From Xanthomonas sp. (GTDB taxonomy: Bacteria; Pseudomonadota; Gammaproteobacteria; Xanthomonadales; Xanthomonadaceae), in assembly GCF_017163755.1 (NCBI RefSeq), contig NZ_JAFIWC010000028.1:1-64000 (forward strand): 64,000 nt of DNA, in the 5' to 3' direction. The notes below the pieces were generated by a model that did no database searches, was not told the origin of the DNA, and saw only the letters and a program-made list of their open reading frames with translations. The first letter of the stretch is position 1; the number at the start of each line of letters is the position of its first letter. A program made the translations under genes and the position numbers. Positions 1-64,000 of this stretch are shown piece by piece.

Positions 1-28
1 GCCGGGACCGGGGACCGGGGACCGGGGA
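1..28. repeat. Tandem GGGACCG heptamers, left arm
   Basis: About four copies of a GGGACCG-type heptamer stand at the window edge. The same heptamers in inverted orientation lie at 249-280, so the two tracts face each other across about 220 bp. A related GGGACTC pair lies at 22190-22300. The left end may continue outside the window. Confidence 0.7.
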
Positions 29-248
29 AGGCTCTTTGGCCTCGCTTGCCTGTCAAGCGCTTTGAAATTATCTGCGTGGACCTGAATCTGGAAACCACGC
101 AAAACCCCCAATACAACCAACCGCCAGCCGCGGGCGCTATCTGCTGTTCGCCGATACCGACCCGCGCCAACACGCCATTGCTGGCAGCGGCGCTATGCGC
201 GTTGCACCCCCTCAAACCGGCGCGTTCTACTTCGTGGCCGCGCTTTTC

Positions 249-280
249 CGGGTCCCCGGTCCCTGGTCCCCGGTCCCGGC
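249..280. repeat. Tandem GGTCCCC/CGGTCCC heptamers, right arm
   Basis: Inverted counterpart of the tract at 1-28, ending three bases before the rubredoxin stop codon. In the rubredoxin transcript it would be an early 3' UTR element able to pair with the downstream copy. Short heptamer arrays of this kind are known from Xanthomonas and Xylella intergenic DNA. A role as terminator or mRNA stabiliser is inference. Confidence 0.65.
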
Positions 281-282
281 TT

Positions 283-477
283 CTACCCCTCCATCTCCAC
301 CATCTCGAAATCGTCCTTGGTCACGCCGCAGTCCGGGCAGGTCCAGGTATCGGGCACGTCTTCCCAACGGGTGCCGGGGGCGATGCCCTCTTCCGGCAGG
401 CCGTCGGCTTCGTTGTAGAGGAATCCGCAGACGACGCACATCCAGGTGCGGTAGGTGGTGGCGGTGGTGTCGCTCAT
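283..477 (-). CDS. Rubredoxin
   Basis: A 64-aa small iron-sulfur electron carrier. Two CxxC knuckles are visible, MCVVC near residues 13-17 and CPDC near 47-50, which together ligate one Fe by four cysteines. The conserved aromatic and acidic residues between them ([18 protein letters not shown]) match bacterial rubredoxins. Its length is normal for the family. It is divergent from thiE with about 70 bp between the start codons. Rubredoxins pass electrons to oxygenases or oxidases, but the partner is not encoded nearby. The ATG at 477 is chosen because the frame upstream has no family similarity. Confidence 0.93.
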
Positions 478-549
478 CGGATAATCGCGGTCTACAGGCC
501 GGGCGGAGCCGCATTGTCCCACCCCGGCCTTCGCATCGGAAGGCTCACC

Positions 550-1182
550 ATGAACGCATCCCCTTCGCCACGCGGCGTGTACCTGATCACTCCCGACGAC
601 GACGACGGCGAGCGCCTGCTGGCGCGCGTGGCACCGCTGCTGGGCCAGGGCGTGACCTGGCTGCAATACCGCAACAAGCGCGCCGACGCGGCGCAGCGCC
701 TGCATCAGGCGGCCGCATTGCAGGCGCTGTGCGCGCAGGCCGGGGTGCCGCTGATCGTCAACGACGACGTCGACCTGGCGCTGGCGGTGGGCGCGGCCGG
801 CGTGCACCTGGGCCAGGACGACGGCGACCTGGCCGCCGCGCGCGCGCGGCTGGGCGGCGATGCGCTGATCGGCGCGTCGTGCTATGCGGACCTGGCGCTG
901 GCCCGGGCCGCGGTCGCCGCCGGCGCCAGCTATGTCGCCTTCGGCGCGTTCTTCCCCAGCCTCAGCAAGGCCACCACCGCGCAGGCCACGCCGGCGCTGC
1001 TGGCCGCCGCCGCGGACCTGGGCGTGCCGCGCGTGGCCATCGGCGGCTTGACCCCGGAGAACTGCGGCCCGGCGATCGCCGCCGGCGCCGACCTGCTCGC
1101 GGTCATCAGCGGCGTCTGTTCGGCACCCGACCCGCTCGCCGCGCTGCGTGCGTATCGCGCGTGCTTTCCGGAGCTGCGCTAG
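550..1182 (+). CDS. thiE: Thiamine-phosphate synthase
   Basis: A 210-aa cytoplasmic TIM-barrel enzyme. It joins the HMP-pyrophosphate and thiazole-phosphate moieties to give thiamine phosphate and PPi. Visible family motifs are QYRNK (pyrophosphate loop), VNDDVDLAL followed by GVHLGQDD (Mg/pyrophosphate site), FPSLSKATT (phosphate loop), [10 protein letters not shown] and LLAVISGV. The ATG at 550 gives the usual family length, and the open frame upstream of it shows no homology. It is divergent from rubredoxin. thiC, the HMP synthase of the same pathway, lies at 51-53 kb under a TPP riboswitch, whereas no riboswitch is evident ahead of thiE. Confidence 0.95.
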
Positions 1183-1208
1183 GGTCTGTTAACGCTATCG
1201 GGATAGGC
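1181..1208. repeat. Short dispersed repeat, copy 1
   Basis: Starts AGGGTCTGTTAACGCT and overlaps the thiE stop. A near copy starting AGGGCCTGTTGACGCT lies at 34154-34179, 33 kb away, also just beyond a gene end. It could be the terminal sequence of a vanished mobile element or a small dispersed repeat. Nothing else is recognised between 1209 and 1413. Confidence 0.4.
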
Positions 1209-1413
1209 CACGTTGTCATGCCCGGCGTCCAGGCGGTCGTGCGTGGCGCCGCGGCAGGCTGGCCGCCTGTCCAAGCCGCGCGCGGCCGCCTTGGCGCCGG
1301 ACAGGGCAGCGCCGCGACCTCGTGCCATCGGTTCGGTTCGCATCTGCCGCGTACGATGGCGCGCGCCTCCCGTCGCGTCGGGACCTCGCCGCCGCGCCGG
1401 CGGCTCTGCCGGT

Positions 1414-2652
1414 TCACTTCAGTTCGGCGATGGCGGCCGGATCGGCCTGCGCCTGCACCCGCTCGAGCAGGCGCAGCAGGTTGCCGCCCCAGATGTTGGC
1501 GATCTGCTGTTCGCTGTAGCCGGCCTGCAGCAGGCGCTCGGTGATGCGCGGCAGCTGCGAGACGTCCTCCAGTCCGGCCACGCCGCCACCGCCGTCCCAG
1601 TCCGCGCCCAGGCCGACATGGTCGGGACCGGCGACCTCGAGGATGTGCAGGATGTGCTTCATGTAGTCGTCGAAGGTCGCGCGCGCGACGCCGTACTTGG
1701 CGTCCAGTGCCTTGCGCCTGGCCATCACCTCGCGGTACTGCCCGGGCTTGATCGCCTGGCGCCCGCCGTAGCCGGCGAACAGCGCGCGCAGTTCCTCGCC
1801 GTAGGCGGGATCGCGGTTGCCCGGGATCAGGTAACCGGACAGCGAATTGACCTGGATCACGCCGCCCTTGGCCGCCAGCTTGCGGATGCGCGCGTCGTCG
1901 ATGTTGCGCGGATGCGCATTGAGCTCGCCGGAGGCGGTGTGCGACAGGATGATGGGGGCGGTGGACAGTTCCAGCAGTTGGTCGAACACCGCGTCGGAGG
2001 CGTGCGACTGGTCGAGCACGATGCCCAGGCGGTTGGCCTGCGCCACCAGTGCCCTGCCCTTCGGGCTGAGCCCGTGCCACTGCGGCCCCTTGCTGTCGGT
2101 GGAGGAATCGGCGAAGTCGTTGTTGCTGGTATGCACCAGCCCGAGCATGCGCACGCCGAGCCGGTAGTAGGCGCTCAGCAGCGTCGGATCGGCGGCCAGC
2201 GGCGAGGCGTTCTCTATGCTGATGTAGACCGAGCGCCTGCCGGCGGCCTTGATCCTGGCCGCGTCCCCGGGCCCGGTGGCCAGTTCGAACTTGTCCGGAT
2301 GGGCGGCGACCATCTCGCGGATCTGCGCCAGGCGCTGCAGGCCGAAGTCGCGCGCCTGGCGGTTGCCCGCTTCGCTGCGCTCGCCCTGCGCGGTGTAGAT
2401 CACCCAGAAGCCGCCGTCCAGCCCGCCTTCGAGCATGCGCGGATAGTCGACCTGGGTGCCGTCTTCGTCGTAGTGGTGGTGGTCGAGGATGTTCCAGCCG
2501 GGGCGCGCGAGATTGGCCGGCGTGTCCAGGTGCGTGTCCAGCACCGGGAAGCGCGCATGCAGCGCGCGCGCCCGCGACAGCCCGTCGGCGGCCGACAGGT
2601 CGCCCCAACAGGCCAGGCACAACAGCAGCAGGAAAGGACAGGGCTTGGCCAT
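1414..2652 (-). CDS. Secreted M19 (renal-type) dipeptidase
   Basis: A 412-aa zinc dipeptidase of peptidase family M19. Metal-site motifs are visible: LDTHLDTP near residue 38 (HxD), IENASPL (bridging Glu), DQSHAS, SHTASGELNAHPRN (two His) and GLGADWDGG (Asp). The N-terminus from the ATG at 2652 (MAKPCPFLLLLCLACW) is a Sec or lipoprotein-like signal, so the enzyme should act outside the cytoplasm. The ATG 30 nt further upstream would place charged residues before the signal and is less likely. It follows the TonB receptor gene by 100 nt on the same strand. A receptor-dipeptidase operon for imported small peptides is the simplest reading. M19 enzymes often accept D-amino-acid dipeptides; the substrate here is unknown. 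Confidence 0.9.
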   Translation of the reverse strand: MAKPCPFLLLLCLACWGDLSAADGLSRARALHARFPVLDTHLDTPANLARPGWNILDHHHYDEDGTQVDYPRMLEGGLDGGFWVIYTAQGERSEAGNRQARDFGLQRLAQIREMVAAHPDKFELATGPGDAARIKAAGRRSVYISIENASPLAADPTLLSAYYRLGVRMLGLVHTSNNDFADSSTDSKGPQWHGLSPKGRALVAQANRLGIVLDQSHASDAVFDQLLELSTAPIILSHTASGELNAHPRNIDDARIRKLAAKGGVIQVNSLSGYLIPGNRDPAYGEELRALFAGYGGRQAIKPGQYREVMARRKALDAKYGVARATFDDYMKHILHILEVAGPDHVGLGADWDGGGGVAGLEDVSQLPRITERLLQAGYSEQQIANIWGGNLLRLLERVQAQADPAAIAELK

Positions 2653-2752
2653 CGGGTATCGGCTCGTACGCAGCGCGGGCATCGGCGGTGCGCGCCGGTG
2701 CCTTCGCCAAGGGAAAAGGGCCCGGCCCGCCGCGCGGCGGGCCGGTGCGTGG

Positions 2753-5700
2753 TCAGAAGTCGTAGCTGAGCGTGACCCGGCCCGAGCGCGGCGCTTGATA
2801 CGCCACCACCTGGTCCCATAGCGGGTTCGTGCTGTTGTCGGGAAGCTGCGAGAACGGATAGATGTTGGTCGCGGTCTGCTCGTTGGTCACGTTGAACACG
2901 TCCAGTCGCAACGCCAGCTTGCCGTCGGCGAACGCAGGCTTGTAGGTCACGCCCAGGTCGAGCTGGGCGATCCAGCCCAGGCGTCCCTGCGAGCCGGGAG
3001 GCGACGGGTCGCCGGTGCCGGTTTCGGCGTTGTAGCAGAAGTGATAGGGGCCACCGGTGATCGCGCTGCCGCCGTATCCGGCCGGGTCCCTGCCGGGATA
3101 GGTGTCGCCGTAGTAGTTGCCCAGGCAGTTGCGCGGCGCGCCCGAGATCAGGCTGAAATTGGCCGATGCGCCCCACTGCGGGGTGAACTGGTAGAAACCC
3201 AGCAGCTTCAGCTGGTGGCGGTGATCGTTGGATTGATCGCCGTTGAAGTGCTCCATCAATGCCGCGTGGTCCCAGCTCTGCGTGGTGGAGACCGAGGCCT
3301 GGCCCTGGTAGCTGCCCAGCGCGCCGCCGGTGCGCCACAGGTCCGAGCGTACCTGGCCTTCGGTGGTGCCGTAGCTGTGCGACCACACGTAGTTGGCCTT
3401 CGCATACCACTTGCCGTCGAACGGACGCTCCAGATTGAATTCCAGCGCCGAATAGTTGCGCTTGAACTCCGGGAAGCCCGCCGCCTGGCGGCTCACCGAC
3501 ACCTCATGGAACTGCCCGTCGGTGCCGATCACGCCCCAGGTGTTGGTCTGCCCGGGGTTGATCAGCGCCGCGCCGGAGACTTGCGACCAGTCGATGGTGA
3601 CGCCCTGCGCGGCGGCGGCCTCGATCAGCGCGGTGTTGGAGACGTCGTAGTTCTGGTCGTCGATACCGGCGTTCAGGCGGCGATGGGTGCCGCGGAACCC
3701 GAACACCCAGCCGCTCTCCAGCTGCTGGGTGAAGCCCAGGATGATCTCGTCCTGGTTCTCGCCCTCGATGTCCTTGGCCACCGCCGTGCGCACGTCGGCG
3801 ATGCGGCCGAAGCGCGAGTTGGCCGACACCGCCGAACCCAGCTGCTGGGCGAGCACCGGCGTGCCGTCGGCGTTGACGCCGCTGTAGGTGAAGTAGGTGT
3901 CGGTGTTGGTCGCCGGCGTGAACAACCCGACCGGCGACAAAGGCAGGCCCAGATAGTAGCGGCCGACGCTGCCGAACACCTTCAGGCTGGAATCGCCGTT
4001 GACGTCCCAGCTGAAGCCCAGGCGCGGCGCCCAGGCATCGTCGACGTCGATGTAGGCGGCGCCGAACGGGGTGTAGTTGGTGAACTCGTCCTTGCGCAGC
4101 CCCAGGCTGAGCAGCAGGTTGTCGGTGACCTGCCACTTGTCTTCGATGTAGTACGCGCGCTGCTTGGCTTCGTAGGAATAGAGGCTGGTGTTGACGGTAC
4201 GGATGACGTAGTAGCCCTGCGCCCCGTAGACCGGATCCACCAGGCCCGGACTCGGCGCGCCGACGCCGCCGGCCTCGTTCGCCGACTGGCTCACCAGGCC
4301 GCCGGTCTGCAGGCCGAGCGGATCGCTGGTCTGGCCGTACGTCCACGAATAGCCGGGGCCCGACAGGATCGACCCCACGTCCGTGCCCTTGGACTTCTGG
4401 TTGTCGATGCCGAAGTTGAGCGTGTGCTTGCCCACGCGCCATTCCAGATTCAGCCGCTGGTTGTCCTTCTCGTATTCGCGGTCCGGCGAACTCACCGAGG
4501 TGACCAGCTGCCGGCCGATGATCGGCGCGCCGCCGACATAGGCGGGGTTCTGCAGCGCCGCGCTGATGATCACCGGCCCGTTGCCGGCGTCGTAGTTGTA
4601 CGCGGTCAGTTCGTCCGGGGTCTTCATCTTGCCGTACAGCGCGGTCAGGGTGATGTTGTCGCCGAAATAGCCGGTGTATTTTCCGGAGAACAGCGTCGGC
4701 CCGGTCTTCCACGTGGACTCGTCGGTGAGATAGCTGCCGCGCTCGCGATTGACGTAGTCGTAGCGGTAGATGGAGCCTTGGGTTTCGGCTTCGTCGCTGG
4801 CGCCGGTCACCTCCAGCAGATGGTTGTCGGTGATGTACCAGTCCAGCTTGGCGTACCAGCGCTTCTGTTCGTAGTCGTAGTCGGTCAGGCCGCCGGTGCG
4901 TCCGTTGTCCGAATCGCGATTGGAGACCGCGCGCACGCCGTCGGAATCCACCTTCTCCGCGGCCAGGAAGAAGAACAGCTTGTCCTGGACGATCGGACCG
5001 CCGATGTAGGCGCTGTACGTGGTCTGGCTGGCTTCGGCCTCGCTCTGCGGCTGGTACAGGCCGTTGGCCGAGCGCGCGTACCGGTAGGCGGCGTTGTTCA
5101 CGCTGCTGCCCTGGCTGTCGGGACGCCAGTACAGATCGCGCTGGTTGGCCTTGAGGCCGTTCGGCTCCCAGATCACCGCCGCGCCGAACTTCCATTCGTT
5201 GCTGCCGCGCTTGCCGATCTGGTTGATCACCCCGCCGTTGGAGCGGCCGTACTGCGCGCCGTAGCCGCCGGTGAAGATTTCCTGTTGATCGATGGCGCCA
5301 TACGGCAGGGTCAGCCCGCCCAGGCTGTTGCTGGCGGTGGTGGTGTTGAAGCCGTTGAGATAGTAGGCGTTCTCGCTGGCCGCCGAGCCGCCGAAACTGG
5401 GCAGCGAGCCGCCGAGCGGGCCGTTGTCGAAGCCGCCGCTGTTGACCACCACGCCCGGCGCCAGCAGCGCGATGGCTTCGGCGGTGCGCCCCAACGGCAA
5501 CTGCTGCAGTTGTTCGGCGGTGATCACGGTGCGCGTGTCCACGCTGCTCACGTCGATCGGCGACAACCCCGAGGCGTTCACGGTGACCCCTTCCAGGGTC
5601 TGCACACCGGCCGCGGAGAACGACACGTCGGTGCTCGCGCCGACGGTGATGCCGACGTTCTCGCGGGTCTGCACCACCGCGCCATCGCGCTTGACCGTCA

Positions 5701-5920
5701 CCGTATAGGTGCCCAGCGGCAGGTTGCCGGCCTGATAGCGGCCGCGCGCGTCCACCGGCACCTCGCGACTGAACCCGCTGTTGTTCTCCACCAGCACGCT
5801 CTGGCCGGCGCCATCGGCGACGCTGCCGGCGATGCTGCCGGTGGTGGACTGTGCGAAGGCGCCGCCGGCGGCGGCGGCCAGCGCGAGCGCCAGGGCGCTC
5901 TTGCGGATCAATCGATTCAT
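2753..5920 (-). CDS. TonB-dependent receptor, Oar-like, with N-terminal carboxypeptidase-like domain
   Basis: A 1055-aa outer-membrane receptor. A signal peptide (MNRLIRKSALALALAAAAGG, cleaved after AFA) precedes a carboxypeptidase-regulatory-like beta domain (about residues 26-95). Then come a plug domain containing VVVNSGGFDNGPLGG and a YGAQYGRSNGGVINQIGKRG element, and a long beta-barrel ending in an aromatic residue (TLSYDF). The start at 5920 has GGGAGAG five bases upstream; the frame upstream of it is an antisense shadow of hemL. Length and architecture match the Oar/OmpA-related receptors common in Xanthomonadaceae. With the secreted dipeptidase downstream, peptide import is likely. 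Upstream lie an inverted repeat (6020-6059) and two direct CGGGTAGG boxes (6112-6138). Confidence 0.92.
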   Translation of the reverse strand: MNRLIRKSALALALAAAAGGAFAQSTTGSIAGSVADGAGQSVLVENNSGFSREVPVDARGRYQAGNLPLGTYTVTVKRDGAVVQTRENVGITVGASTDVSFSAAGVQTLEGVTVNASGLSPIDVSSVDTRTVITAEQLQQLPLGRTAEAIALLAPGVVVNSGGFDNGPLGGSLPSFGGSAASENAYYLNGFNTTTASNSLGGLTLPYGAIDQQEIFTGGYGAQYGRSNGGVINQIGKRGSNEWKFGAAVIWEPNGLKANQRDLYWRPDSQGSSVNNAAYRYARSANGLYQPQSEAEASQTTYSAYIGGPIVQDKLFFFLAAEKVDSDGVRAVSNRDSDNGRTGGLTDYDYEQKRWYAKLDWYITDNHLLEVTGASDEAETQGSIYRYDYVNRERGSYLTDESTWKTGPTLFSGKYTGYFGDNITLTALYGKMKTPDELTAYNYDAGNGPVIISAALQNPAYVGGAPIIGRQLVTSVSSPDREYEKDNQRLNLEWRVGKHTLNFGIDNQKSKGTDVGSILSGPGYSWTYGQTSDPLGLQTGGLVSQSANEAGGVGAPSPGLVDPVYGAQGYYVIRTVNTSLYSYEAKQRAYYIEDKWQVTDNLLLSLGLRKDEFTNYTPFGAAYIDVDDAWAPRLGFSWDVNGDSSLKVFGSVGRYYLGLPLSPVGLFTPATNTDTYFTYSGVNADGTPVLAQQLGSAVSANSRFGRIADVRTAVAKDIEGENQDEIILGFTQQLESGWVFGFRGTHRRLNAGIDDQNYDVSNTALIEAAAAQGVTIDWSQVSGAALINPGQTNTWGVIGTDGQFHEVSVSRQAAGFPEFKRNYSALEFNLERPFDGKWYAKANYVWSHSYGTTEGQVRSDLWRTGGALGSYQGQASVSTTQSWDHAALMEHFNGDQSNDHRHQLKLLGFYQFTPQWGASANFSLISGAPRNCLGNYYGDTYPGRDPAGYGGSAITGGPYHFCYNAETGTGDPSPPGSQGRLGWIAQLDLGVTYKPAFADGKLALRLDVFNVTNEQTATNIYPFSQLPDNSTNPLWDQVVAYQAPRSGRVTLSYDF

Positions 5921-6019
5921 GCTCTCTCCCCGAAGATTGAAAATCGTTGGCATCCCAACGAAAAAGGCGCAGCGCGACGCCGGGCGGCGATCCGCCCTAA
6001 CACTCTGGAAAACCTGCCC

Positions 6020-6059
6020 GATGCATGACCAATCACCATCGGCTATCAGGTCATGCGTC
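6020..6059. promoter_or_regulatory. Inverted repeat between divergent receptor and hemL
   Basis: Arms GATGCATGACC (6020-6030) and GGTCATGCGTC (6049-6059) match at 10 of 11 positions with an 18-nt spacer. The site is 100 nt upstream of the receptor ATG and 180 nt upstream of hemL, in the 315-bp divergent intergenic region. It could be an operator or a transcript hairpin. The regulator is not identified. Confidence 0.4.
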
Positions 6060-6111
6060 CCCTGGCCGCTTCGATAGTAGGCAGCGCGCCACGCGGCACA
6101 CCCGCCCGCGA

Positions 6112-6138
6112 CGGGTAGGTCCCCCGCTTGCGGGTAGG
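6112..6138 (+). promoter_or_regulatory. Two direct CGGGTAGG boxes, 19-nt pitch
   Basis: CGGGTAGG occurs at 6112-6119 and again at 6131-6138. The identical octamer pair with the identical 19-nt start-to-start spacing is found at 17820-17846 upstream of the second receptor operon. The octamer resembles the MalT box (GGGGA-T/G-GAGG, bound as direct repeats), and a MalT-type regulator gene lies 1.6 kb away at 7750. Binding by that regulator is inference. Confidence 0.5.
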
Positions 6139-6235
6139 GGCGGCATGGCGCAGACCGGCGGCAGCCGCGACAATGGGCGACATCGCTCCGCGCCCGGCCT
6201 ATCGGCCCCGCCAGCCCCGTCAAGGATTCCCCGCC

Positions 6236-7528
<1,293 letters not shown>

Positions 7529-7749
7529 ACCCGCAAAGCGTGCGCTCGCGGCTTTTGCTTTTGTAGCCAACGTGTCATAAGTTGGCCACAGACCGCCAAC
7601 GGACGGCAGAGGGCGGGGGCCCATGGATTCGGCGCAGCTTCGTTGCCTTCCGCGGTCCGCGCGGCAGGGCGCGCAGCGCGGCCGCTTCCGTACCGTTTCC
7701 GGAACCGCCAGAAGGCGCGACGGAAGCAGATCCAGACATTCCTGGCGTC

Positions 7750-10530
7750 ATGCTCAAGCCTGTCACGTTGTTGAACCCGCGTTCGTCGCCGGGCGCGCAC
7801 GATTGCATGGCTGTGCCCGATTGGGTGCTGGTCGACAAGCTGGTGCCGCCGCGGCAGCGTGTGGCTGCGGTGCCGCGCGAAGCGTTGCTGCAGCACCTGC
7901 AACGCGCCGCCGAGCTGCCGCTGGCGCTGCTGCTGGCGCCACCGGGCTTCGGCAAGACCACGCTGCTCGCGCAATGGCATCAGCGCCTGCGCGAGCGCGG
8001 CGACATCGGCGTGGCGTGGTTGTCGCTGGACGAGGACGACGCCGATCCGGCGCGCTTCCTGGCCTACCTGGCGCTCGCCGTGCAGGAGGCGGGCCTGGAG
8101 CTGGGCGCGGCGCTGCAGGGGCAACTGCTGCAGCACGGCCAGGACCTGGACGTGGCGACGACGCTCGCCGGCCTGATCCGCGCGATCCGCGCCGCGCCGC
8201 GGCGCCTGCTGGTGATCGTCGACGACTACGACCGCGGCCACAGCGCCGCGGTCGACGATGCGGTGCTGCGCCTGGTCGACCACGCCGGCGGCCCGTTGCA
8301 TCTGCTGCTGGCCACCCGCCGCGCGCCGGCGCTGCCGCTGGCGCGCCTGGCGCTGCAGGGCCGGGTCGAACGCATCGGCCCGCGCGAGCTGGCGCTGGAC
8401 GAACACGAGACGGTGGCGCTGCTCGGTCCGCAGGTGCCGCTGGAGATGGCGCGGCAGCTGCGCCGGCAGACCGAAGGCTGGGCCGTGGCGCTGCAGCTGG
8501 CGGGGCTGTGGATGGGCGACGACGAACAGCGCCGGCACGACATCGGCCGCTTCTCCGGGCGCACCGCGGAACTGGCCGCCTACCTGGCCGAGCAGGTGTT
8601 CAACGACCTGGATCCGGAGCTGCGCGAGTTCCTGCTGCAGCTCTCGCCGCTGGACCGCTTCAACGCCGCCCTGGCCGACGCGGTGCGCGATCGCCACGAC
8701 AGCGGCGTGCTGCTCGCGCGGCTCGGGCATTTCCAGGGCCTGCTGGTGTCGCTGGACGGCGAGCACGAATGGTTCCGCTTCCATCCGCTGTTCGCCGACT
8801 ACCTGCACCAGCAGCTGGAGCGCACCGCGCCGGCGCTGCCGCCGTTGCTGCACCGGCGCGCGGCGCACTGGTTCGACGCGCACGGCCAGCTGCTCGACTC
8901 GGTGCGCCATGCGCTGCGCGGCGACGCCATCGACGCGGCGGCCGACAGCATCGCCCGCGCCGGCACCTGGCAATTGCTGCTGCGCCACGGCACCGCGCCG
9001 GTGCGCGCGCTGCTGCGCCTGTTCCCGCGGCGCAGCGTCGGCGAACGGCCGGCGCTGAACCTGACCCAGGCCTACCTGCACATGAAGCTGGGCGAGTTCG
9101 ACCATGCGCAGACCCTGCTCGAGCGCTTCCGCGATTTTCCCGAGCCGCTGCGCGCGCCGTTCGAGCGCGACTACACCGTGGTGGTGGCGCTGCTGCGCGA
9201 CCTGCTCGACCAGGTGTGCGGCAATCCGCGCGGCTTGCCGCAACTGGCCGCGCAGGCCGCGGCGCTGGACGAGGACGACCATCTGGGCCGCGGCACGCTG
9301 TGGTGCATCTGCGCCACCACCGCGCTGGGCCGTGCCGAGTTCGACGCCGCCGAGCGCTATGCGCGCATGGCCGGCACCGCGATGCAGCGCAGCGGCAGCG
9401 AGGTCGGCGCCAACTACGCGCTGACCCACCTGGCGCAGAGCCACTACTACCGCGGCCAGCTCGACCAGGCCGAGGCGATCTGCCGCCAGGCGCTGGCCCT
9501 GGCGCAGCGCCAGCAGCAGCTCGACGGCGCCTTGCACGCGGTCGGCCAATGCCTGCTGGCGCAGTTGCAATGCGAGCGCGGCCGCTACGACGACGCCGCC
9601 GACTGTCTGCAGCCGGCGCTGGCCTTCCTGGAGCAGCACGACGGCTGGCTGGACATCTTCGCCGCCGGCTACGAGACCGCGCTGGTGCTGGCGCGGCAGC
9701 GCGACCGCAGCGGGCGCGCCGCGCTCGACCTGCTCGACCACATCGATCGCGTCGCGCACGCGCGGCGGCTGAGCCGGCTGAGCGACCTGGCGCTGGCCTG
9801 GCGGCTGGACGTGCTGCTCGACCAGCCGCCTTCGCCGGCGGTGGACCTGCTGGTGGCGCGCAGCGGCGGCGAGTCGCGCTTCGCGCACGCGCTGGCGCAG
9901 CCGCAGGACTGGCGCTTCCGCGCCGCGCTGGGGTTCGCCCTGGCGCGCTGGCATCGCCTGTCCGGACGCGCCAGTGCCGCGCTGGCGGTGCTGCATGGCG
10001 TGGAGGCGGCCTGCGAAGCCGCCGGCAACCGCTGCCATCTGGCCCGAACCCGCGCGCACATCGCGCTGGTGCTGCACGATCGCGGCCAGTCGGCGGCGGC
10101 GCTGCCGTATCTGCGCGACGCGCTGGCGCACGTCGCCGCCACCCAGAGCTGGCAATGCGTGCTGGAGCTGGGCGTACCCGGCAAGGCGCTGTTGCGCCTG
10201 GCGCGGCAGCAGGACCCGCAGGCCGCGCCGAACACCACGCTGGCGATGACGATCCAGACCCTGCTGGACAAGCTGCGCCACGACCAGGACAACGGCGCCG
10301 AACTGTTCAGCGAGCGCGAACGGGAAGTGCTCGCGCTGCTGGCGCAGGGCGATGCCAACAAGCAGATCGCGCGCCGCCTGGCGCTGTCGGAGAACACGGT
10401 CAAGTTCCACCTGAAGAACCTGTACCGCAAGCTGGAGGCCGGCAGCCGCGAAGCGGCGCTGGCCAGCGCGCTGCAGCGCGGGCTGTTGCGGCGCGCAGCG
10501 CCGCCGGCGCTGGACCCGGGGTCGGACTGA
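7750..10530 (+). CDS. MalT-type LAL transcriptional regulator (LuxR-family, ATP-binding)
   Basis: About 926 aa. A STAND-type NTPase region starts near residue 63 with Walker A LLAPPGFGKTTLL and Walker B LLVIVDDYD. A long helical TPR-like sensor region follows, and the protein ends in a LuxR helix-turn-helix (FSEREREVLALLAQG, then SENTVKFHLKNLYRKL) from about residue 853. This is the MalT/LAL layout: ATP and an inducer drive oligomerisation and binding to tandem DNA sites. No maltose genes are present. The gene lies between two receptor operons that both carry paired CGGGTAGG boxes, so they are candidate targets. The start is uncertain: ATG at 7750 is chosen, ATG at 7807 is an alternative, and the frame is open back to 7582. 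Confidence 0.88.
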   Translation: MLKPVTLLNPRSSPGAHDCMAVPDWVLVDKLVPPRQRVAAVPREALLQHLQRAAELPLALLLAPPGFGKTTLLAQWHQRLRERGDIGVAWLSLDEDDADPARFLAYLALAVQEAGLELGAALQGQLLQHGQDLDVATTLAGLIRAIRAAPRRLLVIVDDYDRGHSAAVDDAVLRLVDHAGGPLHLLLATRRAPALPLARLALQGRVERIGPRELALDEHETVALLGPQVPLEMARQLRRQTEGWAVALQLAGLWMGDDEQRRHDIGRFSGRTAELAAYLAEQVFNDLDPELREFLLQLSPLDRFNAALADAVRDRHDSGVLLARLGHFQGLLVSLDGEHEWFRFHPLFADYLHQQLERTAPALPPLLHRRAAHWFDAHGQLLDSVRHALRGDAIDAAADSIARAGTWQLLLRHGTAPVRALLRLFPRRSVGERPALNLTQAYLHMKLGEFDHAQTLLERFRDFPEPLRAPFERDYTVVVALLRDLLDQVCGNPRGLPQLAAQAAALDEDDHLGRGTLWCICATTALGRAEFDAAERYARMAGTAMQRSGSEVGANYALTHLAQSHYYRGQLDQAEAICRQALALAQRQQQLDGALHAVGQCLLAQLQCERGRYDDAADCLQPALAFLEQHDGWLDIFAAGYETALVLARQRDRSGRAALDLLDHIDRVAHARRLSRLSDLALAWRLDVLLDQPPSPAVDLLVARSGGESRFAHALAQPQDWRFRAALGFALARWHRLSGRASAALAVLHGVEAACEAAGNRCHLARTRAHIALVLHDRGQSAAALPYLRDALAHVAATQSWQCVLELGVPGKALLRLARQQDPQAAPNTTLAMTIQTLLDKLRHDQDNGAELFSEREREVLALLAQGDANKQIARRLALSENTVKFHLKNLYRKLEAGSREAALASALQRGLLRRAAPPALDPGSD

Positions 10531-10693
10531 CCGCGGCGCGTCTGCGCCGGCCGTGGGTTTTTCCATTCGCCGGGGCGTTCCGCTCGCTGGCCAGCGGATC
10601 ACGTACTGTTGGTGCCGGTTTGCTGCGATGTGCTGCGCCGCGCCGGACTTCGTCTCCATCGAGCGGCGTTTTCAGCCGGCGCCTGGCCCCGGA

Positions 10694-10840
10694 CCCTCAC
10701 CCCAACCCCTCTCCCGGCGGGAGAGGGGCCAAGGCGCGCTGTGGCGGCTCCCTTCTCCCACCGGGAGAGGCGCTAAGGCGCGCGTGGCGGCTCCCTTCTC
10801 CCACCGGGAGAAGGTGGCCCGCAGGGCCGGATGAGGGTAC
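10694..10840. repeat. Xanthomonad-type intergenic repeat (CCCTCACCCC...GGATGAGGGT)
   Basis: The element starts CCCTCACCCCAACCCCTCTC and ends CCGGATGAGGGTAC. Inside are three palindromic CTCTCCC/GGGAGAG or TTCTCCC/GGGAGAA hairpins. The internal unit with GGCTCCCTTCTCCCACCGG is tandemly duplicated (about 10748 and 10790). Similar repeats are frequent in Xanthomonas intergenic DNA. It fills most of the 350-bp convergent gap between the LAL regulator and azurin and may act as a bidirectional terminator. Confidence 0.75.
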
Positions 10841-10880
10841 GAGCGAAGCCTCGCGCACCCGACTCTTCCCTGATCCATTT

Positions 10881-11336
10881 TCAGCCGAAGACGAACTTGC
10901 CCTTCATTATCGCCCAGTGGCCCGGGAACGAGCAGAAGAAGGTGTAGTCGCCGCCCTTGCTCAACTTGGCGGTGGAGAACTTGACGGTATCGGTCTGCCC
11001 GGCGCCGATCACCTTGGTATGGGCGATGACCCGCGGGTCGTTCTTCGGCAGATAGTTGTCGGCCAGGCTGGAACCGGTGCCGGCATTGGCCACCGCCTGG
11101 AAATCGGCGGTCTTGGTCAGCACCCAGTTGTGGCCCATCACCGCCGCGTCCAGCTTGCCGCTGTGCTTGAGCGTCAGCGCCACCTCGGTGCAGTCGGCGG
11201 CGAGCTTGATCTGCGACTGGTCGAACGTCATCTGGTCGGTGCCGGTGATGGTCACCGCACAGGTCTTGGACCAGGCCGCGGGCGCGAACGCCAGTGCGGC
11301 CAGGACCAGCAACGGAGACAGATACTTCGGTTTCAA
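10881..11336 (-). CDS. Azurin (type I blue copper protein)
   Basis: A 151-aa periplasmic cupredoxin that shuttles electrons. Copper ligands are visible: His in MGHNWVL, then Cys, His and Met in CSFPGHWAIMKG near the C-terminus, plus the disulfide Cys near the mature N-terminus (KTCAVTITGTDQM). No ATG fits. A TTG at 11336 directly precedes the signal peptide (KPKYLSPLLVLAALAFAPAAW) and has GAGGAG six bases upstream, so I take TTG as the start. The gene follows the aminotransferase gene by 151 nt on the same strand and may be the last member of the amine-oxidation operon or have its own promoter. A role as electron acceptor from cytochrome c is plausible but inferred. Confidence 0.92.
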   Translation of the reverse strand: MKPKYLSPLLVLAALAFAPAAWSKTCAVTITGTDQMTFDQSQIKLAADCTEVALTLKHSGKLDAAVMGHNWVLTKTADFQAVANAGTGSSLADNYLPKNDPRVIAHTKVIGAGQTDTVKFSTAKLSKGGDYTFFCSFPGHWAIMKGKFVFG

Positions 11337-11487
11337 GACGGACTCCTCGAACGTTGGGGATGGCGCAGTGTCGTGCGTGTCGCCGCCGCCCGATGCGCGC
11401 GGGCCGGCGTCGCCCCGACTGTCTGCCTTTGCGCGAACGTTTGTCAACGCGCTTCGTTCGTGCATTGCAACATGCGCTGCGCCGGCC

Positions 11488-12663
11488 TCAGGCGTCGCGG
11501 AAGAACGCCTGCAGCGGATCGCGCAGCGCCACCGCCGGCGCCACCGGCAGCGGCCCGCGCTTTCCCGCCGCGACCTGCGCGAACGCTTCCTTGAAGCGCG
11601 CCATCTCCGCCGCGGTGCCGATGGTGATGCGCGAGCAGGTCGGCCATACCGGCCAGCTGCGCCCGACGAACACGCCGTAGCTGGCCATCGCGTCCATGAA
11701 CTCCTTCGCCGGCCGCTTCACGTCGACCATGAAGCAGTTGCTCTCCGACGCGGTGCAGGCATGGCCCTGCGCGCCCAGCCAGGCGACGACGTCCTGGCGC
11801 AGCGCGCGGTTGAGCGCGCGCCGCTGCGGCACCAGCGCCGGATCGCGCAGGCTGGCCAATCCGGCCGCCACCGCGGTCACCGGCAGGCTGTTGACGCTGT
11901 AGAACTTGAGCCGGTCCAGCAGGTCCGGACGCGCCACCGCGTAGCCCAGGCGGATGCCGGCCATGCCGTAGAGCTTGGAGAAGGTGCGCAGCACGATCAC
12001 CTCCTCGCCCGCCGCGACGCGGTCGACCATGCTCGCCGCGCTGTCGGCGAAATGCAGGTAGGCCTCGTCGACCACCAGCACGCTGCCCTTGGGCTTGTGC
12101 GCCAGCGCGTAGTCCAGGTCCTTGCGCGCGGTGACCGAGCCGGTGGGATTGTTCGGGTTGCAGATGTAGATCACGCCGGCCTTGGCGTCGACCGCGCACA
12201 TCGCCCGCACGTCGTGCGCATGGTCCTTGCGCAACGGCACCTTGATCACCGTGGCGCCGTTGCGCGCGGCCGCGCGCCAGCCGGACTCGAAGGTGGGGTC
12301 GGCCGTGACCAGCGCCGCGCCCGGCGAGGTGAAGGCGAGCATGGCGTAGTCCAGCGGCTCGGTGGAGCCGGCATAGGCCATCAGATGGTCCATCGGCACG
12401 CCGAGCTGGCCGGCCAGCGTCCGCAGAAACTCCACTTGCAGCTCGCGCAGGTAGCGCCCGCCGCTGGGGCCGATCTCGGTCATCGCGCGCAGCGCCGCCG
12501 GCGACGGGCCGAGCGGATGCTCGTTGGCGTTGATCATCACCGGCGCCAGTCCCGCGGCCGGCGCGGCGACGGCCTGCGCCAGCCACGGCGCGCCGAGGCC
12601 GGCGCCGGCGAGCAGTGCCGAGTCCTTGAGGAAGTTGCGGCGCGAACGCGACGGCTGCTGCAT
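11488..12663 (-). CDS. Tat-exported HisC-like PLP aminotransferase
   Basis: A 391-aa fold-type I aminotransferase resembling histidinol-phosphate aminotransferases. It has CNPNNPTGS, VVDEAYLHF and the PLP lysine in RTFSKLYGMAGIRLGY. Unlike cytoplasmic HisC it begins with a textbook twin-arginine signal, SRRNFLK followed by a hydrophobic stretch, so a folded PLP-loaded enzyme should be exported. The start at 12663 has AGGGAG upstream. It sits 30 nt after the RidA-like gene and in series with amine oxidase and cytochrome c, which argues against histidine synthesis and for periplasmic amino-group chemistry. Donor and acceptor are unknown. Confidence 0.88.
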   Translation of the reverse strand: MQQPSRSRRNFLKDSALLAGAGLGAPWLAQAVAAPAAGLAPVMINANEHPLGPSPAALRAMTEIGPSGGRYLRELQVEFLRTLAGQLGVPMDHLMAYAGSTEPLDYAMLAFTSPGAALVTADPTFESGWRAAARNGATVIKVPLRKDHAHDVRAMCAVDAKAGVIYICNPNNPTGSVTARKDLDYALAHKPKGSVLVVDEAYLHFADSAASMVDRVAAGEEVIVLRTFSKLYGMAGIRLGYAVARPDLLDRLKFYSVNSLPVTAVAAGLASLRDPALVPQRRALNRALRQDVVAWLGAQGHACTASESNCFMVDVKRPAKEFMDAMASYGVFVGRSWPVWPTCSRITIGTAAEMARFKEAFAQVAAGKRGPLPVAPAVALRDPLQAFFRDA

Positions 12664-12693
12664 GACGGTGCTCCCTGGACGATGGCGAAGCGG

Positions 12694-13203
12694 CTACGGG
12701 CGCACGGCGACCACTTCGATCTCGATGCGGTACAGCGGATTGCCCAGCGCGGCGATCTGGAACGCCGAGCGCGCCGGCAGATTGGGCTGCTCCTTGGTGC
12801 CGAAGAACTGCCGGTAGCCTTCCATGAAGCCGGCGAAGTCCATCTTGCCGCCCAGCGCCGGATCGCCGACCAGGAACGCCTGCATCTTGACCACGTCGCC
12901 CATGCCCAGGCCCATGCCTTCGAGCTGGGCCTTGAGCTGCGACAGCACGCTGATGGTCTGCGCCTTGGTGTCGCCGTAGGCGGCCTGCGAGTCCTTCGGC
13001 GCGCTGGCGTCGATCGGGCGCGGCACTGCGCCGCTGAGGTAGACGGTGGTCTTGCCGGCCGGGATCTCCACCGCGGCGGAAATCGGGAAATCGCTGTTGG
13101 GGATCTTGTGCCGCACGACCTCGGCGGCGCCGGCCAGTGCCGGCAGCCACGACGCGGCGCACAGGCCGCCGCGCAACACCCATGAAACGGAAGAACGACG
13201 CAT
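12694..13203 (-). CDS. Secreted RidA/YjgF/UK114-family protein
   Basis: A 169-aa protein. An N-terminal signal (MRRSSVSWVLRGGLCAASWL, cleaved after AGA) precedes a RidA domain with VYLSGAVP, QAAYGDTKAQT and a YRIEIEVVAV C-terminal strand. RidA proteins hydrolyse reactive enamines or imines to keto compounds and ammonia. This one is longer than cytosolic RidA and predicted periplasmic. The canonical RidA arginine of the RNP/CxR region is not obvious, so activity must be tested. It lies 39 nt after the cytochrome c gene and 30 nt before the aminotransferase; AGGA precedes the ATG. It fits as the step that hydrolyses the imine made by the amine oxidase. Confidence 0.85.
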   Translation of the reverse strand: MRRSSVSWVLRGGLCAASWLPALAGAAEVVRHKIPNSDFPISAAVEIPAGKTTVYLSGAVPRPIDASAPKDSQAAYGDTKAQTISVLSQLKAQLEGMGLGMGDVVKMQAFLVGDPALGGKMDFAGFMEGYRQFFGTKEQPNLPARSAFQIAALGNPLYRIEIEVVAVRP

Positions 13204-13242
13204 GCTGGAATCCTCGCAGATGAAGGGAAGGAACGACGCATC

Positions 13243-13671
13243 TCAATGCCGCAGCGCGCGCACCTCCTCGGCGCCGAGCCTGCCGGGATAGTCGTTGCCG
13301 AACTGCGTGCGCACATACTGCACCACCTCGGCGACCTGCTGGTCACTGAGCATCGCGCCGAAGCCGGGCATGCCGCCGCGGCCGTCGAGCACCATCATCG
13401 CCACGTAGGGCGCCGCCGCCAGCTTCGGATTGCCGGCCAGCGCGGGATACTCGCCGCCGCCGAGCGCGCCCTGCCCGCCGGGCATGTGGCAGCCCTGGCA
13501 GATCGCGGCGTAGACGGTGCTCCCGGAAGCGGTGGAGAACGTGGCCTGCGGATACAGCGGCGTGGCATCGGAACTCTGCGCCAGCGCCGGAACGGCCGTC
13601 GGCGGCAGCATCAGGCCGACGATCGCCGCGGCGATCGCCACGCACGCCATCCAGCCGCGCCAGCGCGTCAT
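13243..13671 (-). CDS. Periplasmic c-type cytochrome
   Basis: A 142-aa monohaem class I cytochrome c. A signal peptide or membrane segment (ACVAIAAAIVGLMLPPTAVP) is followed by the haem-binding motif AAICQGCHMPGG (CxxCH) and a distal Met in GRGGMPGFG, with a typical C-terminal helix (QQVAEVVQYVRTQF). Its ATG overlaps the amine-oxidase stop by 4 nt (ATGA), implying translational coupling and a shared job. By analogy with NicA2-CycN of Pseudomonas putida S16, where a flavin amine oxidase-family enzyme uses a dedicated cytochrome c instead of oxygen, it is the probable electron acceptor. That is inference. Confidence 0.92.
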   Translation of the reverse strand: MTRWRGWMACVAIAAAIVGLMLPPTAVPALAQSSDATPLYPQATFSTASGSTVYAAICQGCHMPGGQGALGGGEYPALAGNPKLAAAPYVAMMVLDGRGGMPGFGAMLSDQQVAEVVQYVRTQFGNDYPGRLGAEEVRALRH

Positions 13672-15266
13672 GCGCGGCCTCCCGCGACCACGCGCCGGTG
13701 CAGCCGTTCGATCGCATCCAGCGCCGAGGTGATCGCGCCTTCCTGCCACGCCGGAATGTACGAGGCGTGCTCGCCGGCCAGCGCGATACGGCCATCGACC
13801 TGGCACAGGTTCTCGTAGTGCTCGGCGCGCGCGGCCTCGCTCCACATGCCGAAGCAGCCGTGGGTGAACGGCACCCGATGCCAGCCCACGGCGATGCCGT
13901 TGTCGAACTCGCGCGGGTACTGCGGATGCAGCTGGGCGCCGTATTCCACCGCCTTGGCCACGCGCTGCTGCGGGCTCATCGAGGTGAACTCGAACGCCTC
14001 CAGTCCCCACACGTAGGCACCGAGCAGCACGCCCTTGCCGGCGCTCTGGAAGCCAGTGCTCGGATAGCTGATCAGGCTGATCGGCAGGTCGGTATAGCTG
14101 ATGCCGCCGTAGATCGCCTCGTCCTCTTCCCAGAAGCGGCGCTTGAACTGCAGCCCGACCTTCACCGACGCCGCATACGGCACCTGGCCGATCGCGGCGG
14201 CCATCTTCTCGCCCACCGCGATCGGGATGCGGCTGAGGATCGACAGCGGGATCGTGCAGATGCACCAGTCGGCCTGGGCCACCTGCTCGCCGCCGCTGCC
14301 GTCCTGGTAGGCGACGCTGACCCCCTGCGCATCCTGGTCGATGCGGGTGACCTTGGCGCCGTAGCGTATGCCGTCGCCGATCTGGCGCGCGAACGCCTTG
14401 CCGATCTGGTCCATGCCGCCAACCGGCTGGAACATCGTGGTCTGCATCTCGTAGTTGTTGCCCGCCGCCAACGTGGTCCACAGCCGCGAGCGCAGGATGT
14501 CCTGGGTGGTGAACGGTTCGGAGAACTCCGGCTTGCCGGACAGGCCGCCGCCGGGATATCTGGCGAAGCCGCGGCGCTCGCTGCTCTCGCGGCCCTTGAC
14601 GTAGCCGAAGTCCTTGTCCAGCGCGCCCCAGTTGCGCAGCGACTCGAGCAGGACCTCCTGGTCCTCGCGCTGCACCAGCGCATCCAGCGCGCCTTGCCGG
14701 GTGCTCTTGGCCAGCAGTTCGGCCACATGCCCCTTGTAGTCGGCATCGATGTCGCGGAAGCGCTGCGGCTTGCCGCCGAAGCCCTCGCGGCTGTGCAGCA
14801 GCGCATTGAAGTTGAGCTGCACGAACGGCTCCAGCGCCACCCCGAACCGCTTGCAGTAGGCCAGCACCGCCTTGTGGTGGTGCGGGATGCGCCACGGGCC
14901 GGGATTGAGGTACATCCCGTCGTCGAAGCCGCACTGCTGCTCGAAGCCGCCCAGTTCGGTGTAGCGGTCGCCGCCGCGCAGCGTCCAGTTGCGCCCGCCC
15001 GGACGCGCGTTGTACTCGAGCACCTGCACCCGGTAGCCGGCCTTGCGCAGTTCGTAGGCCGCGGTCAGCCCGGCCAGGCCGGCGCCGAGGATCAGCACCG
15101 ATGCGCCCCTGGCGTCGCCGTCCAGCCGCGGCACGCCGTTGAAGCGCGATTCGGCGGCCATGCCCAGGCTGTGCATCGCCTGGTACATCATCGCCCCGCC
15201 GCCGGCCAGGCCGATCCTGGCGAGCAACTGGCGGCGGGTCATCGCCCCTGGGGAATTGGCTTGCAT
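13668..15266 (-). CDS. Tat-exported flavin amine oxidase-family dehydrogenase
   Basis: A 532-aa FAD-dependent flavin amine oxidase (MAO/LAAO-like). N-terminal TRRQLLARIGLAGGGAMM is a Tat-type signal. The FAD dinucleotide motif VLILGAGLAGLTAAYEL lies near residues 57-73, followed by LEYNARPGGRNWT. The C-terminal FAD segment GRIALAGEHASYIPAWQEG and the terminal helix are also present. The enzyme should oxidise an amine or amino acid to an imine in the periplasm. The next gene, overlapping by 4 nt, is a cytochrome c, which suggests dehydrogenase rather than oxidase behaviour. It follows the TonB receptor gene by 97 nt. The substrate cannot be read from the sequence. Confidence 0.9.
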   Translation of the reverse strand: MQANSPGAMTRRQLLARIGLAGGGAMMYQAMHSLGMAAESRFNGVPRLDGDARGASVLILGAGLAGLTAAYELRKAGYRVQVLEYNARPGGRNWTLRGGDRYTELGGFEQQCGFDDGMYLNPGPWRIPHHHKAVLAYCKRFGVALEPFVQLNFNALLHSREGFGGKPQRFRDIDADYKGHVAELLAKSTRQGALDALVQREDQEVLLESLRNWGALDKDFGYVKGRESSERRGFARYPGGGLSGKPEFSEPFTTQDILRSRLWTTLAAGNNYEMQTTMFQPVGGMDQIGKAFARQIGDGIRYGAKVTRIDQDAQGVSVAYQDGSGGEQVAQADWCICTIPLSILSRIPIAVGEKMAAAIGQVPYAASVKVGLQFKRRFWEEDEAIYGGISYTDLPISLISYPSTGFQSAGKGVLLGAYVWGLEAFEFTSMSPQQRVAKAVEYGAQLHPQYPREFDNGIAVGWHRVPFTHGCFGMWSEAARAEHYENLCQVDGRIALAGEHASYIPAWQEGAITSALDAIERLHRRVVAGGRA

Positions 15267-15363
15267 CGCATCTCCGAAGAATCACTCGCCGGCACCGCCG
15301 CCCGCGCTCCGCGCCTGCATCGTGCGACGCGGCGCGGAGCGCAGCGGCCGGGCGCCGTTCGCA

Positions 15364-17682
15364 TCAGAACTTGTAGGACAGGCTGGCGAAGATCTGCCGC
15401 GGCGCGACCAGGTTGTAGGAGCCGGAACTCTCGTTCGGGAACACCGCGCCGATCGCGTCGTCCTTGTCGAGCAGGTTGTACACGGACACCTGCAGCCGGC
15501 CGCCGGGCATGAACCCGTCGCTGCCGCCCTGGTAGCCGACGCTGCCGTTGACGATCACCGTCGAATCGACCTGGTCGGTGTTGAGCGTGTCGCCGTAGCG
15601 CTTGCCGGTGTACTTGGCGTCGAGATTGGCGAAGAAATGTTCGCCCTCCCAACCGCCGTTGACGCTGAACATGAACTTCGGCGAATCCGGCACCTCGTTG
15701 CCCTTGACCGGCACTAGGTCGCCGCTGACCGGGCCGAAATAGTCGTCCTGGAATTCGGACTTGTTGTAGGTCAGCGACGCGCCCAGGCGCCAGCCGTCGG
15801 CCGGACGCCACATGCCGGAGACTTCCGCACCGTAGGTCTCCACGTCGCCGACGTTGGCGTAGATGGTCGGCGCCACCACCAGCGGATTGGGATCGGTCAG
15901 GGCGATGATGCGGTTGTCGTAGTTCACCTTGTACAAGGCGATGTAGCCGCTCCAGATCGCCGACTCGGCGCGGATGCCGACGTCGATGTTCTTCGACTCC
16001 TCCGGCTTGATGTCCGGGTTGAACGCGCCGGAAGTCAGCGCCAGGCGCGGCGCCGAACTGAAGTTCTCGGCGTAGTTGCCGAACACCTGCACGGTCTGGC
16101 TGAGCGAGAAGCTGGCGCCGACCTGGGGCTGGAACCAGTCGCTGTTCTTGATCGTGGTCTGGCGGGTGAGGCTGTTGTTGAAATCGTCCAGGTTGGCGAT
16201 GCCGCGGTAGTCGCGCTTGACGTCCAGGCCCTTGGCGCCGAACTCCAGGGTCAGGCGATCTTCCAGCAGGCGCAGCGTGTCCTTGACGTAGAGCTGCTTG
16301 ACGTCGGTGGAGAAGTGGTTGTCGTAGTAGATGACGATCGGCAACGCCCCCTTCAGCAGCGCGCCGCTGGCCGGGTCCAGGTTGTACAGCGGGCGCACTT
16401 GGTCGAAATCGTAGGTCTCGTACCAGCCGCCGATCTCCAGCTTGTTGTGCTCGGTTTCCCACGACACCGCGGCGGTCAGCCCGTAGCGGTCGCCGCCCAT
16501 GATCTCCTCGCGCCGGGTCATCGCGCCGACGTGGGTGACGTTGCCGTCGGCATCGACCTGCTGCGGATCGAGGATGGCGATGTCGGTGCGTCCGGGGGTA
16601 CCGGCGATGGCGTCGTTGTACAGCCCGGTGGCGGTGCTCGGCGGGGTGCCGCCGATGCCGTAGCCGTGTTTGTTCTCGTAGTAGCCGGTGAACTTGAAGC
16701 CGATCGCGTCGTCGAACAGGAAATCGCCGCCCAGGCTCAGCAGCGAATCGCGGCGCCCGTTCTGCCACTCGGTGTAGTGCTCGGCGTCGACCTCGGGATT
16801 GCCGGTGATGCGCTCGTGCAGGTCCCAGGCCACCGAGCCGTCGGAGTTGTACGCCTGCACGTCGTAGTCCTTGCGGTTGTTGTAGATCCAGCCCAGGGTC
16901 AGGCTGCCCACGTCCCAGGCCTGGCGGATCTTGGCCTCGAAGTGGTCGCTCTTCTGCGTGGCCTGCTCCAGGTCCCAGACCCCGCCCTGGGTACGCGAGG
17001 CGGACACGTAGGCCGTCGGCCCGCCTTCCCACCAGTCCGGCGTATCCAGCCGCACGAACGTGCGCACCAGGCTGTCCGAGCCGATGGTCTGGGTTAGGTT
17101 GCCGCTCCAGCTGTCGCCCCCCTTCGGCGCCAGGCTGGTGTAGCGGATGGCACCGCCGAGCGCGTGGTAGGACGGCTGGGTGACGTCGCCGGAGCCGGCG
17201 GAGACGGTCACGTCCATCAGGTTCTCGCTGGAAACGTAGCGGGTGATGGGTCCGCCCTCGCGGGTGTCGTAGGTCTCGATCGGGATGCCATCCAGGGTCA
17301 CGCCGATCTGGTTGGCGGAAAAGCCGCGGATGCTCATCGAGTCGCCGAACTCGTACAGGCCGAACGGATCGGTGGTCTGCACGTTGACCCCGGGCAGCGT
17401 GGCCAGCAACGCCTGCGGCGCCACGCCCGGCACCTGGCTTTCGATTTCCGTCACCGAAATGGTGGCGGTGGTGCGGCTGGAGCCGGTGCCGACGACGCTG
17501 ATCGCGTCCAGCGTGGTGGCCTGGCCACCGCCGCTTTCGGCCGACTGCGCCTGCGCCCACAGCGGCGCGCCGGCCAGGCATAGCGCCATCGACGCCAACG
17601 GTAGCGCACCCGGGCGGCGCGAGCCGCGGACGATGACTGAAACGGCATGCGCCAGACGTGCGGCCTTGATGCGTTTACCCAT
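15364..17682 (-). CDS. TonB-dependent receptor of the amine-oxidation operon
   Basis: A 772-aa outer-membrane receptor. After a long signal region (ending near LWAQAQS) come a TonB-box-like stretch (TTLDAISVVG), the plug (PGVNVQTTDPFGLYEFGDSM, then SIRGFSANQIGVTLDGIP) and a barrel ending in Phe (FASLSYKF). It is shorter than the other three receptors here and of a different subfamily, resembling siderophore/small-molecule receptors. It is the first gene of a same-strand series with amine oxidase, cytochrome c, RidA, aminotransferase and perhaps azurin, so it probably imports the nitrogenous substrate. SD is weak (AGGGGCG). Its upstream region holds the paired CGGGTAGG boxes at 17820-17846. 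Confidence 0.92.
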   Translation of the reverse strand: MGKRIKAARLAHAVSVIVRGSRRPGALPLASMALCLAGAPLWAQAQSAESGGGQATTLDAISVVGTGSSRTTATISVTEIESQVPGVAPQALLATLPGVNVQTTDPFGLYEFGDSMSIRGFSANQIGVTLDGIPIETYDTREGGPITRYVSSENLMDVTVSAGSGDVTQPSYHALGGAIRYTSLAPKGGDSWSGNLTQTIGSDSLVRTFVRLDTPDWWEGGPTAYVSASRTQGGVWDLEQATQKSDHFEAKIRQAWDVGSLTLGWIYNNRKDYDVQAYNSDGSVAWDLHERITGNPEVDAEHYTEWQNGRRDSLLSLGGDFLFDDAIGFKFTGYYENKHGYGIGGTPPSTATGLYNDAIAGTPGRTDIAILDPQQVDADGNVTHVGAMTRREEIMGGDRYGLTAAVSWETEHNKLEIGGWYETYDFDQVRPLYNLDPASGALLKGALPIVIYYDNHFSTDVKQLYVKDTLRLLEDRLTLEFGAKGLDVKRDYRGIANLDDFNNSLTRQTTIKNSDWFQPQVGASFSLSQTVQVFGNYAENFSSAPRLALTSGAFNPDIKPEESKNIDVGIRAESAIWSGYIALYKVNYDNRIIALTDPNPLVVAPTIYANVGDVETYGAEVSGMWRPADGWRLGASLTYNKSEFQDDYFGPVSGDLVPVKGNEVPDSPKFMFSVNGGWEGEHFFANLDAKYTGKRYGDTLNTDQVDSTVIVNGSVGYQGGSDGFMPGGRLQVSVYNLLDKDDAIGAVFPNESSGSYNLVAPRQIFASLSYKF

Positions 17683-18083
17683 TGCGATCGCCCCTAGTGG
17701 CTGGTGATGGAATCCGCACTCCCTGCCCGTGCGCTGCGGCTCCCCGAACCGGCGCGGCGCCGCGGCGAGGCGGCATGGACGACCATAACCATCGCTTCAC
17801 TTCTCACCGATCGTTGCCGCGGGTAGGTGCCGGGTGGGCGGGTAGGTCGGCGACGGCGCGCGTGGCCCGCGGCCGCGCTCAGCAGAGCGCGCGATACTGC
17901 GCGCACGGCGGCGATCAACCGTCCGCGATCGCGCTCGGTGCGCGCCCAGCGCGGCCTACCCGAAGGTACGCGCGCCATCGATCCCGCCGCGAAACGGCGG
18001 CGGCTATCGCTGGCGACGGCGGATGCAGGCGCTGGCGGTCTTGGCTACCCTGGGCGTCACTTGCAGCCTCGGCGCGCGCTCGC
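17683..18083. other. Upstream region of the receptor operon and HAD gene
   Basis: No convincing gene. The region should hold the receptor promoter on the minus strand. It contains the paired boxes at 17820-17846 and a third CGGGTAGG on the minus strand at 17955-17962. An open frame with ATGs at 17682 and 17775 runs in phase into the HAD gene, but its composition looks non-coding. The short ATG frame at 18023 is out of phase with the HAD domain. Confidence 0.5.
17820..17846 (+). promoter_or_regulatory. Two direct CGGGTAGG boxes, 19-nt pitch (second locus)
   Basis: CGGGTAGG at 17820-17827 and 17839-17846, 138 nt upstream of the receptor ATG. Octamer, orientation relative to the receptor gene and 19-nt pitch are the same as at 6112-6138. 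A third copy, inverted, lies at 17955-17962. I found no other CGGGTAGG in the intergenic sequence of this window. A likely operator of the MalT-type regulator encoded at 7750-10530; not proven. Confidence 0.55.
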
Positions 18084-18755
18084 TTGCCCACCCACCTCCA
18101 TCCACGCACCAGCGCACTGCGCGATGCGCCGACCCGGGCGATCGCGGCGCCGCCGCGACTGCTGCTGCTCGACTTCGACGGCGTGCTGGCCGGCTATTCG
18201 CGCGCGGACCGCGTCGCGCACCTGGCCGCGCACTGCGGCTGCGAAGCGGCGCGGGTGCGGCAGGTGCTGTTCGAGTCCGGGCTGGAGGCGGCCTACGACG
18301 GCGGCGCCATCGCCACCGCCGATTACCTGCAACGGCTCGGCGAGGGCCTGGGCGCGCAGGTGGGCGAGGCCGATTGGATCGCCGCGCGCGTGGCCGGCAA
18401 CCGTGGCGACGCCGGCGTGATCGAAACCGTGCTGGCGCTCGCCGGCCGCGTGGAGGTCGGCGTACTCACCAACAACGGCGCGCTGATGGCGCAGGCCATT
18501 GCGCGGATCGTGCCGGCGCTGTTTCCGTTGCTGCACGGGCGCGTGCTGTGCAGCGGCACGTTGGGCGGGCGCAAGCCGCAGGCCGAGGTCTACCGGCGCG
18601 CGCTCGCCCGCTTCAATGCCGATGCACGGCATACGCTGTTCGTCGACGACCTGTTCGTCAACGTGCGCGGCGCACGCGCGATCGGCATGCACGCCGAAAC
18701 CGCTAGCGGCGCACGCGCCTTCCGCCGCGCATTGGCGCGGCACGGCTTGCCCTGA
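18084..18755 (+). CDS. HAD-superfamily hydrolase
   Basis: About 223 aa. The HAD motifs are in order: I DFDGVLAGYSR, II VLTNNG, III lysine in GGRKPQAEVY, IV FVDDLFVNVRGAR. It is a small haloacid-dehalogenase-like phosphatase or hydrolase with an alpha-helical cap between motifs I and II; the substrate is unknown. The start is doubtful. The only near-cognate codon close to the domain is TTG at 18084, without an obvious SD. In-frame ATGs at 17682 and 17775 would add a low-quality extension. The 5' end could also be degraded. It is divergent from the receptor operon. Confidence 0.7.
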   Translation: MPTHLHPRTSALRDAPTRAIAAPPRLLLLDFDGVLAGYSRADRVAHLAAHCGCEAARVRQVLFESGLEAAYDGGAIATADYLQRLGEGLGAQVGEADWIAARVAGNRGDAGVIETVLALAGRVEVGVLTNNGALMAQAIARIVPALFPLLHGRVLCSGTLGGRKPQAEVYRRALARFNADARHTLFVDDLFVNVRGARAIGMHAETASGARAFRRALARHGLP

Positions 18756-19172
18756 AATGACCCGCGGGCAACCGGCAGATCCGTCGTCGCTGTCGCCTGC
18801 TATTGCGCGCTATTGCAGCGGACTGCGTTGCCGTTGCTCAGGATCTTGATCTTGCCGCTTAGAGCGCGGTGATGGACAGGTGCAGCCCGCAGGGGATACC
18901 GCGCAGATGCGTGGCGTCTTCCGTTGGCACGTGGATGTGCCAGCGGAAAATTCCTGTCCATCTCGCGCATCGGAGCACAGCGCAGGGCGCGCGTCCGGGG
19001 TCTGCTTGACCAGCCTTCGGCCGTTGTAAAGCGCTTCTTTGGCGACCTTGATCAGCCTAAGGCTGCTGTAGAGCGCTCTTTGCACAGGCAAACAACATGA
19101 CTCGCGCAACGCGCGAATGCTCTGCCCTGATGTCGATGTCCCGCCAACGCTCACTCACCGCCATCAACCGTT
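18756..19172. other. Intergenic region between HAD gene and argD
   Basis: A 417-bp stretch between convergent genes without a convincing gene. A minus-strand open frame (18810-19154) has neither recognisable domain nor SD. The main structure is the imperfect direct repeat at 19006-19082. Confidence 0.5.
19006..19082. repeat. Imperfect tandem direct repeat, about 36-nt units
   Basis: Unit 1 (19006-19041) and unit 2 (19048-19082) share the TTGACCAGCC/TTGATCAGCC start, then GTTGTAAAGCGCT versus GCTGTAGAGCGCT, and end CTTTG. The pitch is 42 nt. Function unknown; the repeat lies about 90 nt beyond the argD stop. Confidence 0.5.
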
Positions 19173-20405
19173 TCAACGCTTGCCGGCGTAGTCCTGCAGC
19201 GCCGCGCGCAACCGCTTCAGGCCCTCGGCCACTTCCTGGTCGGTGATGTTCAACGACGGCACGAAGCGCAGCACGTCCGGCCCGGCCTGCAGCGTCAGCA
19301 GGCCATGCGCCGCCGCATGATCCAGGATCACCCCGGCCTGCCCCGCGTGCGCCGCATCCAGCACCGCGCCGAGCATCAAGCCGCGCCCGCGCACCTGCGC
19401 AAACAGCTTGAACTCCTCGTTGAGCGCGGCCAGTCCCTGGCGCAAGGCGCTGGACTGGCGCGACACGTTCGCGGCGATCTGCGCCGAGGCCAGCTTGCGC
19501 AGCGCCACCCGCGCCACCGCCGCGGCCAGCGGATTGCCGCCGAAGGTGGTGCCGTGCGTACCGAACTGCATCGTCTGCGCCACCTTCGGCCCGGCCAGCA
19601 TCGCGCCGATCGGGAAACCGCCGCCCAACGCCTTGGCCAGGGTCACGATGTCCGGGGTCACCTCGTCCTGCCAGTGCGCGAACAAGGTGCCGGTGCGGCC
19701 CATGCCGCACTGGATCTCGTCCAGCACCAGCAGCGCGTCGTGGTGGTCGCACAGCGCGCGCACCCGCGCCAGGAAGCCCGGCGCGGCCGGCATCACACCG
19801 CCCTCGCCCTGCACCGGCTCGACCAGCACCGCGGCCACGTCGCCGGCCGCCATCGCCGTTTCCAGCTGCACGACGTCGTTGAAGTCCACGTAGCGAAACC
19901 CGCCCGGCAGCGGTTCGTAGCCTTCCTGGTATTTCGGCTGCGCGGTCGCGGTGACCGCGGCCAGGGTACGGCCGTGGAAGCTGCCGCGGAAGGTCACGAT
20001 GACCCGTTGCTGCGGCGCGCGGCCCTGCGCGGCGGCCCACTTGCGCACCAGCTTGATCGCCACCTCGTTGGCCTCCGAGCCGGAGTTGCACAGGAACACG
20101 CGCTGCGCGAAGCGCGACGCCGACACCAGTTCCTCGGCCAGGCGCAGCGGCGGTTCGCTGTAGAACACGTTGCTGGTATGCCACAGCTTGCCGGCCTGCT
20201 CGACCAGCGCCGCGAGCAGGTCCGGATCGTTGTGGCCGAGCCCGCACACGGCGATGCCCGCCGACAGGTCGATGTAGTCACGGCCTTCGCTGTCCCACAC
20301 CCTGGCGCCCTGGCCGCGCTCCAGCACCAGCTGGCGCGGGCGGTAGATCGGCAGGTAGTAACGCTGGCCGAGAGCGAGCAGATCCGCGGCGGAGGAAGCG
20401 GTCAT
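19173..20405 (-). CDS. argD: Acetylornithine/succinyldiaminopimelate aminotransferase
   Basis: A 410-aa class III PLP aminotransferase. Visible are FLCNSGSEANEVAIKLVRKW, FRGSFHGRTLAAVTATAQPK, VEPVQGEGGV, LLVLDEIQCGMGRTG, and the PLP lysine in TLAKALGGGFPIGA. It converts N-acetylglutamate semialdehyde to N-acetylornithine with glutamate, and the family often serves lysine/DAP synthesis too. Length is normal and the start at 20405 is the only good one. It stands alone as a minus-strand unit, with the glyoxalase gene about 90 bp upstream on the same strand. ArgD, AstC and GabT-like paralogues are alike, so the exact assignment is a family-level call. Confidence 0.85.
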   Translation of the reverse strand: MTASSAADLLALGQRYYLPIYRPRQLVLERGQGARVWDSEGRDYIDLSAGIAVCGLGHNDPDLLAALVEQAGKLWHTSNVFYSEPPLRLAEELVSASRFAQRVFLCNSGSEANEVAIKLVRKWAAAQGRAPQQRVIVTFRGSFHGRTLAAVTATAQPKYQEGYEPLPGGFRYVDFNDVVQLETAMAAGDVAAVLVEPVQGEGGVMPAAPGFLARVRALCDHHDALLVLDEIQCGMGRTGTLFAHWQDEVTPDIVTLAKALGGGFPIGAMLAGPKVAQTMQFGTHGTTFGGNPLAAAVARVALRKLASAQIAANVSRQSSALRQGLAALNEEFKLFAQVRGRGLMLGAVLDAAHAGQAGVILDHAAAHGLLTLQAGPDVLRFVPSLNITDQEVAEGLKRLRAALQDYAGKR

Positions 20406-20496
20406 CGAAGGAACACCCTGCGGGAAAGCGTTCGATTATAGGACCGCCAGCGGCGTATGCCGGCGCCGGCCGCGTCCGGCGCCGCGGCCGGCGGCG

Positions 20497-20919
20497 TCAC
20501 CAGACGCCGGTATTGGGCATCGACGCCCACGGCTCGGCCGGCGGCAGCGCGTCGCCCTTCTGCAGCAGTTCGATCGAGATCAGGTCCGGGCTGCGCACGA
20601 AAGCCATGCGCCCGTCGCGCGGCGGGCGGTTGATGACGATGCCCTGCGCCTGCAGGTGCGCGCACGTCGCGTAGATGTCGTCGACCTCGAACGCCAGGTG
20701 GCCGAAGTTGCGCGCGCTGCCGTAGTCCTCGTCCGAGCCCCAGTTGTAGGTCAGCTCGACCTCGGCCTCCGGATTGGCCGGCGCGCCGAAGTACACCAGG
20801 GTGAACTTGCCGGCTTCGTTGTCGATGCGGCGGGTCTCGTGCAGGCCCAGGCCTTCGGTGAAGAACTTGCTGGTCTTCTCCAGGTCGTGGACGCGGATCA
20901 TGGCGTGCAGGTATTTCAT
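20497..20919 (-). CDS. gloA: Lactoylglutathione lyase (glyoxalase I)
   Basis: A 140-aa VOC-fold metalloenzyme that isomerises the methylglyoxal-glutathione hemithioacetal to S-lactoylglutathione. All four metal ligands known from E. coli GloA can be placed: His5 in [10 protein letters not shown], Glu in VELTYNWG, His in FGHLAFEV, Glu in SIELLQKG. The ATG at 20919 has GGAG upstream and matches the family start; the longer frame to 20985 adds a proline-rich tail without support. The length is close to E. coli GloA (135 aa). Confidence 0.95.
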
Positions 20920-21373
20920 GGCAACAACTCCAGTGGCTGGGGGAACCGGCGGGATCGGCAGGCGCCGCGGCGGGATCCTGTACAAGCGTATAGGGTAGCG
21001 TCCGCGGCGGGCAGGCGCGGGCTACGGGGCAGGCGCCAAGCGCACGGCAGTACGACGGAAGCCTCTGCTCAAGGCCCCTGCGCGATCACAGCGCACGCAA
21101 GTGCGGCAGGAGCAACCCAATGGCCCTCAGGCCATTCGCCTCGATGAACGAGTTGCGGAGCTTCCGGGCTGCGGACGGGAGTGTGTCGGGGCTGAAGCCT
21201 CCTACAGTGCGCTGGCCCACTGAGTAACTCCGAGCGACGAACGGATCGGTGAACTTGCCGGGCTGCGTCGAGGTTGGATCCCCTTCTACGGATGCACCAG
21301 GCACGCGCGCATCGCCACCACAGGGTCCTGCCATCCAGGCCACCGCCTTGCCGCTCCGGCTCATGCCGCGCAT
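20920..21373. other. Intergenic region between gloA and SDR gene
   Basis: 454 bp without a convincing gene. A 95-codon minus-strand frame begins immediately after the SDR stop (TGAATG) and ends at 21086. It lacks domain similarity and runs into a GGCTGAAGCCTCCTACA motif (about 21192-21208) akin to the GGCTTCAGCCGCGAC repeat family of this window, so I treat it as non-coding. Confidence 0.45.
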
Positions 21374-22189
21374 TCAATCCAGGAACAGATCCGGCAGCAA
21401 CGGCCGCGTCGGATCCGCCGCGTAGGCGGAAAGATCGGCGACCCCCGCCGCGGCCAACACCTCGTCGTCGATCAGGAACTGGCCATGGAAGCCCGCCGCG
21501 GCGCGGGTGAGCACCGCATGCGCGGCGTCGGCCATGATCTCCGGACGCCGGCCGTTGCCCGCATCGACCCCGGGGATCATGTTCAACGCCTCGGTCGCGA
21601 TCAGCGTGCGCGGCCACAGCGCATTGACCGCCACGCCCTGCGGGCCGAACTCGCCGGCCAGGCCCAGGGTCACGAAGCTCATGCCCATCTTGGCCAGGGT
21701 GTAGCCGGTATGCGGCGCCCACCATTTCGGATCCAGCGACGGCGGCGGCGCCAGGGTCAGGATATGCGGATTGGCGCTGCGCAGCAGGTGCGGCAGGCAG
21801 GCCTGCGCGCACAGGAAGCTGCCGCGCGCGTTGACCTGCTGCATCAGGTCGAAGCGCTTCATCGGCGTGTCCAGCGCGCCGCGCAGCCAGATCGCGCTGG
21901 CGTTGTTGACCAGGATGTCGATGCCGCCGAACGCCTCGACCGTCGCGGCGACCGCGGCGCGTACCTGCTCCTCCTCGCGGATGTCGCACTTCAGCGCCAG
22001 GCCGCGCCCGCCGGCCGCCTCGACCGCCTCGGCCGCGCTGTGGATGGTGCCCGGCAGCTTCGGATTGGGCACCGACGACTTGGCCGCGATCGCCACGTTG
22101 GCGCCGTCGCGTGCCGCCCGCAGCGCGATCGCCAGGCCGATGCCGCGCGAGGCGCCGGTGATGAACAGGGTTTTGCCGGTTAGATTCAC
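21374..22189 (-). CDS. SDR-family oxidoreductase (HSDL2-like)
   Basis: A 271-aa classical short-chain dehydrogenase/reductase. The cofactor motif FITGASRGIG is at residues 9-18, followed by the NNASAIW element, the active-site YTLAK and downstream Pro. The ILTLAPPPSLDPKWW segment just before the Tyr, and WPRTLIATEAL, are characteristic of the HSDL2-type group of SDRs, whose substrates are poorly known and perhaps fatty-acyl related. The start at 22189 is immediately downstream of a GGGACTC heptamer tract. It is a single gene with the kinase-like gene upstream on the same strand. Confidence 0.88.
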   Translation of the reverse strand: MNLTGKTLFITGASRGIGLAIALRAARDGANVAIAAKSSVPNPKLPGTIHSAAEAVEAAGGRGLALKCDIREEEQVRAAVAATVEAFGGIDILVNNASAIWLRGALDTPMKRFDLMQQVNARGSFLCAQACLPHLLRSANPHILTLAPPPSLDPKWWAPHTGYTLAKMGMSFVTLGLAGEFGPQGVAVNALWPRTLIATEALNMIPGVDAGNGRRPEIMADAAHAVLTRAAAGFHGQFLIDDEVLAAAGVADLSAYAADPTRPLLPDLFLD

Positions 22190-22300
22190 GGGACTCGGGA
22201 CTCGGGACTCGGGACTGGCAACAGCTTAGCTCCGCTCAGCGGCAGACACCGCAAATCCGCTTTTCCGAGTCCCGAGTCCCGGGTCCCGAGTCCCGCTCCA
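22190..22300. repeat. Inverted arrays of GGGACTC heptamers
   Basis: About four GGGACTC copies at 22192-22216 face four GAGTCCC-type copies at 22266-22294 across roughly 50 bp, forming a long imperfect palindrome. It sits exactly between the kinase stop (22302) and the SDR start (22189). The same design with GGGACCG units occurs at 1-28 / 249-280. The transcript could fold into one strong hairpin. Confidence 0.75.
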
Positions 22301-22301
22301 T

Positions 22302-22964
22302 TCAGGGCTTCGGCCCCTGCCCCTCGTTGTCTTCCCACTTCAGGATGCGCCTGGTCACGAAGCGGTAGACCGGCTTGCCGGTGGCGAACCACAGCTCGCG
22401 CACCCACGAATGGCGCTTGAGCAGGCGCAGTTCGACCGGGGTCAGCGCCTGGCGGCAGTACATGCGCTTGTGTTTGAGCAGGTGCCGCAGGTCCTCGCGC
22501 GCCAGCAGCCGCATCCAGCGCGAACGTGGCGCGCCGCGCACCGCCAGCTGGAAATCGATCAGCGCCGGGGTGCCGTCCTCCAGCACCAGCCAGTTGGCCT
22601 CCTTGGCCAGGTCGTTGTGCGCCACGCCGCGCCGATGCACCTGCTGCAGCAGGCGCCGCGCGGCGCGGAAGTAGGCCAGGTCGCCGCGCGGCGGGCGCTG
22701 GTACATCGCCTCGCCGGCCAGGTAGCTGCGGTCCAGGAAGGTCCCGTCCCAGCGCAGCAGCTGCGGCGTGGCCGCCATGCCGTCGAGCTGGCGCAGCGCC
22801 CGCGCCTCGCGCCGCGCCAGCCACCGCGCCGGCCAGCGCAGCCACCACGGCGAGGCCGACAGGTCGCGGCGCACGAACCGCGCCGCGCCCTCGCGCAGCA
22901 GCAGGATCCGCCCGAAGCTGTCGGACTTGAGGATCTGGCTCGAAGCGGCGGACGGGTCGGTCAT
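22302..22964 (-). CDS. Small RIO/LPS-kinase-like protein kinase
   Basis: About 220 aa. The catalytic loop VAHNDLAKEANWLV (HxDxxxxN) and the metal-binding LIDFQLAV (a DFQ in place of DFG) place it in the protein-kinase-like fold, near bacterial RIO-like or LPS-core-kinase (RfaP/KdkA-like) proteins. An N-terminal lysine-rich ATP lobe is short. Tandem Arg and Trp residues in the N-terminal half suggest membrane or nucleic-acid association. ATG at 22964 is chosen over the adjacent GTG at 22967. It is divergent from the DedA-PAP2 membrane protein with a 49-bp gap. A role in envelope sugar phosphorylation is possible, not shown. Confidence 0.7.
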   Translation of the reverse strand: MTDPSAASSQILKSDSFGRILLLREGAARFVRRDLSASPWWLRWPARWLARREARALRQLDGMAATPQLLRWDGTFLDRSYLAGEAMYQRPPRGDLAYFRAARRLLQQVHRRGVAHNDLAKEANWLVLEDGTPALIDFQLAVRGAPRSRWMRLLAREDLRHLLKHKRMYCRQALTPVELRLLKRHSWVRELWFATGKPVYRFVTRRILKWEDNEGQGPKP

Positions 22965-23013
22965 CACGCCAGTTTAAGCGGAACGCCATCCTCGCCCACC
23001 TATAATCCCTCCC

Positions 23014-25029
23014 ATGAATTCATCCTGGATCGACGCCACGCTGGAGTGGGTCGCAGCGCACCCGCTCCTGGCCGGCGTGGTCATCTTCGCCATCGCGTTC
23101 TGCGATGCGGTCATTGTGCTGGGCACCATCGTGCCGGCGTTGCCGTTGCTGTTTGCGATCGGCGTGCTGATCGGGCTGGGGCAGATCTCCGGCCCGTACG
23201 CGGTGGTCAGCGCGGCACTGGGCGCGCTGGCCGGCGATGCGCTCAGCTACTGGGTCGGCCACCGCTGGGGCCACCAGCTGCGCAACTACTGGCCGTTCCG
23301 GCGCTATCCGCAACTGCTGGACCGCGGCGAGGCGATGTTCCGCCGCAATGCCTTCAAGAGCATCCTGATCGCGCGCTACGTAGGCGCGATCCGCCCGTTC
23401 GTGCCGGCGGTGGCGGGCATGATGAAGATGCCGCTGCGCCGCTATTTCCTGGCCAGCGGCGTGGCCGCGGTGACCTGGGCGCTGCTGTTCCTGGGCCCGG
23501 GCTGGCTGCTGGGCCAGGCCTACGATGCGGTGGCCGCGGTCGCCGGGCGGCTGTTCCTGGTGCTGGGCCTGCTGCTGCTGGCGCTGGGCCTGGTGTGGGC
23601 GATCGTGCTGTACGGTTATCGCTGGTCGGCCGGGCACATCGATGCGCTGCTGGCGCGCGCGCTGGACTGGTCGCGGCGGCACCCGGTGCTGGGCCGCTAC
23701 TCGATCGCGGTGTTCGACCCGCAGCGGCGCGAGTCGGTGCCGCTGGCGATGCTGGCGCTGATGCTGCTGGCACTGGGCTGGGGCTGGTTCGCGCTGCTGA
23801 TGGTGGTGGTGGCGCACGGCGAACCGCTGCGGCTGGACCTGGCCGTGCACGACCTGATGCTGGCGCTGCGCAACCCGCTGGCCGACTACCCGATGGCCGC
23901 GCTGGCTTCGCTCGGCGACTGGCAGGTGCTGGCGCCGGCCACCACGCTGGGCATGGCCTACCTGATCTGGCGCCGGCGCTGGATGGCCGCGGCGCACTGG
24001 CTGGCCGCGCTGGCCTTCGGCCTGGCGCTGACCAAGCTGCTCGGCAACACCATGCACGTGGTGCGCCCGCCGGCGGCCAGCAGCGGCTTCGGCTTCCCGT
24101 CGGTGGCGGTGACCCTGGCCACGATCAGCTTCGGCTTCTTCGCCGTGCTGATCGCGCGCGAACTGCCGGGGCGCTCGCGGGTGTGGCCGTACCTGCTGTC
24201 CGGCGTGGTGGTGACCCTGATCGGCTTCGCGCGCCTGTACCTGGGCGCGCACTGGCTCAGCGACGTGGTCGGCGGCATGCTGTTCGGCATCTTCTGGCTG
24301 CTGGTGCTGGGCATCGCCTACCGCCGCCGCTTCAACCGCGCGTTCTGGATGAAGCCGCTGGCCTGGCTGTTCTATGGCGGCTTCGTGCTCGCCGCGCTGT
24401 GGTACGCGCCGCGCAACCTGGAGCACAAGCTGGCCAAGTTCCAGCCGCCGCCGCCGGTGTTGCTGGACCTGCAGGCCGGCGCCTGGTGGGACCACGAATG
24501 GCGGGTGCTGCCGTCGCGCCGCAACGAGTTCGACGACAACCAGCGCTGGCCGCTGGACCTGCAGGTGGCCGGGCCGCTTGCGCCGCTGCAGCGCAAGCTC
24601 GAGGCCGCCGGCTGGCGTGCGCAGCCGCAGGCCGGCTGGCAGCAGGCATTGCAGCTGCTGGACTACCAGGCCAAGTCCGAGCACGTGCCGGTGCTGCCGG
24701 CGACGCTGGACACGCAGGTGGAGTCGCTGCTGATGCTGCGCCCCGGCCCGCGCCCGGACGAACTGTACGCGCTGCGCCTGTGGCCGGCCCCGGCGCAGCT
24801 GCAGCCGGGCAACGTGCCGCTGTGGCTGGGCAGCGCGCAGAGCCTGCGCTACGAGCGCCATTTCAACCTGGTCGGGCTGTGGCGCCCGCTGCGCGGCGCC
24901 GATCCGGCGCTCAACGCGGTCACCGACGCGCTGCAGGGCCTGCCGCTGCGCAAGGACAGCCATCGTCCGTCCGGCGTGCCGGTGCTGCTGGTGCGCAGCG
25001 AGGGCGAGGCGTCGGCCGGAGCGCAGTAA
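23014..25029 (+). CDS. DedA-PAP2-LssY multidomain inner-membrane protein
   Basis: 671 aa. An N-terminal DedA/SNARE-associated domain (about 1-190; includes GDALSYWVGHRWG and FGGRF-like ARYVGAIRPFVPAVAG) is followed by a polytopic PAP2 phosphatase domain (about 245-440) and a soluble LssY-type C-terminal domain (about 455-660). PAP2 motif 1 (KLLGNTMHVVRPP) and motif 3 (ARLYLGAHWLSDVVGG) are recognisable. Motif 2 reads GFGFPSVAV where FPSGHA is expected, so the catalytic His is missing. The protein may transport or bind lipid rather than dephosphorylate it. It is divergent from the kinase-like gene. LssY-type proteins are linked to envelope lipids in Legionella. Confidence 0.87.
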   Translation: MNSSWIDATLEWVAAHPLLAGVVIFAIAFCDAVIVLGTIVPALPLLFAIGVLIGLGQISGPYAVVSAALGALAGDALSYWVGHRWGHQLRNYWPFRRYPQLLDRGEAMFRRNAFKSILIARYVGAIRPFVPAVAGMMKMPLRRYFLASGVAAVTWALLFLGPGWLLGQAYDAVAAVAGRLFLVLGLLLLALGLVWAIVLYGYRWSAGHIDALLARALDWSRRHPVLGRYSIAVFDPQRRESVPLAMLALMLLALGWGWFALLMVVVAHGEPLRLDLAVHDLMLALRNPLADYPMAALASLGDWQVLAPATTLGMAYLIWRRRWMAAAHWLAALAFGLALTKLLGNTMHVVRPPAASSGFGFPSVAVTLATISFGFFAVLIARELPGRSRVWPYLLSGVVVTLIGFARLYLGAHWLSDVVGGMLFGIFWLLVLGIAYRRRFNRAFWMKPLAWLFYGGFVLAALWYAPRNLEHKLAKFQPPPPVLLDLQAGAWWDHEWRVLPSRRNEFDDNQRWPLDLQVAGPLAPLQRKLEAAGWRAQPQAGWQQALQLLDYQAKSEHVPVLPATLDTQVESLLMLRPGPRPDELYALRLWPAPAQLQPGNVPLWLGSAQSLRYERHFNLVGLWRPLRGADPALNAVTDALQGLPLRKDSHRPSGVPVLLVRSEGEASAGAQ

Positions 25030-25080
25030 CGCCCGTCCACTCCAGCCGCTCACCGCTGGCGGAACGCATGGCGGAGCAAC

Positions 25081-25222
25081 TGTGGGAGCGGCTTCAGCCG
25101 CGACCGGCATTTACCGACACGATGACTCAAGGCCACCTTGCGTGGCGCACGCGTCGGCTCCGTAGTGCGGAACAACGCCCCCAGCCGCCGATGGCCCGTG
25201 TCGCGGCTGAAGCCGCTCCTAC
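25081..25222. repeat. Inverted copies of the GGAGCGGCTTCAGCCGCGAC repeat
   Basis: One copy reads forward at 25081-25104 and one reads reverse at 25199-25222, enclosing about 95 bp. Further degenerate copies stand at 27845-27867, 27917-27943 and 21192-21208. Each unit is itself a small palindrome (GCGGCTTCAGCCGC). This is a dispersed intergenic repeat typical of xanthomonads and lies in the convergent gap between the DedA-PAP2 and Lon-N genes. Confidence 0.75.
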
Positions 25223-25328
25223 AACGCTCGATCGTGCCTGGATGCGGCCGACTAAGCGCCTAGCAGGCGCATGACCGTTCGCCACGCATCCGGCGCCGGC
25301 ACCCCTCGCGAATCCCCAATCCCCGCCG

Positions 25329-25907
25329 TCAAGGTATCCACGACAGCAACTGCTCCAGCCGCTGATGCGGATCGTCCTCCTGCAGCAGCGACAGCCGCTG
25401 GCGCTCGTCCAGCGGCAGCATCTCGGCCAGCCGCCAGCCGACCCAGCCAGCCTGGTCCAGCAGCCGCGGCCCGGCCACCGGGTACACGTCGGCCGCCTGG
25501 TCGAGGATGCTGTCCAGCACCGTCGCCAGCAGCGCGTGCTGCGGGAGCAGTTCGTCGTCGCTGTCCGGCTCGCACCATTGCACGTCGCCGACCACCAGGC
25601 CGTTGTCGCGCACGCGGCTGCGCAGCACGTGGAAACGCCGCGCACCGCGCAGGCTCAGCACCAGCACGCCGTCGGCGCCGACGTCGAAATCGACGATCCG
25701 CGCCTCGGTGCCGAATGCGGCCGGCACCGCCGGCGCGCCGGTCTCGCTGCCGTCCAGGATCAGGCACACGCCGAAACCGCCGCCGTTGCGGCCGCATTCG
25801 CGCACCAGGTCCAGATAGCGCCGCTCGAACACGCGCAGCTTGATCGAGGCTCCCGGCAGCAGCACCGAATGCAGTGGAAACAGCGGCAGCGCGACCAACT
25901 CGTTCAT
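25329..25907 (-). CDS. Lon N-terminal (substrate-binding) domain protein
   Basis: A 192-aa stand-alone LON-substrate-binding domain protein. It starts MNELVALPLFPLHSVLLPG, the hallmark of the domain, followed by LRVFERRYLDLVREC. The ATPase and protease parts of Lon are absent, as in the YbbN-neighbour/cereblon-like class of small proteins. The start at 25907 follows GAGGA. It is 28 nt downstream of mpl on the same strand and probably cotranscribed. Molecular role unknown; peptide or ligand binding is assumed from the fold. Confidence 0.88.
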   Translation of the reverse strand: MNELVALPLFPLHSVLLPGASIKLRVFERRYLDLVRECGRNGGGFGVCLILDGSETGAPAVPAAFGTEARIVDFDVGADGVLVLSLRGARRFHVLRSRVRDNGLVVGDVQWCEPDSDDELLPQHALLATVLDSILDQAADVYPVAGPRLLDQAGWVGWRLAEMLPLDERQRLSLLQEDDPHQRLEQLLSWIP

Positions 25908-25935
25908 CGCAGCGTCCTCGTGCGCCCCTGCACGC

Positions 25936-27339
25936 TCATTGCAGCATCGCCAGGAAGCGGCGCGGCGCGCCATCGAAACCGCCGTTGGACATGAACACCA
26001 CGTGGTCGCCGGCCTGCGCCTGCGCGCGCAACGCGGCCAGCAGCGCATCCACGTCGGCCGCGGCCTGCGCCTGGCCGCGCAGCGCGGCGATCACCTTGCC
26101 CGCGTCCCAGGCCAGCTCGGGGCGATGCAGGAACACCACCGCGTCGGCCGCCTCCAGCGAGGGCGCCAGCGCATCGGCATGCGCGCCCAGCCGCATCGAG
26201 TTGCTGCGCGGCTCCATCGCCACCACGATGCGCGCCTGGCCGACCTTGGCGCGCAGGCCTTCCAGCGTGGTGCGGATCGCGGTGGGGTGATGGGCGAAGT
26301 CGTCGTAGACGGTGACGCCCTGCGCCTGGCCGATCACTTCCAGGCGGCGCTTGACGCTGCGGAACCGCGCCAGCGCCGGCATCACCTGCGCCGGCGCCAC
26401 GCCGACCGCATGGGCCGCCGCCAGCGCCGCCAGCGCGTTCATCACGTTGTGCCGGCCGAGCAGCGGCCAGCGCACCTGGCCCAGCTCCCGGCCGCGGTGC
26501 AGCACCGCGAAATGGCTGCCGTCGGCGGCGAGCGGGCGCGCGCTCCACTCGAAGTCCGGATCGAAACCGAATCGCTCCACCGGCGTCCAGCAGCCCATCG
26601 CCAGCACTTCGCGTAGGTGGGCGTCCTCGCCATTGACGATCAGCCGTCCGCGCCGCGGCACGGTGCGCACCAGGTGGTGGAACTGGCGCTGGATCGCGGC
26701 CACGTCGGGGAAGATGTCGGCGTGGTCGTACTCGAGGTTGTTGAGGATCGCCACCAGCGGCCGGTAGTGCACGAACTTGCTGCGCTTGTCGAAGAACGCG
26801 GTGTCGTACTCGTCGGCTTCCACGACGAACACCGGGCGGGCCATCGCGCCGCCGTCTTGCGCAGGCACCGCGGCGGACGCGTCTCCGCCCAGCCGCGCGG
26901 AGACGCCGAAATCCTCGGCCACGCCGCCGATCAGGAAACCCGGCTCGCGCCCAGCGGCCTGCAGCAGCCAGGTCAGGATCCCAGTGGTGGTGGTCTTGCC
27001 GTGGGTGCCGGCCACCGCCAGGGTGTCGCGGCCGGGCAGCACCTGCTCGCTCAGCCACTGCGCGCCGGACACATAGCGGCGACCGCTGTCGAGCACCGCC
27101 TCCACCGCCGGGTTGCCGCGCGACAGCGCGTTGCCGATGATGACCTGGTCGCAGTCGGCGGCGATGTTCCCGGGCAGGTAGCCCTGTTTCAGCGCGATGC
27201 CCAGGCGCTCCAGCTGCGTGGACATCGGCGGATAGATCGCCTGGTCGCTGCCTTCGACGCGGTGCCCGAGTTCGCGCGCCAGCGCGGCGACGCCGCCCAT
27301 GAACGTGCCGGCGATGCCGAGGATATGGATATTGCTCAT
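25936..27339 (-). CDS. mpl: UDP-N-acetylmuramate:tripeptide ligase
   Basis: A 467-aa Mur-ligase-family enzyme that recycles murein tripeptide (L-Ala-gamma-D-Glu-meso-DAP) by joining it to UDP-MurNAc. It shows HILGIAGTFMGGVAALAREL at the N-terminus, the P-loop AGTHGKTTTTG, VEADEYDTAFFDKRSKFVHY, NNLEYDHADIF, HNVMNALAALA and YDDFAHHPTAI, all diagnostic of Mpl rather than MurC. The ATG at 27339 is the family start; the frame upstream to 27471 is spurious. An extra Ala/Gly-rich insert sits around residues 145-165 just before VFVVEADEYD. The Lon-N gene follows within 28 nt. Confidence 0.95.
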   Translation of the reverse strand: MSNIHILGIAGTFMGGVAALARELGHRVEGSDQAIYPPMSTQLERLGIALKQGYLPGNIAADCDQVIIGNALSRGNPAVEAVLDSGRRYVSGAQWLSEQVLPGRDTLAVAGTHGKTTTTGILTWLLQAAGREPGFLIGGVAEDFGVSARLGGDASAAVPAQDGGAMARPVFVVEADEYDTAFFDKRSKFVHYRPLVAILNNLEYDHADIFPDVAAIQRQFHHLVRTVPRRGRLIVNGEDAHLREVLAMGCWTPVERFGFDPDFEWSARPLAADGSHFAVLHRGRELGQVRWPLLGRHNVMNALAALAAAHAVGVAPAQVMPALARFRSVKRRLEVIGQAQGVTVYDDFAHHPTAIRTTLEGLRAKVGQARIVVAMEPRSNSMRLGAHADALAPSLEAADAVVFLHRPELAWDAGKVIAALRGQAQAAADVDALLAALRAQAQAGDHVVFMSNGGFDGAPRRFLAMLQ

Positions 27340-28174
27340 CCGCCGATTGTCGCCGATCGTCGCCGCGGGCGGAAATCGCCCACCGCCCACCGCCGGCGCG
27401 AGGTCGGCGGCGGGCGGCTCGCCCAGTCCGGCTGCCTGCCGCATGCGGCCGTCAAGTAGGGAATTCCCCACACCCCCCCGGGAAAGTCCCCGATAGGCAA
27501 GTCGGGGATCGGCACCGAAAATGAACGAGCCAGCCGCAGCACCCTAAGGTCCTACTCCCCAAGAGGCCATCCCCAAGGGAGCTCATGCTGCGGGACGCTG
27601 AGCACGTCCGTTCGCTGGCACCTACGCCCCACGCCTCCCGCCTGCCTCCCGGCAGGACGGGAGGGTCGTGTCCGCAGTGCGCGCCGTGGCGAGCGGGCGC
27701 GCACCTGCATGGAAAATGGAATCCCGACCCGTACCGGCAGCCACGACAACCCGCGAGGGGCATTTCAGCTCAGGACGCTACGGGGAGCTGATCGTCCGAA
27801 GACCATCCGAACCTTCCGAGCCCGCGCAAGCAATCGCCCGCCCCGTGGGAGCCGCTTCGATCGCGAGCAGAAGCCATGCTTGCAACGGCGTCGAGCCCGC
27901 CGGGCCGACGCAGGTCTTGCGGGAGCGACTTCAGTCGCGACGAACGAAGCGGTGGCGGTAACGGCACCGGGCGCTGGCCGGGCCCTGATGGCCCAGGGCA
28001 ACTCGCCGCCCTCGCATAGCGCCTTCGCCAGCAGCTTCTGCAGACCTCACGCCCAGGCAAGCATGCCGCGCCATTGCGCGGTGGCGCCTGTGGGCATTGC
28101 GCCCGGCATCGCCGCTGGCGCCCCCTGCCGGGCGCGAGCGCCGCAGCGATGCGGCGCCCGAAATGCCGGCGGCG
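27340..28174. other. Long intergenic region with repeats
   Basis: 835 bp between mpl and adk without a credible gene; short open frames here lack domains and overlap repeats. It holds a TCCCCGA/TCGGGGA hairpin at 27487-27508 and two degenerate copies of the GGAGCGGCTTCAGCCGCGAC family (27845-27867 and 27917-27943). It also supplies the mpl promoter (minus strand). Confidence 0.55.
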
Positions 28175-28738
28175 TCAGCCGCCGATCGCGGCGCTGATGC
28201 GCGCCAGCACGTCGTCCTGCGAACCCACGCCGTCCACCCGCGCCAGGGTGCCGCGCTTGTCGTAGAAGCCGATCACCGGCGCGGTGGAGTCGTTGTACAC
28301 CTGCAGGCGCTTGCGCACCGATTCGGGGTTATCGTCTTCGCGGCCTTCGGCCTTGGCGCGGCCGGCGATGCGCTCGACCAGCAGCTCGGTGGGCACGTCC
28401 AGCTGCACCACCGCGTTCAGCGGCTGGCCGAGCTTGGCCAGCAGTTCGTCCAGCGCCGAGGCCTGCGCCAGGTTGCGCGGGTAGCCGTCGAGGATGAAAC
28501 CGTTGCCGACGTCCTCGCGGCCGAGCCGCGATTCCAGCATGCCGAGCAGGATGTCGTCGGAAACCAGGTCGCCGCGCGCCATCACTTCCTTGGCCTGCAC
28601 CCCCAGCGGGGTGCCAGCCGCGACCTCCGCGCGGAGCAAGTCGCCGGTGGAGATGTGCGGAATCTTCAGCGTGTCCTTCAGGCGGGCCGCCTGCGTACCC
28701 TTGCCCGATCCGGGCGGTCCCAACAGAACCAATCGCAT
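28175..28738 (-). CDS. adk: Adenylate kinase (short form)
   Basis: A 187-aa nucleotide kinase interconverting ATP+AMP and 2 ADP. It has the P-loop LLGPPGSGKGTQ, the AMP-site ISTGDLLR, GFILDGYPRN, and a compact LID (RIAGRAKAEGREDDNPESV) instead of the zinc-type long LID of E. coli Adk, which matches the short xanthomonad form. ATG at 28738 with AGGAG upstream. It is divergent from pfp with 144 bp between starts; both act on phosphoryl and adenylate economy. Confidence 0.96.
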   Translation of the reverse strand: MRLVLLGPPGSGKGTQAARLKDTLKIPHISTGDLLRAEVAAGTPLGVQAKEVMARGDLVSDDILLGMLESRLGREDVGNGFILDGYPRNLAQASALDELLAKLGQPLNAVVQLDVPTELLVERIAGRAKAEGREDDNPESVRKRLQVYNDSTAPVIGFYDKRGTLARVDGVGSQDDVLARISAAIGG

Positions 28739-28882
28739 CAACCTGACTCCTAGAGAAAAGTACCGTGCGCGGCCGGCGGCGTTAGACTCCGGAGCCACGC
28801 CTGCGCTGCGCCGCAAGACGCGCAGCTTACCGCATCCGGGTAATGTCCCGGCAATGTCCCCACCCAGGAGCGAGCCCAGACC

Positions 28883-30142
28883 ATGGCCCAAGGCACCCTG
28901 CTGTACGCCCAGTCCGGCGGCGTCACCGCCGTCATCAACGCCAGCGCCGCCGCCGTGATCGGCGAGGCCCGCGCGCGCAAGGTCAAGGTGCTTGCCGCGC
29001 GCAACGGCATCCTCGGCGCGCTGCGCGAGGACCTGATCGACACCTCGAAGGAATCGGCGGCGGCGATCCGTGCCCTGGCGCACACGCCCGGCGGCGCGTT
29101 CGGCTCGTGCCGCTACAAGCTCAAGTCGCTGGACGCCGACCGCGCCAAGTACGAGCGCCTGCTGGAGGTGTTCAAGGCGCACGACGTGCGCTACTTCCTC
29201 TACAACGGCGGCAACGATTCGGCCGACACCGCGTGGAAGGTGTCGCAGCTGGCCGAGGCCTTCGGCTATCCGCTGCATTGCATCGGCGTGCCCAAGACCA
29301 TCGACAACGACCTGGCGGTCACCGACACCTGCCCCGGCTTCGGCTCGGCCGCCAAGTACACCGCGGTGGCGGTGCGCGAAGCGGCGCTGGACGTGGCGGC
29401 GATGGCCGAGACCTCGACCAAGGTATTTGTCTACGAGGCGATGGGCCGTCACGCCGGTTGGCTGGCCGCGGCGGCCGGGCTGGCCGCGCAGTCGCCCGAC
29501 GACGCGCCGCAGATCATCTTGTTCCCCGAGCGCGCCTACGACGAGGCCGCGTTCCTGGCGCAGGTGCGCAAGGTGGTGGACAAGGTCGGCTGGTGCGTGG
29601 TGGTGGCCAGCGAAGGCATCCAGACCGCCGACGGGCGCTTCGTCGCCGACGCCGGCGGCGGCACCGACGCATTCGGCCACAGCCAGCTCGGCGGCGTGGC
29701 CTCCTACCTGGCCGGCAAGGTCAAGGCGGAACTCGGCTACAAGGTGCACTGGACCTTGCCCGACTACCTGCAGCGTTCGGCCCGCCATATCGCGTCCAAG
29801 ACCGATTGGGACCAGGCGCAGGCCGCCGGCAAGGCCGCGGTGCAGTTCGCGCTGAAGGGCATGAACGCGGTGATGCCGGTGATCGTGCGCAGCAGCGATG
29901 CGCCCTACCGCTGGAAGATCGAGGCCGCGCCGCTGAGCAAGATCGCCAACCACGAGAAGAAGATGCCACCGGCGTTCCTGCGCAAGGACGGCTTCGGCAT
30001 CACCGACAAGGCGCGCCGCTACCTGCAGCCGCTGATCCGCGGCGAGGCCTATCCGCCCTACGACCGCAACGACGGCCTGCCGAAGTACGTGGCGCTCAAG
30101 AACGTGGCGGTGAAGAGGAAGCTGGCGGCCTGGGAAGGCTAA
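28883..30142 (+). CDS. pfp: Pyrophosphate-dependent 6-phosphofructokinase
   Basis: A 419-aa PFK-family enzyme that phosphorylates fructose-6-phosphate with PPi instead of ATP, reversibly. Visible are YNGGNDSADTAWKV, the catalytic GVPKTIDND (lysine typical of PPi enzymes), MGRHAGWLAAAAGLA and HIASKTDWDQA. Xanthomonads lack ATP-PFK and use this enzyme (characterised in X. campestris). hppA and ppa, which set the PPi level, lie 5 and 10 kb downstream. AGGAG is about 13 bases before the ATG. The product is full length. Confidence 0.95.
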   Translation: MAQGTLLYAQSGGVTAVINASAAAVIGEARARKVKVLAARNGILGALREDLIDTSKESAAAIRALAHTPGGAFGSCRYKLKSLDADRAKYERLLEVFKAHDVRYFLYNGGNDSADTAWKVSQLAEAFGYPLHCIGVPKTIDNDLAVTDTCPGFGSAAKYTAVAVREAALDVAAMAETSTKVFVYEAMGRHAGWLAAAAGLAAQSPDDAPQIILFPERAYDEAAFLAQVRKVVDKVGWCVVVASEGIQTADGRFVADAGGGTDAFGHSQLGGVASYLAGKVKAELGYKVHWTLPDYLQRSARHIASKTDWDQAQAAGKAAVQFALKGMNAVMPVIVRSSDAPYRWKIEAAPLSKIANHEKKMPPAFLRKDGFGITDKARRYLQPLIRGEAYPPYDRNDGLPKYVALKNVAVKRKLAAWEG

Positions 30143-30417
30143 GCGGGGCCGGCGGACCATGATAAAATCCGCCAGGCTGCGGTGGGGGGACGCGAAAGCC
30201 TGCCCGGCCGGAAGACGGCAAGAATGGCATTTCGGTGCGCGCACGCACCGAAGCGGGACATGCCCTTCCAAGAACGGCGCTGACAATTGCCTGGCGACAG
30301 TGCAGGACAATAATCGCCACGCAAGAAAAACCGTACGGAAACCCAGTCAGACGTCCCGGCATTTACCGGGACACTTCAATTGCAAATAGCCAATTCGTCT
30401 ATCAAGGAAGTTAATTG

Positions 30418-31218
30418 ATGAAGCGCCAATATATAGTTTCCGCTTTACTGCTTCTCACCGCAGCGCCGGTCTTCGCCGCAACCTGCGAAGCGAACTTCGA
30501 GAAGAAGGGCAATCCTTTCATCGGCACCAGTTATTCGACCTCGGTCAGCCTGCCCAACCTGACCGTGAAAAGCGCAATCGGCCAGATGCACGTGATTGCC
30601 AAGCAGGCCAATATGGACATCCTCAGCGAAGACGCCGATGCCGGCTCCATGTTGATTGAAGAACCCCAGACGTTGTCACACAAGCCGATTCCGATGATCA
30701 TCTCGGCCAGCGTCGAGAATGGCGAAGGCAAGGTTGGAATGCTGGTCAAGCTCAACAAGGGCGCCATGGCATCTTCTGACAACATCCGCAGCGAGATGTG
30801 CAAGTTGCTCAACCAAGTCAAGCCTGGCACCGAAGGCGAAAAGTTCGCCAAGAAGACGCTGGATGCCGCTCCCGTCGAAATCGGCGCGGACAAGTTCGGA
30901 TTCATGTTACGCAATCAAGCCAAGGAAAGCCCGGCCGCGATCGAAGCACGCTACAAGGACAAGGTCTATCGCATTACCGGCAAGATCAACAGCTCGGGCG
31001 TACTCAAGAGCGGCGGCACATACAACGTCGGATTCGATATCTTCACTCCAGAAGACGAGCGCTACGATAAAGTCGCCATCATCTGCTCGTTCGCCGCGAA
31101 TCAAGCCGCCTATGCACTCGCGCTGCGCCCGGGAGAAAAAGTGACGCTCACCGGCGTCGTCGAACATTACGAACAACTCGGCCAAGCGCTCTGGCTGCGC
31201 GACTGCCGCGGCAACTGA
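30418..31218 (+). CDS. Secreted protein of unknown function, OB-like C-terminal domain
   Basis: 266 aa with a clear Sec signal (MKRQYIVSALLLLTAAPVFA, cleaved before ATCEAN). The mature part has an alpha/beta N-terminal half and a C-terminal half (from about residue 175, YKDKVYRITGKINSSG to LTGVVEHYEQLGQALWLRDC) that looks like the tRNA_anti-like OB-fold found in secreted bacterial proteins. Three Cys in the mature chain could pair. ATG at 30418 follows AAGGAAG; the TTG one codon earlier is less likely. A GTCCCGG/CCGGGAC hairpin lies in the leader at 30353-30372. Base composition is visibly AT-richer than in its neighbours. Function not recognised. Confidence 0.72.
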   Translation: MKRQYIVSALLLLTAAPVFAATCEANFEKKGNPFIGTSYSTSVSLPNLTVKSAIGQMHVIAKQANMDILSEDADAGSMLIEEPQTLSHKPIPMIISASVENGEGKVGMLVKLNKGAMASSDNIRSEMCKLLNQVKPGTEGEKFAKKTLDAAPVEIGADKFGFMLRNQAKESPAAIEARYKDKVYRITGKINSSGVLKSGGTYNVGFDIFTPEDERYDKVAIICSFAANQAAYALALRPGEKVTLTGVVEHYEQLGQALWLRDCRGN

Positions 31219-31308
31219 TCGTATGGCCCCCGTCCTTCCGAACGAAATAACCCGGCGCTTTCCCCGATTGTTCGCCTGAGCATTTGAGTCCCCGCCGGCG
31301 TTCCCGAG

Positions 31309-31338
31309 AATCCGATGCCATGAACGTGGCATCGGATT
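31309..31338 (+). terminator. Rho-independent terminator
   Basis: Perfect stem AATCCGATGCCA / TGGCATCGGATT with a 6-nt loop, the 3' arm running into six T residues (to 31342). It ends transcription of the secreted-protein gene about 90 nt upstream. Confidence 0.88.
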
Positions 31339-31342
31339 TTTT

Positions 31343-31791
31343 GTGCCCGCACATCGGCGCGTACCCGATCTGCGTGTGGCTTCCTGGCCCTCGGCCTGGA
31401 GGCGACTTCGTTCGGAACACCGAACGAAATAGGGCGAGAACGCCGGCACCTTCTCCCGAACCAAACATCCGAAGACGCGTCCCGAATCGTGTCGGAGCGG
31501 CGCTCGCTGCACGACGATAAGCATCAATATCGGCAATACAAGGGCGGCGAAGACTTCGAAGTTCGCTCCCGGTCCGGATCGTGACCGGTCGGCCGATGGA
31601 AACGGTATCGGGGCCACCGGATTTCGCCTTACCCGCCAGCGGCGCGCTATCTGCAGGCCTTGCGGACTCGGGATCGGGATTCAGCGCGCCGTTGGTCGTG
31701 GTCGAGAACAGTGGCGCGTTTTTTGGACACGCTCGATCGCGCGCGCCGTCGCGCCATGACATGACGCGGCGGAGCGGCGGGCAGTGCGCAC
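31343..31791. other. Intergenic region before the tetR gene
   Basis: About 450 bp between the terminator and the end of tetR. The open frames here show no domain, no SD and ordinary shadow composition. No repeat recognised. Confidence 0.4.
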
Positions 31792-32367
31792 TCACCCTGG
31801 CCGGCGCAACAGCTTCTTCAGGCCGCCCTGGACGATCTCGGCGAACGCTTTCGGTTCCCCGTAGGCGCGCGCGGTGAGCATCGCGCCGTAGACCGTGGAC
31901 ATGAACGACTCCGCCTCCAGGCGGGCGGAGCCTTGCAGCTCGAACAGCCCCAGCTGCGCGCCACGGGTCAGCACGGTCTCCAGCCAGTTCGACAGGTCGC
32001 GGAAGTGCGCGCGCACGTGCTCGGCCAGATCGGCAGGCAGGGTGGGCAACTCGCTGGCGAGCATGCCGGCGACGCAGAACGGGGCAGACGCATCGGCAAT
32101 GCACCTCTCCCAATAACCGGTGTAGAAGCGCAGCTGTTCTTCCGGATCGAAGACGCCGCTGTCGAGCGACCGCGTCTGCGCCACGATCAGCGCGCGCGAC
32201 TCCTCCACCACCGCGCGGGCGAGATCGGCCTTGGCGGGGAAGTGATGATGGATGCTCGCCTTGCGCACCTGCACCTGTTCGGCGACGTCGGCGTAGCTGA
32301 AGCCGTTGTAGCCCCGCGTCTGGATCAAGTAGCGCGCCGAATCGATGAGCTTCTGCTGCGTGTTCAT
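31792..32367 (-). CDS. TetR/AcrR-family repressor
   Basis: A 191-aa regulator. The N-terminal TetR helix-turn-helix is clear: KLIDSARYLIQTRGYNGFSY followed by VQVRKASIHHHFPAKADL (residues about 8-52). The remaining helical domain should bind an unknown small ligand and dimerise. The ATG at 32367 is chosen because the HTH begins right after it; the frame extends to 32445 without homology. It is divergent from a small membrane protein, with two copies of a CTACCTACT-type site in the 138-bp gap, so it probably represses itself and that gene. Confidence 0.9.
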   Translation of the reverse strand: MNTQQKLIDSARYLIQTRGYNGFSYADVAEQVQVRKASIHHHFPAKADLARAVVEESRALIVAQTRSLDSGVFDPEEQLRFYTGYWERCIADASAPFCVAGMLASELPTLPADLAEHVRAHFRDLSNWLETVLTRGAQLGLFELQGSARLEAESFMSTVYGAMLTARAYGEPKAFAEIVQGGLKKLLRRPG

Positions 32368-32385
32368 GGCACGAATTTTACCAGC

Positions 32386-32479
32386 CAGTAGGTAGCCACA
32401 CGGAAGCGGTGCCGTTCTGGAACCTTCCATCCCGGCCCCGACCAACCGACGCTTGACGGTTTACCTACCTACTAGTAGG
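32386..32479. promoter_or_regulatory. Paired candidate TetR operators
   Basis: CAGTAGGTAG at 32386-32395 is the inverted match (9 of 10) of CTACCTACTA at 32465-32474. The latter overlaps a perfect 12-bp palindrome CCTACTAGTAGG at 32468-32479. They flank the divergent starts at 32367 and 32506, as expected for operators of the adjacent TetR protein. Confidence 0.6.
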
Positions 32480-32505
32480 GTGACACCTCTTTCGAGGACC
32501 CACCC

Positions 32506-33042
32506 ATGAACTCTTTGCGAAATTTCTATCTGCTGCGCGCCGGGGTCGCCTTTGCCTGGGTTGCCGCGGTCGTCGTGTCCGCGCCGGCACCTGCGCTGGT
32601 CGCCGGTGCGCTTCTGGTGCTCTACCCGGCCTGGGACGCGATCGCGAACGTGGTCGATGCGCGGCGCAGCGGCGGCCTGCAGGCCAACCCCGGGCAGACG
32701 TTCAACGCGCTGGTCAGCGTCCTCACCGCAGTCGCCATGGCCGGCGCGTTCGCCATGCGCGGCAATGCCGGCGGCGTGCTGGTCTTCGGCGCATGGGCGC
32801 TGCTGGCCGGGATATTCCAGCTCGCCGTCGGCATCCGCCGGCGCAAGCTCGGTGGCCAGGTCTTCATGATCATCAGCGGCGCACAGTCGGCGCTTGCCGG
32901 CGGCGTCTTCGTCGTCCAGTCGTTCGGCACGGCGCCCGGACTCGTCCAACTCGCACCCTACGCCGCGTTCGGCGGCCTCTACTTCCTCCTCTCGGCGCTG
33001 TGGCTGACCTTCCGCAAGCCGCGTCCGGCGTCCTCCGCTTGA
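32506..33042 (+). CDS. Small polytopic membrane protein (DUF308-like)
   Basis: 178 aa with about six hydrophobic segments and positively charged loops (RRRK after the fourth segment, RKPRP at the end). The pattern and length resemble DUF308/HdeD-like membrane proteins, whose function is unclear (acid or envelope stress in E. coli HdeD). GAGGA precedes the ATG. It is divergent from tetR and lies next to the palindromic operator at 32468-32479, so it is the probable regulated target. No enzymatic motif seen. Confidence 0.75.
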   Translation: MNSLRNFYLLRAGVAFAWVAAVVVSAPAPALVAGALLVLYPAWDAIANVVDARRSGGLQANPGQTFNALVSVLTAVAMAGAFAMRGNAGGVLVFGAWALLAGIFQLAVGIRRRKLGGQVFMIISGAQSALAGGVFVVQSFGTAPGLVQLAPYAAFGGLYFLLSALWLTFRKPRPASSA

Positions 33043-33555
33043 GCGCACCTGGTGAGGAAGATCTTCTGCCGAGCCGTATCCCATCGCGGGAAGACCAAAG
33101 GCGGCGGCAGCACCACGACTACGCGGCTGCTCGAGGCAGATGGGCGCTGGCTCGCGCACTCGGCAACTGAAGCTCACTGCGAATGCCGCGCTCGTCTGCC
33201 CGTCCGGACGCAGACATCGTGCCGCGCCGGCGCAGCGCGTCGACCTGCGGACGCAATGGCAAGCGCCGGCAGTTGCAAGGCCGTAGAGGATGGCGGTTCG
33301 ATCTGGTCGAGAATGGCAGTTCGATCTGCCTGCACGACGCTGGACGGCCAGAGGCGCAAGCGTCTGGCGCGCGCATCGCCACGTGTCTACAGCAACTGCG
33401 AACGTCCCAAGTACCATCGAATGACCACGGACTCCGGCATCGTCCGCCGCTGAGTTCTCATGCGCGGCCGCAGGCACGCACGGCCCGCCTGTGTCAGCTG
33501 TGCATGGCACCCGACGCGCATATGCCGGCGTCGCAACGCGCCCGCATGCGTCGGT
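33043..33555. other. Intergenic region
   Basis: 513 bp between convergent genes. Several open frames on both strands lack domains. A 15-nt near-repeat (TGGCGGTTCGATCTG at 33291 and TGGCAGTTCGATCTG at 33314) is the only structure noticed. Confidence 0.35.
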
Positions 33556-34095
33556 TCAATGGCAGGCGCTGCCTTCCATCGTCATCTGCGCGGTGAACAG
33601 CGTCACCTGCGGGATCTTGCCGGCCGCCGCCTGCTTCTTCGCCTCTTCGAGATAGATCCGCGACTGCCCCTGGCCGTCGAGTTCGGGCTTGCTCGCCACC
33701 GGCTTGCGCCACACCCGCACCACCGCCTGCTGCGACGGGCACGCGGCGCTGGGTACGCGGATCAGGTCGTTGAACTTCCAGCCCGCCGCTTCGCTGGGCT
33801 TGGCCTGGGCGAAGTCGACCAGCTTGGCGCGCGGCTGGCAGGTGGGACTGGTGCGCACCGCCGAGAACGAATACGGCTTGGCGGCATCGCCGGTATAGAC
33901 GCCTTCGAAGCGCACGCAGGCCTCGGGGATCTGCCGGATCGTATGCACCACGCCCACCGCCTGCGCGGTGCCGGCCGGCCGCTGCAGTTCCGGCACCGGG
34001 TCGGCCGCCAGTGCCGGCCACGGCGCACAGGCCAGCGCGCTCCACGCCAGCGTCGAGATCCAACGGCGCGCGCGAGATGAAGTCGTCGATTGCAT
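33556..34095 (-). CDS. Secreted protein of unknown function
   Basis: 179 aa with a Sec signal (RRWISTLAWSALACAPWPALA, cut after ALA). The mature domain is about 150 residues with four Cys and a VRFEGVYTGDAAKPYSFSAV element. No family is recognised with confidence; the pattern is that of small periplasmic proteins common in Xanthomonas. Start at 34095 with GGGAG upstream. It is flanked by long intergenic DNA on both sides and is probably monocistronic. Confidence 0.65.
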   Translation of the reverse strand: MQSTTSSRARRWISTLAWSALACAPWPALAADPVPELQRPAGTAQAVGVVHTIRQIPEACVRFEGVYTGDAAKPYSFSAVRTSPTCQPRAKLVDFAQAKPSEAAGWKFNDLIRVPSAACPSQQAVVRVWRKPVASKPELDGQGQSRIYLEEAKKQAAAGKIPQVTLFTAQMTMEGSACH

Positions 34096-34863
34096 CGGCC
34101 TGCTCCCTGAGAACCATGCGCCAAGCTGGCATGCGCCGACTGAACCGTGGCCTAGGGCCTGTTGACGCTCGGGAGAGGCAACCGTGCCTGCACGTGCTGC
34201 ATAGGGAGGATGAGAAACTCATCTCGATAAGCGATCGCTCGACGTCGTCACGCGCGCGCTAAGCGACAACATCCTTCGCCCCCGGCGGCCGCATACGGCT
34301 TGGCGAGACGGCCAGATGCCGCGGCACCATGATCGCCTGGATGCCGGGCGCGGCAACCCGACTGTCTCAACAGAGGCAACCGGGTCGGACGCGCAAGTCG
34401 CCAATCCCGACCCCAACAGACGCGGCTGCAACTCGTCATCTTTCGCAGGCCGCGGCGTTCCTGATGACGCAGCCGGCCCGGGCGCACGCTGCGCAGGCCG
34501 CGGACCAGCGGTAAACGGACCGGGCCGCGGCATCGGGATCGACGCCAACACTGGACGATGGATGCAGCTGCGACAGCGATGCTGCGACGCGGGGCGACCC
34601 GGCGTGCTCGTGCTTCCGAATCCTGATCGCGGTGCAGCGCAACAGCGGCGCGCTGGTCGGCACGGATGACACGCCTGCGCGGATCGTGGCTGGCGATAGC
34701 CCGGACGCGGGCGCATACTCGGGCCGTTACAGGCAAGGTCGAACATCGCGATGCGCACCACCGGCCCTGCTGACGGCCGCGGAGCCGTTCCATGCTTCAG
34801 GCTCTTCCGGTGTGACTCCCCTGCTCGTCCGCCTGGACGACATCCACATCCTTGGGAGGGGTC
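34096..34863. other. Long intergenic region upstream of hppA
   Basis: 768 bp without a convincing gene. It contains the second copy of the short dispersed repeat (34154-34179) and ends with a strong SD (GGGAGGGG) for hppA. Open frames here are shadows of a GC-rich composition. Confidence 0.4.
34154..34179. repeat. Short dispersed repeat, copy 2
   Basis: AGGGCCTGTTGACGCT followed by CGGGAGAGGC, matching the element overlapping the thiE stop (1181-1208) at most positions with a 2-nt deletion. Confidence 0.4.
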
Positions 34864-36891
<2,028 letters not shown>

Positions 36892-37349
36892 CCTTGGACC
36901 TAAATCCGTGTCTGCGCGGCCTGGCCCGCGCAGGCGCGATTGCATGAGGCGCCCCACCCGTCACACCCGCCGCACGACGCCATGCATCGTGCAGCCGTTC
37001 ACTAGAGCTCGCAGGCCAACCTAATCCCTACATTGAGCGTGGATGCCAAGCCAGAGCCGACAGCCAATCTCCCGCCAGCATCTGCTAGCTATCGGCATCC
37101 ACGTTGCCGATGTGCGCCCCTGAATTAGAAACAGCGAAGTTTCTGAATGAATCACCAGCCTACGATGCGATCCGATGCGATCATCGCGAACAGTTGAATG
37201 AAGCACTCACGGAAAACGCAGTGACACGGCGAATGCGGAGGCGCAAAAGCAAGGTTAAGAACAAGCAGCGATAGCAACGCCCAACTCAGCAGCGAGCAAC
37301 CAGGGGGAGGTACTCCTCCCCCTTTTTCAAACAAGACCATAATTTTTTA
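36892..37349. other. Intergenic region, start of AT-richer patch
   Basis: 458 bp, visibly less GC-rich than the flanks. It holds an inverted repeat CGTGGATGCC / GGCATCCACG (37038-37047 and 37094-37103) and the terminator at 37304-37328. A 62-codon minus-strand frame (37152-37340) with one hydrophobic segment overlaps the terminator and has no SD; not called. Confidence 0.45.
37304..37328 (+). terminator. Strong hairpin followed by T5
   Basis: Perfect 8-bp stem GGGGGAGG / CCTCCCCC with a TACT loop and TTTTT after it on the plus strand. It would close plus-strand transcripts (from the hppA side). On the minus strand the same hairpin lies about 25 nt beyond the Cys-rich peptide stop but without a T tract. 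Confidence 0.7.
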
Positions 37350-37556
37350 CTAGGGTACCTGACAGCAGTATATGCACAGACCACTTAGCTGATCGATCTT
37401 GCCACCTGCAATCGCGTTACACCCCAGGCAAAGCTCGCACCCGTTGGCCAATTGCTTGGGTTTCTGGTTTACATCAAAAGCTTGCGCTGACCCAAAGGCC
37501 AAGCAAGTTACAACAGCGCACCCGAAGAAAAACTTACCCACGCTTCGCAGTCTCAT
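37350..37556 (-). CDS. Small secreted six-cysteine peptide
   Basis: 68 aa, not recognised. A signal peptide (GKFFFGCAVVTCLAFGSAQA, cut after residue 26) releases a 42-residue mature peptide. It holds six Cys arranged C40xxC43xxC46 and C61xxC64C65 (NGCELCLGCNAI and LCIYCCQVP). Its ATG overlaps the stop of the upstream thioredoxin-like gene by one base (TAATG) with GGAGG inside that gene, so the two are translationally coupled. The spacing could suit three disulfides or a metal site. The peptide may be the substrate of the neighbouring redox protein. Lower GC than the core genome suggests acquisition. Confidence 0.75.
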   Translation of the reverse strand: MRLRSVGKFFFGCAVVTCLAFGSAQAFDVNQKPKQLANGCELCLGCNAIAGGKIDQLSGLCIYCCQVP

Positions 37557-38152
37557 TATTCCTCCAATGCTTTCGTACTCGGACCAACAATCTCCTTTTG
37601 CCGGGACGAGAGAATTACTCCAAACGCGTCCTTGTCGGAGTAGATTCGACCCACGTGGACACGCTCAACCCGACCACCTCGGGATAGAACAACCAACGTC
37701 GGACTCATTCGAAACTGGATCAACCCCTGATCACGTCTGTTCGGAATTGAAACGACGGGAAAGTCAAGGTCATTTGACTTCAGAAATTTCCTGACCCCCC
37801 CAATATCCACTTCCGGCGTAACCCCAATGAACTGGATGCCATCACGCTTGAGCACCCTGGATATCTCACGAATAAACGGAATTGATGCAATACAGTGCGC
37901 ACACTGCGTCGTGAAGTAGAGTAGAACCTGACGTTCATTTTTGACGTCGGCAATAGTCAAGTAATCCCCGTTGAGGTCCTTCAATGCCATTGACGGCAGC
38001 CAATCGCCTATTTTTAAATAGTACTGTTCCCGCGCGAGCTTAGCGTTCTGCTCCGCGAGCTCCTTTTTCTGAAGAGCCAAAATGAGCACAAGAACTGCCG
38101 ACACGGCAAGCCCGACGTAAAAGAATTTACCCATCACTCCCTCGCGGCGCAT
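37556..38152 (-). CDS. Membrane-anchored thioredoxin-like (TlpA/AhpC-TSA-type) protein
   Basis: 198 aa. One N-terminal membrane anchor (GKFFYVGLAVSAVLVLILAL) and a short coiled-coil-like stalk (QKKELAEQNAKLAREQYY) lead into a periplasmic thioredoxin-fold domain starting with LKIGDWLPSMALKDLNGDYL. The active site is TTQCAHC (Cys84, Cys87), and the cis-Pro loop reads RMSPTLVVL. Two starts have good SDs: ATG 38152 (AAGGAG) and ATG 38134 (GAGGGAG); the first is listed. The next gene, overlapping by one base, encodes a six-cysteine secreted peptide, so a dedicated disulfide or metal-insertion role is plausible. The frame is AT-rich for this genome. Confidence 0.85.
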   Translation of the reverse strand: MRREGVMGKFFYVGLAVSAVLVLILALQKKELAEQNAKLAREQYYLKIGDWLPSMALKDLNGDYLTIADVKNERQVLLYFTTQCAHCIASIPFIREISRVLKRDGIQFIGVTPEVDIGGVRKFLKSNDLDFPVVSIPNRRDQGLIQFRMSPTLVVLSRGGRVERVHVGRIYSDKDAFGVILSSRQKEIVGPSTKALEE

Positions 38153-38642
38153 GAAAGCTCCTTTTCTGCGACGGCACTCGCTGCACCAATGGGCTCAGCA
38201 ACTCGCACTGATACTGCCGTGGGAGCCACCCCGCCGCAACATATTGGACACGTGAATGGTGCGAGTTGTGATACTCATCGCATCAAAATTCTCGGATCCA
38301 TCCATTCGACTCATTCCCGAGGCGCAATGTGGACCTGCGGCTGATAACACCACCCTGGAACGCATGGCAACGAGCATGCCAGTATGCGCGCCAATCAAAG
38401 CTCCAGTGGTATTCACTGCCGTACTTTCACCGCTATCGCACACTTGCAGGGGCGTGTAGGCTCAAGTAGCCACCTTGCAGGATGGCGTCGCCGCAGATTT
38501 CTGGATTAGGGCGCGCGTCGCGCGCTCATGAGCCTGTACTGGGTCGGCCAACCATCACAGCAAGACCGGCCATAAGCCTGTCCGCGCAGGCCAATCGCAA
38601 AGCGAGTTCCATCACCAGCGTGGAATACTCCACCCTCACCGG
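38153..38642. other. Intergenic/remnant region upstream of the redox pair
   Basis: 490 bp between the thioredoxin-like gene and the transposase remnant. It must hold the promoter of the minus-strand pair. Open frames here (for example 38482-38685) show no known domain; the right end may be degraded DNA of the IS-like element. Confidence 0.4.
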
Positions 38643-39163
38643 TTGGATCAACATCGAAGCGCTGAAATGGTCCCGCTGCCTCTAATGCTTGGAACCGCTC
38701 CGGGGTTGCGAAAGGTGTTCGAAGCCTTATCCGAAGATGCCGACAACGAGTACGCGATGATCGATAGCGCCATTGTCCGCATCAGCACAGCGCCGGCGCA
38801 AAAGGGGGCGCCGCAGGCCATCGGACGCAGCCGCGGCGAACTGGGCAGCAAGATCCACGTGGTCGATGCACTGGGCAATTCGGTGGCATTTCATCTGACC
38901 GCAGGGCAGGCTTCGGACCTGGAAGGTGCAGATGCCTTGCTGCCGGAGTTGTTGGCTGCCGCCCAGCTCGCCGATTGCGCCTACGACGCCCGGGCCGGGC
39001 TACGGGCATTGAGCCAATGCAGCGACAGGGCGCGCAGATCGTCACCCCTTCTCATCCAACGCGCAAGTGCAGCGACTACGACCGGACGTTATACAAGGAT
39101 CGACACCTGATCGAGAACTGCTTTGCCAAGCTCAAGCAATATCGAACCATCGCTACGCGCTGC
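38643..39163 (+). pseudogene. IS5-family transposase remnant (frameshifted)
   Basis: Internal and C-terminal pieces of an IS5/IS1182-like DDE transposase. KVFEALSEDADNEYAMIDSA, QAIGRSRGELGSKIHVVDAL and FHLTAGQASDLEGADALLPE lie in one frame up to about 39005. DYDRTLYKDRHLIENCFAKL and KQYRTIATR then continue in another frame from about 39065. The N-terminus is missing and the end is truncated, so it cannot be active. No terminal inverted repeats or target duplication were identified. It marks the right edge of the accessory patch that carries the thioredoxin-like/Cys-rich pair. Confidence 0.88.
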
Positions 39164-39270
39164 TATCTACTGGATCGCCTCAGTCGTCCTGCTCAATTGA
39201 TGACAGGTCCTAGGCGGCATGCATCTTGGCACCGGCACTGACGAACCGCCAGCGCCGGTGGCCATGGCCG

Positions 39271-39762
39271 CTACAGGCAGTCGATCAGGCCATCGTTGAT
39301 GCTGCGGTCGCTGTGCGGCAGCGGCGCGAACAACGGGTGCTCCACCGCCAGCGCCTTGTACAGCGCCACCAGCCGGGTATGCGGCAGCAGCGGCGTCGGG
39401 CATTGCCACAGCCGGGCATCGACCTGCACCTGGCCTGTGGCAGGATCGATGCTGGCTTCGCTGGCGGCGAAGGTCCACACGCACTGGCCGACCACCCCGT
39501 CGCTCTGGCGCACCGAGCAGCGCAGGCGCAGCGGCTGGTAGTCGCTGTATTCGCCTTCGCAGAAGGTGTCGCCGCAGATCTGGTCGAAGTCCTCGGCCAG
39601 CCGCCGCTCCAGATCCAGGAATGCCTCCCAGCCCGCGCTCAGGGTGGGATAGTCGACCGCGTCCACGTAGACCTGCGGTGTCTGGGCCTGGGCCTGGACC
39701 GCACCCGAGACCAGCAGCGCGACCGCCAGCAGCCAGCGCATCGAAAACCGGGTTCCTTTCAT
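39271..39762 (-). CDS. Secreted protein of unknown function
   Basis: 163 aa with a Sec signal (RWLLAVALLVSGAVQAQAQ). The mature part has six Cys (ICGDTFC, RLRCSV, GQCVW, WQCPTP, IDCL), probably disulfide-bonded. The family is not recognised; small proteins of this type are common in Xanthomonas. ATG at 39762 is preceded by CGGAG and fits the signal peptide; the longer frame to 39909 is unlikely. It is divergent from ppa with 196 bp between starts. Confidence 0.65.
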   Translation of the reverse strand: MKGTRFSMRWLLAVALLVSGAVQAQAQTPQVYVDAVDYPTLSAGWEAFLDLERRLAEDFDQICGDTFCEGEYSDYQPLRLRCSVRQSDGVVGQCVWTFAASEASIDPATGQVQVDARLWQCPTPLLPHTRLVALYKALAVEHPLFAPLPHSDRSINDGLIDCL

Positions 39763-39958
39763 TGCCTTGCTCCGTTGGGGGACAGTGCGCACAGGCTCGC
39801 GCCGGCCGGGTCCGGGCACTATCGGAAACGTTCCCATGCGCGCAGGTATGGAGTCCGAAACGCTTGTAGGAATAGGCCTAGGCCGTTCTCGCTGCATTGC
39901 AACAGCCAACCGACTAGAATGCCGGTCTCTTTAGAAGCCACTCCACTGGAGCTAGCGC

Positions 39959-40492
39959 ATGGGTCTGGAATTGGTCACCCCGGGCAAGAACCTGCCGGAA
40001 GAAATCAACGTCGTCATCGAAATCCCCAAGGATTCGGAGCCGGTCAAGTACGAAGTGGACAAGGCCAGCGGCGCGATCTTCGTCGACCGCATCCTGTCCA
40101 CCCCGATGCGCTATCCCTGCAACTACGGCTACGTGCCCAATACCCTGTGCGGCGACGGCGACCCGGCCGACGTGCTGGTGGTGCTGCCGCTGCCGCTGGT
40201 TCCGGGCTGCGTGGTGCGCTGCCGCCCGGTCGGCGTGCTGAAGATGAGCGACGAGGCCGGCAGCGACGAGAAGATCCTGGCGGTGCCGGTGGCCAAGGTG
40301 TTCGAAGGCTACGGCCACATCGAGGACATCACCCAGGTGTCCGGGCACTGGATGGAGCGCATCGGCCACTTCTTCGAGCACTACAAGGATCTGGAGAAGG
40401 GCAAGTGGGTCAAGCTGGACGGCTGGGGCAACGCCGCCGAGGCCAAGCAGATCCTGCTGGACGCGGTCGAACGTTACAAGGCCAGCGCCTGA
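39959..40492 (+). CDS. ppa: Inorganic pyrophosphatase (family I)
   Basis: A 177-aa soluble cytoplasmic enzyme that hydrolyses PPi to two phosphates. The Mg-binding signature [11 protein letters not shown] is present, as are [27 protein letters not shown] and GHIEDITQV of the active site. The length equals the typical bacterial hexameric form. GGAG lies 5 bases before the ATG. With pfp and hppA within 11 kb it completes a set of PPi-using enzymes; it would compete with both for PPi, which implies regulation by localisation or expression. Confidence 0.97.
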
Positions 40493-40645
40493 GCGGGCGC
40501 CGCAGCGGCCATATGGCCCGCTGCGGCGACTGGCTTCACGTTTCCGAACGCCCGCCGGTGCCGTGTCCCGGGGTTTGGAGTACATTGCGGATCGAATATC
40601 GGGCCGGTCCAGCGTGAACCGGCCTCTCTCGTGGGGGGTAGTGTC

Positions 40646-41761
40646 TTGCGTATCCTGTTCGTCGGCGACGAAGCCAGCCTGCCGGCCGATGTCATCGAAT
40701 ATATCCGCGACCTGGGCGACGACTGGCAGGTGCAGACCGTGGCCGACGGCAATGCCGCCATCGCCGCGGTCGCCACCGTGCATCTGGACGCGGTCATCGC
40801 CGCCCCGGCACTGCCCGACCTGACCACCGCCACCCTGCTCGGCCAGATCCGCACGCTGAGCCCTGAGACCATCCGCATCGCATTGATCGAGGCCGAGCAG
40901 AGCAGCCGTGCGCCGCCGGCGCGGATCATCGGCGTGGCGCATCGTTTCCTGCCACTGCCGCTGGCGCCGGAGATGCTGCTGGAGGCGGTCACCAGCATCG
41001 AGGAACTGCAGGAACTGCTCAGCAACCCGGAGCTGCGCGCCAGCATCGGCCGCATCGAGAAGCTGCCGTCGCCGCCGCATCTGTACCTGAGCCTGATGCA
41101 CGCGCTGGAGCAGGACGACGGCAGCAACGCCGCCGACCTGGCCAAGCTGGTCTCGGCCGACCCGGCGATCGCCGCCAAGGTGCTGCAGCTGTGCAATTCG
41201 GCCTATTTTTCCAACGGCCGCAGCATGTCCGACCTGCGCACCGCGGTCACCCGGCTCGGCATCGCCACGTTGCGCGATCTGGTCCTGGCCAGCGAGGTGT
41301 TCTCGGTGCAGGCGCTGTCCAATGCCGAACGCAGCGCATTGCAGCACCGTTCGCTGCTGGCTTCCAAGCTCGCCTCGAAGATGCTGCCGGCGTCCAGTTC
41401 CGAACTCGGCGCGACCGCCGCGTTGCTCGCCGACATCGGCCTGCTGCTGCCGGGCGTGCGCAACGAACGCGAGCCGCTTGCCGACGGCGAGGACAACCGT
41501 CCCGGCCACGCCGAGGCCGGCGCCTATCTGCTGGGACTGTGGGGCCTGCCGATGCCGATCATCGAGGCGGTGGCGTTCCACCGCCAGCCGCAGCGCTCCA
41601 GCACCCGCAGTTTCTGGGTCACCGGCGCCGTGCACGTGGCGATGGCATTGGCCAGCGGCACGGACGTCGACGAGGAGTACCTGTCCAAGACCGGCATGCT
41701 GGGCAAGCTGCCGATCTGGCGCGAGCAGGCCGAGAGCCTGATGGGACTGACCGCGGCCTGA
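40646..41761 (+). CDS. HDOD-domain protein with degenerate receiver
   Basis: About 371 aa. The N-terminal receiver-like domain (1-120) starts LRILFVGDEASL, but the phosphoacceptor position reads DAVIAAPALPD with Ala instead of Asp, so phosphorylation is unlikely. The HDOD domain follows (about 130-330; LPSPPHLYLSLM, LVSADPAIAAKVLQLCNSAY, TAVTRLGIATLRDLVLASEV). HDOD proteins relay signals in cyclic-di-GMP, motility and virulence networks in xanthomonads. TTG at 40646 is chosen (GGGGGG 8 bases upstream); GTG at 40631 is the alternative. It follows ppa by about 150 nt, possibly with its own promoter. Confidence 0.88.
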   Translation: MRILFVGDEASLPADVIEYIRDLGDDWQVQTVADGNAAIAAVATVHLDAVIAAPALPDLTTATLLGQIRTLSPETIRIALIEAEQSSRAPPARIIGVAHRFLPLPLAPEMLLEAVTSIEELQELLSNPELRASIGRIEKLPSPPHLYLSLMHALEQDDGSNAADLAKLVSADPAIAAKVLQLCNSAYFSNGRSMSDLRTAVTRLGIATLRDLVLASEVFSVQALSNAERSALQHRSLLASKLASKMLPASSSELGATAALLADIGLLLPGVRNEREPLADGEDNRPGHAEAGAYLLGLWGLPMPIIEAVAFHRQPQRSSTRSFWVTGAVHVAMALASGTDVDEEYLSKTGMLGKLPIWREQAESLMGLTAA

Positions 41762-42322
41762 GCCGTGGTCCAGGCGGCAGGCGACGCCATCGCCGGCGCT
41801 GCGTGCTGCCTGCCAAGCTGTATCGCACGGCGTTGCGCCCGTTCATGAATGCGATTGCGTCGCGCCGGATCGGCGCACCGCGATGACGGCCTTCGCCCGG
41901 TGGATTTTCCTGGCACCGTGGCCGTCATCGACGGTCCGCGCGTTGAAGCGCGGCCGCGTCCTCGGCGTCTTGATGCATCGCGCCTTTGGATCGGCGCTGC
42001 CTGGATTGCGACGGATCGGCGGGGCGGTCGCGGCCGCGCTTGCTTTCCCTGCCATCGACCCGCCACCGTATCGAGCGCGAAGACCGGCGTTCCTGTCTGG
42101 ACAATAGGCAAAATCCGGCCGCGCACGGACCGGATATACGAGCGGCGCTGCGCTGCAACCGGTTTGAAACGGCATGCGATATCCATCGCGGTGGAAGCAT
42201 CGAATAGCCATCGATGGCCATGTTGAAGGCAATACCGGGAAACCCACGACGAGAGAGGCCCTGCCGTTTCCTGCACGGCCGGAATCCGCAAGCCACGCAG
42301 TGCCCGATCGCTCGGTCGCAGG
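41762..42322. other. Intergenic region between HDOD and HxlR genes
   Basis: 561 bp between convergent genes. Open frames on both strands have no domain, SD or start context that convinces. No repeat or terminator is clearly visible. Confidence 0.4.
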
Positions 42323-42730
42323 TTACGTGGAGACGGGACGTGGATTGCCTCGGATGCTCTCCTGTGCATCGAACGCCTTCCTGGCGGCATCGATGTCGGA
42401 GATATGGTCGTTCGCCCAGGTCCCGAGTGCGATGACCGGCGCGGTGAGCGAACGCCCGAGCGGCGTCAGTTCGTACTCCACGTGCGGCGGCATCACCGCA
42501 AAGACCGTGCGCTTGATCAGCCCGTCGCGCTCGAGCCCGCGCAGGCAAAGCGTCAGCATGCGCTGCGATATGCCGTTGATGGCGCGTTTTATTTCGGTGA
42601 ATCGGCGCGGGCCGCCGGCCAGCAGCGTGATGATGAGAACGCTCCATTTTTCGCCGACCCGCGCCAATACCTGGCTGATCTTCTGGCAGTCGGAGTGCTG
42701 CAAATCCTGGGGAAGGCTGGTCACATCCAT
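42323..42730 (-). CDS. HxlR-family redox-type regulator
   Basis: A 135-aa winged-helix regulator of the HxlR/YodB/HypR group. Its core is CQKISQVLARVGEKWSVLII, then RRFTEIKRAINGISQRMLT and a wing with VEYELTPLGRSL. Cys15, just before the first helix, sits at the position of the thiol switch of YodB and HypR, which sense quinones, diamide or HOCl. It is divergent from azoR with a 93-bp gap holding an inverted repeat. YodB represses azoR1 in Bacillus, so control of the adjacent azoreductase is strongly suggested. Confidence 0.92.
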   Translation of the reverse strand: MDVTSLPQDLQHSDCQKISQVLARVGEKWSVLIITLLAGGPRRFTEIKRAINGISQRMLTLCLRGLERDGLIKRTVFAVMPPHVEYELTPLGRSLTAPVIALGTWANDHISDIDAARKAFDAQESIRGNPRPVST

Positions 42731-42786
42731 AATACTGGGTTCTCTTTATGTGCCGTATTGTCGGTATCTAAGCACACGATTACATT

Positions 42787-42821
42787 CGTAGCCTCAGTCA
42801 CAATTCTATACCGAGACTACG
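42787..42821. promoter_or_regulatory. Inverted repeat at the azoR start, candidate HxlR operator
   Basis: Arms CGTAGCCTCAGT (42787-42798) and ACCGAGACTACG (42810-42821) are imperfect inverted copies (10 of 12) with an 11-nt spacer, ending 2 nt before the azoR ATG. Occupancy would block promoter escape or ribosome access. Confidence 0.5.
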
Positions 42822-42823
42822 CC

Positions 42824-43432
42824 ATGACGCTTCTGCATATCGACGCCAGCATCCTCAACGAACATTCCGTAAGCCGCCAGATCACCGCGGCCATCGTCAA
42901 ACAACTGAAAACCGCCACGCCCGCGATCCAGGTCGTGCGCACCGACCTTGCCGCAGAACCGGTCGGCCACCTGTCCGGCGCCGAGTTCCTGGCCTTTCAG
43001 GGCGTCGCGCCGCAGGACGCCGCCGCGGAACGGGCGGTCGAACGAAACGCCAGGCTCCTGAACGACTTCCTGGCCGCCGATACCGTCGTCATCGGGGCGC
43101 CCATGTACAACTTCTCCCTCCCGTCCCAGCTCAAGGCCTGGCTGGACCGGATCGCCGTGGTCGGCAAGACCTTCCGCTACTCGGCAAGCGGGGCCGAAGG
43201 CCTGGCCGGCGGCAAGCGGGTGATCGTGGCCTCCGCGCGTGGCGGGGTCTATGGCGAAGGCGCGCCAGCGGCATTCCTCGATCACCAGGAAACCTACCTG
43301 CGCGGCTTCTTCGGTTTCCTCGGCATCACCGAAGTGACGTTCGTCCGCGCCGAAGGCCTGGCGCTGGGCGACGAAAGCCGCGCGGCCGCCATCGACGCGG
43401 CCATCGCCGAAGTAGGGCAGCTCGCCGCCTGA
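42824..43432 (+). CDS. azoR: FMN-dependent NADH-azoreductase / quinone reductase
   Basis: A 202-aa flavodoxin-fold enzyme. MTLLHIDASILNEHSVSR at the N-terminus (FMN phosphate loop), APMYNFSLPSQLKAWLDRI and the VASARGGVYG segment are the AzoR signatures. It reduces azo compounds and, physiologically, quinones by two electrons using NAD(P)H, giving resistance to quinone and thiol stress. ATG at 42824 is the family start; the frame upstream is a shadow of the regulator. It is divergent from and probably repressed by the HxlR-family gene at 42323. The product is full length. Confidence 0.95.
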   Translation: MTLLHIDASILNEHSVSRQITAAIVKQLKTATPAIQVVRTDLAAEPVGHLSGAEFLAFQGVAPQDAAAERAVERNARLLNDFLAADTVVIGAPMYNFSLPSQLKAWLDRIAVVGKTFRYSASGAEGLAGGKRVIVASARGGVYGEGAPAAFLDHQETYLRGFFGFLGITEVTFVRAEGLALGDESRAAAIDAAIAEVGQLAA

Positions 43433-43507
43433 TGCCCCATGCGCGGGGCCGCTTCGACCGCTGGTCGGTCGCCGGCCACCGCACAGCGTACCGCTCCCAC
43501 AATCCAT

Positions 43508-43534
43508 AAAAAAAGACGGGCCTTGCGGCCCGTC
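43508..43534 (-). terminator. Rho-independent terminator of the TonB receptor gene
   Basis: Stem GACGGGCC / GGCCCGTC (43515-43522 and 43527-43534) with a 4-nt loop. On the minus strand it is followed by seven T residues, 23 nt after the receptor stop. The plus-strand side has a weaker T-rich tail, so it may also serve azoR. Confidence 0.92.
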
Positions 43535-43557
43535 TTCTGTTTCCCTGCTTCGGTCGA

Positions 43558-46434
43558 TCAGAAGCGCTGGGTGTACTTCATGTAGAGCATGCGGCCGATG
43601 TCGAAGCTGCCGTTGTACGAGAAGTTCGAATTCGGCTGGCTGTACATGATCGGGCCTTCGTGGTTGAACACGTTGTTGGCGCCCAGCGACACGGTGGCAT
43701 CCCACGGCGCGTTGTAACGGACCTGCACGTCGTGGAACGTGTTGGAACCGACCGTGCGCGACGGCTGCTCCAGCGTGTACGCCGAGGTGAAGCCCGGCTC
43801 GTTGCACTCCGAACCGCCGTTCAGATCGTACGCACACGCCTCGCGCAGACCGGAGTAGTAACGCACGCCCCAGTTGACGCCGAAGTTGCCGTAGCTCCAA
43901 TCCACGTTCAGGTTGGAACGGACGCGGAAGTTGGAGCCCCAGTCGCTGCTGCCCCAGCCATTGCGCTGATCGACCGGCGTTTCCGCTTCGTTGTCGCGCT
44001 TGTATTCCTGGTAGTCCACATAGGTGGTCTTCCAGTCGAACACGAAGTTGCCAAAGCCGGTGTCGGCCAGGCGGTAGCGCACGCCCAGGTCGTAGCCGGC
44101 GGTTTCCTGATAGCCGCCGTTGATCAGCGTACGGGTCACGTCGACGACCTGGCCGCTGGTGGCATCGCGCACGAAACGATCGCAGGCCGCGCCGATGTTC
44201 TGCACGTAGCACTGGTTGAGGATGGAGGTGACCGACTCGGCCGCGATGACGTCGTCGATGCGGATCTTCCACCAGTCCAGGCTGATATCCAGGCCGTTCA
44301 CGTAGCCCGGGCTGTAGACCAGGCCCAGCGTGTAGGTCTTGGAGGTTTCCGGCAGCAACTCGTCGTTGGAACCGGACAGGTACGCGTAGTTCGACTGCGA
44401 CCCGGGGCCGCTCGCATCCACGCCACCGGAGGCTTCCTGACGGAAGTTCGCCGGCACGTTCGCGCCGCAGCGCGCGGCCACGGCCGGGTTGCGGGTCGCC
44501 GCACCAAACAGGGTGTCGCACGGATCGGTGTAGGGATCGAAGGTCTCGGAGGTACCGCCGTACAGGTCCGACACGGTCGGCGCACGGAAGCCCGTGGCGT
44601 AGGTGCCGCGGACCAGCAGGTCCTCGATCGGCTTCCACTTCAGGCCGAACTTGCTGTTGGTGGTGTCGCCGAAGGTGTCGTAGTCGGAGTAGCGGCCGGC
44701 CACGTCGAACGACAGTTCCTTGGCGAACGGCAGGTCGGCCAGCACCGGCACGTTGAACTCCAGGTACACCTCGTCCAGCGAGTAGCCGCCCTTGGTCGGC
44801 GCGCCGGCCAGGTCGGTGCTCAGGCCGGACTGCAGCAGCGCGTCGGGATCGTAGCGCGCGTCTTCGCTGCGGTGCTCCACGCCCGCGGCCATCGCCAGGT
44901 CGCCGGCCGGCAGCGCCATGAGGGTGCCGCTGAGGTTGGCGCTGTAGACCTTGGTGGTGCTCACCGAGGTGTCGTGCGACGGCAGGAACAGGTAGGCCTG
45001 CAGGGCCGGATCGGCCAGCGAGCCGGGGCCGGCGGCGCCGTTCGGCAGCAGCGGGTTCCACGGCGTGCAACCGGCGATCACGTTGCCGGCGGAGCCGCAC
45101 TTGACCACGCCGTCGCTGTCCAGGAACGACGGGCCGACCGCGTTCTGCACATTCGGAATGAACAGGTTGCCGGTGCCGGTCTTGGTGCCCTTATTGCGGT
45201 TGTAGACGTAGCCGACGTCCCAATCCCAGTAGTTGTCGCCCAGCTGGAACGAACCTTCGAGCCCCCCGCTGAAGCGGAAGGTGTTCAGTTCGGAACGGGT
45301 CTGGCGCGGCACTTCCCAGGTACGACGCATGAAGTCGACGTCCTGGCCCGGCAGCGGGTTGAAGTAGCTATCGCCCGACAGCGCGGTGTCGTAGGCCACC
45401 GAACGGTACGGATAGCCGGCGATCTGCTGCAGCGTCTCGCGTTCGGTGTACAGCACGCTGGCGGTACCGCGGACGTTGTCGGTGAAGTCGAAGTTGCCGT
45501 TGGCGAACACCGAGCGGCGCTCGATCCCGGTCTGCAGGAACATCTGCTGGCTCGGGTTGGACAGGTCGCCGTTGCCGAACTCGTGGTAGTCGGCGAAGTT
45601 GCGCGGATCGCCGCCCGGATTCACCGAGTACATGTTGCCCAGCGCATCGATCAGCACGCCCTTCTCGCTGATCGCGCTCCAGCCGTTGGCATCTTCCGCA
45701 GTCGGGACCGGGTGGAAGTAGCCGTTCGGCGAGGCGCTGTAGTCGCGATCCTTGGCGTAGACCGGATCTTCCTTGCTGTACTCGGCGCCGAGCGTCAGCG
45801 AACCGCGGTCGGTGGTGGTGCCGTAGACGAAGTTGTAGGTTTCCTTGTGGCCGTCGCCCTGGCCGTACTGGCCGACATAGGCGCTGGCTTCCAGGCCGTC
45901 GAAGTTCTTGCGGGTGATCACGTTGATCACGCCGGCGATGGCGTCGGAGCCGTAGATCGCCGAGGCGCCGTCGGTCAGCACTTCCACGCGCTCGACCATC
46001 GAGGTCGGGATCGAGGCCAGGTCGGTGTAGCCGCCGGAGCTCACGCCCATGCGCTTGCCGTCCAGCAGCACCAGGGTGCGCTGCGGGCCCAGGTTGCGCA
46101 GGTCGACGTACTGGCCGCCGACTTCTTCGCCCGAGGAGAGCGCGTCGGCGCGGCTGATCGCCGGCGAACCGGTCGCGGCCAGGTTCTGCACGATGTCGGC
46201 AACGCTGGTGAAGCCTTGCTTCTCGATGTCGGCGCGCTGCAGCGCGATCACCGGCTGCGCGGTTTCCGAGCTCGCCTGGCGGATGCGCGAGCCGGTGACC
46301 TCGATGCGGTCCAGGTTGGTGGGATTGCTATCGGTAGCGGCCGTCTCTTGCGCGCCGGCGAGCGCCGGCGTCAACGCGATCGCGATGCTGGCGGGCAACA
46401 GGCCCAGCCGCACTGCGGAAGTGCGAAGGTTCAT
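43558..46434 (-). CDS. TonB-dependent receptor (large, DWWKI subfamily)
   Basis: A 958-aa outer-membrane receptor. The signal peptide (ending near PALAGAQ) is followed by a TonB-box-like NLDRIEVTGSRI, a plug (QYVDLRNLGPQRTLVLLDGK, then MVERVEVLTDGASAIYGSDA) and a long barrel containing LDISLDWWKIRIDDVI and ending YMKYTQRF. It is paralogous to the receptor at 53434-56223, sharing AYVGQYGQGDG, DLLVRG-YATGFRAP and the DWWKI element. ATG at 46434 follows GGAGAG; the in-frame TTG before it is not used. An AraC regulator gene lies 48 nt upstream on the same strand, and a terminator follows. Ligand unknown; such receptors commonly take up glycans, peptides or siderophores. Confidence 0.94.
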   Translation of the reverse strand: MNLRTSAVRLGLLPASIAIALTPALAGAQETAATDSNPTNLDRIEVTGSRIRQASSETAQPVIALQRADIEKQGFTSVADIVQNLAATGSPAISRADALSSGEEVGGQYVDLRNLGPQRTLVLLDGKRMGVSSGGYTDLASIPTSMVERVEVLTDGASAIYGSDAIAGVINVITRKNFDGLEASAYVGQYGQGDGHKETYNFVYGTTTDRGSLTLGAEYSKEDPVYAKDRDYSASPNGYFHPVPTAEDANGWSAISEKGVLIDALGNMYSVNPGGDPRNFADYHEFGNGDLSNPSQQMFLQTGIERRSVFANGNFDFTDNVRGTASVLYTERETLQQIAGYPYRSVAYDTALSGDSYFNPLPGQDVDFMRRTWEVPRQTRSELNTFRFSGGLEGSFQLGDNYWDWDVGYVYNRNKGTKTGTGNLFIPNVQNAVGPSFLDSDGVVKCGSAGNVIAGCTPWNPLLPNGAAGPGSLADPALQAYLFLPSHDTSVSTTKVYSANLSGTLMALPAGDLAMAAGVEHRSEDARYDPDALLQSGLSTDLAGAPTKGGYSLDEVYLEFNVPVLADLPFAKELSFDVAGRYSDYDTFGDTTNSKFGLKWKPIEDLLVRGTYATGFRAPTVSDLYGGTSETFDPYTDPCDTLFGAATRNPAVAARCGANVPANFRQEASGGVDASGPGSQSNYAYLSGSNDELLPETSKTYTLGLVYSPGYVNGLDISLDWWKIRIDDVIAAESVTSILNQCYVQNIGAACDRFVRDATSGQVVDVTRTLINGGYQETAGYDLGVRYRLADTGFGNFVFDWKTTYVDYQEYKRDNEAETPVDQRNGWGSSDWGSNFRVRSNLNVDWSYGNFGVNWGVRYYSGLREACAYDLNGGSECNEPGFTSAYTLEQPSRTVGSNTFHDVQVRYNAPWDATVSLGANNVFNHEGPIMYSQPNSNFSYNGSFDIGRMLYMKYTQRF

Positions 46435-46482
46435 CAATCTCTCCAGGGTAACGTTAGGGGCGTGTTAAGTGCCCACGGAACG

Positions 46483-47379
46483 TTACGTCCCGGTGAGCAT
46501 GGCTGCTTTGCCGCGGCCGCCCGCAGACTTTGCCGAATCTGGCGGCACCGAGGCCGCCTGCCGATATTGCGAAGCCGATACGCCGAAACGGGCGCGGAAC
46601 GCCCGCGCGAAACTGCAGCAGTTGTCGAAACCGCTGGCCGCGGCGACCTCGCCGATCATCATCGCGGTGTCGCGCAGCAGGTCGGCGGCGCGCTCGAGCC
46701 GCAAGCGCGCCGACAGCGCCTGCGGGCTCTCTTCGTACAGGCTCTGGAAAGTCTTGGACAGGTACCAGCTGGAGAAATTGGTTAGCTCGGCAAGTTCGCT
46801 GATGCGCACCACGCGGTCGCGGTTGCCTTCCAGGTACAGGCGCGCGCGCTGCATCCGCCCGAACACCTGGCGCTTGCGCACGCGCGAACGTCCGGGACAG
46901 CGCTGCACGCTGCGCGACAGTTCGCCCTGCATCGAGGCCAGGTGCAGCAGGATCGGGCGCAGCGCCTGCACATCGCCGGGACGCGCCGCCGCCTGCCGCC
47001 ACAGGCGCAGGGCGATGCGCGATTCGCGCGGCGGCAACTGGCCGCGACCGGCATACAGGGTCGCATCGGCCATGCGCCCGAGCGTCTTCAGCGCGTCGGC
47101 ATCCAGGCTCAGGCCGATGCACAGACCGTCGCGATCGGCCTGCACCAGCGGACGCGAATCGCGCTCGAACGCCAGCCATTGCCCGCGGCGCAGCTGGAAG
47201 CGCCCTTCCTTGGCTTCGATCCAGGCGCTGCCGCGCAGCTGGATCCACACCGTGAACGTCGCCGCGGATGCCTGCAGGCTGGCCAGGCGCGCCACGCCCA
47301 AGCAGGCCGGTCCGGCGATGGCCTCGTCCGTTTCCAGCGTGAGTTGTTGACCGCGATCGGCCAGGAACGATTGCCGCAT
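46483..47379 (-). CDS. AraC-family transcriptional regulator
   Basis: 298 aa. The two C-terminal AraC helix-turn-helix motifs are clear: ISELAELTNFSSWYLSKTFQ and IGEVAAASGFDNCCSFARAF followed by RFGVSASQYRQ (about residues 195-280). The N-terminal half is a cupin-like effector region without a recognised ligand motif (QLRGSAWIEAKEGRFQLRRG). ATG at 47379 starts the family-sized protein; the frame upstream runs antisense through the neighbouring regulator. It is followed by the TonB receptor gene after 48 nt and is its likely regulator. Confidence 0.9.
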   Translation of the reverse strand: MRQSFLADRGQQLTLETDEAIAGPACLGVARLASLQASAATFTVWIQLRGSAWIEAKEGRFQLRRGQWLAFERDSRPLVQADRDGLCIGLSLDADALKTLGRMADATLYAGRGQLPPRESRIALRLWRQAAARPGDVQALRPILLHLASMQGELSRSVQRCPGRSRVRKRQVFGRMQRARLYLEGNRDRVVRISELAELTNFSSWYLSKTFQSLYEESPQALSARLRLERAADLLRDTAMMIGEVAAASGFDNCCSFARAFRARFGVSASQYRQAASVPPDSAKSAGGRGKAAMLTGT

Positions 47380-47489
47380 GACGCACCCGCTTTGCCGAAA
47401 CTGGCGGGCAATGTTGCCGTGCGTGGCGCTGCGGTCAGGAACATCAGACGATGTTTGTCCGAATTCGCCACGAAACATGCACGAACAAA

Positions 47490-49856
47490 TTACGAAGGCG
47501 GTTTTCCCAACCAGAACAGCCACTTGGCCGATACCACCGAGAACCAGCCGGGCTTCTCCGGCAGGTTCATGAAGCCGATGTCGCTGCCGTCCTCCACCGC
47601 CAGCGCCACGTAGACGTCGCCGCTGTGGCGGTCGATGCTGAAGCCGTTGATCGCGCTGAGCCGGCCGCGGTCCAGGCAGACGCTGTGGCTCAACCCGCCA
47701 CCGATCCGGTTGAGCCGGCTGGCGCATTCGCCGGTGGGAAACAGGTAACGCGCCTCGCCGCGCGGCCCCAGCGCCCAGGTGCGATAGCGCCACAGCGACG
47801 GCAACGCGGCATCGACCACGGCCACGCTGTCCGCGCGCAGCTGCGCATCGGCGCGCCATACGCCCTTTTCCGCGGGGCGGGTGAACAGCACCTGCTGGTG
47901 GAGGTCGTCGAAACGCGCTTGCGAGACGCCGTCCAGCGCGGCCAGCAATTTCCACGGCTGTTGCCGACGGTCGTACAGGCGCAGCTGGGTGCGGCCGGCG
48001 GGCTGTCCGACCAGAACCAGCAGTTGCGACGGATCGGCCGCGTACACGCCCTGCAACGGCTCGCCGTCGGGCACCGGCAACGGCTCCACGCGCCCGCTCT
48101 GCGGCCATACCTCGAACAACCCGGCCCGGCCCTGCGCGTCGCGTCCGCTGACCAGCAGCGAGCGGCTGTCGGCCGACCACCCTGGCGCCTGCCGCGTCTC
48201 CGGATGCAGGCCTTCGATCAACCGCAGCGACTGCGCATTGCCGACGTCGCCCCACCACAGCGCGTAGCTGCCGGAGCGGTCCGAGGTGAACACCAGCTGG
48301 CGGCCGTCCGGCGCGATCGCCGGCTGGCCGTCGCGCCCGGTGGAGGCGAACAGGCGCTGGTGCTCGGGCTTGCCCTTGCCCGCCTCGGCGGACACGCGGT
48401 ACAGCGCGAACTGCGGGCGGCGGTGCACGAAGCCGAGCCGGTGCCCGTCGCGCGACAGGGTCGGCGCCTGCGCATCGCCCAAGCCCAGATCGCGCAGGCG
48501 CAGCGACGCCACGTCCAGGCGGTAAAGGCGGGTTTCGCTGTCGACCCGGCGCCCGAACACGAGGCCGCGGCTGTCCTGGGTCCACGCCCAGCCGCGGATC
48601 TCGGCCACGTCCCCGGTCAAGCGCTCGGCCGCGCCGCCGGCGGCGGGCATCCGCCACAGGCCGCCCATCTGCGGATTGCGCACGAAGGCGATCCACTTGC
48701 CGTCGGGCGAATAGCGCGGTGCATAGTCGAAATCGTCGGCGCCGACTGCGTAAGGCAGCGCCTGCCAGCGCCCGCTGCGCAGGTCGAGCACGCGCAACGC
48801 GCGGCTGGCCGAGCGCCCGGTCATGCTGCCGAACAGCAGGCCCTGGCCGTCCGGCGTCCAGTCGAAGCTGAGCAGCTCGGTGCCGTCGCAGCGCGCGGCC
48901 TCCTGGGCAGTGCCGGCGCCGCTGGCGGCGATGACCATCACCTGGCAGAAGCCGTTCGCGCCCAGCCGCGCAAACGCGATCCGGCGCCCGTCCGGCGACC
49001 AGGCCGGGAGCCGGTCGGAAAATGCCGGATCCGGCTCGCTGAGCCGGCGCGGCGGCGAGTTGTCGGTGTTCTGCACCAGCACCAGGGTGCCGTCGCGGCC
49101 CTCGACGCTGGACGCGTACGCCACCTGCGCGCCATCCGGCGACAAGGTCGGCTCCAGTTCGAAGCCCGGCGCGGTGGTGATCAGGCGGTACGGACGCTCG
49201 GGGCTGCCGACGACGCGGTCCTGCTCCGCGCCGGCCTGCACCGGGTACGCATCGGATTGCAGGCGCGGCAGCAGGAACACCAGCAGCGCCAGCACCAGGC
49301 ACAGGCCGATGCCCGCCGCCGCCAGCGCATGGCGCAGCGGGCGCCGGAGCACCGCGGCCGGTGCCGGCGCTGTCGTGGCCGGTTCGGCCGGAGTCGTCTC
49401 CACCGCCACCTCGACATCGGCCGCAAGCGCAGCCACAGGCGGGCTCGGCTGGGCAGCGGCGGGTTCGGCCACCGCTGCCACCGGCTCCAGCTCCGGCAGC
49501 GCCTGCACCGCCGCGACCAGGCGATACCCGGTCTTGGCCAGCGTCTCGATGTAGACCACCGGCGGCGCGCCGCGCGCGCCGGCGGCGAAGGCCTTGCGCA
49601 ACTGGGTGACGGCCTGGGTCACCACGTCGTTGGTCGGCTGCGTATCCGGCCATACCAGTTCCAGCAACGCCTCCCGCTCCACCACCTGCCCGGGCTGCGC
49701 CAGCAGCGCGCGCAGCACGCCCATCGCCTTGGGCGTCAGCCGCTGCGGACGCCGCGCGCCGGGCGCATGCACCTCGCGCAGCGACATCACCACGAGGCAG
49801 TCGCCGACCTGCATCCGTTCCGGAAGCATGGGCAGGGTGGGAATCGAGGAAGACAT
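47490..49856 (-). CDS. Membrane-spanning winged-helix (CadC-type) regulator with PD40/TolB-like repeats
   Basis: 788 aa. An OmpR/PhoB-type winged helix is at the N-terminus (about 10-105; RRPQRLTPKAMGVLRALLAQ, VVEREALLELVWPD, NDVVTQAVTQLRKAF, ETLAKTGYRLVAAV). An Ala/Pro-rich linker and one membrane segment (GIGLCLVLALLVFLL, near residue 190) follow. A large periplasmic region with repeated SPDG elements (LSPDGAQVAYAS, WSPDGRRIAFARL, YSPDGKWIAFVR, IAPDGRQLVFTSD) forms a PD40/TolB-like beta-propeller. This is a one-component, ToxR/CadC-like sensor. The ATG at 49856 is chosen because the wHTH starts soon after. Signal and targets are unknown; the AraC and TonB-receptor genes lie downstream on the same strand. 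Confidence 0.9.
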   Translation of the reverse strand: MSSSIPTLPMLPERMQVGDCLVVMSLREVHAPGARRPQRLTPKAMGVLRALLAQPGQVVEREALLELVWPDTQPTNDVVTQAVTQLRKAFAAGARGAPPVVYIETLAKTGYRLVAAVQALPELEPVAAVAEPAAAQPSPPVAALAADVEVAVETTPAEPATTAPAPAAVLRRPLRHALAAAGIGLCLVLALLVFLLPRLQSDAYPVQAGAEQDRVVGSPERPYRLITTAPGFELEPTLSPDGAQVAYASSVEGRDGTLVLVQNTDNSPPRRLSEPDPAFSDRLPAWSPDGRRIAFARLGANGFCQVMVIAASGAGTAQEAARCDGTELLSFDWTPDGQGLLFGSMTGRSASRALRVLDLRSGRWQALPYAVGADDFDYAPRYSPDGKWIAFVRNPQMGGLWRMPAAGGAAERLTGDVAEIRGWAWTQDSRGLVFGRRVDSETRLYRLDVASLRLRDLGLGDAQAPTLSRDGHRLGFVHRRPQFALYRVSAEAGKGKPEHQRLFASTGRDGQPAIAPDGRQLVFTSDRSGSYALWWGDVGNAQSLRLIEGLHPETRQAPGWSADSRSLLVSGRDAQGRAGLFEVWPQSGRVEPLPVPDGEPLQGVYAADPSQLLVLVGQPAGRTQLRLYDRRQQPWKLLAALDGVSQARFDDLHQQVLFTRPAEKGVWRADAQLRADSVAVVDAALPSLWRYRTWALGPRGEARYLFPTGECASRLNRIGGGLSHSVCLDRGRLSAINGFSIDRHSGDVYVALAVEDGSDIGFMNLPEKPGWFSVVSAKWLFWLGKPPS

Positions 49857-50074
49857 TCGTTCTAGGACGACAACGGCACCGGCAACAGGGAACCACCATG
49901 GCAACGCATTGCGGCGTCGCGGCACCAACGACCAGATTCGGCAAACCAATGCGACGAATGCGGGCAGGCATGGCGGCGGCGACAAATTCTAACCTAGCGG
50001 ACACCGCCGTTTAGCTCCGGCGGAACACCTACAGGCTCTCTCCCGCCGACGACTCCTATAAATGCTGCAAAATT

Positions 50075-50100
50075 ACGCGCCGCTTGGCGCGTTTTTTTTT
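50075..50100. terminator. Hairpin with T8-9 tract, probably bidirectional terminator
   Basis: Stem ACGCGCC / GGCGCGT with a GCTT loop and a run of T residues (50092-50100) on the plus strand. On the minus strand it lies 18 nt beyond the ion-channel stop and is followed by AATTTT. No plus-strand gene precedes it, so termination of the channel gene is the more useful role. Confidence 0.65.
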
Positions 50101-50109
50101 AGCTGCCGT

Positions 50110-50784
50110 TCAGTCTTTTCCCGTCTTCGCGTGGCGGGTGACGCTGAGCGCGATCAACCGCGACAGCACAAGTGCGATGTACATCACGCCGGCGAACTGT
50201 TCCAGCATCACCAGCGAACGCGCCAGCGGCACCACCGGCACCACGTCGCTCAGGCCCACGCCGGACAGCACGCTGAAACTCAGGTACAGCAGCTCCATCC
50301 AGGTTCTCGGCGCCTGCGCATCCACCGCGGCGGTGAAACTGCCGGGCAACCATTGCTGGCACACCGAAAACGCGAACGCGAACGCCCACGCCAGCAACGT
50401 GAACGTCGCCCCGGCGGCGTACAGTTCGTCGCGGGTCACCTCGTGGTCCTGCAGCATGTAGGCGATCAGGCTGCCGGCGGTATAGAAGTACAGCAGGCTC
50501 TCCAGCAACTGCGCCCATGCGGTCATGTCCGGATTGCCGAGCAGCGCGGCCGCGACCGACAGCACCACCGCCGCCAGCGCCAGGCACCAGGCGATCCACA
50601 GCTCCGACGGGCTGCGGTTGACCACCCACAGCGCCAGGCCCAGCACCACGATGCCGAACGCGCCGAACAGCGCGCGCCCGGAGGCGGTGTACTCCATCCA
50701 CGGATACAGCAGCACCCCGAGCAACTGCACGCCGAGCAGCAGCGCGGACGGATGGCGGCGCAGCGCGAATGCGTAGCGAAGCAT
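50110..50784 (-). CDS. Ion channel-family (two-TM pore) membrane protein
   Basis: A 224-aa inner-membrane protein with about six hydrophobic segments. Near the C-terminus a pore-loop-like stretch, LYLSFSVLSGVGLSDVVPV, sits between two membrane helices and resembles the Ion_trans_2 pore. The selectivity filter reads SGVGLSD rather than the canonical TVGYGD, so K+ selectivity is uncertain. ATG at 50784 is chosen over the upstream codon at 50817 because the membrane region follows. It stands alone on the minus strand 265 nt after thiC, with a hairpin terminator after it. Confidence 0.78.
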   Translation of the reverse strand: MLRYAFALRRHPSALLLGVQLLGVLLYPWMEYTASGRALFGAFGIVVLGLALWVVNRSPSELWIAWCLALAAVVLSVAAALLGNPDMTAWAQLLESLLYFYTAGSLIAYMLQDHEVTRDELYAAGATFTLLAWAFAFAFSVCQQWLPGSFTAAVDAQAPRTWMELLYLSFSVLSGVGLSDVVPVVPLARSLVMLEQFAGVMYIALVLSRLIALSVTRHAKTGKD

Positions 50785-51049
50785 GACGGATCCCCAGCGG
50801 TGGCCAGCGCGCATCATAGTCGCCGCCGCATGCGCATCCGGTCGCGGCCACGCGGCATCGCGGCTTCGTTAGCGCCGCTGGATCGGGAGTCGAGCGCTTC
50901 GCAACGCCCGCGCGGCCGACCGCGGCCGCACGCATAGCCGCCGCGACGTTGCATGGCTCGCCAGCGGCGGCCGCCGGTGCGCGGCGCGGTCCCGGGCAGC
51001 CGCGCCCGCGACCGCCGCCGCCGTTGCGACGGCGACGGCGTGCCGGACG

Positions 51050-53115
<2,066 letters not shown>

Positions 53116-53433
53116 GCGGCGAATTACACCACAACCGCCCCCGCGCCGCGCGCCGGGTGGCCGCCACAGATCGGCGTCGCGCCCCGATACCGCATCCCCC
53201 ATCCCAATCCCGGCCTCTCCCCATGTCGGCCGCGACACGCCGACGACACCAGATGGCGGCAGTGCGCCAAGTGTCGCCATTGGATGCCAGGCCGCACACA
53301 GCGCGAAAAACGATGGCGAAAATCGAAAGTTAGATTCCGGATAAGCCTGCGTTTTCGTTTCGTTAAGCGACGCCGCAGGTGACCTACAACGAGGCCTGTG
53401 TCGCGGCCCAATCTGTCCAGGAGTCTGCTCTTA

Positions 53434-56223
<2,790 letters not shown>

Positions 56224-56250
56224 CCGCATCGGCGGCGACGGCGCACGCGC

Positions 56251-56284
56251 GGCGGCCCTGGCGACAGGGCCGCCGCTTTCTTTT
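56251..56284 (+). terminator. Rho-independent terminator of the receptor gene
   Basis: Perfect 10-bp stem GGCGGCCCTG / CAGGGCCGCC with a GCGA loop, followed by GCTTTCTTTT, 28 nt after the receptor stop codon. Confidence 0.88.
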
Positions 56285-56506
56285 CGAAGTGCGGCCGCCC
56301 GCTGAACCGGACGCAACCGCAGCCGGTTGTTGCCGGCGTTGCCACATACCCAGGCCGCAGCGGCAAACGGCGGGCATACGCCAGGCCTAGGCTGGCAGCC
56401 ACAAGAACGACGTCTCTCTCTCCCTGCCGCCGGCTGACCCCGGCGGCTTTTTTTTTCGCCTCTCGCCGCGCGAAGCGTCCGCCCCCGAAGCGGCGCGGAC
56501 GCGACC

Positions 56507-58354
56507 TCACTCCAGCACGTAGGCCACGCGCAGCCCGCCCCAATGCCGGTTGCGCACGTACACCGGCACCGACAGGTCGAACATGATGTGGCCGGTGTCG
56601 CGCCGGTACACCTGCAACAGGTAGGGCTCGGTGTGGCGGCCGGCGCCGAGCCCGACGCGGTCGGCGAACAGGCGCTTGGTGCGGTTGCCGACCAGGTCGC
56701 GGGCGCGGTCGCCGGTGAGCGGCTGGCTGTAGCGCAGGTTGTGGGTGGGCACGTAGCCGTCGCCGTTGATGCTCATCGCGAACACGATCCACGGGTGCGC
56801 GGCGAGCAGCGGCTCCTGCAGCGGCGGCAGCAGTTCGTCGCACAGCGCGTCGAACGCGGTGCGGTACTTGGGCGGGTCGACGCCGTCGATCGGATGGTAT
56901 TCGGTGGAGAACAGCGCATCGGCGCCGATGCGCCCGCGCGCGACCGCATCGCCGAGCACCTGGCCGATCCGCGCCGCGGTCGCGGTCGCCAGTTCGCGCA
57001 CCCGCGCATGGCGCGGCTGGCGCATCGGGTCGTCCGGCAGGCGGAACAGGCCGACGCAGTCGTGCAGCGTCGCGCTGCTGGCGGCCAGCGCCTCGCTACG
57101 CTCGACCACGCGCGAGGCATGCTCCAGGTTGCTGCGGCTCAGCCCGACCACGTGTTCGACCGTGCGGTCGATCTCGCCGATCTCGCCGCCCTGCGCGGAC
57201 ACGCGCGTGGCGACCGCCTCCATCGCGCCGCTGGCGCGGCCGAGCAGTTCGCCGATGCTGCCGAGCACCTGCTCGGTGCGCTGCGCGGACGCGGCGCTTT
57301 CGTGCAAGGCGACGCCGGTCTCGCCGATGATCACCCGCACGTCGCGCGCCGCGGTGGCCGCGCGCTCGGCCAGGCGGCGGATCTCGCTGGCGACCACGGC
57401 GAAGCCGCGCCCGGCGCTGCCGGCGTGCACCGCCTCGATGCTGGCGTTGATCGACAGGATATTGGTCTGGAACGCCACCGAGTCGATCACCTCGATCACT
57501 TCGTTGGCGCGCGCCGAGCGCCGCTCGACTTCGCGCATCGCCTGGCCCAGCGCGCGCGCCGCTTCCACGCCCTGGCGCGCGCCGTCGTCGGCGCTGGCCG
57601 CCAGCGCGATCACCGAGCGCAGCTCCTGGCCCATGTCCTGCAGGTTCTGCAGCAGCCGTCGGGTGCTGGCGACCACGGTCTCCAGCGCCTCCACCTGGGT
57701 CTGCGACTGGCGCGCCAGCTCGTCGTTCTCGGCGACCACGTGCGGCACCTCGGCGGCGATCTGCAACGACAGCGCGACCGCCTGGCGGATCGCCTCGGCC
57801 AGGTTGCCGAAGCCGGCGGACAGCCGGCGCCCGGCCATCGCCGCGGCCTCGGCGTCCGACACCGGGGTCGACAGGCCCAGGTCCAGGTCGCAGCCGGTCA
57901 GGTGCTCGCCGATCCGGTCCAGCAGGGCCTGCGCCTGCGCGGTGGCCTGCAGGCGCTGGGCGATGGGCTGCAGCGCCGGCGTCGTCGCCACGCCGCTGTC
58001 GGCGCCGAGCAGGGCCACGTCGCGCAGCAGCGCCGCGGTCTCGGCATGCGGCAGCGACAGCAACCAGCCGCCGCCATCGCGATCGCGCTGGTAGCGCACG
58101 CGCCGTGCCGGGTCGCCGCCGGGCGCCTGCCACACGCCTTCGCCGCCGGACAGGGCCTGCAGCGGCAGGCCCCAGACCGCCTCGCTGGGCTCGCCGAGCA
58201 GCGCGTCCTGGCGTATCGCCAGCAGGTCGAGCGCGGCGCGGTTGGCCGCCAGCAGGCGCCCCTGGGTATCCAGGCGCAGCAGCGCCACAGGCGCGTCCGG
58301 CAACGGCGCCGCCGGTCTGGCGTCCACGCCCGGGCTTGATGCGGATAGCGACAT
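56507..58354 (-). CDS. Soluble methyl-accepting chemotaxis protein
   Basis: 615 aa without a membrane segment. The N-terminal third is PAS-like ([20 protein letters not shown]). The MCP signalling hairpin (about 290-440) carries [40 protein letters not shown] and [22 protein letters not shown]-terminal cytoplasmic sensor-like module follows ([67 protein letters not shown]), of the kind seen in soluble chemoreceptors. The domain order places a second ligand module after the tip. ATG at 58354 has GGAGGGG upstream. It should couple CheA/CheW in a cytoplasmic cluster; the signal is unknown. Confidence 0.92.
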
Positions 58355-58551
58355 GACATTCCCCTCCAGGAAGCTAGCTGGGATCAGTATCGGCCGCGAC
58401 CGGGCAATCTGATCTGCCGTTTCGCCATCGCCCCCCGAGCGCACGCGCGAGGCGGCGGCGCGGCGCCGCCGTACCCGCAAAGGTACTCCCGAATCCGCCA
58501 GGACGGCCGCGAGCCTTCGCAGCCGTCCATCGGCACGACGCCGGCGGCGGC

Positions 58552-60267
58552 TCAGTAGCCTGCGGCCTGGCCGTCCTTGCGGCTTTCCGAGGCGCCGTAG
58601 TACACGCCGCTGGCCGGGTCGCGCGCGATCGCCTGGTAACCGCCGTACGGGCCGTCGGCGAAGATCACCCGGTGGCCCTTGCGCATCAGCGCGCGGATGG
58701 TGTCGTAGGCGAAGCCGGTTTCCAGGTTCAGCTCGCCGCCGTCGCTCATCGCGGTGGCCTGCCCGGTCGGCTCCGTCGAACCTTCGTGCTGGATCCGCGG
58801 CGCGTCGCCGGCCTCCTGCAGGTTCATGCGGAAGTCGACCAGGTTCATGACGATCTGCACATGGCCCTGCGGCTGCATCGCCCCGCCCATCACCCCGAAG
58901 CTCAGCCACGGTTTGCCGTCCTTGGTCACGAACGCCGGGATGATGGTCTGGAACGGGCGCTTGCCCGGCGCGTAGCCGTTGGGATGATCCTTTTTCAGCA
59001 CGAACATCTCGCCGCGGTCCTGCAGGATGAAGCCCAGCCCCGGCGGCGCCATGCCGCTGCCCATGCCGCGGTAGTTGGACTGGATCAGCGACACCATCAT
59101 GCCGTCGGCATCGGCCACGGTCAGGTAGATGGTGTCGCCCTCCTCCAGCTGCTTGGGCGTGCCCGGCTGCACTTCCTTCAGCGCCTTGTCCATCGAGATC
59201 AGCGCGCGGCGCTGGGCGGCGTAGTCCTTGGAGATCAGCTTTGCCAGCGGCGCCGGCTGGAACGCAGGGTCCGCGTAGAAGCGCGCGCGGTCGGCGAAGG
59301 CCAGCTTCTTGGCCTCGGCGAACAGGTGCACGTGCTCGGCCGAGCCGAACGCGATCCTGGAGAAATCGTAGCCCTCCAGGATGTTGAGCATCTGCAGCGC
59401 GGCGATGCCCTGGCTGTTGGGCGGCAGTTCCCACACGTCGTAGCCGCGGTAGTTGGTGCTGACCGGCTCGACCCATTCGCCGCGATGGCTGGCCAGGTCC
59501 TCGTAGCTGAGGAAGCCGCCGTTGGTCTTGAAGTAGGCGTCGATGGTGCGCGCGATCTTGCCCTTGTAGAACGCGTCGCGGCCGCCGTCGGCGATCTGCT
59601 GCAGGGTGTCGGCCAGGTTCGGGTTCTTCCACAGCTCGCCCTTGCGCGGGGCGCGGCCATCGACGGTGAACTGCTCCTTGAACCCGGGATACTGCGACAA
59701 CCGCGGCACCGAGCGGTCCCAGTAGTAGGCGATGGTCTCGGCCACCGGGTGGCCCTCGCGCGCGTAGCGGATCGCCGGCGCCAGGTTCTGCGCCATCGGC
59801 CTGCGCCCGAAGCGCTCGTGCAGCGCGAACCAGCCGTCCACCGCGCCCGGCACCGACACTGGCAGCGGTCCGGTCGGCGGAATGTCCTTCAGCCCGCGGC
59901 GCTGGAATTCGGCCAGAGTCAGCGACTTCGGCGAACGGCCCGAGCCGTTGTAGCCGTAGAGCTTGTGCGTCTTCGGATCCCACACGATCGCGAACAGGTC
60001 GCCGCCGACGCCATTGCCGGTCGGTTCCATCAGCCCGAGCGCGGCGTTGGCGGCGATCGCCGCGTCCACCGCCGAGCCGCCGGCCTTCATCGTGTCCAGC
60101 GCGATCTGCGTGGCCAGCGGCTGCGAGGTGGCGGCCATCGCGTGCGGCGCGATCACTTCGGAGCGGGTGGCGAACGGTTGGCCGGTGATGCGGTCGGCCG
60201 CGTGCAGCGACGGCGGCACGGCGAGCGCGGCGCACAGCAGCGCCAGGCGGATGGTCGGAACGGACAT
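58552..60267 (-). CDS. ggt: Periplasmic gamma-glutamyltransferase
   Basis: A 571-aa Ntn-hydrolase-family GGT. The signal peptide ([17 protein letters not shown]) is followed by the large-subunit core ([54 protein letters not shown]). The autoprocessing site before the nucleophile is [15 protein letters not shown], then [19 protein letters not shown]. It cleaves gamma-glutamyl bonds of glutathione and gamma-glutamyl peptides. The usual TTH/GTTHL cleavage motif is replaced by GDTIYLT, as in YwrD-type paralogues; cleavage at this Thr is expected, not proven. ATG at 60267 with GAGGGAAG upstream is preferred to 60336. Confidence 0.92.
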
Positions 60268-61101
60268 GCGCAGCTTCCCTCGGTGGATACCGCGCCACCC
60301 TACCCGACGCGGCCGCGCCCTGCAGCGGCGAGGCATCGGTGGCGGCGATGCCGGCCGCGCTTACGCAGCGCTTACGAACGGCTTACGCGGCGGTTACGGC
60401 ACGGGCCTATCCCTGCATCGCGCATGCCTGCCGCGTGCGTACCCACGCCGTCCGGCGCGGGTCCGGCAAGCGGATCACCCGGCCATGCTGCTCCAATCGT
60501 TTCGACGCATCGCGCTCGGCGCGGCGATGCTGCTGCCCGCCGCGGTGGCGCCCGCCGACGCCGGGCACGCCTCGCTGGCGCGCCTTGCCGCTGCCGCCGC
60601 GCCACCGCTCGGCGGCATCAGCGCCCTGCCGCTGTGCAGCGCCGACGCGCGCGACCTGCTGCTGGCACCGGTCGCGCGTGCGGCACACGCCGCCCCGGCG
60701 ACCGAGGCCATTCCGGCCGACTGCCGCGGCGCGGCCGGCGCCGCGCGCGCGGCAGCACGCTGCGTGCGCACGCACGGCACCGACCGCGACGGCCCGGCTG
60801 CTGGCAACGCTGCATGAGCACGCGCGCCGCGCGCGCCAACCACGCATCGATCTTGCCGGCCCATTTCGGCGGCGCGATGCGCTGCCTTCCGCTCGCGCGA
60901 AAGCGTCGGAGCGTTCCCCGCTCAGACGCTTGCGGTCGGCAGAGTATCGAGAGGTTGTGGAGACGGCATTCCGCCGTCGGTCGCCGCCGTAGCGCCTGTC
61001 GCGACTGACGACCCGGGGCCACCCGGAGTCGGTACACTGCTAGTGCGTCGCCTGCAATGGGATTCGCGACGGAACGGCCTTGTCTGTCGTTGCGCAAGCG
61101 C
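60268..61101. other. Intergenic region between ggt and BTAD regulator
   Basis: 834 bp. The only arguable gene is the plus-strand frame at 60485-60817 listed separately. Otherwise I see no domain, terminator or repeat. Confidence 0.4.
60485..60817 (+). CDS. Possible small secreted protein
   Basis: 110 codons starting MLLQSFRRIALGAAMLLPAA, which looks like a Sec signal (cut near ADA), followed by an Ala/Arg-rich tail with three Cys and no known domain. No strong SD precedes the ATG. High GC alone can produce such frames, so this is a weak call. Confidence 0.25.
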   Translation: MLLQSFRRIALGAAMLLPAAVAPADAGHASLARLAAAAAPPLGGISALPLCSADARDLLLAPVARAAHAAPATEAIPADCRGAAGAARAAARCVRTHGTDRDGPAAGNAA

Positions 61102-61899
61102 TCAGCCTGGCGGCACGGCGCCCGCGCGCAGGGCCGCCGCCAGCTGCGTGGTATCGGCCGCCGGCGCCACGTCCAGTTCATTGCGCAACCGGCGCTGCAA
61201 CTGCTCGAATTCCAGCCATGCCAGCTCAGGCGCGCCGGCACTGGCCAGTGCGCGCATCAGCCCGCGCGCGTAGCGTTCGTTGCACAGGTCCAGCGCCGCC
61301 AGGCGCCGCGCCAGGCCGATCGCCGAGCGCAGTTGCCCGGCCGCCAGCAGCGCGTCGCGGTGGCGTTCGAGCCAGCAGGCCGAATACGCCGCGCACTGCG
61401 CGCGCGCCGCCTGCAGCCAGCCCTGGAACTCGCTGCAGTCGTCCAGTTCGATGCCCTCCAGCAGCGCGCCGCCGGCATCGCCGGCGCTGCCGGTTTCCAG
61501 CGCATCGACATCGCAGCGGGCGCTCGGGTCCAGCGCCAGCGTGGCACGCGTGCAGCGCAACCACGCTTGGCGGTCGATCGCGCGCAGCGCGCGGCGCAGG
61601 TCGCCGACCACCTGGCGCAGGTTGGTCAACGCCGCAGGCTCGGGCAGCGCCGGCCACAACAGGCCGGCCAGCGCGGCGCGCCGGTGCGCGCGCCGCTGCA
61701 ACGCCAGGTAGGCCAGCAGCGCCCAGCTCTTGCGGTAGCGCAGGTCCACCGCCGGCGCGCGGCCGCCGAGCGCCGGCACACCGAGCAGGCGGATCGCCGG
61801 GCTGTCGGCGGCATCGTCCACGGCCGGCGCATCGCCCAGCGGCCAGAGCGCGCCGTGCGCAATGTCCGCATCGTGGCCCGTCCGATATGGCCGATCCAT
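61102..61899 (-). CDS. BTAD-domain transcriptional activator (SARP-like)
   Basis: 265 aa. A winged-helix-like N-terminus (AIRLLGVPALGGRAP, then RKSWALLAYLALQRRAHRRA and LTNLRQVVGDLRRALRAID, about 50-130) is followed by a bacterial transcriptional activator domain (SACWLERHRDALLAAGQLRS, LDLCNERYARGLMRALASAG). The layout resembles SARP/DnrI-type activators reduced to the DNA-binding and BTAD parts. ATG at 61899 follows GGGGGCGGG; ATG at 61932 is an alternative. It stands alone on the minus strand; target genes unknown. Confidence 0.85.
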   Translation of the reverse strand: MDRPYRTGHDADIAHGALWPLGDAPAVDDAADSPAIRLLGVPALGGRAPAVDLRYRKSWALLAYLALQRRAHRRAALAGLLWPALPEPAALTNLRQVVGDLRRALRAIDRQAWLRCTRATLALDPSARCDVDALETGSAGDAGGALLEGIELDDCSEFQGWLQAARAQCAAYSACWLERHRDALLAAGQLRSAIGLARRLAALDLCNERYARGLMRALASAGAPELAWLEFEQLQRRLRNELDVAPAADTTQLAAALRAGAVPPG

Positions 61900-62059
61900 G
61901 CCCGCCCCCTTTGCCGTGATGCGCCATCGCATGCGCTGTCCGCCGGCACGAACCGTGACCGGCATCCCGCCCCGCGCCGCATCGCAGCCCGGGGCTCGGC
62001 GCGACTATGCCCAGGCGGCAGGGGCGCCGCTTGATCGCTCTTGCGGTGGAGCGTCTGCC

Positions 62060-63037
62060 CTAGCCCTGCAGCGGCAGCACCACGTCCAGGTCGTGGCGGC
62101 CCTCGCGCGGGCGCCATGGCGGCTGGCGGAAGAACTGGTAGCCGCCGTTGGCGTCGGCGGCGAAGATCTCGCCGGCGCCGTGCAGCCAGGCGAAGCTCAG
62201 CGCGCGGTAGCTGTGGAACAGGTCGGTATAGGCGCCCTGGTGGCGCAGCGACACGTAGCGCCCGGGCTCGAAGTCGATCGCGGTCAGCGCGCTGCCGGTC
62301 GCGTCGATGCCGGTGTCCACGATCGCGCAGTCGTAGCGCAGCATCGGCGCCGGCGTGATCTCGGGCGTGTCCTTGATCACGCCGACCGCCTGGCACGCGT
62401 CCGGGTCGATGCCGATGCCGCGCAGCACCTCGGCGAAGCGCCGCCAGTAATCCTCCACGTCGGTCCACGGGCCGAAGAAGCGCAGCGCCAGCAGGCGCTG
62501 GCCGCCATGCCGGGCCACCCGCGCGTGCGCGGCGCGCTCGGCGTCGCCCGGCGCCGGGCCGACCGACACCTGCCGCGCGAACGCGCGGTACTGGCTGGGC
62601 ACCAGCCCGAACTGGCGCTGGAACGCGCGGATGAAGGCCTCGTGGCTGGCATAGCCGCAGGTCAGCGCGATGTCCAGCACGGGGGTGTTGCTCATCGCCA
62701 GGTTCATCGCCGCGCGGTCCAGGCGCACCCGGCGCAGGTACGCGCTCGGGGTCTCGCCCATGGCCTCGAGGAACGTGCGCTGGAAATGGAACGGACTCAG
62801 CCCGACATGGCCGGCGATGGCATCCAGCGACAGCGGCCCGGCCGGGTTGCGCTCCATCAGCCGCAGCGCGGCGGCGATGCGCGCGTCGTCCAGCAGCGTC
62901 GGCAACGGCGCCTTGCGCTGCAGGTGCGGCGCCGCGGCCGGCGGCGGATCGCCGAGCAGGCTCCACTCGTAGGCGATGCGTTCGGCGCTGGCGGCCTCGT
63001 CGGGCGCGGCGGGCGGTTGTTCGTCGGTACGATCCAT
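62060..63037 (-). CDS. AraC-family regulator with GyrI-like effector domain
   Basis: 325 aa. Two AraC helix-turn-helix motifs lie in the first half (LSLDAIAGHVGLSPFHFQRT and VLDIALTCGYASHEAFIRAF, about residues 65-150), followed by a GyrI/SOUL-like small-molecule-binding domain (ALRFFGPWTDVEDYWRRF, AVGVIKDTPEITPAPMLRYD, FEPGRYVSLRHQGAYTDL). This is the Rob/MarA-type layout with DNA-binding first, typical of multidrug or stress regulators. ATG at 63037 follows CGGAG; upstream open frame is not supported. Confidence 0.9.
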   Translation of the reverse strand: MDRTDEQPPAAPDEAASAERIAYEWSLLGDPPPAAAPHLQRKAPLPTLLDDARIAAALRLMERNPAGPLSLDAIAGHVGLSPFHFQRTFLEAMGETPSAYLRRVRLDRAAMNLAMSNTPVLDIALTCGYASHEAFIRAFQRQFGLVPSQYRAFARQVSVGPAPGDAERAAHARVARHGGQRLLALRFFGPWTDVEDYWRRFAEVLRGIGIDPDACQAVGVIKDTPEITPAPMLRYDCAIVDTGIDATGSALTAIDFEPGRYVSLRHQGAYTDLFHSYRALSFAWLHGAGEIFAADANGGYQFFRQPPWRPREGRHDLDVVLPLQG

Positions 63038-63412
63038 CGGCAGGCTCCGGCAGGGCGGGCCATTGTCGTCGCTGCGCGGCACGCCCGCACCTGCCGGCGG
63101 CGGGCCGTCGCGAAGCCATGCCGCGGCGCTCCTGCCGCGCCTGGAGCGGCGACCCTTCGCCTCGCGGGCGACCGGCCACAGGAAGCGGCGCCCATGGAAC
63201 GTGCGCAGGCATCGCATGCACCGGCGCTTCAGCCGACAACCCCGACGGGAAGTCGCCGACCACGTTCGCCGCGGCCATGGCCATGCCGCCAAGGCTGCTC
63301 CTACCGCGATGGCGCCGAACTCGATCGGGCAGCTACCGGAACGTCGTCGGCTGCACGCGTCGAGGCAGCGCCCTTGCGGCATTGAACCGACGCAACGCGC
63401 AGTGGAACCGGC
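63038..63412. other. Intergenic region
   Basis: 375 bp between the AraC/GyrI gene and the partial TPR gene. No convincing frame, repeat or terminator. Confidence 0.35.
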
Positions 63413-64000
63413 TCAGCGCGACGCCAGCGCCTGGCCGGCGAGCAGGCGGCGCAGCGCCTCGGCCTCCGGCGCCAGCTGCGCGGTCAGCACCGGCTGCGCC
63501 TGCCGCAGTTGCGCCTGCGCCTCGCCATGGCGCCCGGCCGCGAGCAGGGCCTCGGCCAGCGCGACCCGCGACATCGCCGTCGGCACCGCGTCCGCGCCCA
63601 GTTCGGCCTGGTTGGCCTGCACCAGCCGCTGCCAGTCGCGTATCGCCTCAGCCACGTCGCCGGCGCGCTGCGCCAGTTCCGCGGCCAGCGCATCGCGCCG
63701 CCGCTGCAACTGCGGCGACGGCCATCCCGACGCCGGCCGCAGCGCATCCAGGTCGCGCCGCGCGCGCGCCAGATCGCCGCGACGCATCGACCATTCGATC
63801 CGGGTCATGCCCTGGATCAGCCGCCGCGGATGGTCGGCGGCGTACAGCCGTGCCATGCCATCGGCCGCGCGCGTCAGCAGCGGCTCGGCTTCCGCCAGGC
63901 GGTCCTGGCGCATCAGCATGCGACCGAGGTTGCCTTCGGCGTTGAGCGTCATCGGGTTGTCCGCGCCCAGGCGCTGAAGCCGGATCTGCCACGACTGCCG
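63413..64000 (-). CDS. C-terminal part of a tetratricopeptide-repeat protein (partial)
   Basis: At least 195 codons, open to the right edge of the window, so the N-terminus is missing. TPR-type repeats are visible (LGADNPMTLNAEGNLGRMLM, RQDRLAEAEPLLTRA; AGDVAEAIRDWQRLVQ; AEALLAAGRHGEAQAQLRQA). In this taxon such TPR tails commonly close serine/threonine kinases encoded next to ECF sigma factors. That identity needs sequence from beyond the window. The internal ATG at 63952 is only an in-frame Met. Confidence 0.75.
   Translation of the reverse strand, partial: RQSWQIRLQRLGADNPMTLNAEGNLGRMLMRQDRLAEAEPLLTRAADGMARLYAADHPRRLIQGMTRIEWSMRRGDLARARRDLDALRPASGWPSPQLQRRRDALAAELAQRAGDVAEAIRDWQRLVQANQAELGADAVPTAMSRVALAEALLAAGRHGEAQAQLRQAQPVLTAQLAPEAEALRRLLAGQALASR

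Follow-up and report, generated by a model that had tools for sequence, protein, structure and literature searches.

The locus lies in a window, the stretch of 64,000 nucleotides of Xanthomonas DNA analyzed here, Xanthomonas being a plant-associated genus. Between positions 10881 and 17682, the minus strand encodes, from first to last: a TonB-dependent receptor, termed type A here (15364-17682; barrel and plug domains, PF00593 and PF07715); LAO, a Tat-type flavoenzyme homologous to L-amino-acid oxidases (LAAOs; 13668-15266; PF01593, 207 bits); CYC, a predicted exported monoheme cytochrome c of the class-I type (13243-13671; PF13442, 54 bits, one CxxCH motif); RID, a predicted exported Rid3-type imine deaminase (12694-13203; PF01042); AT, a Tat-type PLP aminotransferase close to PtaA (11488-12663; NF006580, 541 bits); and an azurin (10881-11336; TIGR02695, 185 bits against a cut-off of 105), whose TTG start at 11336, behind a GAGGAG, was picked by eye. 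A MalT/LuxR-like regulator with GerE and TPR_MalT domains is encoded on the plus strand (7582-10530). LAO and CYC overlap by 4 nt, CYC and RID are separated by 39 nt, and RID and AT by 30 nt, with the wider gaps falling between the receptor and LAO (97 nt) and between AT and the azurin (151 nt); the coordinates thus reproduce the six consecutive same-strand genes, the overlap, and the two short gaps on which the original prediction was built. Its claim of an export signal on every one of the six proteins likewise agrees with a by-eye reading of the N-termini, which are of the Tat type in LAO (TRRQLL, also recovered by regular expression) and AT (SRRNFL), and hydrophobic in the receptor, CYC, RID, and the azurin. 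No promoter-like sites were seen between 10700 and 18000, where 0.4 were expected.

The counts below derive from 138 LAO loci, four of which share their LAO core with another, leaving 134 distinct loci that include sequences used to build the search models; from a phylum draw of 29 LAO loci, a fairer sample than the named set, i.e., the best 80 of at least 579 confirmed matches, picked by LAO peptide patterns; and from 198 genomes of the window's family, 22 of which carry LAO.

The best solved relative of LAO is the R. opacus L-amino acid oxidase (RoLAAO; 2jae, E 3.6e-96), with homology spanning the full length of the enzyme (residues 50-527), and its top matches among solved structures are LAAOs. 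Of the 108 solved-chain matches, the 60 listed include no nicotine oxidoreductase by name, the best of them being LAAOs rather than members of the NicA2/Pnao group. The earlier designation as a flavin amine oxidase is narrowed here from a generic amine oxidase to an LAAO homolog. R97 of LAO aligns with chain residue 54 of 2jae, which we take to be the carboxylate-binding Arg84 of RoLAAO; a literature search returned no mention of Arg84 of RoLAAO. This column holds Arg in 126 of the 138 LAO rows; in the other 12 it is Tyr (five rows), His (four), or Lys (two), or is gapped (one), so the substrate may vary across the LAO proteins. This Arg alone was used, the numbering of further RoLAAO active-site residues having failed to fit the alignment.

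A cytochrome-model match adjoins LAO in 123 of the 134 distinct loci. It is also found beside LAO in 80/80 loci of the named set (best 80 of at least 579 matches), a count that is biased because the set was found by LAO peptide patterns. In the LAO tree, the window's clade comprises 41 of the 53 rows (support 99/97), and a cytochrome gene lies alongside LAO in all 40 of its testable rows, fewer than 300 bases remaining before the contig end in the 41st (L048). In another branch, a diheme cytochrome occurs between LAO and Rid (L107, L108, L112), while the eight rows that lack a convincing cytochrome in the vicinity group together in a branch of their own (100/99); in five of these eight, CxxCH-containing ORFs do occur within 4 kb, but by eye none resembles a cytochrome. 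The twin-arginine motif is present in six of these eight cytochrome-less rows; therefore, the Tat signal alone does not separate the groups. In published work on flavoprotein amine oxidoreductases, the combination of a Tat signal and an adjacent CytC gene predicted CytC-using dehydrogenases, and an adjacent CytC accompanied poor O2 use (PMC12224317). Both features of that combination are found at the window, the Tat motif by eye and regular expression; the term "amino acid oxidase" is absent from the main text of that source, and its rule is accordingly carried over here to a different branch (PMC12224317). NicA2, Pnao, and their relatives resemble the window in pairing a Tat flavoenzyme with an adjacent exported cytochrome c, in both monoheme and diheme forms (PMC12224317, PMC9396064), but differ from it in that LAO is closest to RoLAAO, has an amino acid as its predicted substrate, and shares its unit with a Rid gene. 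We predict that LAO is an L-amino-acid:cytochrome c dehydrogenase.

Among the points counted against the dehydrogenase reading, RoLAAO is itself named an oxidase, O2 use not being readable from sequence, and 35 of the 134 distinct loci have no Rid within 2.5 kb of LAO. A true O2-using L-amino acid oxidase, which would release H2O2 into the periplasm for competition, defense, or nitrogen scavenging, with the cytochrome as a peroxide scavenger or incidental neighbor, would agree with the names of the nearest solved relatives and with the Chlamydomonas LAO1/LAO2(RIDA) system, where, as predicted for the window, L-amino acids are oxidized outside the cytoplasm and a Rid protein takes part, but where H2O2 is the described product of LAO1 and no cytochrome partner is named in that description (PMC10805672). 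Such an oxidase sits poorly with a cytochrome gene at 40/40 testable rows of the clade, with the substitution of a diheme type in another branch, and with the poor O2 use that went with an adjacent CytC (PMC12224317), and we consider it quite improbable.

The best solved relatives of RID are PSPTO3006 (9bka, E 6.2e-36) and PFL1385 (9bkc), both classed as Rid3 (PMC5619798). R145 of RID aligns with an Arg of both proteins, and of the 112 Rid rows in the alignment, 111 have Arg at this column and one has a gap; nearest to Rid3 proteins and with the catalytic Arg kept, RID is a probable Rid3 imine deaminase. Rid3 proteins hydrolyze the imino-acid products of a snake L-amino acid oxidase (PMC5619798). 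Rid lies within 2.5 kb of LAO in 99 of the 134 distinct loci, and the order LAO, cytochrome, Rid on one strand is kept in 92 of the 134, which argues that this arrangement is more than chance. The original prediction had joined all its genes into one pathway, to be checked by their conserved co-occurrence: this stands for the oxidase, cytochrome, and Rid, conserved as a unit, but not for the azurin, which is kept at sites lacking the cassette, and only weakly for the aminotransferase as a fixed step.

The same trio is published as lao-cccA-ridA of Gluconacetobacter diazotrophicus PAL5, an arrangement stated to be conserved in Caulobacter crescentus and Xanthomonas (PMC5053998). As at the window, where a Tat-type LAAO, a cytochrome c, and a Rid are adjacent on one strand, it comprises a Tat-signal LAAO related to the R. 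opacus LAAO, an adjacent cytochrome c, and RidA; the receptor, transaminase, and MalT-like regulator go unmentioned in the published description by which the two were compared (PMC5053998). In the open-access literature on LAAO/cytochrome/Rid clusters with extra genes, PMC5053998 alone matched, and the receptor term was absent from the match, which does not imply absence from print. Thus, the core trio is already described, and the receptor, transaminase, and regulator are the additions in the window cassette.

With a plant-associated genus as host, the cassette might instead serve mainly to convert L-tryptophan to indole-3-pyruvate for plant signaling via auxin, as proposed for Gluconacetobacter. 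There, lao insertion mutants lose ~96% of the tryptophan-derived indolic products, leave most of the tryptophan unused, and have undetectable IAA (PMC5053998); in Chlamydomonas, the periplasmic LAO1, drawn with its RIDA partner, is required for IAA formation from tryptophan, but the same enzyme is described as active on most free amino acids (PMC10805672). Further, LAO with an adjoining cytochrome also occurs in Dyella, Mesorhizobium, Solimonas, and Stutzerimonas (named set, best 80 of at least 579 matches), and no tryptophan-specific feature was seen in the cassette. On balance, we regard this role as unlikely.

Azurin is far more widespread than LAO in the family (119/198 versus 22/198 genomes). 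In favor of its membership in the cassette, it is present in 20/22 family genomes with LAO versus 99/176 without (Fisher p 0.002), and 18 of the 22 family loci have an azurin next to the cassette. Against it, five azurin sites away from the cassette were inspected, and three of these (L271, L272, and L273; one from the same genus and two from the same family) hold the azurin alone at the same chromosomal site with the cassette absent, the other two (L274 and L277) being elsewhere. A further genome of the genus (G186) has a 51-residue azurin match beside its cassette and a full azurin elsewhere. Given its lone occurrence at the same site in three genomes and its much broader spread, the azurin probably does not belong to the cassette, and the idea that it is a dedicated electron carrier of the pathway finds no support.

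AT belongs to the NF006580 subfamily (540.9 bits versus a cut-off of 444), while its second-best NCBIfam model, that of PtaA (NF051461), scores below its threshold (410.8 bits versus a cut-off of 500). PtaA of fluorescent pseudomonads is a Tat-exported PLP transaminase, as predicted for AT, and is also found in species without pyoverdine (PMC6206403); AT differs from it in this sub-threshold score and in its placement in an amino-acid-oxidation cassette. An aminotransferase lies near LAO in 38 of the 134 distinct loci, all in the window's family, and the named loci with this linkage are from Xanthomonas or Pseudoxanthomonas. None of the 29 phylum-draw loci has one near LAO: NF006580 members occur in 14 phylum-draw genomes but lie at LAO in the window alone, and three genomes (G479, G536, and G543) carry both at separate coordinates. 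Two related loci (L040 and L045) keep LAO, cytochrome, and Rid with the aminotransferase missing. In 13 neighborhoods of paralogous aminotransferases, the reading frames were ambiguous in the GC-rich DNA. The absence from the phylum draw, the 38/134 overall, and L040 and L045 rule out the aminotransferase as a core step; hence, of the amino-group transfer envisaged earlier, the gene itself is in the cluster, but its status as a fixed step is weak. The Tat-type PtaA-like transaminase is, on sequence grounds, a lineage-specific addition to the cassette.

In 55 of the 138 loci, LAO is directly preceded by the end of a receptor gene, of either of two types, a recurrence that upholds the inclusion of the receptor in the cluster by the original prediction. 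The NCBIfam model nearest to the window receptor is the siderophore receptor TIGR01783, at 128.8 bits versus a cut-off of 223.5, and same-genus relatives have a receptor of a different type. The proximity to a siderophore receptor, albeit below the cut-off, and the periplasmic conversion of a pyoverdine glutamate residue by PtaA (PMC6206403) would fit a role in siderophore or peptide tailoring, with the receptor and transaminase altering an amino-acid residue of a peptide in import or export, and with LAO acting on the same residue. However, the receptor type varies between close relatives, AT falls below the PtaA cut-off, and a transaminase is missing from the surroundings of LAO in 96 of the 134 distinct loci, making such tailoring very improbable.

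The MalT/LuxR-like regulator does travel with the cassette: at E up to 1e-100, it is found in 18 of the 198 family genomes, all 18 being among the 22 with LAO, and it is oriented opposite to LAO in 42/42 loci with a match above 200 bits. This regulator and the lao-cccA-ridA precedent were both missed in the original prediction.

We propose, with reasonable confidence, that the cluster is a cassette for the respiratory dehydrogenation of L-amino acids in the periplasm. A ligand would be admitted by the TonB receptor. LAO would convert an L-amino acid into the corresponding 2-imino acid, and the two electrons would pass singly to the monoheme cytochrome c encoded next to it and from there to a terminal oxidase, the genome having two COX1-type oxidase genes; as the electrons would leave one by one along this route, little H2O2 would be formed. 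The exported Rid3 protein would accelerate the hydrolysis of the imine, yielding ammonia and a 2-oxo acid; the transaminase with the Tat-type signal may act in either direction on amino or oxo acids of the same pool, and the MalT-like regulator would control the cassette. A more speculative extension, which we hold to be distinctly unlikely, is a periplasmic transdeamination cycle, wherein 2-oxo acids from LAO and Rid recharge the PLP of the transaminase, an amine that is delivered by the receptor and is no substrate of LAO is deaminated by the transaminase, the amino group reappears in an L-amino acid that is reoxidized by LAO to feed respiration, and Rid shields the PLP from imines. The periplasmic transaminase of the pseudomonads is said only to be "somehow regenerated" (PMC6206403), and this cycle, if true, would answer the question left open there.

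If the dehydrogenase reading is correct, the bacterial enzymes of an entire branch now called "L-amino acid oxidases" would be respiratory dehydrogenases that channel amino acids from outside the cell into the cytochrome chain and not into peroxide. Many annotated LAAOs would then have to be reread, perhaps including the auxin-linked enzyme of Gluconacetobacter. The linked Tat-type transaminase would offer a natural test case for the recharging of periplasmic PLP enzymes, and the MalT-like regulator a way to learn which cue the cell responds to.

The six consecutive minus-strand genes of the original prediction, running from 10881 to 17682, are confirmed in their coordinates and spacing, with a 4 nt overlap followed by gaps of 39 and 30 nt; the outer gaps of the block are 97 nt and 151 nt. 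The families first assigned were right in outline, and profile matches and solved relatives now sharpen their identities to an LAAO-type flavoenzyme, a Rid3-type protein, and a near-PtaA transaminase. The Tat-type L-amino-acid-oxidase homolog (LAO; 13668–15266) has as its best solved relative the Rhodococcus opacus L-amino acid oxidase (2jae; E 3.6e-96), followed by reconstructed tetrapod-ancestor and other LAAOs. The exported Rid protein (RID; 12694–13203) is closest among solved structures to PSPTO3006 and PFL1385, which are classed as Rid3 proteins acting on several imino acids (PMC5619798). The Tat-type aminotransferase (AT; 11488–12663) scores above the NF006580 cut-off, and close to, yet under, that of the model for the periplasmic transaminase PtaA. 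The window sits on contig C20 of a 5.07 Mb genome in 75 contigs; no sigma-70-type site was found in 10700–18000, a weak indicator given the high GC of the genome.

The core of the cassette comprises LAO, the monoheme cytochrome c CYC (13243–13671, minus), and RID, and is a real, conserved functional unit. LAOs of this kind are present, the window's own included, in 22/198 genomes of the family and 13/20 of the genus (both E up to 1e-80), and in 27/398 genomes of the phylum draw (E up to 1e-60). We compared 137 loci with the window: the family search supplied 22, the phylum draw 29, and the genus 6 more, and 80 were named loci (the best 80 of 579 confirmed matches). Four of the 138 have an LAO core identical to that of another locus, leaving 134 distinct loci; the cores of L115 and L126 are identical. 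A cytochrome-model match adjoins LAO in 123 of these 134, a Rid gene lies within 2.5 kb of it in 99 and not in 35, and both are found at LAO in 92, with the cytochrome always before Rid; AT and azurin are each near LAO in 38. In the phylum draw, the fairest sample, cytochrome-model matches and Rid are seen at 19 and 20 of the 29 loci, respectively, with AT and azurin at none of them. The match at L112 (22.6 bits), counted among these 19, is a diheme protein; L107 and L108 likewise carry a diheme cytochrome, placed between LAO and Rid, that escaped the model, so that 21/29 loci have a cytochrome there once these two are added. A point against the predicted amino-acid chemistry is that the Arg aligned with the carboxylate-binding residue of the R. 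opacus enzyme is replaced or gapped in 12/138 LAO rows. One locus (L090) carries two convergent LAO-cytochrome pairs, with Rid beside one of them.

In a midpoint-rooted tree of 52 LAOs hand-chosen from the 138, plus 2jae, the window falls inside a 41-row clade (support 99/97), of which 40 rows have the cytochrome; in the 41st (L048), fewer than 300 bases separate the end of LAO from that of the contig. Eight rows (L103–L106, L109–L111, L113) form a single branch (100/99) with no convincing cytochrome within 4 kb, and the diheme-type L107, L108, and L112 form a third (100/99). The diheme cytochromes of the latter, in place of the monoheme form, resemble the c4-type cytochromes of clade 1 in PMC12224317. 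That study reports flavin amine enzymes using a cytochrome as acceptor, with a Tat signal and an adjacent cytochrome predicting cytochrome-c-using dehydrogenases, and Tat-only enzymes reacting rapidly with O2; its survey took a NicA2 search as the starting point, and amino acid oxidases go unmentioned in the main text. A regular expression detects a twin-arginine-like motif in 117/138 LAOs, including 6 of the 8 rows without a convincing cytochrome. By analogy, we infer that the Tat-plus-cytochrome rule may carry over to the LAAO branch.

Gene content, order, linkage, and co-occurrence predict that LAO would convert an L-amino acid to an imino acid, with its electrons passing via CYC to a terminal oxidase, a route supported by two COX1-type genes in the genome, and that RID would convert the imine to an oxo acid. 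Rid3 proteins hydrolyze imines (PMC5619798), Rid genes, at times of the Rid3 type, cluster with amine oxidases (PMC4433059), and Chlamydomonas has a LAO1/RIDA pair (PMC10805672).

Some related loci retain the core but have lost AT (L040, L045) or have it only in fragments (L044). On the boldest reading, oxo acids from LAO would recharge the transaminase; for the periplasmic PtaA, PLP is described as "somehow regenerated" (PMC6206403). The window's own genome has a second NF006580 aminotransferase (L260; C31:34734–35831), whose family occurs in 36/198 family genomes, half of which (18) lack LAO. In Dyella acidisoli (L138), LAO is preceded at a distance of about 4 kb by an aminotransferase-like ORF (213 bits) in the same orientation.

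A TonB receptor (15364–17682 in the window) ends just upstream of LAO in 55/138 loci and lies solely downstream in 6 others, including a weak match at L095 (58 bits). These receptors fall into two types, A and B, neither of which reaches the cut-off of any matching NCBIfam model. Type A, the window's own, is seen in 24 other loci, mostly from Xanthomonas outside the window's genus, and all 12 compared same-genus loci (L028–L033, L114–L119) have type B. Hence, the receptor was likely replaced, either in the window's line or in that of its relatives; DNA identities to five type A loci (receptor 81–86%, LAO 80–86%, regulator 70–77%) do not tell which line underwent the replacement. Receptor variation on an unchanging set of enzymes suggests either a single chemistry supplied with different ligands or a loose link between receptor and enzymes. 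Elsewhere in the window, a long minus-strand ORF (2753–7624) seems to include the beginning of a further TonB-type receptor bearing an export-type N-terminus.

The azurin (10881–11336, minus), originally placed in the pathway, is not borne out as a member, as it occupies the same site without the cassette in three LAO-less loci: L271 (G085, same genus), and L272 and L273 (another genus of the family). There, azurin is bordered by hemL-like and HAD/class-III-aminotransferase genes and lacks the blocks on both its sides, the regulator on one and AT-RID-CYC-LAO-receptor on the other. Azurin occurs in 119/198 family genomes and is enriched in those with LAO (20/22; Fisher p 0.002); it is far from tied to LAO, because 99/176 LAO-less genomes also carry it. 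At L029 (G186), the cassette-side azurin is only a 51-residue match, with a full azurin elsewhere in the genome. The MalT/LuxR-like regulator (7582–10530, plus) is found in 18/198 family genomes (E up to 1e-100), all among the 22 with LAO (Fisher p 5e-22, inflated by shared ancestry), and in Pseudoxanthomonas L133 comes immediately after the aminotransferase, without an intervening azurin. No match to it turned up in the 29 phylum-draw loci, which points to a local partner of the cassette within the window's family.

The LAO-CYC-RID core is already in print: Gluconacetobacter has the trio, and its lao mutants lose most indolic products (PMC5053998). The receptor, the PtaA-like transaminase, and the MalT-like regulator are additions to it, and the electron-acceptor logic predicted for the cassette would extend the 2025 finding (PMC12224317) to LAAO-type enzymes.
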